From NCBI GenBank assembly GCA_016202435.1, contig JACQOR010000045.1, forward strand, positions 1 through 35,266: a stretch of DNA of 35,266 nt, written 5' to 3'. A program made the position numbers and the translations under genes. Positions 1 to 35,266 of this stretch are shown here, in pieces (the stretch's first letter is position 1; each line of letters starts with the position of its first letter). Below the pieces are notes generated by a model. It did not search any database and was not told where the DNA came from. It saw nothing but the letters and a program-made list of their open reading frames with translations. The stretch is from Chloroflexota bacterium (lineage in GTDB: Bacteria; Chloroflexota; UBA6077; SHYK01).

Positions 1-151
1 CCCGAGCATCGGCCCTCCACCCGGGAGGACCTGAAGCCCATCGCTATCCTACCCAGTCACCGCCATCCATGAGCCACCTCGGCATCTCAGCCGGATCGCA
101 TTTTTCAGCAGTCACCTAGAGAGGGACCTAGTTCGAGGGCTCGCCAGGACG

Positions 152-178
152 GGCTCGCTGGCTGGAGCGGGCCTTTTT
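152..178 (+). terminator. Putative Rho-independent terminator
   Basis: GGCTCGCT (152-159), 6-nt loop, AGCGGGCC (166-173), an 8-bp stem with one G-T pair, followed by TTTTT (174-178). Orientation is +, so it would serve a transcript starting upstream of the window. Confidence 0.6.
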
Positions 179-188
179 CAGGGCATGT

Positions 189-1064
189 CTAGACGAGCAG
201 TTTGCGGCTGGCGACTTTGAGGCTCGCCAGACGGGCGAAGCCCAATGCCTGGTCAGCTTCGTTCATGAGGTCCTCAGCCGTCGCGGCGTCCTCGGGGAAC
301 TCGGCCACTCCGGCCTGCATGTTGATGCCGGTCGCTTCGCGGACGGTGTCGATGATCTTGGTGGCCACGACCTGTGCACCGTCCAAAGGCGTGTGGGGCA
401 GCATGATCGTGAACGCGCGGTCTCCGTGCTGGCCCAGGCTATCCATCGGGCGCAGTCGGGACTGCACGGCCCGCGCGGCCCCTGCCAGGTCCTCCTCGTC
501 GGCCTCAGATAGTCCTTCGGCCGCTTCCTCGGCAAGCGAGAGGATCGAAATCGGATAGCCGTAGCGGCGCCCCCGGGAAATCTCCTCCGCCAGCTGGCGG
601 CGAATCTGATCCTCTTTCAATGCACCGGTTGTCTGGTCTCGGGTGGTAAGAACCTCGATGGTGCTCTCCTGGCGGGCAAGCTCTTCCCGGAGACGACGCA
701 GTTGGGTGTTGAGAGTTCCACCCAGGGTGGAGACCGCGAGCACACACGCGGCGGATAGAGCGGCTCGGGTCAGGTAGACCCCTTCAGCCGCTGAACCCGA
801 GTCGATTGCCAGGCCCACCTGCACAGCCCCGATGGCAAGCATTCCGAGCACTGTAATAACGGCGCCAGCGCTGGCGAACGGCGGAAAAAGTACGGCCACC
901 GCCACCAACGCCAGCAGGCTCGTCGCCAGAAATCGGGTTTCCGTCGCGTCAAATGCATTGATTGCAGCCGCCGAGGCGACGAGCACCACAACCATGAGCG
1001 CGGCTAGTAGACGAATCGTGCGGGAGCGATCAGTCACGGCGGAACGCTCCCAGGAGTAGCGCAC
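189..1064 (-). CDS. Membrane protein with degenerate GGDEF-like domain (I-site RxxD retained)
   Basis: N-terminal hydrophobic segments, then a GGDEF-like fold (TTRDQTTGALKEDQIRRQL...RPMDSLGQHGDRAFTIMLP...AGVAEFPEDAATAEDLMNEADQAL). The GGDEF motif is replaced by GDRAF; RPMD lies 5 residues upstream. Confidence 0.75.
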   Translation of the reverse strand: MRYSWERSAVTDRSRTIRLLAALMVVVLVASAAAINAFDATETRFLATSLLALVAVAVLFPPFASAGAVITVLGMLAIGAVQVGLAIDSGSAAEGVYLTRAALSAACVLAVSTLGGTLNTQLRRLREELARQESTIEVLTTRDQTTGALKEDQIRRQLAEEISRGRRYGYPISILSLAEEAAEGLSEADEEDLAGAARAVQSRLRPMDSLGQHGDRAFTIMLPHTPLDGAQVVATKIIDTVREATGINMQAGVAEFPEDAATAEDLMNEADQALGFARLASLKVASRKLLV

Positions 1065-3162
1065 CCACTGTGAGGGCGCCGACTGCGATGGAGGCGATCA
1101 GGATTGGACTCAGAGCCGGTCTCGACGGCGCCGCGCTCTCGGCAGCCTCGGAGTCGGCCGCGGCCGGCACCGGGATAGGCCGGCCGTCTCGGGCTACGAA
1201 GAGCGCTGTACCTGAGAGGTTCCGCGTCGCGAGTGCGGCGGTCGCGGCCGGAAGTAGGTCTGGCCCCGCTCCAGAGACGACCAGCATGGCACGATCGACC
1301 TGCCAGGGTGACGGGGCGATAGCAATAAGTCCCAGGCGTTCCAAGGGCCGGGTGCGATCGAACAACGCCCCGACCAGCCTCGGCGCCGCCTGAGACACCG
1401 CTTCGCTGCCGGAAAGGGTTCCAAACAGCACCAGGTGACGCCGCGCAAGCTCGGAATCCGCAAGCTGCCCCCGGGTCCCCGCGATCAGGCTACTGGCATC
1501 TTGCTGCGCCCAGCGGCCCAGCTCCGCAGCCACCCCGAGCGCCCCTTCTTGCTCAGCCTCCGCCTCCGGCAGCAGCAGAGCAACGTTGTTGAGCACTCGG
1601 TTGTGCACGAACGGGTACGGATACGCCTCGAGATCAAGAGCAGCGCCACTCACCTGCGGAATACTCACTTTCGTGGATGAGAGCAAGGAAACCCAGGCCC
1701 GCTCCTCCGCCAACGGTCCACATTCAGTCTGCTGCGGGAGGTGCAGGGTGAAGTCAATGCTGAGACTGTTGACGCCGGGCCGAACGAGGCCCGCCGGAAT
1801 ACTGAGCTGCGATCGGCCGAAGCTGGCGGTGCTCGCGTCGAGGGCCACCGAGCCGATGCTGGTGCCGTTGACGTTCACGGCCGATGATGAGCGCTCGACA
1901 TCCATAATCCCGGAGTGGACGGTCAGCAGCTCAATGGTGGCCGGTCTGGAGGGGTCTGGCATGCCAGCCGTGAAGGTGACCCCGAAGCGGTGAGTGCCCT
2001 GACCTCCCAGGGTCGTGCTCCGGTGCCCAAGGTCGGCCAGAGTGAATCCGAGTGAGCTCCCAAGAGTGCTGGAGATGGCCCGGGGGCCTGGCATCTGGGG
2101 GACGACCGCCACGGCTCCCCGACCCACACCGCCCACGGTGCCCGCGGCGAGAGCAGCTCCCGCCTTGGAGATCCCCTCGGGCCTCGCCCCAGTGATCGCC
2201 AGCAGACCTCGGAGCCGATTCCAGGGTGACCGCCCAATTGCGACCAGCCCGTCATCCTGATCGACTTCGATCCCCTCGGTCGAGACCCAGGCACCTCTAG
2301 GGTCAGAGAGCCAACGCACCGGCAATTCCTCGTGCGCTTGCGCGAACCAGGGGATTTCTTCCGGCGTCCCTACCAGCACGACGTGGCCGCTCGCCATCCT
2401 CGCGGGCGTTGCGCTTCCGGACCTGAGCAGGACCAGGTTCGGCGTTGTCGGACCTGCACTGCGCCCGATCCGGGCCGCGAACTGCGCCGCCGCGGTCAAA
2501 TGCTCGCTGCGCGGAGAATCGGGAACGACCACGTTGATCGGGGTGAGCGGACTCGAAGCGCTGAGGAAGGGCAACGGGAACTGCAGGAGATCGGCCGCCA
2601 CCGTTTCAACCTCTTCCGGCTCGAAACCCAGGTACGAATCGCGGAACAGAGTTACATAGCGGGCTGCGTTGTCCGGCGTGCGGCAGTCGTCGTCCAAGAG
2701 CCGGAGGAGGAACTGGAAGTTAACCCGGTTCAGGTCGCTGCGCAGCAGTTCCCGCGGCAAGGGTACCCGTAGGGCCTGACGACTCCCTCCGAGGTTGTCC
2801 AGCGATCCGCTCCAGACTGCGGCGTTGTTCAGACTGATCGTCATAGAGGACGGAGGGCCAAGCAGGGGAGAAGGGACAAAGAACAGGTTGAGCGCCCCAT
2901 CTCCGGCGAGACTGCCGCCCGGCGGAGTTACCCAAACGTCAAGAGTGGGGTTGAATCCGCGCAGGGTCTGATCATCGACCTGCAGTTCCCGGAATGAGAT
3001 ATTCATGCCGGTGGTTTCCTGCGCAGCGGAGGGCCCTGGATAGGGTAGCACCACGCCGGCGTATAGCAGGCCCAACAGCAGGCCGGCGCCAACGGGGCCG
3101 GCGGAGAGCCGGCGAAAACGACGGTTCAGGAGGCTGGCTCCCCCGGATCCCTTGCTGCTCAT
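1030..3162 (-). CDS. Cellulose synthase regulatory subunit BcsB-like protein
   Basis: 710 aa with signal-peptide-like N-terminus, jelly-roll-like BcsB segments (MTISLNNAAVWSGSL..., VNFQFLLRLLDDDCRTPDNAARYVTLFRDS..., VNSLSIDFTLHLPQQTECG...) and a C-terminal TM anchor. Confidence 0.78.
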   Translation of the reverse strand: MSSKGSGGASLLNRRFRRLSAGPVGAGLLLGLLYAGVVLPYPGPSAAQETTGMNISFRELQVDDQTLRGFNPTLDVWVTPPGGSLAGDGALNLFFVPSPLLGPPSSMTISLNNAAVWSGSLDNLGGSRQALRVPLPRELLRSDLNRVNFQFLLRLLDDDCRTPDNAARYVTLFRDSYLGFEPEEVETVAADLLQFPLPFLSASSPLTPINVVVPDSPRSEHLTAAAQFAARIGRSAGPTTPNLVLLRSGSATPARMASGHVVLVGTPEEIPWFAQAHEELPVRWLSDPRGAWVSTEGIEVDQDDGLVAIGRSPWNRLRGLLAITGARPEGISKAGAALAAGTVGGVGRGAVAVVPQMPGPRAISSTLGSSLGFTLADLGHRSTTLGGQGTHRFGVTFTAGMPDPSRPATIELLTVHSGIMDVERSSSAVNVNGTSIGSVALDASTASFGRSQLSIPAGLVRPGVNSLSIDFTLHLPQQTECGPLAEERAWVSLLSSTKVSIPQVSGAALDLEAYPYPFVHNRVLNNVALLLPEAEAEQEGALGVAAELGRWAQQDASSLIAGTRGQLADSELARRHLVLFGTLSGSEAVSQAAPRLVGALFDRTRPLERLGLIAIAPSPWQVDRAMLVVSGAGPDLLPAATAALATRNLSGTALFVARDGRPIPVPAAADSEAAESAAPSRPALSPILIASIAVGALTVGALLLGAFRRD

Positions 3163-4775
3163 GGCCCTTCACGCCGGAAGATAGCAACTTGTCCGTTGTC
3201 AAAAGCCCGGAAATGCCCTTGAATCTGGCCGGCGCGCAGCAGCGCCTCGCCAACGCGATCCGGCGTTCGCGCACGGGCCCGCTCAGCGACCACGACGATC
3301 CAGCTAATATCCCGCGGCTCCTCAAGGGCGTGCGTCCAATGGACCGGCGCGAAAGAGCCGACGAACTGGGCAAGGGGACGTCCGCCTTCCAGCGCCATGA
3401 CCTGCGCCAGCGGCTCAATCGCGTCGTCCACCAGAATCAGGCCGGCCCCAGGCTGGTCTCGAAGCCAGCGGGCGGCTTCGTAGGCCGGCTCGGCGGCACG
3501 CCGCTGGAGAATTCCCTCCGCAACTACGACCGGACGCATGGGATCGACCAGCAGCGCGGCTCCGGATATGGCAAGCGCCGCGCAGACGGCCACGGCGGCA
3601 GGCTTGGCGCGCACCCCGGCCTGCGCAACCACCGCCGCCGCAGCCACGGCCAGCATTGCTGACGGCCCGACGCCGTAACGAATATTGAAAATGCCCTCCG
3701 AGCCCATGGCTCGGGTCAGGATGACGGCATTCCCCAGGCCCAGAGCAAGGGGGGAGAAGACCAGCGGCGACGCAAGGACAACTAGCGCGGTAAACGCAGG
3801 ATGTTTGGGCACACGCCATGCGGCGAAGAAGACTCCCAAGATCCCCACGACCATGGGAACGGGACCGAGCACTTCGAGAATCGACTGCCCGTAATTGAGC
3901 ATCACCCGGCTGGGGTCCAAGACGTCGGCCCCAATCACACCTGCGGCCATCAGACCACGCGTCTGCACTGCCGCAGAGTGCTCTCCGCGCAGGAAGGCGA
4001 GCGGATCGTCGAAGATCAGGAGGTTGTAGAGGAGCCACAGACCAGCTGCGGCCGCGGGAGTCAGCGAGAACCCAATCGTTATGGCCTCGGCGGCCACTCG
4101 CTGCCGCAGCCAGATGAGACTCCCCAGGAACAGGACGACAGCCGCGAGCGCCGCCAGCATCCATCCTTCGTAACGTGATAACACGGCCGCGGCCGCAGCC
4201 AGGGAGGCCGTCATCATCGACCCGTGCCTCGCCTCACCGCGTGCGAAGCCATCGAGCACGTGCGCCGTAGCCGCAGCACAGACGCAGGCGAAGGCAAGGA
4301 AGGCCGGCTCCGTCATGGGCGCCGTGAACAGATAGAGGACGTTCGGGTTGACCAGGAACGCAAGCACCGCGGTCCAGCCGGCGGCCGCCCCGCCGAAAAG
4401 CCAGCCAATTCGGTAGAGCCCCGCGACGGCGAGCTGCAAGTAGAGTAGGCCGACCAGCGCTCCGGCGATGCCCGAGCGCCAGACCGGCTCGATGGCGACG
4501 AGCGGAATGAGCAGCAGCGAGGGGAGAGGCAGCCAGACCGTCCCGAGCTGCGCGAGCCCGGGAGCCAGCGAGTCCACGACTCGTCGTGCCAGCAGCTCGT
4601 GGGCCAGTGCGTCGCCGTAGTCTCGTCCGATCCCCGCCTGGAAGACGACCGCGGAGGCACCCAGCCACGCGACGGCCCCAGCCAGGTGAACCGGGGCCGG
4701 AGCCCAGGAGTCTCCGAGAATGATGCGTCGGGAGCGGGCCCGCGACGCCGCGGGCGCCAGCGTGGCAGCGGTCAC
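3159..4775 (-). CDS. Polytopic membrane protein, GT-C/GT39-like glycosyltransferase
   Basis: Many hydrophobic segments; GDALAHELLARRV, TAPMTEPAFLAF and LSRYEGW motifs; 4-bp overlaps with both neighbours. Confidence 0.65.
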   Translation of the reverse strand: MTAATLAPAASRARSRRIILGDSWAPAPVHLAGAVAWLGASAVVFQAGIGRDYGDALAHELLARRVVDSLAPGLAQLGTVWLPLPSLLLIPLVAIEPVWRSGIAGALVGLLYLQLAVAGLYRIGWLFGGAAAGWTAVLAFLVNPNVLYLFTAPMTEPAFLAFACVCAAATAHVLDGFARGEARHGSMMTASLAAAAAVLSRYEGWMLAALAAVVLFLGSLIWLRQRVAAEAITIGFSLTPAAAAGLWLLYNLLIFDDPLAFLRGEHSAAVQTRGLMAAGVIGADVLDPSRVMLNYGQSILEVLGPVPMVVGILGVFFAAWRVPKHPAFTALVVLASPLVFSPLALGLGNAVILTRAMGSEGIFNIRYGVGPSAMLAVAAAAVVAQAGVRAKPAAVAVCAALAISGAALLVDPMRPVVVAEGILQRRAAEPAYEAARWLRDQPGAGLILVDDAIEPLAQVMALEGGRPLAQFVGSFAPVHWTHALEEPRDISWIVVVAERARARTPDRVGEALLRAGQIQGHFRAFDNGQVAIFRREGP

Positions 4776-6460
4776 GAGGAAACGACCTCGTAGAGGCGCC
4801 AGCGACCGGCGGTGCCCGGCTGCCAGTCCGCGATAAGGCGCAGTCCGCTCGCGCCCTGGGAGAAGAGCTGCGGTCGCTCGTCATTGAGCGTACTCGCGCC
4901 GGCCGGCAGCTCAGGGATAAGAATGTAGTCCACCTGCGCCTTCTCGGGGTTCTGAACCGCGGAGCGGAACAGTGGGTCGCGGGACGTCAGGAAGCGGCGA
5001 AACTGGCCGCTGAACACGATGATGTGGTCCGCATAGCGCTCATCGGCCAGGATACGCCCCGGGCGGGGCAGATCGCGGACCGCGGCTGCGATGTCGCGCT
5101 GCTGCGAGAAGGTCGGGAGATCAAAACGCGACGCGAGTGAAGCTTCGTGATGAGCTTCGATGAGGCTGACGGTCTCCGCGACCCGGGGCTCCAGGAACCG
5201 CTCGTAATCGTCGCGGAATGTGGCAAGGGCGTTGACCGCCCCGCTCCCCAGCATCAGCAGCAGCGCAAGGGAAAGGCTGAGGCGTGGCGCGAGTCTTCGT
5301 CGCAGCACCCACGTGAGGTAGACCAGCCCTACGACTGCCACGGGGATCGAGTAGATATGGAATCTCAAGTAGCCGAAGCTCTGCCCCAGGAAATGCATGG
5401 CGGTTTGGAAGAGCGGAACCGAAGCGAGCAGCAGAAGCAACACTAGGGCATAGGCGTCCCTAGAAAGCACCAGCCGCGCCAGCAGACCCAGCCCGACTAG
5501 AAACGCACCGGGGAACGTATACGCCACCAAGAGGGCCACGTAGGCAGTAGATCCACTGAGATTCTGGAACAGGCTCGCGATGAACGGATTCGATTGAAGG
5601 AGAGCCGCTGCTTGCTCGCGATTCGAGCCCGGACCCACCAGGAAGTGGATCGGGTTTCCCATGATGGTCCAGTTGAAGAAGAGCCACATGAAGACCGCGT
5701 AGGTGAACGGGACCGAATAGGAGAGCAGCGCCGCCTCGATCTCGGTGGGGATGCGCCAGCGGCGCAGCAGGACCGGGGCGATGGCGACCGCCATCGCCAG
5801 AACGACGCCAAGAACGAAACCCTCGTACCGAGTGAGAAAGCCGGCAGCGGCGAGGAACCCGGTGGCGGACGCCTTCAGATAGGACCGAAACGTCCACTCG
5901 CTCAACAGCAACTGCTGCATCAGAAGCATGCAGGCGAGGGTGAAGAAGATCAGCAACTGCTCCGACATGCCGTTGATCGAGTACAGCAGGATCATGGGGT
6001 GCAGCTGGTACGCCGCGAGCACCAAGAAACGGTAACGGCGCTCCGGAAGCCAGGGGCGGGCGAGATCGTTCAGCAGCGCCAGGCTCCCTGCCGCGAAAAG
6101 CGCCGTCGGGACGTTGGGTGCGAAGCCGTGCTCCAACAGCGGCGGGATGAGGACGAACGGCAACTGGACGATGCTGGGCAGGGGCGACCAGATGAAACCG
6201 AGGTTCGCCAGGCTGGGCGGCTCAGACAGCACGATGCTCGCCGCGATGTAGGCGCGAGACAGCGCGTCGCCGAAGTACACCTGGTAGCGGAAGACCAGCA
6301 CCGCCGCCAAACCCAGGAAGGCAGCGGTGCCGAAGCCAAGAATGGCCATGCGCTCCAAGCGCAGCGCCCTCGCACTCGTAGCTTCGTCGGCTTTCGCCTC
6401 GGCGCTCGGCTCCCCTGCCGCTACCCGGGGCTGGACGAGAGCTTCAGAGGAAATCGCCAT
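4772..6460 (-). CDS. Polytopic membrane protein, GT-C-like glycosyltransferase, paralogue of the downstream gene
   Basis: Many hydrophobic segments; GDALSRAYIAASIV, YSINGMSEQLLIFF and LTRYEGF motifs, parallel to those of the 538-aa neighbour. Confidence 0.65.
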   Translation of the reverse strand: MAISSEALVQPRVAAGEPSAEAKADEATSARALRLERMAILGFGTAAFLGLAAVLVFRYQVYFGDALSRAYIAASIVLSEPPSLANLGFIWSPLPSIVQLPFVLIPPLLEHGFAPNVPTALFAAGSLALLNDLARPWLPERRYRFLVLAAYQLHPMILLYSINGMSEQLLIFFTLACMLLMQQLLLSEWTFRSYLKASATGFLAAAGFLTRYEGFVLGVVLAMAVAIAPVLLRRWRIPTEIEAALLSYSVPFTYAVFMWLFFNWTIMGNPIHFLVGPGSNREQAAALLQSNPFIASLFQNLSGSTAYVALLVAYTFPGAFLVGLGLLARLVLSRDAYALVLLLLLASVPLFQTAMHFLGQSFGYLRFHIYSIPVAVVGLVYLTWVLRRRLAPRLSLSLALLLMLGSGAVNALATFRDDYERFLEPRVAETVSLIEAHHEASLASRFDLPTFSQQRDIAAAVRDLPRPGRILADERYADHIIVFSGQFRRFLTSRDPLFRSAVQNPEKAQVDYILIPELPAGASTLNDERPQLFSQGASGLRLIADWQPGTAGRWRLYEVVSS

Positions 6461-6464
6461 CGTC

Positions 6465-9400
6465 CTACTCCGGAGACTCCGTCTCCACCGGACCCCGATA
6501 GAGCCCGTGCTGGGTCTTTTCCCAGTAGAACGGTCGGTAGAAAAGCTGGAGAAAACCCTTCCACGCCGCGATGCTCATAAGTGCCCAGTACACCGGAGAC
6601 AGAAGCGCGTACTTCACTAGTTCGTAGTACTGGCGGCGGAGACACCCCGCCACGTTGAGGTAGGTGAAGGCGAAGTTTCCCACGTACAGGCCCACCGCCC
6701 CGATGAGAAAAACGACGCCTGGAAACAACTGCTCGATCAAGCCCCAGCGAGTCAGGAACCAGAGGAGAGTCAACATCCAGAAGAAAGGGTTCACCAGGAA
6801 TGAGCCAAACGTCCCCAGCACTACCATCTGGAAGCTGAAGAAACCGTAGGGACCGAGCATGCGGAAGAGCGCGACCGGATGCCGCATACGGACCAGCCAG
6901 GTCTGGATGTAGCCCTTGACCCAACGGGAGCGCTGCCGAATCCAGTTGAAGAGCGCAGAGTTCGCTTCTTCGTAGGTTGTCGAGTCGATGACCGCCGTCC
7001 GCCAGCCCCGAACGAAAAGCCGCAAACCAAGATCCGCGTCTTCGGTCACGTTGTAGGGATCCCAACCCCCTATCTCTCGCAACTGGTCGGTACGGAAGTG
7101 GTTGGACGTCCCCCCCAGGGGAATCGGCGCGTTCGTGGCATCCAGACCTGGGAGCAAGAGATCGAACCACACCGAGTATTCGGCGGTGAACCAGCGCGTC
7201 AATAGATTCTGATTCCGGTTGTAGTAGTTCAGTTTCGACTGGACGCAAGCCAGCACCGAATCGCCCTGGAAGGCAAGGATGGCTTTCTTCAGTTGGTCCG
7301 GATCCGGAACGTCCTCGGCATCGTAGATCACGACGTATTCACCCTTGGCGTGGATGAGGCCGTAGTTGCAGGCCTTCGGCTTGCCCTTGGGCATACCGTG
7401 AGGCACGACGACCACCTGGAAGTACGACGGGAGATTGAGCGCATGAGCAGCTTCCTGCGTTTCGAGGTCATCTTCCTCCAGGAGGAGCTTCACATCCAGT
7501 TTGGTCTTCGGATAGTCCAGACGGCTCACGCCTCGAGTCAGCCCGGGCAGCACTTCGGCTTCTCGATACATCGGGATCAGGATCGTGTAAACGGGTAAGT
7601 CGCGCTCTTCCAGGGCCGCCACTTGCTCAGCGGTAATCGGCACCTCCAGAACGTGGGCCAGCGCGCGATAAATCAAATACGACTTGTAGATGGAAAGCGT
7701 CAGCACGAAGGTCGTGAGGACCGTACAGAGGACCTGCAAGAAAACGATGTGGTTTGCTGCCAGGCCGCCGGTGAGCACGAGGAGCAGTCCTACGAAAATA
7801 AACTTCTGCCGGTCTGTCAGCACGTGCGAGGCCGAATCCTCGGGGGACCGCGACAGTAGCTCGTTGGCCGCGCGTTCGAGGTACAGATCGCGATAGAACG
7901 TGTCCAGGCACCGACGCAGATACTTCTCGGTCGTGAGCACCGGGCTAATCTCACGGGCCAGGCGAAGCCGGAGGTCTTCCAGCAGGACCTCGTCCATCGG
8001 CTCGACGCTCGCTATGGTGACACTAGTCGCATCGGCGCCGATCGGAATTATCAATCGATCCCGTTGCAAATCTTCAGGTAGCAACTGAACCACCTGGGCA
8101 TCGATCATCTCCGGTTCGATGTCAAAGAACGGAAGTCCAAATTGTTCCCCGAGGAATGAGTACAGCTGCTCTTCGGACACAATGTCGAGTGTCGTAAGCG
8201 CGGTTCCCAGCCGCACTCCCGATTGTCTTGAAAGCTGGAGAGCGCGACTCAACTGCTCATGCGTGATGAGTCCGTCTGCGAGCAGGCCGTCGCCAATACT
8301 GGGATTGCCCAGAGTTCTGCGGATCGCGTCCTCGATCTCGGGTCGGGGAGCGACAGCCGGCACCACTGATACACCAAGGCGCCGCGCGATTTCGGCAAGG
8401 CCAGGACCCAGCGGATCAGCAACCGCTACGTGGATCCCCCGCCGATTCTGTAGGTATGGCAGTGCACTCAGTTCCCGGGCCAAATCCAGGTCAAGCCGGC
8501 TGGCCACCGCGGAATCGACCGGATCAACCATGCGAAAGCGCTCGATTTCCCGACCAAGCGGGTCCAACGCGCGCTCCACGCGCTCCTGAAAAGCTATCGC
8601 TGCTCGGGGGATCTTAAGGTACGCGGAGTAAGCCTCCGCCAAAGTTTCCGGCGGTAGGACGCCGGCCCGGACCAGGGCGATATCTGTCGGGCTGCCGTCG
8701 CTCACGATGGCTCGTCGCGCCGCAACCAGCGCCCGGTGCGGCACGTCGTGGCGTCGGGCAAGCCATTGCTCGAAGGGCGGGTATTGCTCGGGAAGCGAGT
8801 AGACCCGCGGAGAATAGAGCCGATCGAGCGCATCCTCTACGTCCATGGGGTCCGCCAGCACCGGCCGGAGATGGAGCCTAGTTTCGGCAAGTAGCGCCGC
8901 TGCCGCATCGCTCCAACGGGGCGTGGACACCGCGCCGAACAGCACCCGGCCAGCTTGCCAGAGCGGTACAATTCCCAGTTCCCGCGCCACGTGCTCCGGG
9001 CAATCGGTGGGCGGGGCTGACTCGAAGCGGAGATGCCCGAGATCAGCTGTGGGAACCATGAGTGCGATGGCTTGGGCCTCGGCAGGTCCTACGTCCCCTT
9101 CGAGGGCTGCGGCAACCTCGGCCGGTTCAAGCGGCCCGGCCCACGAACCCTCCTCCGCGTAGGCAGCGCCGATAGCGGCCAGAATCGACGTCTCAGGCAA
9201 GTAGATCGGGGTGATCTCCGAGCCGAGGAGCGCTGATAGTAGCTCTGTCCCAGCGGTGTCGCCCGGGTCCGCCATTAGGCAGGTGACTCGCCCGCGCTGC
9301 GTTTGCAGGGGCAGGGCGTGCAGGTGGCGGGCCAGGGTACCCGGGACTCGGGCCAGGAATCCGGAATCCGGCGTAGGGACCCCTTCCACCGTATCAATGC

Positions 9401-10310
9401 CGGCGGCTTGCCAGCGCAGGAGGGCGAGAGCCTCTGCGTCGATGATTCCCAGATTCAGGACTACCGTTTCGAGTGGCTGTCGCTGCTCCCGGGCGATGAG
9501 ACGAGCCTGCTCGAGGGCGGCGAGCCGAATCTTGTCAAGCTGGACCGCGCGCTCCAGCGCATCCGTGATACCGGCAGGCTGTGGGCCCACGCCGCTACCG
9601 GTGTCGCGGCCCGCGTTGAGTGGCGTCCGGAGTGCTTGCAGCCGCGAAAAGGAGACGACCAAGGGAGCGACCTGGAATCCCGAGAACGCCTCGATCCGAC
9701 GGACCACCCGGTGGTCCGGTGGCGCCCCTACGGCTACCAGCAGATGCCCACGCGTGACAGCGATAGGAACAACACCTTCGCCTCTGAGATCTTCTGGGAC
9801 AAGCCGATCCAAGCCGGGCTTGGGATCCGGCACCGTTTCGGGCCGGGCGGTCGGCAGACCGAACGCCAGAGCGACGGCAAGCCTCAGGTCCCCTTCTGAT
9901 GCGAGCCCATCTGCGGTTGCCTGCCGCAACGCCTCACTAAATAACCCCGCCGCCGCGAGCGTGGCTGGCAAAGGACTCAAACCCAGTAATCCAAGTGCGG
10001 GCGCCAGGCAAGCCAACTGCCGGGTCACGTCGACCGGCCGATCCGCCGCTCGGTCCAGCAAATCGTCGACTTCTTCCGGAGTTGCGGCGATGACAACCGG
10101 TCGTCGCCGGGTCGTCCGTTGCACGGCACGAGCCGCCTCAGTGTCCTGAGGGCGCTCCATGGCGAGGACGATATCCTCGGGACCGCGCCGCACGGGGGCG
10201 ACTCGCTGCCTGCGCAGCCAATTGAGATCGAGACCTTCGGCCGCGTCCCCATCGAAGAAGAGGCGACGAAAGCCGAGGGAGACCAGCGGCTCAGGAGCTG
10301 AGACGGCCAC
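6465..10310 (-). CDS. Glycosyltransferase family 2 with N-terminal tandem GspE_N/MshEN-like modules
   Basis: C-terminal GT2 with EEDDLETQ, YDAEDVPDP, TEDADLGLRL and RQRSRW (QxxRW), flanked by TM helices. The N-terminal ~800 aa is built of repeated GspE_N-like modules; the last contains IGDGLLADGLITHEQLSRAL...RLGTALTTLDIVSEEQLYSFLGEQ. Confidence 0.85.
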   Translation of the reverse strand: MAVSAPEPLVSLGFRRLFFDGDAAEGLDLNWLRRQRVAPVRRGPEDIVLAMERPQDTEAARAVQRTTRRRPVVIAATPEEVDDLLDRAADRPVDVTRQLACLAPALGLLGLSPLPATLAAAGLFSEALRQATADGLASEGDLRLAVALAFGLPTARPETVPDPKPGLDRLVPEDLRGEGVVPIAVTRGHLLVAVGAPPDHRVVRRIEAFSGFQVAPLVVSFSRLQALRTPLNAGRDTGSGVGPQPAGITDALERAVQLDKIRLAALEQARLIAREQRQPLETVVLNLGIIDAEALALLRWQAAGIDTVEGVPTPDSGFLARVPGTLARHLHALPLQTQRGRVTCLMADPGDTAGTELLSALLGSEITPIYLPETSILAAIGAAYAEEGSWAGPLEPAEVAAALEGDVGPAEAQAIALMVPTADLGHLRFESAPPTDCPEHVARELGIVPLWQAGRVLFGAVSTPRWSDAAAALLAETRLHLRPVLADPMDVEDALDRLYSPRVYSLPEQYPPFEQWLARRHDVPHRALVAARRAIVSDGSPTDIALVRAGVLPPETLAEAYSAYLKIPRAAIAFQERVERALDPLGREIERFRMVDPVDSAVASRLDLDLARELSALPYLQNRRGIHVAVADPLGPGLAEIARRLGVSVVPAVAPRPEIEDAIRRTLGNPSIGDGLLADGLITHEQLSRALQLSRQSGVRLGTALTTLDIVSEEQLYSFLGEQFGLPFFDIEPEMIDAQVVQLLPEDLQRDRLIIPIGADATSVTIASVEPMDEVLLEDLRLRLAREISPVLTTEKYLRRCLDTFYRDLYLERAANELLSRSPEDSASHVLTDRQKFIFVGLLLVLTGGLAANHIVFLQVLCTVLTTFVLTLSIYKSYLIYRALAHVLEVPITAEQVAALEERDLPVYTILIPMYREAEVLPGLTRGVSRLDYPKTKLDVKLLLEEDDLETQEAAHALNLPSYFQVVVVPHGMPKGKPKACNYGLIHAKGEYVVIYDAEDVPDPDQLKKAILAFQGDSVLACVQSKLNYYNRNQNLLTRWFTAEYSVWFDLLLPGLDATNAPIPLGGTSNHFRTDQLREIGGWDPYNVTEDADLGLRLFVRGWRTAVIDSTTYEEANSALFNWIRQRSRWVKGYIQTWLVRMRHPVALFRMLGPYGFFSFQMVVLGTFGSFLVNPFFWMLTLLWFLTRWGLIEQLFPGVVFLIGAVGLYVGNFAFTYLNVAGCLRRQYYELVKYALLSPVYWALMSIAAWKGFLQLFYRPFYWEKTQHGLYRGPVETESPE

Positions 10311-10325
10311 AGATGAGAAAGAACT

Positions 10326-10562
10326 CTACCGGTGAGGCAGAGATGACCGAAAACGGCGCAGCCACCGCAGCGGGCCGCCGGCTGTCATAGCGTGGACAAG
10401 AAGAAAAGCGCCCACCAGTGCGACGGGAATCGTGAGGTATCCGAGAAAAGTCAGCAAGAAAAGAAAGAGCCAGACCCCGGCCACGACCGACGCTCGGACA
10501 ATTGCTGCCGCGACTTGTCGCCAGCCCATGGGCGCGCCCGGCTTGGACCGACGGCCGGGCAC
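10326..10562 (-). CDS. Small membrane protein, about two TM helices
   Basis: 78 aa, hydrophobic centre, positioned in the operon between the 385-aa protein and the GT2 gene. Confidence 0.55.
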   Translation of the reverse strand: MPGRRSKPGAPMGWRQVAAAIVRASVVAGVWLFLFLLTFLGYLTIPVALVGAFLLVHAMTAGGPLRWLRRFRSSLPHR

Positions 10563-10566
10563 GAGG

Positions 10567-11724
10567 TTAGACCTGATCCTCGTCTGTCAGCGCCACCTGA
10601 ATGGTCTCCCCATTCATCGACACGCGTCGGGCCGGATGCTCCCGAACATCCTGAAGCCGCTCGGCAAGCGGAACAATACCTTCGTAGTCAATGGAAAGAA
10701 ACAGAACGCCCTTGTGGACGCGGCGAATCCTCACGTCACGGACACCGGGAATCTCCGCCAACGCCTCCCGATACCCGTTGAGATCCGCGAAGTTGGTAAA
10801 TCTCGACACCTGGAGATCGACGCGGGACCAAGCGGCCGCGGGAGCTACCGCGACCGGCGAGCCCTCGCTCGGCAGGCCCGCCGGGGCCGAGCTGACCGAT
10901 TCGGCCGTTCGCTCGGCGTCAGTCAGCCCATTCCCAGCGTACGTCTCCGCGCCAGCGGGAGCCGGCTCCGTCTCGCCGCCGGCAGGTTCTTCGGTCACCG
11001 GCAGCTCATCTCCTTGAGATTCACCGGAGGTGTCGACCGACCTCTCAAAAGCCACCGCGGCCGCCTCCGGCACCTCCTCACCGCCGGCATCACCGGTGGC
11101 GAGCACGCGCTGCAGCTCTTCGAGGACGGCTTTGGCTTGCGCAATCTGATTGCCGAGCTCTGCGGCCAGCTCGCCGGCCGCGAGTTGAGCGGAATTGAAA
11201 GAGTCCCGCGTCGCGAGGCGCGCTGCGTCGGCTACGTCGGATCCGACCGGGTTCGCTTGGTTCTCGAGAAGTGTGCCGACGAGCAAACTCGCGGCTTGCT
11301 GAATGGACTGGGACTGTGCGTGGACCGCCGCCGCCGCGCTCACTGCCGCCAACGCAGCCTCCGCCGCTTCCAAAACGGCCGATGAGGCCACCTGCCTGCT
11401 CCGGTCCAGCGGAGCTGCGGCGAGTTCGGGTGTGACTTGCTCCCCAAGTGGTTCGGAGGCCGGCGAGTCGTCCCCGGTCTCGAAGGCCAGCGGTGGGATC
11501 GCGTCGTCATCGCTCGACGCTGCGGCCGGCCCAGATGTTCGACTCAAGTTCGACAGCGCAGAGCGCAGGCGCAAGGTCGAGCGTGACGCTTCGGCCATTT
11601 CCTGTTGCAGCTCCGGCGACCTGGCCACAAGTCGGCCCAGCCGCCAGAGGGCGAACGCGGCGCCGAGGGCGATCATGCCCACGATACTTCGAGGAGAGAA
11701 GGATTCGCTGGACGTTGCACTCAT
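10567..11724 (-). CDS. Membrane-anchored protein with Ala/Glu-rich middle and C-terminal ferredoxin-like domain
   Basis: TM segment SIVGMIALGAAFALWRLGRL; C-terminal VDLQVSRFTNFADLNGYREALAEIPGVRDVRIRRVHKGVLFLSIDYEGIVPLAERLQDV; apparent first gene of the operon. Confidence 0.6.
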   Translation of the reverse strand: MSATSSESFSPRSIVGMIALGAAFALWRLGRLVARSPELQQEMAEASRSTLRLRSALSNLSRTSGPAAASSDDDAIPPLAFETGDDSPASEPLGEQVTPELAAAPLDRSRQVASSAVLEAAEAALAAVSAAAAVHAQSQSIQQAASLLVGTLLENQANPVGSDVADAARLATRDSFNSAQLAAGELAAELGNQIAQAKAVLEELQRVLATGDAGGEEVPEAAAVAFERSVDTSGESQGDELPVTEEPAGGETEPAPAGAETYAGNGLTDAERTAESVSSAPAGLPSEGSPVAVAPAAAWSRVDLQVSRFTNFADLNGYREALAEIPGVRDVRIRRVHKGVLFLSIDYEGIVPLAERLQDVREHPARRVSMNGETIQVALTDEDQV

Positions 11725-11946
11725 TTGGGCACTATTCAGGGGTAATCACCAGTCTCTTGCAGGGCGCCAAGATCGCCGAAGGTGCGAGCACTCAGTAACC
11801 CTGTCAATCTGCGTGCGCCGCCGTGTTTCCGGCACCTAGCTCATAATTCTGACGCGGCTCGCCCGCGAAATGCCGGCTTCGGCACCCCAACTGGTCCAGT
11901 GTAACACGCGAATCGCGGCACAAAGGGTCCTTTCAGAGACCCTCTG

Positions 11947-12090
11947 ATGACCAACTTTCATTTGCCGCGCACGTCGGTCTTGTTTTTGGCGGCCGCCTTC
12001 ACCGGACGCGAGCTGCTGCTCCGCGCCTACCAGGAAGCTATCGCTCAGCGCTACCGGTTCCTCAGCTTCGGCGACGCTACGCTCATCTTG
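11947..12090 (+). pseudogene. queA: 3' remnant of S-adenosylmethionine:tRNA ribosyltransferase-isomerase
   Basis: [48 protein letters not shown] matches the conserved QueA C-terminus. The upstream frame ([14 protein letters not shown], preceded by a stop at 11902-11904) does not continue QueA. Confidence 0.75.
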
Positions 12091-12306
12091 TGTGCAGCCG
12101 CGGGTTTGACTCGCCTCGGCGGCCAGCCGGTTGACGGCTCCGGGCCCCAGGGGTATGCTCCGTTATCCACCGCCAGAGATTCGGGCAGCCCTTGCCCTAC
12201 GTCCACCACGTTTCCTGACAAGAGAAAAGGGACGTCTTTGCGAGAAAGAGCGATTTGAGGGGCCGGGCAGGCAAGCAGCTTTCGTTCCGCGCCCACGAGT
12301 CCCACA

Positions 12307-13830
12307 TTGATCACAGAATCAAAGGCTGACGCGCTCCCGGGCGGGCAACCGGCCCCGCCTGCGCCAGGGGTGGGGCGAGGGGGTCCGCGCCGCTCCGCGT
12401 ATGCGGAGCGGGACCTCACCCGGGGCTCTATCCCCCGGAACCTCGGTTTCCTCGGCTGGCCCCAGGTAGCCGAAGGCGCCCTCAACTCGATGGACCAGCT
12501 CCTGGATCTCTTCTGGGCTGGACACGGCGTCGGGGCCCGCGGCATCGCCAGCATCGGAGTCGCCCAGAACTACATCATGTTCGTTCGCCTGGGCCGCCAG
12601 GGAATAGACATCGGTATCCGCGCCATGGTGGCCCGCTCGGTGGGCGCGGGTGACCTGGCTCTCGCCAATCACGTGGTGCTCCAGGGCTTCACGATCAATC
12701 TCCTCCTCGCCCTGCTTACCATCGTGCCCGGCGTCATCTTCACCGAGCTTCTCCTTCAACTCATAGGCGCGAGCGACGCCCTCATCGCCGTAGGCGCCAC
12801 CTATATGCAGATCCAATTTCTGGCCTCTGCCATGCAGGGCTTTCGGTTGATGACCGGTGCCGCGCTACAGGCAGCAGGCGATACGTTAACCCCGATGAAG
12901 GCCACTATGGTCGCCCGTGCAGTGGACTGGATCGTGACCCCCATCATCATGTTCGGTTGGCTGGGGTTACCGGCCTTCGGCCTGATGGGCGTTGCGATGG
13001 TCAATATCCTCTCGAACACCATTGGCTTTGGCATCAATAGCTTCGGCCTCTTCACCGGGACCTCCAAGCTGCGTCTCACCTTCCGAGGCTACCGAGCGGA
13101 CTTCCCGCTCATGTTCCGCCTGGTGCGGTTGGGCCTCCCGGCCTCGGTCACACAGGCGGAGCGCTCCCTGGCCAACCTCTTCGTAATTGGCATGGTCGCC
13201 ACTTTTGGAGACTTCGCCCTGGCGGCCTGGGCTCTCGCGCGACGTGTCGAGACGCTGGCCAACCTGGGCAGCCAGGGGCTCGGAAACGCGACGGGGGTCA
13301 TCGCCGGCCAGAGCATCGGCGCGGGCAGGCCGGAACGAGCTCGGCAGACCCTCTACTGGGCCATCGGTTACGTGTTCATGTTGAAAGGTGCTCTCGGCGG
13401 CCTGCTCCTGCTATTCCCCGTCTTCTTCATCTCTATCTTCAACGCGGAGCCAGAGCTGCTGGACGTGGGAATCCCGTGGCTCCAGATTCTTGTGGTCGGA
13501 TTCCTATTCCAGGGGCCCACCAACATCTTCCAGCAGACCTTCCAGATCTCCGGCGACACGTTGATGCCGATGCTCACCGTCCTGGTCACGGTGTGGTTTA
13601 TCGAAATCCCGCTGGCAGCGATCCTCTCGGGTCTTGCCCCAACCTGGTCGCTCCTCGGGATGGCGATCTCCGTGCCCGCAGTCGCGGGTCTGGGGCAGTT
13701 CGGTGTGGCGTGGGCGATCTCTCTCGCCATGGGATCTCGGCTCCTCATCTATGTGCCCTACTTCATCTGGGGCCCCTGGCAGCGCAAGGCAATCTTCGGC
13801 ATCCGGCGTCTAGAGATGCTTGACGGCTGA
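12307..13830 (+). CDS. MATE family efflux transporter
   Basis: 507 aa, about 12 TM segments; MATE features such as GSIPRNLGFLGWPQVAEGALNSMDQLLDLFWAG and AALQAAGDTLTPM. Confidence 0.9.
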   Translation: MITESKADALPGGQPAPPAPGVGRGGPRRSAYAERDLTRGSIPRNLGFLGWPQVAEGALNSMDQLLDLFWAGHGVGARGIASIGVAQNYIMFVRLGRQGIDIGIRAMVARSVGAGDLALANHVVLQGFTINLLLALLTIVPGVIFTELLLQLIGASDALIAVGATYMQIQFLASAMQGFRLMTGAALQAAGDTLTPMKATMVARAVDWIVTPIIMFGWLGLPAFGLMGVAMVNILSNTIGFGINSFGLFTGTSKLRLTFRGYRADFPLMFRLVRLGLPASVTQAERSLANLFVIGMVATFGDFALAAWALARRVETLANLGSQGLGNATGVIAGQSIGAGRPERARQTLYWAIGYVFMLKGALGGLLLLFPVFFISIFNAEPELLDVGIPWLQILVVGFLFQGPTNIFQQTFQISGDTLMPMLTVLVTVWFIEIPLAAILSGLAPTWSLLGMAISVPAVAGLGQFGVAWAISLAMGSRLLIYVPYFIWGPWQRKAIFGIRRLEMLDG

Positions 13831-13922
13831 CTGCGAACTGGACCGCTAGCGTCGACTGGCCACTTCAGCTCGTTTGGCCGCGCTGTCAGCCCTCTGATAG
13901 AATTTCGCTCCCGAGGTGATTC

Positions 13923-14123
13923 GTGCCCAAGATTAAGACCCACAAGGCGACAGCGCATCGTTTCCAGCTGAGCGGCAGCGGCAAGCTGCTGCGGACCCGG
14001 GGCGGTAAGAGCCATCTCCGCCGCCGCCGGTCCAAGCGCGCCGCCCGTGAGTTCGACGAGATGGTCTCCGTCGCCGCGGTGGACGCGCGTCGCATCCGGC
14101 GGCTCATTCCCTACGCGAAGTAA
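13923..14123 (+). CDS. rpmI: 50S ribosomal protein L35
   Basis: [47 protein letters not shown]...[12 protein letters not shown] start with GAGGTGA RBS. Confidence 0.97.
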
Positions 14124-14191
14124 CCAGGGCTCGTCCCGAGCCCCCTCACGGCCATCGGCTCGGCCTGAGGCAAGTATGGAGATTAGGCCTA

Positions 14192-14566
14192 ATGGTTCGT
14201 GTAAAGCGTGGCGTGACGCACCATGCCCGTCATAAGAAGATTCTCGAGCAGACCAAAGGCCATTCCGGCGGTCGCCACCGACTGTACAAGACTGCGAAAG
14301 AGTCGCTCGTCCACGCCCTCGCATATCAGTATCGCGACCGCCGGACCCGCAAGCGTGATTTCCGACGCCTCTGGATCCAGAGGATCAACGCGGCGGCCCG
14401 CCTTTCCGGCATCTCGTATAGCCGTTTGATCGAAGCCCTCAAAGCAGGCGACATCCAGGTGAACCGCAAGATGCTGGCCGAGCTCGCGGTGTCTGACCCC
14501 GCCGCTTTTGCCAGCCTCGTCGAAGCGGCCCGTCCGACCGCCAGCGAGGCCGCCGCGGCGAGCTAG
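14192..14566 (+). CDS. rplT: 50S ribosomal protein L20
   Basis: [38 protein letters not shown]...[37 protein letters not shown]. Confidence 0.97.
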
Positions 14567-14571
14567 CCGGC

Positions 14572-15606
14572 ATGGCATCGCTCGCCACCCGACTGGAGAC
14601 CCTGAGACAGCAGGCGCTGCAAGAGTTGAATACCGCCAGCGACGAGCCGGCCCTCGCGCGTTGGCGCAACACCTACCTGGGTCGCAACGGCGCCCTCGCC
14701 GGCCACATGCGCTCGTTCAGCCAACTGGCTGCAGAAGATCGTCCCGCCGCCGGTCAAGCCGCGAACGCGCTCAAGCGCGCGCTCGAAACCGCCTTCGAGG
14801 ACCGCGAGGGGCGGATTGCCGCCCTCGCGCTCGACGCCCGCTTCGAGGCCCAACGGATCGACGTCACCTTGCCAGCCCGCCGACTCCACACCGGCGCGCT
14901 ACACCCCACCACTCAGATGCTCCGCCGCGTCGTCTCGATCTTCCGTGATTTGGGCTTCCGGGAGACGGAAGGCCCCGAGGTGGAACTGGACTGGTACAAC
15001 TTCGAGGCCCTCAACATCCCCCCCGACCATCCCGCCCGGGATATGTGGGACACCTTTTATGTCAACCCTCCCGCAGTGCTGCTTCGGACCCACACGTCGC
15101 CGGTACAAGTCCGGATGATGGAGAAGACGCAGCCGCCGGTGCGGGTCGTCGTACCCGGGCGCTGCTACCGGTACGAGGCCCAGGACGCCTCCCACGAGTG
15201 GATGTTTCACCAGGTGGAAGGGCTGGCGGTGGACGAGGGGCTCACGATGGCGGACCTGAAGGGCGTGCTGGTCGCCTTCGCCCAGCGGATCTTCTGGCCC
15301 GACACCCAGTGCCGCTTCCGCTGCGACTACTTCCCCTTCGTCGAGCCCGGCATGGAGCTGGCCGTCCAGTGCCCGATCTGCCGCGGCTCAGGCTGCCGCG
15401 TCTGCAAGCAGTCCGGGTGGATCGAGCTGCTCGGCGCGGGCATGGTGCATCCCAAGGTGCTGCGCAAGGTCGGGTACGACCCCGAGAAGGTCAGTGGCTT
15501 CGCTTTCGGGATGGGACTCGAGCGTATTGCGATGGTCGCCAACACCATCGACGACATCCGTCTCTTCCACGGCAACGACCTGCGGTTCCTGCAGCAATTC
15601 GCATGA
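14572..15606 (+). CDS. pheS: Phenylalanine--tRNA ligase alpha subunit
   Basis: TGALHPTTQMLRRVVSIFRDLGFRETEGPEVELDWYNFEALNIPPDHPARDMWDTFYV; FAFGMGLERIAM. Confidence 0.97.
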   Translation: MASLATRLETLRQQALQELNTASDEPALARWRNTYLGRNGALAGHMRSFSQLAAEDRPAAGQAANALKRALETAFEDREGRIAALALDARFEAQRIDVTLPARRLHTGALHPTTQMLRRVVSIFRDLGFRETEGPEVELDWYNFEALNIPPDHPARDMWDTFYVNPPAVLLRTHTSPVQVRMMEKTQPPVRVVVPGRCYRYEAQDASHEWMFHQVEGLAVDEGLTMADLKGVLVAFAQRIFWPDTQCRFRCDYFPFVEPGMELAVQCPICRGSGCRVCKQSGWIELLGAGMVHPKVLRKVGYDPEKVSGFAFGMGLERIAMVANTIDDIRLFHGNDLRFLQQFA

Positions 15607-15635
15607 CCGCAAGCGTCATCCCGGGCTATCCATAG

Positions 15636-18086
15636 ATGCGGGTACCCCTTCGCTGGCTCAAAGAGTTTGTGGACCTATCTGTGTCTGCCGATCAGATCGC
15701 GGCCCAGCTCACACTGTCCGGCACCGAAGTAGGGACCATCATTCGCCTCGGCGCCAACTGGGACCGGATCGTCATCGCGAAGGTCGAGACGATTGAGCCC
15801 CACCCGAACGCCGAGCACCTCTTCGTCGCTCAAGTGCGTACCAGCGGCGACCCGTTCACGATCGTCACGGGCGCGCCAAACCTCAAGGTGGGTGACGTCG
15901 CTCCGCTCGTGCTGGTCGGCGGCCGCCTCGGGCCCGGCCTGGAGATCGCCCAGCGCAGCTTCCGGGGGATCGCCTCCCAGGGCATGCTGTGCTCCGGCGA
16001 CGAACTGGGAATCTCTCCCGACAAGGACCACATCTACGTGCTCGAGCCCGACGCACCGGTCGGGATGGACCTGCGTGCCTACCTGGGCGACGACATCCTG
16101 GACATAGAGCTGACGCCTAACCGACCGGACTGCATTAGTATTCTCGGCATCGCCCGCGAGGTCGCTGCTCTCACGGGTGCCCCGCTCCGGACGCCCCAAC
16201 TGGCCCCACCCGACGGCGTGCGTTCGGTGACCGACTTCGTAAGGATCTTCGTCGACGATCCGGACCTGTGTCCTCGCTATACCGCCGCCTACCTGGAGCG
16301 GACCCAGGTCAAGGAATCACCCCCCTGGATGCAGCGTCGGCTCTACCAGTGTGGTATGCGACCCATCAATAACCTCGTGGACGTCACCAACTACGTGATG
16401 TTCGAATTGGGTCAGCCGATGCACGCCTTTGACGCGGACAAGCTCGCGGACGCAGGCATCCGCGTGCGGCGGGCGCGCCCTGGAGAGCGCTTGACCACCA
16501 TAGACGGCGTGGACCGTGAAATGCCTCCGGACGCGCTCCTCATTGCCGACTCGAACCGCCCCATCGGCGTGGCCGGCATTATGGGAGGCCTGGACAGCGA
16601 GATTTCGGAGCGGACGAGCCGGTTGGTTTTGGAGTCCGCCACCTTCCATGGCCCCTCGATTCGCCGGACCGCTCAGGCGTTGCGGCTAGCGAGCGAGGCG
16701 TCCAAGCGATTCGACAAAGGTCTCGACGTGGAGCTGCCCTCCCTGGCCTCTCATCGCGCTATCGGATTGATGGCCGAGTTGGGCGGGGGCACCCCGGCCT
16801 CGGGACTCTTGGACCTACGGGCGGCCCCGGCGGCGCCCCGATCGGTGAGCTTCGCCGCTGCCGACATCGCCGGCCTTATTGGCGCGACCTACCCTGACGA
16901 CCAGATCGCCACCATTCTCGATCGCTTGGGTTTCGAGGTTCGCCGCGGCGACGGCCGATTCGAGGCGCAAGTCCCTTCCTGGCGGGGCGACGTCGAGGGG
17001 ACGGCCGACATCGCCGAGGAAATTGCGCGGGTCAGCGGCTACGACGCGATCCCCACCGTCCTCCCAACCGGCCGCCTGCCCGCGCCCGTCGAGGAAGCGC
17101 CACTCAGGTGGGCCGAGGTCGTCCGAACCCGCCTGGCCTCGGCCGGGCTTCAGGAAATCATCACCTACTCCCTCGTCGATCCTCGCGCCGTGGGGAAACT
17201 GGATGCCAGCGCGCCGTTTCCGGACATCCCGCCCGACGAGACGATCCCACTGGCCAACCCCATGAGTGCGGATCGCAGCCGTCTGCGCTCGACCCTATTA
17301 CCGAGTGCGCTGGCTACCGTCGGCGAGAACCTCCGCTACCAGTCGCGAGTCTGGCTGTTCGAGATTTCGAAGGTTTTCCTACCGCCTCTGGCGCCACTCC
17401 CTACCGAGGAGCGTCGGCTCGTGATTGCCATGGCGGGTGCCCGCCAGCCCGGTTGGGGCAGCGGACCTGAGGCCACAGACTTCTACGATCTCAAGGCGGC
17501 GGTCGAGGCGGCGTTTTCCGCGGTCCGAGCTGGATCCCCCGTGGTCGAGCCGGCCGGCCCTTCCCAAGTGCGGGCTCGCGGCGGCGACCTGGCTATTCCC
17601 TCTTCCTGGCTGCATCCTGGCCGTGGAGCTTGTATCCGGACCCCCGACGGGCGAGAAATCGGAATCATGGGGCAGGTCCACCCCCGGGTGGCGGCTCGTT
17701 TCGAAGTCGAGAATACCGAGGTCTATGCCGCGGAGCTGGACTTCTCCACACTGGTCGACCTCGCCCGGGACGAGGTCGAGGTTCGCCCACTGCCTCGATA
17801 CCCGGCGGTTGAACGCGATCTCGCGGTCGTGGTGGACGAGTCGGTCCCCCACCGCGATGTGGAGCAACTGATACGTCGGACGGCGGGGCCGCTCCTCGAA
17901 AACCTTGCCCTGTTCGACGTGTATCGGGGCGCGCCCGTTCCGGAGGGAAGACGCAGTCTAGCCTACGCCCTCACTTTCCGCGCGTTTGACCGGACGTTGG
18001 CAGATGAAGAGGTAGCCTGGGCACTGGAATCGATTCAGCGCGAGCTGGCCGGAAGGTTCAACGCCTCGATTCGGGGACGGGAGTAG
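15636..18086 (+). CDS. pheT: Phenylalanine--tRNA ligase beta subunit
   Basis: MRVPLRWLKEFVDLSVSADQIAAQLTLSGTEV, EMAP-like tRNA-binding domain, B3/B4 and B5 regions, C-terminal anticodon-binding-like domain. Confidence 0.97.
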   Translation: MRVPLRWLKEFVDLSVSADQIAAQLTLSGTEVGTIIRLGANWDRIVIAKVETIEPHPNAEHLFVAQVRTSGDPFTIVTGAPNLKVGDVAPLVLVGGRLGPGLEIAQRSFRGIASQGMLCSGDELGISPDKDHIYVLEPDAPVGMDLRAYLGDDILDIELTPNRPDCISILGIAREVAALTGAPLRTPQLAPPDGVRSVTDFVRIFVDDPDLCPRYTAAYLERTQVKESPPWMQRRLYQCGMRPINNLVDVTNYVMFELGQPMHAFDADKLADAGIRVRRARPGERLTTIDGVDREMPPDALLIADSNRPIGVAGIMGGLDSEISERTSRLVLESATFHGPSIRRTAQALRLASEASKRFDKGLDVELPSLASHRAIGLMAELGGGTPASGLLDLRAAPAAPRSVSFAAADIAGLIGATYPDDQIATILDRLGFEVRRGDGRFEAQVPSWRGDVEGTADIAEEIARVSGYDAIPTVLPTGRLPAPVEEAPLRWAEVVRTRLASAGLQEIITYSLVDPRAVGKLDASAPFPDIPPDETIPLANPMSADRSRLRSTLLPSALATVGENLRYQSRVWLFEISKVFLPPLAPLPTEERRLVIAMAGARQPGWGSGPEATDFYDLKAAVEAAFSAVRAGSPVVEPAGPSQVRARGGDLAIPSSWLHPGRGACIRTPDGREIGIMGQVHPRVAARFEVENTEVYAAELDFSTLVDLARDEVEVRPLPRYPAVERDLAVVVDESVPHRDVEQLIRRTAGPLLENLALFDVYRGAPVPEGRRSLAYALTFRAFDRTLADEEVAWALESIQRELAGRFNASIRGRE

Positions 18087-18135
18087 CGCCATACCAATTC
18101 TCGAGCGCCACCTCGCGGCTCTCGAGTTCCCCAAG

Positions 18136-20484
18136 GTGCGGGCGCTGCTGCGGCGACACACCAGCTTCGCAGCCAGCTCCGCGCTGGCGGACGGCCTCAT
18201 GCCGTCCATCGACCTTGAGGAGATCCTTCGAGAGCAAGATACCGTCGCTGAAGCGAGGCTGCTCTTTGAGAGCCGCCCCGGCACCGGTGTGCGGGCCGCT
18301 CACGACATCCGTCCCTACGTTCGGCACGCGACACTAGCCGGCGTGCTCCAGCCGTGGCAGCTTCTCGAGATCGCCACGACCATCTCGGCGGGTCGTTCGA
18401 TTCGCGCGCTCCTCCTCAGAGAAGAATTCCGCGCCCCGAATCTCGTGGCGCATGCGGAGCGCATTGCAGATCTGAGCCCCCTCGAGAACGCCATCCGTCG
18501 GGCGATGGACGACGAGCGCGCCATCCTCGACAGCGCGAGCGCGCGGCTATACGCGCTTCGGAGCCAGGTGCGGCTCGCGCACGAGCGGCTCCTGCGCCGT
18601 CTCAATGAAATGATGGCGATCCCAAACGTCCGAGAAGCTCTCCAAGAAGTCGTCGTGACCATGAGGTCTGGCCGCTACGTACTTCCCGTGAAGGCCGATT
18701 TCCGGGGCCGAGTTCCGGGGATTGTCCACGACCAATCGGGGAGCGGTGTCACATTGTTTGTGGAGCCGCTATCCATCGTCGATCTCGCCAACCAGTGGCG
18801 GGAGTTGGGTCTCCAAGAGCAGCAGGAAATCGAGCACATCCTCAAACAATTGAGTGCTCAGATTGCCAAGGCGGCGGCTCCACTCACTCATCTCGTGGAA
18901 GCTCTCGCCGCGCTCGACCTTGCGTTTGCCCGGGCCAAGCTCGCCCAGGAAATGCGCGCCGAGCGGCCGCAGGTCGATCCGATTCCGGATCGATCTCATC
19001 CCCGCGAGGTGGTCTCGCTTCGTCAGGCTCGCCACCCGTTGCTCCACGGCGACGTCGTCCCTATCGACATCGAGCTGGGCCGGGAATTCGATACGCTCCT
19101 CATCAGTGGGCCCAACACCGGCGGGAAAACCGTCGCCCTCAAGACCGTTGGTCTGCTTGCGCTCATGGCGCAGGCCGGACTCCAGATTCCCGCGGCCCCA
19201 GGCTCGAGAGTCTCGGCCTTTCACGGCGTCTACGCGGACATCGGAGATGAGCAAAGCATTGAGCAGAGCCTGTCGACGTTCTCTTCCCACGTGAGCCGCA
19301 TCGTTGAGATCCTGGACTCGGCCGACTCGGCGTCGCTCGTGCTACTGGATGAGATTGGGGCGGGCACTGATCCCCAGGAGGGCTCGGCTCTGGGGCGCGC
19401 GCTGCTCGCCCACCTGGCGCAGGCCCGCATATACACGGTGGCCACCACCCACTCCTCGGAGTTGAAGATCTTCGCTTCCCACACCGCGCGCATAGAAAAC
19501 GCCTCGGTTCAATTCGACGTCGAAACCTTGCGGCCCACATACCACCTGTTGCTCGGCGTGCCGGGACTCAGCAATGCACTCACCATCGCCGAGCGACTGG
19601 GGATGCCGCGCGAGATCATCGAGGCCGCCCGTGAGGCCCTGGAGCCGAGCGAACGCCGCGCCGACGAACTGCTCGGCGATATTCACGAGCAGCTGGGCCA
19701 GGTGCGTGTGGAGAGGGCAACGGCGCTGCGGTCCCGGCGTGAGGCGGAGCGCGTCGAGCAGGAGCTCCAAGCCAGACTCGCCGCGGTGGAGCAAGAGCGG
19801 CAAGTCATCCTGCGGAACGCGGAACGTGAGGGCGCGGCGATGGTCTCCGATCTGCAACGCGAACTGGAGACACTTCGCCGCGAGTTGCGGGGTGCGGCCG
19901 AAGAACGCAAGACCATATCGGCCATCGAAGAACGCCTGGCCGTGACCTGGGCGGAGCAACAAAAGGCCCGGAGATCATCCCGGCCGAGCGAAGCTTTGAG
20001 TCCGCGCGTCGGGGAAGCCGTCACCGTCGAACCGCTGGGCGTGGTCGGCATCGTAAGGGCGATTCCCGATGCGAGCGACGCGATCGAGGTCGATGTCGGG
20101 GGCATGCGCATCCGCGTGGCGGCCAGGGATTTGCGCCCCGCCCCCCCTGCCGCGGTACCGCGAGCTGAGCGCACCTCGCCGGACCCGCGCTACACCCATG
20201 AGATTCATCCGGCATCGGAACGTTCGCCCGCTCCCGATACCGAACTGGATCTCCGGGGGCTGACGGCAGAAGAGGCCCGCGCCCGCCTGGACCAGTATCT
20301 CAGCGAAGCGTACATGCGGGGGCTGCACTCGGTCAGGGTCATCCACGGTAAAGGCGCCGGAGTGCTCCGCGAGGTCGTCCGCGACCTGATATCCGACCAC
20401 GCCCTCGTCCAGGGCCACAAGCTCGCCGAGCCTCGCCATGGTGGCGACGGGGCTACGGAAATTGAGCTCGCCTCCAGGATCTAG
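18136..20484 (+). CDS. mutS2: Endonuclease MutS2
   Basis: Walker A GPNTGGKTVALKTVGL, DEIGAGTDPQEGSALGRALL, C-terminal Smr domain (LDLRGLTAEEARARLDQYL...VRVIHGKGAGVLREVV). The true N-terminus probably lies slightly upstream. Confidence 0.95.
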   Translation: MRALLRRHTSFAASSALADGLMPSIDLEEILREQDTVAEARLLFESRPGTGVRAAHDIRPYVRHATLAGVLQPWQLLEIATTISAGRSIRALLLREEFRAPNLVAHAERIADLSPLENAIRRAMDDERAILDSASARLYALRSQVRLAHERLLRRLNEMMAIPNVREALQEVVVTMRSGRYVLPVKADFRGRVPGIVHDQSGSGVTLFVEPLSIVDLANQWRELGLQEQQEIEHILKQLSAQIAKAAAPLTHLVEALAALDLAFARAKLAQEMRAERPQVDPIPDRSHPREVVSLRQARHPLLHGDVVPIDIELGREFDTLLISGPNTGGKTVALKTVGLLALMAQAGLQIPAAPGSRVSAFHGVYADIGDEQSIEQSLSTFSSHVSRIVEILDSADSASLVLLDEIGAGTDPQEGSALGRALLAHLAQARIYTVATTHSSELKIFASHTARIENASVQFDVETLRPTYHLLLGVPGLSNALTIAERLGMPREIIEAAREALEPSERRADELLGDIHEQLGQVRVERATALRSRREAERVEQELQARLAAVEQERQVILRNAEREGAAMVSDLQRELETLRRELRGAAEERKTISAIEERLAVTWAEQQKARRSSRPSEALSPRVGEAVTVEPLGVVGIVRAIPDASDAIEVDVGGMRIRVAARDLRPAPPAAVPRAERTSPDPRYTHEIHPASERSPAPDTELDLRGLTAEEARARLDQYLSEAYMRGLHSVRVIHGKGAGVLREVVRDLISDHALVQGHKLAEPRHGGDGATEIELASRI

Positions 20485-20519
20485 CAAGAGCCGCACTGAG
20501 GCTCCCCTATAATCGGTTC

Positions 20520-21008
20520 GTGCCACCCCTCGAGGAGCTCATGGTGCTCGCGGAGCGCGGGCTCCGCGTCACCGTTACCGTCCTCGCCACCTATCTGGTG
20601 GCGATCTGGATCGCCACCATCTGGTGGACCTACCGCGACATCCGGTCGCGATCCACGGACGTGTGGCTCCAGGTCACTGCGACACTGCTCGTCGCCGTTT
20701 TCAACTTTCCGGGTCTCTTGATCTACTTCATCCTCCGGCCCCAACAAACGCTGGCCCAGGGGTACGTTGAAGCGCTGGAAGAAGAGGCCTGGCGTCGGAC
20801 CGTCTCCGATTCCAACGTCTGTCCCGCGTGTCAAGAGACGATCGAACCTGACTTTCTCCTCTGCCCCTCGTGTCAGGCGCGCCTCCGCCGCACGTGTTCT
20901 CGCTGCGAGCGGCCGATCCTCCTGAGCTGGAAGCTCTGTCCCTACTGCGGGGCGGCGGCCGGTTCGACCGGCTCTGCGCCTACAACCAGCTCCGCTCCCA
21001 GGGGCTGA
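20520..21008 (+). CDS. Membrane protein with C-terminal double zinc ribbon
   Basis: Two TM segments followed by CPAC...CPSC...CSRC...CPYC; GTG start. Confidence 0.75.
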   Translation: MPPLEELMVLAERGLRVTVTVLATYLVAIWIATIWWTYRDIRSRSTDVWLQVTATLLVAVFNFPGLLIYFILRPQQTLAQGYVEALEEEAWRRTVSDSNVCPACQETIEPDFLLCPSCQARLRRTCSRCERPILLSWKLCPYCGAAAGSTGSAPTTSSAPRG

Positions 21009-21090
21009 CGGGGTCGAGTCGGCAGTGATCCCCCACCGGTTCCGTTGGCCAGGGGCGGGGCAGGCCTTCTGTTCGCTCCGGAACTGCATT

Positions 21091-22440
21091 TCAGAAAACC
21101 AGGGCGCGCATGCGGTGCACCCATGTCGCCAACAGCGAGAGTCCGATCACGATGAGTCCGGCCGATAATCCCATCCAGACGCCCACCACCCCGAGTCCGA
21201 TGGTGAAGCACAGAACGTACCCAAGCGGCAGGCCCAGCACCCAGTAGCCCACGAGGTTCGCGACCATCGGCGTGCGCGTGTCGCCGAGCCCCCGGAGAGC
21301 GCCGGTCGCCACGGCCTGAAGGCCATCGAATACCTGGAAAGCCGCTGCCACGAGGAGCAACTTGACGCCGGTGGCGATAACCGCTGGATCACTTGTAAAT
21401 GCCGCTAGGAGCACTTCGGGAATCAGCACAAAGGCGAGGGCGGAGCAGGCCATGAATCCGACGCCGAGCGCCAGAGCAATCCAGCCGCGCCTCCGAGCCT
21501 CAGAAGGATCCTCTGCACCCAGCGACTGACCTACCAGCACCGCGGCCGCCGCTCCGACGCCAAAAGGCACGATAAAGGTCACAGTTGCCACGTTGAGCAC
21601 GATCTGATGGGAGGCCAGTGATGTCGCGGTTAGAGAGCCGGCCAGGGCGGTTGCCGTGGCGAAAACTCCCACCTCCATGGTGAACTGCAGAGCAGCCGGC
21701 AGCCCTAGCGACACCAGGCGACGAAGGCGTCGAACTTCGAGTACTAGGGGCGTTTCCAGCAGGCCCGTATTCCGCTGCCCAGCATGACGGATCGCAAAGA
21801 GCACGAGGGCAGCCGCGAGAGCGGTACGCGATATCAGGGTGGCCAGTGCGGATCCATCCGTACCCAGAGCCGGCATCCCGAAGTGGCCGAAGACGAGGCC
21901 AACGGCCGCGACGAGATTCACGAGATTGCCAACGGCGATCATTCCGGCGATGGGCAACACCACGCCCATCGCTTGCAGGTAGCGTCGGAACGCGGCAAAT
22001 ACCAGAAGGGGCAAGACGCTCCACGCACTGATCTCCATGTACGGCACCACCAGCGCCATCACGCCGGGATCAATGCCCCACATCGAGAGGAGACCGGTCG
22101 AACCCCGCGCGAGGAGCGTTAAGGGGAGCGCACCCAACAACCCCAGGAGGACGCCGTGCTGGAGCCACCGATGGCACTCATTCAGCCGCCCCGCGCCAAA
22201 CGACTGCGACACGACCGTGTCCAGTCCGAGCAGGAGGCCCATCCCAAAGATCGCCACCGTGAAGACCAGAACGTTGCCCAGCCCGACGGCGCCGATGGCT
22301 TCGGCTCCCAAACGGCCGACCACCAGCGTGTCGACGAGACCCATGGTCACCAGCCCGATTTCGGTGGCGACCACCGGGGCGGCCAGGCCTACCACGGCTC
22401 GAAAAGTCGAGGTCGAGCTCGATGGAATCCGGATCGCCAT
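21091..22440 (-). CDS. MATE family efflux transporter
   Basis: 449 aa, 12-TM pattern; MGLVDTLVVGRLGAEAIGAVGLGN, TGALRGLGDTRTPM. Confidence 0.92.
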   Translation of the reverse strand: MAIRIPSSSTSTFRAVVGLAAPVVATEIGLVTMGLVDTLVVGRLGAEAIGAVGLGNVLVFTVAIFGMGLLLGLDTVVSQSFGAGRLNECHRWLQHGVLLGLLGALPLTLLARGSTGLLSMWGIDPGVMALVVPYMEISAWSVLPLLVFAAFRRYLQAMGVVLPIAGMIAVGNLVNLVAAVGLVFGHFGMPALGTDGSALATLISRTALAAALVLFAIRHAGQRNTGLLETPLVLEVRRLRRLVSLGLPAALQFTMEVGVFATATALAGSLTATSLASHQIVLNVATVTFIVPFGVGAAAAVLVGQSLGAEDPSEARRRGWIALALGVGFMACSALAFVLIPEVLLAAFTSDPAVIATGVKLLLVAAAFQVFDGLQAVATGALRGLGDTRTPMVANLVGYWVLGLPLGYVLCFTIGLGVVGVWMGLSAGLIVIGLSLLATWVHRMRALVF

Positions 22441-22603
22441 GGCCAGCCATTCTACGGGCAGACCTAAAGAGCGCCGCTCGCTGAGCAGGAATGGCCGGCC
22501 GCCACGTGGCCCGGCGCCTCGCCTGCCACATCCTCGACCACGTATAGGACAGCGAGCATCGCGTGCCTGACCGATCCCTCAGCGTTGTGGCAGACTCTTC
22601 CGC

Positions 22604-23395
22604 ATGCGCCGAACCATTTCCTTCGCTCTGGGCTTCTGGTTCGTCACCGGCTTCCTGCCCACCGCCGTCGCCAGCGATCAGTCGGTGGACGACGACCATC
22701 CGCTCCTCGTCGCCGCGCTCGCAAACCGGGTCGCCGCTGCGGCCTGCTCCCTGGGGGAGAGCGAGCGCGACCATGCGCTTTTGCCCGCCACGCGCGCCGA
22801 CGCGCTACCCGATGGGTATGCGCCGCCTGATCTTGTGCCAATCGCCTCGGCCGGGGTGCCCCAGCGGGGATCCCAGCAACTCCGCGCGATCGTCATCCCG
22901 GACGTCCTGGACATGACTCAGGCGGCCCAGTCGGATGGCGTCCCGCTCTTCGTGTCCTCGGGTTACCGGTCCTACGCCGTCCAGGTGAGCACCTACCGTT
23001 ACTGGGTGGGGCTGCGCGGCCTCGAGGCCGCCGACCGGGTATCCGCCCGCCCCGGCCACTCCCAACATCAGCTGGGCATTGCCATCGATTTCAACTTCGG
23101 CAGCCTCGGAGGCTTCACGACGAGTCCGGCCGGGCTTTGGCTGTGGGACCATGCCCAGGAGTACGGCTTCGTCTTCCCCTACACCCTCGCTTCGATTGCC
23201 CGCACCGGGTACATCTTCGAGCCGTGGCACGTACGCTGGGTCAGCCGCGAGCTTTCGATGCTGATGTGGCAGGAGGAGTACCAGTATTCAGAGACGCTCG
23301 CGGCCGACGACTACGTGGCACTGGCGCGCTCCGTCCTGCTGGAGGGCAGCGCCAGTGCCACGACTGCCTGCGAACGGGTGCTCAGCGCGACCTGA
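22604..23395 (+). CDS. M15 family D-alanyl-D-alanine carboxypeptidase (VanY-like), secreted
   Basis: Signal peptide, SSGYRSYAVQ, RPGHSQHQLGIAIDF, FEPWHVRWV. Confidence 0.92.
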   Translation: MRRTISFALGFWFVTGFLPTAVASDQSVDDDHPLLVAALANRVAAAACSLGESERDHALLPATRADALPDGYAPPDLVPIASAGVPQRGSQQLRAIVIPDVLDMTQAAQSDGVPLFVSSGYRSYAVQVSTYRYWVGLRGLEAADRVSARPGHSQHQLGIAIDFNFGSLGGFTTSPAGLWLWDHAQEYGFVFPYTLASIARTGYIFEPWHVRWVSRELSMLMWQEEYQYSETLAADDYVALARSVLLEGSASATTACERVLSAT

Positions 23396-23426
23396 GCCTG
23401 AGGCTCATCAGAACAATGGGAGCGCC

Positions 23427-24758
23427 TCACGCCCCGATCTGAGGACTTCCAGCTTCTTCAGCAAGCACCACCTGGACCCGACGGACGCGCCGCCCGGTGG
23501 TGGATAGCACCTTGATTCGGCAGGTCGGCAAGGTGACCAGGTCTCCGGCAGCGGGCACCCGGCCCAGTTCGCCATAGACGAGGCCGGCAAGCGTCTCGTA
23601 CTCCTCGTCCGACAGACGCAACGGGAGAGCTTCGTTCGCGTCGTGGATGCTGAGCCCGGCATCCATGATCGCCTCCCGTTCCGAGATGAACTGGATTCGC
23701 TCCTCCTCCGCGTCGTACTCATCACGAATTTCCCCGACGATCTCTTCCAGCAGATCCTCCACCGTTACGAGCCCAGCCGTGCCCCCGTACTCGTCCACAA
23801 CCAGCGCCATCTGGGTCCGGAGGCGCTGAAGGTCGTGGAGTAGCTCATCGATCTTCCTCGTTTCCGGGACCACGTGAATCGGCCGCGCCAATGGCGCGAG
23901 CGGCTGGTCCTGCTGACCGGCACGCATGCTGGCGGCGAGATCCCGGAGGTGGACGACGCCCAGCACGTGGTCGAGATCGCCCTCTGTGACGGGAAACCGG
24001 GAATGTCCGGTACTGACCGCCAGATCGAGCGCCTCGGTCACGCTCGTCGACACGTCGATGGCGACGATGTCGACTCGCGGCAACATGATCTCGCTGACAT
24101 CGCGGTCGCTCATCTCAAAAATGCTGGTGATCATCTCGCGCTCCTCACGCTCGAGCGCCTGCGTCTCCTCAACCGCATCCACGAGCACGCGCATGTCCTC
24201 CTCGGTAGTTGCATCGCGCTCCGAAGAATTCAGACCGAAGAGACGACGAAACGTTGAGCGGACGAGTAGATTCTCGAGCTGCACGAGCGGCGCGGTCAGA
24301 GAGGCAGCCAGGCGAGCCGGATGGTAGAGACGGCCCGCCACCGTTTCGGAGCGCACTGCCCCCAGCGCTCTTCCGAAAGTCTGAGACGTGAGCAGTGCCA
24401 GCAGGGCTCCAGCGAGCATCCCAATTCGACCTTCTCCGCTCAGGGACCAGGTGAGAGCCGCAACCACCGCGATGGCGACCGCGACGGTGACGGCCGAAAG
24501 ATGCACGATGCTGACCGCCGAGCTCAAACCACTCGGGTCCTGCGTCACCTCAGCCAGCGCTTCCAGGCGAGGAACTCCTCGCTGCATGAGGAAACGGAGG
24601 CGCGCTGCGTTGAGGTAGCTAAAGGCCGTCTGCGCCGATGAGGCGATCGCGATTACCGCGACGCAAGCCGCGAAGCCGGAAATCGATATCCAGGGCTCAA
24701 TCATGGAAGCCGCCTCGCGGCTTTCGCGCCTAGCAGCGGGCGAAGCATCCGTGACCAC
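23427..24758 (-). CDS. CNNM/CBS-pair/CorC-HlyC domain protein
   Basis: N-terminal TM domain, CBS pair ([20 protein letters not shown]...[10 protein letters not shown]), [31 protein letters not shown]. The start may be at 24704 (MIEPW...). Confidence 0.92.
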
Positions 24759-24796
24759 AAGGCGACCGATCCTTTGTCAAGCGGGTTCTGCGCCGG

Positions 24797-24866
24797 CCGA
24801 TAGGCCCTGCTATCGGTAGGGGCACAGCATGCTATGCCCGCGGGCGACGCGTGCGTCGCCCCTGCG
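24797..24866. repeat. Cluster of three consecutive hairpins, repeat-like
   Basis: CCGATAG-gccctg-CTATCGG (24797-24816); GGGCAcAGCATGCTaTGCCC (24820-24839); GGGCGACGC-GT-GCGTCGCCC (24842-24861); outer GTAGGGGC...GCCCCTGC. Confidence 0.7.
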
Positions 24867-24906
24867 AGACACCGATTAAGGTCCATCAGACCATGTGTCA
24901 CGAAGC

Positions 24907-25872
24907 TTAATCGAAGAGGGCGCTAACGGAACGGTTTTGATGGATCCGCCGGATTGCTTCGGCCAACACCGGTGCCACGCTCACCGTATGGAACTTCGAT
25001 CCCGCCCCCTCGTCCACTTCCGGCAAGGTATCCGTAACTACGATCTCCTCCAGCGGCGAGTCGCACAGGTACTCCACGGCCCCAGGGGGAAACAAGCCGT
25101 GCGTTGCGCACGCCCGGACGTCAACTGCCCCGCGCTCGATCAGCACCGAAGCGGCCCCGACAAGGGTGGAGCCGGTCGAGATCTGATCATCGATCAGGAT
25201 TGCGATTTTCCCCTTTACCTCGCCCACCATCTCGACGACCTCGGTGGATTGGGGCCCGAGCCGCTGTTTAGCGACGATCGCCAGGGTCGTGCCCAGTCGC
25301 TGGCGAAACTTGTTCGCCCGCTCCACACCGCCAACGTCTGGCGAGACCACCACGATCTGCTCGGGGTCGAGCCCGAGGAAGTGCTGTGCCAGCAGCGGCG
25401 CCGCCCTGAGATGATCCACCGGAATATCGAAGAATCCCTCGATGGCCGGGGCGTGCATGTCGATCGTGAGCACTCGGCTGGCTCCCGCGGTAGCAATGAG
25501 GTTCGCTACCAGTTTGGCCGTGATGGGCTCCCGTCCTGCGGTCTTCTTTTCTTGCCGCGCGTACGGCAGGTAGGGGATGACCGCGGTAATCCGCCTCGCC
25601 GAAGCTCGCCGCAGCGCGTCGATCATGACCAGCAGCTCCATCAGGCTGCCGTCGACATCTTCTCCCTGGGGCGATTGCAGCACGAAAACGTCCGCGCCGC
25701 GAACGTTCTCCTCGATCCTGACCTGGACCTCGCCATTGGGGAATCTACCGGCCAGCGCCTGTCCCGGCTCGATGCCCAGGCCTTGGGCCACCTTTCGGGT
25801 CAACGCGGGATTCGAGTTGCCGGAAAACAGCAGCAGCGGTCCTTCTTCCCTGGGACGGTCCAAGTCGCTCAC
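24907..25872 (-). CDS. prs: Ribose-phosphate pyrophosphokinase
   Basis: LLLFSGNSNPALTRKVAQGLGIEPG...RFPNGEVQVRIEENVRGADVFVLQS...YLPYARQEKK...VVSPDVGGVERA...ILIDDQISTGSTL. Confidence 0.96.
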   Translation of the reverse strand: MSDLDRPREEGPLLLFSGNSNPALTRKVAQGLGIEPGQALAGRFPNGEVQVRIEENVRGADVFVLQSPQGEDVDGSLMELLVMIDALRRASARRITAVIPYLPYARQEKKTAGREPITAKLVANLIATAGASRVLTIDMHAPAIEGFFDIPVDHLRAAPLLAQHFLGLDPEQIVVVSPDVGGVERANKFRQRLGTTLAIVAKQRLGPQSTEVVEMVGEVKGKIAILIDDQISTGSTLVGAASVLIERGAVDVRACATHGLFPPGAVEYLCDSPLEEIVVTDTLPEVDEGAGSKFHTVSVAPVLAEAIRRIHQNRSVSALFD

Positions 25873-27350
25873 GAATTCTCCGTTCGCTTTGATCTCTTGC
25901 TCCGGTTTCTGGCCATTTCACGAGCGGGAACTCCCGCGACCCGCACCCCAGGGGGCACGTCGTGGGTCACCACGGACCCAGCGCCAGTGTCGGCGCCCTC
26001 GCCGATGGAGACCGGGGCGATCAACATCGTGCCGCTGCCAATGAACGCACCGTCTCCGATCACCGTCCGGTACTTCTCCTCGTCCGCAAACTCGAAATTG
26101 CAGGTCACCGCGCCGGCTCCGATGTTCACACCCGCGCCGACCTGGGCGTCCCCAAGATAGCTGAAATGATGCATCTGTGTCCCGCGCCCCAGAGAGCTGT
26201 TCTTGACTTCTGCGAAGCTCCCTATGTAGACGTCTTCGCTGACGCGAGTGCCCGCGCGGACTCGGGCGTAGGGGCCAATCCGGACTCGATCGGCGATCTG
26301 CGCACCCTCGATCACGGACCAGCGAACCTCCACCTCGTTGCCTAGCTGGCAATCGGTGACGTCGGCGCCCGGCCCAATGACGCTCCCCTCGCCCACGGTC
26401 GTTTTGCCCTTTAGGAACGACTGAGGGTGGATCATCACGTCCCGGCCGACGACGACCCCCTCGTCCACGTAGGTAGAGGACGGATCGACGATGGTGACGC
26501 CCGCGTCCATCAACCGCTCGCAGATGCGCCGTCGCAGCCTGGCCTCGACCTCGGCGAGCTGCCGCCGCGTATTCACGCCCACAATCTCCCAGGGCTCCGA
26601 CACCCGTACCGCTTCAACCCGGCGACCTTCGCGCACCGCCGCCGCGATCAGATCCGTCAGATACAGCTCCCCGTTGGCGGCGGGCCGTAGGCCCGCAACG
26701 GCGCGCCGCAGCCAGACCGCGTCGAAAGCAAACGGCCATCCGTCCACCAATCGGACCTTGCGCTCCACCTCGGAAGCCTCGGCTTCTTCCGCGATTCGCT
26801 CCACGGCGCCGTCCGCTCCCAGGAGCACACGTCCGTAGCCAGTAGGATCCTCGAGCTCCGCAACGGCAATTGCGACGGCGGGCACCCCTCCCCCTCTGCC
26901 TGCCCCCTCTCCCTCTGGGAGAGGATTGGGGTGAGGGCTGCTGTTTCCTGCCAGGGCGCCGAGCACCGCGCGAATCGTCAATGCCGTCACCAGCGGAGTG
27001 TCCCCTCCGACGACCACAACCGTTTCGATGCCTTCCGGAATTGCGGCGAGGCCGATCCGCACAGCGTCGCCGGTGCCTAACGGCTCAGACTGGGTCGTGA
27101 TTTGCACCCCATCAGGCAGAACCTGCCGCACCCCTTTGCTGTCGGGACCGACGCAGACCACGATTCGCGTGACGCTGGCCTGCATCAGGGCATCCACCGC
27201 TCGCCTCACCATGGGCACACCACCAACCGGATGGAGGACCTTGGGTGTGCGGGAGTTCATTCGCACCCCGCGGCCGGCAGCCATGACGATCGCGACGCAG
27301 GTCGCGTCCGGAAAATCAGGCGGGGCAGGTGACAGCGTTATTGCCTCCAC
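25869..27350 (-). CDS. glmU: Bifunctional UDP-N-acetylglucosamine pyrophosphorylase/glucosamine-1-phosphate N-acetyltransferase
   Basis: [36 protein letters not shown]-like EDPTGYGRV, left-handed beta-helix repeats, C-terminal acetyltransferase. Contains an in-frame repeat insertion. Confidence 0.96.
   Translation of the reverse strand: [493 protein letters not shown]
26884..26937. repeat. Palindromic repeat element inserted in frame in glmU
   Basis: CCCTCTCCCTCTGGGAGAGGATTGGGGTGAGGG core (26905-26937) plus upstream arm; encodes [17 protein letters not shown] in GlmU. Confidence 0.85.
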
Positions 27351-27385
27351 GGAGTGAGGCCAACCGGTCCCCAGTGCCCAAACGG

Positions 27386-27456
27386 CTGCGGCGCCAGGAT
27401 TCGAACCTGGAACAAGGGATCCAAAGTCCCGTGTGATACCGTTTCACTACGCCGCA
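27386..27456 (-). tRNA. tRNA-Gln(TTG)
   Basis: TGCGGCG/CGCCGCA acceptor (7 bp), D-arm GTGA/TCAC, anticodon loop CTTTGGA (TTG), T-arm CCAGG-TTCGAAT-CCTGG. No encoded CCA. Confidence 0.92.
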
Positions 27457-27555
27457 AGAGAAGGCACTAGGTCTCGGATACTAGCTAACGCCCCCAACGA
27501 GTGCAAACGGGCCGCGGCGGGCCCGCCCCCGGTAGATCGTGTCTTCTTCAGCTCC

Positions 27556-28431
27556 CTACGCAACCGGTCCCGTGAACTTCTGGACCCGGACGGGCAGTCC
27601 ACCGATTCTCACTTTTTCGGCCGCCCGGTTGGCGTCAGCGCGCGACCCGAAGAGTCCGAAGGCCGAAGGACCGGCTCCCGAAACTGAAGCCGCCAGCGCT
27701 CCCGACCCTTCCAGGGCTTCGAGGGCTCCGCCCGCCGCCGGCCAGGTGTCACGCGCCGGAGCAGTGAAGGCCGAGCGAACCGCCGAGTAGTCCAGATTGC
27801 CGCTCCGAATCGCGGCCTCCTGCCGCCTGACGGCGCCGCCGTCGGACCACTGGCTCTCGCGGAGGCGGCCATACATGTTCGCCGTCTTCGCCGGGTCATC
27901 GGCGGTGAGTGGCACCAGGACCACCCAGTGCACCGGCGCGTCCGGCAGCCATTCGACCACTCGACCGGTTCCCGTGGCCAACGCCGTCCCGCCAAACAGA
28001 CAGAAGGGAACGTCGGCGCCAAGCCGCGCCGCAAGGTCGCCAAGCATCGCTTCGTCCACATTGAGGTCCCAGAAACTCTCGAGGGCTCGGAGCGTCGCCG
28101 CCCCGTCGGCACTCCCGCCCCCCAGTCCGGCGCTCACCGGAATCCGCTTGTGGCACTCGATTTCGCAACCTCGCGATACACCGGCGTGCTCCCTCAGGAG
28201 GTAGGCGGCCTGGAGGATCAGGTTATCGGGACTGACTTCCATCTCGGTGCATCGCAGGTTGATCCGATCGCTCGGAGCGAAAACGAGCCTGTCGGCGAGA
28301 TCAATCGTTTGCAGGATGCTGGAGACTTCGTGGAGGCCGTCCGGGTGGCGGCCCAGCACCTCGAAGCCCAGGTTGATCTTGGCATAGGCATGTGTCGTCA
28401 GACTCCGCGCCGCCGGAAAAGATGCCCTCAC
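27556..28431 (-). CDS. ispE: 4-diphosphocytidyl-2-C-methyl-D-erythritol kinase
   Basis: AYAKINLGFEVLGRHPDGLHEVSSILQTIDL, KRIPVSAGLGGGSADGAATLRAL, SGAGPSAFGLF. GTG start. Confidence 0.95.
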   Translation of the reverse strand: MRASFPAARSLTTHAYAKINLGFEVLGRHPDGLHEVSSILQTIDLADRLVFAPSDRINLRCTEMEVSPDNLILQAAYLLREHAGVSRGCEIECHKRIPVSAGLGGGSADGAATLRALESFWDLNVDEAMLGDLAARLGADVPFCLFGGTALATGTGRVVEWLPDAPVHWVVLVPLTADDPAKTANMYGRLRESQWSDGGAVRRQEAAIRSGNLDYSAVRSAFTAPARDTWPAAGGALEALEGSGALAASVSGAGPSAFGLFGSRADANRAAEKVRIGGLPVRVQKFTGPVA

Positions 28432-28523
28432 CCTGCCTCTCCCATGGCGACGGGAGAGGAGTTAGGCGGGAGGGCCAGAGCTCGTTCCTCTCCTGCCGCG
28501 GCCGGAGAGGATAGGTGAGGGCA
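28423..28523. repeat. MITE/REP-like palindromic element with terminal inverted repeats
   Basis: TGCCCTCACC (28423-28432) and GGTGAGGGCA (28514-28523) are perfect inverted repeats; inner CCTCTCC (28436-28442) and GGAGAGG (28504-28510) extend them; internal hairpin CCTCTCCC-atggcgac-GGGAGAGG (28436-28459). Confidence 0.8.
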
Positions 28524-28545
28524 CCCCGTCGCTGGGTTCCACACG

Positions 28546-29418
28546 CTAGGCGTTCTCTGCAAGAGCGGCAGAAAGCCAGCCGGCCTGCTGGGCCGCCCGG
28601 TAGATCCGGGACCACTCGTCCAGCGACAGCTCGGAGGGCCGCTGGCTCGGGTTTACTCCCACCGACTCGAGCAAGGCGCGCGCCTCGCCGGGTTCCCGCT
28701 CCAGGCCCTGGCCCAACGAGTTGTGCAGCTGGCGTCGCGGCTGGGTGAATCCTTGACGGAGAAAGCTCACGAAACGCGGCGGGCTATCGACGTCCACCGC
28801 CGGCCGGTCCCGCACGTCCAACCGGACGATCGCGGACTGAACTTTCGGAACGGGGAAGAAGGCGCCGGCGGGCACACGCCGCACGATTCTTGCCTCCGCC
28901 ACGCCACCGAGAGCAGCGCTCAGAAAGGTCATCGACCCGCCGGTCGGGACGATGCGCCGCGCGACTTCCTCCTGAAGCATCACTACCATGCGGAGTGGTC
29001 GAGGCGCTTCGAACGCGAAGCGAAACAAGATCTGGCTGGCGACGTGGTAGGGAAGGCTGGCGACCAGCAGGTACGGCTCGCGCACCAGATCGGAAACGTC
29101 AACCCTGGTGGCATCACCTGGCACCACCCGCAGATTTGCGGGAGCGCCAAGACTGCCGGGGAGAGCAGCCGCCAGCTCCGGGTCGAGCTCGATGCAGACC
29201 ACGCTGCCCGCCTGGCGAACCAGCTCCCGAGTCAGGATCCCGAGGCCGGGCCCGATCTCGAGCACGAGGTCGTCAGAGCTTATCTCGGCAGCTCCGACCA
29301 TCGCCGCGGCAATCTGGGGCGAGGTCAGAAAAGACTGGGAGAGGCGGCGATTGGGCCGACGCCCGAGCGCGCGCAGGCGGCGACCCGCGGCCGCGGGCCT
29401 GGAGGACTCGTCAGTCAC
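28546..29418 (-). CDS. rsmA: 16S rRNA (adenine(1518)-N(6)/adenine(1519)-N(6))-dimethyltransferase
   Basis: RRLSQSFLTSPQIAAAMV, LVLEIGPGLGILTRELVRQAG, VASLPYHVASQIL (NLPY-like motif). Start placed at the GTG at 29418 (VTDESS...) because the longer ORF (to 29595) runs across the SRP RNA. Confidence 0.9.
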   Translation of the reverse strand: MTDESSRPAAAGRRLRALGRRPNRRLSQSFLTSPQIAAAMVGAAEISSDDLVLEIGPGLGILTRELVRQAGSVVCIELDPELAAALPGSLGAPANLRVVPGDATRVDVSDLVREPYLLVASLPYHVASQILFRFAFEAPRPLRMVVMLQEEVARRIVPTGGSMTFLSAALGGVAEARIVRRVPAGAFFPVPKVQSAIVRLDVRDRPAVDVDSPPRFVSFLRQGFTQPRRQLHNSLGQGLEREPGEARALLESVGVNPSQRPSELSLDEWSRIYRAAQQAGWLSAALAENA

Positions 29419-29491
29419 CGCCAAAGAAATGCGACCGTGCACCCGCCGTCGATCGGCTCGTTCCCCGCGCCTCTCCGGCTGGCCGGCTCCA

Positions 29492-29586
29492 GCTCGGCGC
29501 CCCTGCGGCACCCGGAGTGCACCGTTTACCGTTGCTTCCTTCCGGACCTGGCGGGGTTCGCGGGTCTCCGCCGCGCAGGACCGAGC
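29492..29586 (-). ncRNA. ffs: Bacterial small signal recognition particle RNA (4.5S-type)
   Basis: Minus strand GCTCGGTCCTGCG...CCCCGCCAGGTCCGGAAGGAAGCAACGGTAAAC...GGGGCGCCGAGC. Conserved CAGGTCCGGAAGGAAGCA apical domain; GCTCGG/CCGAGC ends pair. Confidence 0.93.
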
Positions 29587-29783
29587 TATCAACACTGCCT
29601 GGCCGGCGACGGTCCGGACAACGGGCGACCTAGGGAGGGAATTCCGCCCCGCTACAGCGGATTGCGAGTTCAGGGCACCGCTAGCTCCCCGCCTAGCACG
29701 GCCGCCAAAGATTCTAGCAGGTCACATCACAGGTAGAATTCGCGGCACGTCCAAGCCGAAACTCGCCGCGTAGAATGGGCTGA

Positions 29784-32429
29784 ATGGCCGAAACCAACCC
29801 GCTGCCCTCGGGCACAGCGACTTTCCTGTTCACCGACATCGAAGGCTCCACCCGCCTCGTCCAGGAGCTGGGCGACCGCTTCGACCCGGTGCTCGACGCG
29901 CACCACCGCATCATGCGAGAGACGACGGCCGCCCACGAGGGGCACGTCGTGAGCACCGAGGGTGACGCCTTCTTTGTCGTCTTCCGCAGCGCGATCCGAG
30001 CCGTCCAGGCGGCTATCGCGGCGCAAGAGGCGCTTCGGACGAACGACTGGCCTCCCGACGTCGCCGTCAAGGTCCGGATGGGAATGCATACGGGCGAAGC
30101 GACCCTCGGGGGTGACAACTACGTCGGGATCGACGTCCACCGCGCCGCCCGCATCTCGGCCGTTGGCTACGGCGGCCAGGTCTTGATTTCCGAGACCACG
30201 CACGCGCTGGTGCGTGACACGCTCCCCATGGGAATCCACCTGCGGGACCTGGGGCAACATCGCCTCAAGGACCTGCTCCGACCCGAGCATCTCTATCAGC
30301 TGGAACTACCGGGAGCTCAGCAGGACTTCCCGCCCCTCCGGACCCTGGACGCCCTGCCCAACAACCTGCCGCTCCAGCTCACGAGCTTCATCGGCCGCGA
30401 GCGCGAGGTCGCCGAGGGACGCAGGCTGCTCGAAGACACCCGTCTGCTCACGCTGACGGGTCCGGGCGGCACCGGCAAGACGCGGCTCAGTCTCCAGATC
30501 GCGGCAGAGATCTCGGACCAGTTCGCGGATGGCACGTTTTTCGTACCGCTTGCGCCGGTTAGCGACCCCGACATGGTGCCGGCGGCGGTAGCGCAATCCC
30601 TGGGCCTTCACGATTCCTCGGGAAAAGCGCCCATGGACCTGGTGCTCGACCATCTGCACGAGAAGCAAACGCTGCTGGTGCTCGACAACTTCGAGCAGGT
30701 GGTGTCGGCCGCGCCGCTGGTGGCGGAGATGCTGCGCTCGTGCCCGAAGGTGAAGTCCCTGGTCAGCAGTCGGGCGGCCCTCCGGGTCTACGGCGAGCAG
30801 GAGTTTCCCGTTCCCCCGCTTTCTCTGCCCGATCCGCGGAACCTCCCCAGTATCGAGTCCCTGTCGCAATTCGAAGCGGTTCGGTTGTTCATCGAGCGTG
30901 CCATGGCGTCCAAACCGGACTTCAGTGTGACGAATGAGAACGCGCCCGCGGTGGCGGCCATCTGCGCTGGCCTGGATGGGCTGCCGCTCGCGATCGAGCT
31001 GGCAGCAGCCCGAATCAAGGTCTTGCCGCCGCAAGCCATGCTGGCCCGCCTCGAGCGGACGCTCCCCCTGCTCGCCAGCGGGTCGCGAGACCTCCCCGAA
31101 CGGCAGCAGACGCTCCGCGGGGCCATCTCCTGGAGCTATGACTTGCTGGACCAGCCGACTCGCATCCTCATGGCCCGCTTTGGGGTCTTCCACGGCGCCC
31201 CGTTCGACCTGGTGGAGCGGGTGTGCGGGCCCGGTGAGAGCCTGGGCGTCGACGTGCTGGACGGCCTCGAGCACCTGGTGGATCAGAGCCTGGTGCGACA
31301 GAGCGACGTCGAAGGCGAGCCCCGCTTCTGGATGCTGGCCACGATTCGCGAGTTTTCCCTGGAGCGCCTCGCAGAGATGGGCCAGGCCGATGCAACGAGC
31401 CAGCGCCACGCGGAGGCCTTCTTGGAGCTAGCGGAACAGGCGGCACCAGAATTAACCGGAGCTGACCAGAAACGCTGGCTTGATCGCCTCGAAGCAGAGC
31501 ACGACAACCTCCGGACCGCTCTGAGCTGGCTCGTCTCACACGCCGACCACGATGCGGCGGCCCGGCTCGTCTTCGCCTGTTGGCGTTTCTGGCACATGCG
31601 GGGCTTCATCCACGAAGGCCGGGAGCGCTGCGGCGCGGTCATTGCCCTGCTCCCACCCGACGACCACCTGGCGCGAACCCGGGCCTACGAGGCCGGTGGC
31701 GGCCTGGCCTACTGGGCGGGCGACTTCTTGGCCGCCGGCGCGCTCTATGGGAGCGCGCTGGAGGCCGCGCGGCTTCTGGGCGATCCGGCGCGCCTCGCCA
31801 ACGCGCTCTACAACATGTCCTTCTCTTACAGCAGCTGGTCCGCCACCGACCCGGTTATGCGTCGCCAGGCGCTGGATCTCCAGACCGAGGCGCTGGGGAT
31901 CTACGAGGACCTGGGCGACGCCGCCGGAATCGCGACCACGCACTGGGGCCTGGGTATCTTGGAGTACTTTGGCGGTGATTTCGCAGCTGCGGCGGCTCAC
32001 TTCACCTCCTGCGAGACGCACTTCCGCTCCGGGAACGACCGCTTCATGCTCGCGTGGACGCTCCACATGATCGGCCTGAACTCGATGGAGATGGCCGACC
32101 TGCCGGGCGCCGCCGCGGCCCTCGAAGAGGCGATCCGGCTGTTCGCTGACGCGCAAGATCAGTCCGGCGTGGTGCTGTCCCTGGACGACTTCGCGCAGCT
32201 GGCCCTCGAGACGGGGGACCGGATGCGAGCGATTCGGCTCTCGGGAGCCGCCACGGCGCTGGAACGGCGGTCCGGCGCGAAGCTCGCCAGCGTCTCCAAT
32301 CGGCGCATTGGCACCGGCCGCCCCAGCGACAACCTGAGCGGTGAGGAGGAGGCCCGGGCTTTTGCCGAGGGGCAGCGCATGAGCCTCGAAGACGCGGTCG
32401 CGTACGCGCTGGGCACGACCCCCAGTTAG
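29784..32429 (+). CDS. Class III nucleotidyl cyclase domain plus STAND-type ATPase plus TPR-like protein
   Basis: ATFLFTDIEGSTRLVQELGD...STEGDAFFVVF...GIDVHRAARIS; Walker A TGPGGTGKTRL; Walker B TLLVLDNFEQ; C-terminal helical repeats. Confidence 0.9.
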   Translation: MAETNPLPSGTATFLFTDIEGSTRLVQELGDRFDPVLDAHHRIMRETTAAHEGHVVSTEGDAFFVVFRSAIRAVQAAIAAQEALRTNDWPPDVAVKVRMGMHTGEATLGGDNYVGIDVHRAARISAVGYGGQVLISETTHALVRDTLPMGIHLRDLGQHRLKDLLRPEHLYQLELPGAQQDFPPLRTLDALPNNLPLQLTSFIGREREVAEGRRLLEDTRLLTLTGPGGTGKTRLSLQIAAEISDQFADGTFFVPLAPVSDPDMVPAAVAQSLGLHDSSGKAPMDLVLDHLHEKQTLLVLDNFEQVVSAAPLVAEMLRSCPKVKSLVSSRAALRVYGEQEFPVPPLSLPDPRNLPSIESLSQFEAVRLFIERAMASKPDFSVTNENAPAVAAICAGLDGLPLAIELAAARIKVLPPQAMLARLERTLPLLASGSRDLPERQQTLRGAISWSYDLLDQPTRILMARFGVFHGAPFDLVERVCGPGESLGVDVLDGLEHLVDQSLVRQSDVEGEPRFWMLATIREFSLERLAEMGQADATSQRHAEAFLELAEQAAPELTGADQKRWLDRLEAEHDNLRTALSWLVSHADHDAAARLVFACWRFWHMRGFIHEGRERCGAVIALLPPDDHLARTRAYEAGGGLAYWAGDFLAAGALYGSALEAARLLGDPARLANALYNMSFSYSSWSATDPVMRRQALDLQTEALGIYEDLGDAAGIATTHWGLGILEYFGGDFAAAAAHFTSCETHFRSGNDRFMLAWTLHMIGLNSMEMADLPGAAAALEEAIRLFADAQDQSGVVLSLDDFAQLALETGDRMRAIRLSGAATALERRSGAKLASVSNRRIGTGRPSDNLSGEEEARAFAEGQRMSLEDAVAYALGTTPS

Positions 32430-32512
32430 GCAATCGTGCATCTCTCTGAGCCCTGGATTTGGCCCTCATTGCAGGTAAACGTCGCGTCAGACTCGATGAT
32501 TGTCGCGCAAGA

Positions 32513-32555
32513 TATACTACCGTGTAATCTTGTACTACCACAACTTATCTTGTGG
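32513..32555 (+). promoter_or_regulatory. Candidate promoter/operator upstream of vapBC-like module
   Basis: TATACT (32513-32518); direct repeats TACTACC-N5-ATCTTGT (32515-32533) and TACTACC-N7-ATCTTGT (32533-32553); inverted repeat CCACAA/TTGTGG (32538-32543/32550-32555). Confidence 0.5.
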
Positions 32556-32563
32556 AGCGTCGA

Positions 32564-32791
32564 ATGAAAACAACGTTGACTCAACGAGGCCAGACGGTTG
32601 TCCCAGCTGAGCTCAGGCGCCGTTATGGGTTGCGCGAAGGCGACCAGCTCGAGTGGGTCGATACGGGTAACGGGCTGAGAGTCATCCCCTTGCCGGCCGA
32701 TCCCGTCGCGGCCTTGAGAGGCCGTGGGAAGGGCGAGCGGCTCCTCGAGCGTCTGTTGGAGGAACGCGCGCGTGACCGCGAACGGGAGTAG
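32564..32791 (+). CDS. AbrB/MazE/VapB-type antitoxin
   Basis: MKTTLTQRGQTVVPAELRRRYGLREGDQLEWVDTGNGLRVIPL, SpoVT/AbrB-like swapped-hairpin domain. Confidence 0.88.
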   Translation: MKTTLTQRGQTVVPAELRRRYGLREGDQLEWVDTGNGLRVIPLPADPVAALRGRGKGERLLERLLEERARDRERE

Positions 32792-33197
32792 CGGATCATA
32801 TCTGCTCGATACCTCAGCCCTGCTCACCTTGATCGAGGATGAAGAAGGGGCGGGCCGAGTGGAATCCATCCTCCGAACTGGGCAGGTCCTGATCACCTTC
32901 CTGGCAGGGCTCGAAACCTACTACGTCACTCTGCGGGAACGCGGGGAAGATGAGGCCGAGCGGCGGCTTGTTCTCATTCGCCAACTGCCTGCCACTTGGA
33001 TCGACCGAGTGACTGACGCTGCTCTGCGACTGGCCGGACGCATAAAGGCAGTTCATCGCCTCTCGCTCGCTGACGCGATCGTGGCGGCGCTTGCCATCGA
33101 AGCTGGGGCGATTCTAGTCCACAAGGACCCTGAGTTCGAGGCTATCGCGGAGCAAGTGCTTCAGGAGCGGCTGCCGTACAAGTCACCGCACACCTAG
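32772..33197 (+). CDS. PIN domain VapC-type toxin ribonuclease
   Basis: YLLDTSALLTLIEDEEGA, LAGLETYYV, LSLADAIVAALAIEAGAILVHKDPEFEAI; overlaps the antitoxin 3' end. Confidence 0.88.
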   Translation: MTANGSSGSYLLDTSALLTLIEDEEGAGRVESILRTGQVLITFLAGLETYYVTLRERGEDEAERRLVLIRQLPATWIDRVTDAALRLAGRIKAVHRLSLADAIVAALAIEAGAILVHKDPEFEAIAEQVLQERLPYKSPHT

Positions 33198-33408
33198 AAA
33201 ACTCGGAGCAGTCCCCCCATCTTGGCGGAGAGGGGCCCTTCGCGCCCTACCCGTCGAGTGCAGGAAGCCGCCACCTACGAGCCGCTCCGCGAAGCTGGTG
33301 CAATCTTGCGCGCGCTCTTTCGGCATCGCACCTGGCTCGCTACACTCACGGCCCAGGTACCACGGGTTCGCTCCATCTCGCGAGTGCGCGATCCAAGTCC
33401 TCGGTTGA

Positions 33409-34059
33409 ATGAAGGAGATGGTGATGAGCAAAAGAACCTACCTCCCGGCCGCAGGAAGCGACTGGCTACTCCCCTTCTACGACCCCTTCACCAGGTTGTT
33501 GGGCGTTGAGGTAGTCCACCGACAGCTGATCGAGCAAGCAGGGATCCGGCCCGGCGACCGCGTCCTCGAAATCGGTTGCGGGACGGGGAACTTATCAATC
33601 CTGGCCAAGCGGCTCCAGCCCACGGCCGAGATTATCGGGATGGACCCTGACCCGAAGGCACTGATCCGAGCCCGCCGAAAGGCCGAATGCGCGGGGGCGG
33701 CTATGCACTTCGATCAAGGCTTCTCTGAGGGGCTGCCCTATCCCGATGGGTCCTTCGATAAGGTCCTGTCGGCGTTGATGTTCCATCACCTCCAACCGGA
33801 CGCAAAGAAGCTCGCCCTGCTTGAGACGCGCCGCGTGCTCAGGTCCGCCGGCTCCCTCCACCTCGTCGATTTCTCGGCAGGAAATGGCCGACCACACGGA
33901 TTTCTTGCTCGCCTCGTCCATCACCGCCATGGGTCTCAGTCTGACGACACCGTCATTGCGCTGATGCGGGAAGCCGGATTCCACGAACCGAGGGAACTCG
34001 CCCACCAGGCCCACATCCTGGGACGAATCACGTACTACGGGGCCGACTTCATCCCATGA
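33409..34059 (+). CDS. Class I SAM-dependent methyltransferase
   Basis: GDRVLEIGCGTGNLSILAKRLQPTAEIIGMDPDP, FDKVLSALMFHHLQPDAKKLALLETRRVLRSAGSLHLVDF. The start may be the ATG at 33424. Confidence 0.88.
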   Translation: MKEMVMSKRTYLPAAGSDWLLPFYDPFTRLLGVEVVHRQLIEQAGIRPGDRVLEIGCGTGNLSILAKRLQPTAEIIGMDPDPKALIRARRKAECAGAAMHFDQGFSEGLPYPDGSFDKVLSALMFHHLQPDAKKLALLETRRVLRSAGSLHLVDFSAGNGRPHGFLARLVHHRHGSQSDDTVIALMREAGFHEPRELAHQAHILGRITYYGADFIP

Positions 34060-35266
34060 ACCGGCTGGATTCTCTCGGGCAGGTCTCGGGAGAGATCCTC
34101 CAGGGTATCCGGTTCTTTCTGGGCGTCCCAGGCTTCCTGCGCAATCCCCTCACCGAGGCGAAGGCACGTGCTGTCCTCCAGGAGAGACTCGCAAACCGCG
34201 AGGGTATTTTTCTTCGGCTCGTCCGAAGCGCCATCTACGCCTTTCCCGAAAGCGCTTATGGCCGACTCCTGGCCATCGCCGGGTGCCAGTATGGTGACCT
34301 AGAGCAACTGGTGCGCGCGGATGGCGTGGAGGGAGCACTAAACACTCTCTATCTGCAGGGCGTGTACCTTACCGTGGACGAGTTCAAGGGACGGCGTTCG
34401 GCCGTGCGGGGCAGCGCCATTCTCAACGTCGATCCGACCCAGCTCCGCAATCCGCTCACCAACCGCCCCATCTTCGTGCGCACCAGTGCCAGCGGTGGAA
34501 TGGGAACTCCCGTACCACTCGATCTTGCGTCGCAACGCGACCGCGCGGTCAACATCTGGCTCGCCCTGGCCGCCCGAGGTGGCCTGGAATGGATCCACGG
34601 CGTGTGGGCAGTCCCCGGAAGCACCGGAGCCGGCAAGCTCCTGGCCTACGCAGCGTTTGGACAACCACCGGCCCGGTGGTTCTCGCAAGTCGACCCCACG
34701 CACCAGGGCCTCCACCCCCGCTACGCCTGGAGCGGGCGGCTGCTCAGATGGGGGAGCTTCCTCGCCGGATCCGCGCTGCCCGCTCCAGAGTATGTCCCGG
34801 TCGAAGATCCCAGACCAGTCGCACGATGGATGCGAGATGTGTTGCAAGCAGGCCAGATCCCGCACGCCTACACGTTCTCCAGTGCCGCCGCTCGGCTGGC
34901 CGTGACCGCGTGGGACAGCGGTATTGACATTAGCGGCGCCCAGCTAACCATCTCAGGGGAGCCACTCACCGAAGCCCGGTTAGCGGTGATCAAACGAAGC
35001 CGAGTCCAGGCGGTGGCCAACTACGGCTCCGCCGAGACCGGTGTGGTAGGGGAAGGCTGCCTCGCCCCGATTGCCTCGGACGACGTGCACGTCTACCACG
35101 ACCTGCACGCGGTGATTCAGCCTGGGTCCGCCGCTGATTCAGAGGACCTTCCTCCATCCGCCCTGCTGATCACTACCCTCCACCCCACGGCGCCGTTCGT
35201 GTTTTTGAATTTCTCTCCCGGCGATCAGGCAGTCCGAGAAGTTCGAGACTGCGGCTGCCCTATGGC
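34056..35266 (+). CDS. PaaK/CapK-like adenylate-forming (acyl-CoA ligase-like) protein, partial, runs off window
   Basis: Continuous frame from ATG 34056: MNRLDSLGQVSGEILQGIRFFLG...IFVRTSASGGMGTPVPLDL...VQAVANYGSAETGVVGEGCLAPI...FLNFSPGDQAVREVRDCGCPM. The ATG overlaps the methyltransferase stop. Confidence 0.75.
   Translation, partial: MNRLDSLGQVSGEILQGIRFFLGVPGFLRNPLTEAKARAVLQERLANREGIFLRLVRSAIYAFPESAYGRLLAIAGCQYGDLEQLVRADGVEGALNTLYLQGVYLTVDEFKGRRSAVRGSAILNVDPTQLRNPLTNRPIFVRTSASGGMGTPVPLDLASQRDRAVNIWLALAARGGLEWIHGVWAVPGSTGAGKLLAYAAFGQPPARWFSQVDPTHQGLHPRYAWSGRLLRWGSFLAGSALPAPEYVPVEDPRPVARWMRDVLQAGQIPHAYTFSSAAARLAVTAWDSGIDISGAQLTISGEPLTEARLAVIKRSRVQAVANYGSAETGVVGEGCLAPIASDDVHVYHDLHAVIQPGSAADSEDLPPSALLITTLHPTAPFVFLNFSPGDQAVREVRDCGCPM

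Follow-up and report, generated by a model that had tools for sequence, protein, structure and literature searches.

The window analysed here is a 35,266-nucleotide stretch that forms an entire contig of a 77% complete Chloroflexota metagenome-assembled genome (MAG). Seven open reading frames (ORFs) lie on its minus strand between positions 189 and 11,724 (Table 1), at the places given by the first-pass annotation, which had described them as packed with 4-bp to 35-bp overlaps or very short gaps. In operon order the spacers are a 4-bp gap, a 15-bp gap, a 4-bp gap, a 4-bp overlap, a 4-bp overlap and a 35-bp overlap. The last, between the BcsB-like and GGDEF genes, is contingent on the chosen GTG start, and an alternative in-frame GTG nine codons in would reduce it to 8 bp. 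All seven ORFs have coding-like codon-position GC and are real, tightly packed genes. The identities proposed earlier for the MshEN-GT2, GT-C-like, BcsB-like and degenerate GGDEF genes agree with Pfam domains and with a GT-C fold search. As the window is the whole contig, the operon is cut 188 bp past the GGDEF gene; in two related loci where sequence past this gene is available (L120 and L122), no additional operon gene was recognised.

Table 1. Genes and features of the operon, in operon order (positions in the window)
Feature	Position	Strand	Basis or description
385-aa protein, first gene	10567..11724	-	Variable N-terminus and conserved ~85-aa C-terminal domain
78-aa membrane protein	10326..10562	-	One predicted TM helix
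MshEN(x6)-GT2 membrane glycosyltransferase, 1281 aa	6465..10310	-	Domain search and AF2 model
Five N-terminal MshEN modules, aa 21-666	8313..10250	-	PF05157 stretches, AF2 model, motif scan
MshEN_N c-di-GMP motif domain, aa 671-723	8142..8300	-	NF053729, ortholog invariance, NfrB comparison
MshEN_C subdomain of last module, aa 724-808	7887..8141	-	PF05157, 62.8 bits
GT2 catalytic domain, aa ~906-1140	6891..7595	-	DAED, TEDADLG, QRSRW
GT-C-fold protein a, 562 aa	4772..6460	-	AF2 model, Foldseek, first-loop Asp
GT-C-like protein b, 538 aa, paralog of a	3159..4775	-	Identity to a, L119 relative
BcsB-like extracytoplasmic protein, 710 aa	1030..3162	-	N-terminal hydrophobic segment, C-terminal TM anchor (TM scan)
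Membrane-bound degenerate GGDEF protein, 291 aa	189..1064	-	PF00990, ortholog alignment
I-site RPMD, aa 205-208	441..452	-	RxxD in 10/10 Chloroflexota orthologs
Lost active site, GDRAF replacing GG(D/E)EF	411..425	-	Ortholog alignment

The GGDEF protein (PF00990, E 3.7e-8) belongs to an ortholog group in which the catalytic motif has been lost and the regulatory one kept. GG(D/E)EF survives in none of the ten Chloroflexota orthologs, and the sequence GDRAF rules out an active diguanylate cyclase at this gene; the source MAG does encode a protein whose GGDEF motif is intact. Unlike the active site, the I-site arginine and aspartate (R205 and D208) fall in invariant columns, of which there are only 17 among the 141 aligned; the tenth ortholog reads RTSD. 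A lysine or arginine occupies, in nine of nine orthologs, the column that we take to be equivalent to R390 of PleD. Retention of RxxD in Chloroflexota is not automatic, because in most alphaproteobacterial relatives the degenerate GGDEF protein has no RxxD at this place. The earlier comparison with PelD is borne out by the membrane attachment, the degenerate GGDEF domain, the RxxD and the downstream basic residue; Pfam detects no GAF domain in the protein, and the operon has no other Pel-type protein. PelD binds c-di-GMP through such an I-site (PMC2170427), as does PssE of Listeria monocytogenes, for which the published passages give a Kd of 0.79 uM (PMC4125290).

The synthase matches GT2 families in Pfam (up to E 6e-26), and the best solved relative of its catalytic domain is BcsA (E 1.6e-20). 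Pfam identifies six PF05157 MshEN stretches in it. The 'MshEN array' of the first-pass annotation therefore stands as six modules by fold, but not as six sensors, since a recognisable c-di-GMP motif is present in the last module only; six equal c-di-GMP sensors are thereby ruled out. The five N-terminal modules are modelled as recurring helical-bundle and alpha/beta units (AF2 pLDDT 81), and the motif scan recognises no c-di-GMP motif in them. The last module scores 52.1 bits against NF053729 (cut-off 38). Judged against the two 24-residue motifs with arginine and glutamine that define such sites, its motif II is intact (R700, G702 and Q723) and its motif I lacks the equivalent arginine and glutamine. 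Both features recur in nine divergent array-type Chloroflexota proteins, where the three motif II residues are invariant and the motif I pair is missing from all nine. In VcMshE, Arg9 and Gln32 are implicated in c-di-GMP binding (PMC5013675), and without their equivalents the site may be weak or dead.

NfrB of Escherichia coli offers a guide to this module: MshEN is joined to GT2, motif I is half-degenerate and motif II intact (PMC8669469, PMC8669472), and the protein binds c-di-GMP (PMC8669469). By this analogy, the last MshEN module of the Chloroflexota synthase probably binds c-di-GMP as well. The domain order, reversed in NfrB (GT2-MshEN), rules out an NfrB ortholog, and the GT2 domains are only 21% alike; NfrB also works with an outer-membrane partner, NfrA, rather than BcsB and has no six-module array. 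Several MshEN-type (GSPII) modules per protein occur in PilF of Thermus thermophilus, with c-di-GMP-bound structures for module B, although PilF is a pilus ATPase and not a glycosyltransferase.

The BcsB-like protein is assigned by PF03170 (E 1.4e-44; 153 bits against a cut-off of 21). Protein a, encoded downstream of GT2, has a GT-C fold according to a confident model (pLDDT 89.6), and its top Foldseek matches are GT-C enzymes, including ArnT (TM 0.52/0.53), oligosaccharyltransferases and protein mannosyltransferases. No GT-C subfamily is favoured, because TM-scores are alike for all of them (about 0.4-0.5). Protein b is 20% identical to protein a; neither has a confident Pfam match, and both conserve an aspartate in the first extracytoplasmic loop. 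A relative of protein b in locus L119 matches PMT_2 above its cut-off, which, with the fold search for protein a, supports the earlier description of two GT-C-like proteins. GT-C enzymes use polyprenyl-phosphate sugars as donors. At the start of the operon, the 385-aa protein gave no match in a Pfam search, and its C-terminal domain is common to eight other proteins from Chloroflexota loci. The N-terminus looks receiver-like in two such relatives, one with a Pfam E value of 0.23, and the protein is possibly a regulatory adaptor. The 78-aa-type gene sits upstream of GT2 in seven Chloroflexota loci (L038, L040, L042, L117, L119, L120 and L122).

A neighbourhood analysis, proposed in the first-pass annotation as a check, shows that the gene order recurs in other Chloroflexota. 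It is identical in L120, where the 385-aa-type gene is present in one additional copy; gene sets are closely similar in L119, L121, L122 and L166, and in L042 the set is permuted and complete save the 385-aa gene. Distribution is patchy: of 399 Chloroflexota genomes, 56 contain the GT2 core and only about nine the long array, and the locus is missing from four same-family genomes examined. A search of a plasmid collection returned 10 matches. Among 80 GTDB loci, 63 have a GT-C gene and 50 have BcsB, so that GT2-GT-C is the widest link. The core of BcsB, MshEN-GT2 and GT-C spans Chloroflexota, Alphaproteobacteria, Nitrospinota and Ignavibacteria; in diderms it is accompanied by a barrel-like protein and, in many cases, by a gene of the GH113 beta-mannanase family. 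No description of the MshEN-GT2/BcsB locus was found in the literature searched, which covered few subscription journals, and the family seems to be widespread and undescribed.

By published description, the nearest known system, which the first-pass annotation does not name, is pssA-E of the Gram-positive Listeria monocytogenes, which combines a GT2 (PssC), a BcsB (PssD) and, last, the degenerate GGDEF I-site receptor PssE; the passages describing it mention no MshEN or GT-C protein (PMC4125290). The Chloroflexota locus shares the GT2, the BcsB and an RxxD-bearing degenerate GGDEF gene in last place, as far as the contig end allows this place to be judged. Thus, of the earlier proposal that MshEN and PelD-like sensing are combined with a BcsB partner, the operon, its conserved order and the GGDEF I-site stand, but the pairing of BcsB with an I-site receptor was already known.

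We interpret the locus as an operon for synthase-dependent polysaccharide secretion under c-di-GMP control, exerted through the GGDEF I-site and probably the last MshEN module, a reading to which we assign a probability of about two in three. On the cytoplasmic side, the GT2 would build a sugar polymer, presumably processively, and its own membrane domain would move the chain through in a BcsA-like manner. The BcsB-like protein would guide it on the outer face, and the two GT-C proteins would probably decorate or cap it, using lipid-linked sugars. Rising c-di-GMP would bind the I-site of the membrane-bound GGDEF protein, as in PssE and PelD, and probably the last MshEN module, as in NfrB, and binding would release synthesis. 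A structural or protein-contact role is our reading for the 385-aa protein and the remaining five MshEN modules.

It is possible, though somewhat unlikely, that the degenerate GGDEF protein is the single sensor and that the whole MshEN array survives as a relict scaffold or serves as a docking surface for GT2 or its partners. Five modules without a motif, a motif I degenerate in all orthologs, further decay of the motif in many proteobacterial relatives and a Listeria PssE that works with a GT2, with no MshEN mentioned in the published passages (PMC4125290), would all fit. The invariance of R700, G702 and Q723 across divergent proteins argues against it, as does c-di-GMP binding by the equally half-degenerate NfrB (PMC8669469). 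We also consider it unlikely that the product is not a free exopolysaccharide but a glycan attached to lipid or protein (a glycolipid, or a glycan of the S-layer or cell wall), which the GT2 synthesises or lengthens while the GT-C proteins act as main transferases. The lipid-linked GT-C donors, the many relatives with GT2 and GT-C but neither BcsB nor MshEN, and the fold matches to glycan-transferring enzymes point that way, but the even TM-scores single out no such subfamily, and BcsB together with the processive QxxRW signature indicates a translocated polymer.

A monoderm cellulose synthase operon with MshEN in place of PilZ is quite improbable, even though BcsA is the nearest solved structure and BcsB and GT2 signatures are shared with Bcs cellulose secretion. 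CelA/BcsA models score far under their cut-offs on the synthase (86 vs 699 bits), and the operon has no cellulase gene and no BcsZ. The absence of PilZ and BcsC from the window, noted earlier, is matched by the Pfam search of the synthase and by the lack of BcsC_C in the MAG, at its 77% completeness. Members of the phylum Chloroflexota are mostly single-membraned. BcsB does not equate to a cellulose product, judging by the related loci that carry GH113, and the product of the Listeria BcsB-paired synthase is not settled as cellulose in the passages describing it (PMC4125290).

Our best current guess for the product is a beta-mannan or ManNAc-type chain rather than cellulose, because GH113 genes adjoin 20 loci of the wider family and ManC genes neighbour those of some distant relatives. 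GH113 has been described as exclusively endo-mannanases, and a BcsA/B-like locus of Clostridioides difficile resembles many members of the wider family in its BcsB-like partner, a GT2 near mannosyltransferases and a nearby GH113, but has a WecB that the Chloroflexota operon lacks (PMC7710045). This guess is drawn from distant relatives only, since the Chloroflexota operon has no nucleotide-sugar, hydrolase or export-pore gene and no GH113 was found in the 77% complete MAG; the MAG does encode a GDP-mannose pyrophosphorylase-like protein and a PMI-like domain. More tentatively, and rather unlikely in our judgement, the loci could form an unnamed cross-phylum class under c-di-GMP control, with BcsB, MshEN-GT2 and GT-C, an outer-membrane-barrel-like protein in diderms and a beta-mannan-type chain, in which Chloroflexota use independent MshEN and I-site pseudo-cyclase sensors as a two-input gate.

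The locus predicts a concrete output for c-di-GMP in Chloroflexota, and suggests that a single secretion machine may answer to c-di-GMP through two unrelated protein folds. It also places BcsB in a group of secretion systems wider than cellulose, for many members of which the GH113 gene alongside predicts a mannan-type product.

We describe a probable c-di-GMP-linked glycan secretion locus, whose best description is a Pss-like gene pattern combined with an array of MshEN modules and GT-C partners. The seven tightly packed minus-strand genes proposed in the first-pass annotation are all present and have a codon-position composition typical of genes. A Pfam scan of their products recovered BcsB (E 1.4e-44), six MshEN stretches, GT2 and GGDEF, and gave no match with a useful score for the 385-aa protein or either GT-C protein. 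Because the window is a complete contig, drawn from a MAG that is 77% complete, the operon is cut 188 bp past its last gene. Elsewhere on the contig, an 881-aa protein combines adenylate/guanylate cyclase, AAA and TPR-like domains and has no relation to the operon.

Coordinates of the operon and of features discussed in the text
Feature	Location	Coordinates	Strand
Seven-gene operon	window	189-11724	-
881-aa cyclase-domain protein	window	29784-32429	+
Detected c-di-GMP-binding-type N-terminal half	1281-aa GT2 protein	aa 672-723	
Second GGDEF gene of the MAG	G000, contig C10 (locus L144)	27320-27790	
Degenerate GGDEF protein	related locus L042	8153-9391	
Histidine kinase	related locus L074	14252-16243	
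Exosortase-family (EpsH) protein	related locus L043 (contig shared with L168)	3622-5355	

The full or nearly full gene set was found in seven related loci (L119, L120, L121, L122, L166, L042 and L038), by means of profiles built from the window proteins and iterated within the fetched loci. Among 80 GTDB loci found via the GT2, a BcsB-like gene lies nearby in 50 and a GT-C-like gene in 63. Seven proteobacterial BcsB-like proteins join the Chloroflexota set in hhalign over 612 columns (probability 99.6), and that of L077, the sole alphaproteobacterial one scanned, falls under the Pfam reporting limit. Divergent BcsB loci without BcsC have been noted earlier in Alphaproteobacteria (PMC7112194), and may be the same as the alphaproteobacterial relatives found here.

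Related loci also vary in content. In proteobacterial loci L048, L054, L056, L058, L059, L077, L080, L082, L083, L087, L088, L090, L091, L107 and L112, a gene for a REC plus degenerate GGDEF protein, mostly lacking RxxD, lies downstream of the GT2, as does one for a ~265-aa protein, a putative barrel judging from one weak, below-cut-off Pfam match (Phenol_MetA_deg). Nitrospinota-type loci carry CotH-kinase family and TLC ATP/ADP-transporter-like proteins close to the GT2, assigned by Pfam in L055 and by similarity in L050, L051, L052 and L060. The exosortase-family gene of L043 sits between its GT2 and BcsB genes.

The degenerate GGDEF protein is indeed degenerate, with GDRAF at the active site and no active-site residue invariant across nine Chloroflexota orthologs. 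Over the same nine, the I-site residues L204, R205 and D208 are invariant, in an alignment where only 17 of 141 columns are, and the column equivalent to PleD R390 in our own mapping is always Lys or Arg. A tenth ortholog (L166), read by eye, has RTSD at the I-site. In alphaproteobacterial relatives, a REC plus degenerate GGDEF protein adjoins the GT-C gene and generally lacks RxxD at the I-site position; these proteins thus serve as a control for I-site retention in Chloroflexota. Tested receptors of this degenerate-GGDEF I-site kind include PelD, through R367, D370 and R402 (PMC2170427), and Listeria PssE (PMC4125290). The degenerate GGDEF protein of L042 terminates in a domain whose weak resemblance to the C-terminal domain of the window's 385-aa protein (E 0.0065 by hmmsearch, 82% by hhalign) hints that these two proteins function together. 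In L074, the REC-degenerate GGDEF gene has beside it the gene of a histidine kinase that weakly matches a Cache domain and could provide input; similar genes occur in other Rhodobacteraceae loci.

The MshEN array may offer a second sensing site. The N-terminal half of the MshEN fold binds c-di-GMP (PMC5013675), and the PF05157 model spans chiefly the C-terminal half. A binding-type N-terminal half was detected only once in the 1281-aa protein, by NF053729. Nine aligned Chloroflexota array proteins all keep G673, R700, G702 and Q723, and all nine have lost the Arg and Gln of the first half. E. coli NfrB shares this half-degenerate state and is a c-di-GMP binder (PMC8669469). The last module is therefore a plausible candidate c-di-GMP site. 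A structure model of aa 1-830 (pLDDT 81; pTM 0.56, at which module geometry is uncertain) shows repeating helical-bundle and alpha/beta units; among solved structures, it is best matched by c-di-GMP-bound MshE and by modules of Thermus PilF.

Because one of the three GGDEF genes in the MAG has both its GGDEF motif and I-site intact, c-di-GMP can probably be made by the host. One PilZ was found, and no EAL was found in this 77%-complete MAG. A second of these GGDEF genes has RGEEV where GGEEF would stand.

The proposed GT-C-like identity holds for the 562-aa protein, whose model (pLDDT 89.6) has GT-C enzymes, judged by description, as its 25 best fold matches. The first of these is a translocon complex containing oligosaccharyltransferase, and ArnT aligns with TM 0.52/0.53. 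Both window copies, like nearly all those of Chloroflexota, retain an Asp in the first loop, and one relative of the 538-aa copy matches PMT_2 above cut-off.

Compared with the Bcs, Nfr and Pel systems, the operon belonged to none of them. At the level of gene pattern, it does resemble Pss. A GH113 gene occurs near the GT2 in 20 related loci, which are not independent of one another and include no Chloroflexota; its relative position and strand vary, and Pfam confirmed its identity in four. ManC occurs in eight related loci (one confirmed). GH113 enzymes are described as exclusively endo-mannanases, and a ManNAc-rich polymer was proposed as the product of a BcsA/B-like locus of C. difficile that carries GH113 and WecB (PMC7710045); ManNAc content was also proposed for the NfrB-system glycan, NGR (PMC8669472). 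On the basis of these neighbours and proposals, our best guess, a weak one for the window itself, is a mannan- or ManNAc-type polymer. We infer the function of the operon, its c-di-GMP sensing and its product: it would secrete a glycan under c-di-GMP-linked control.
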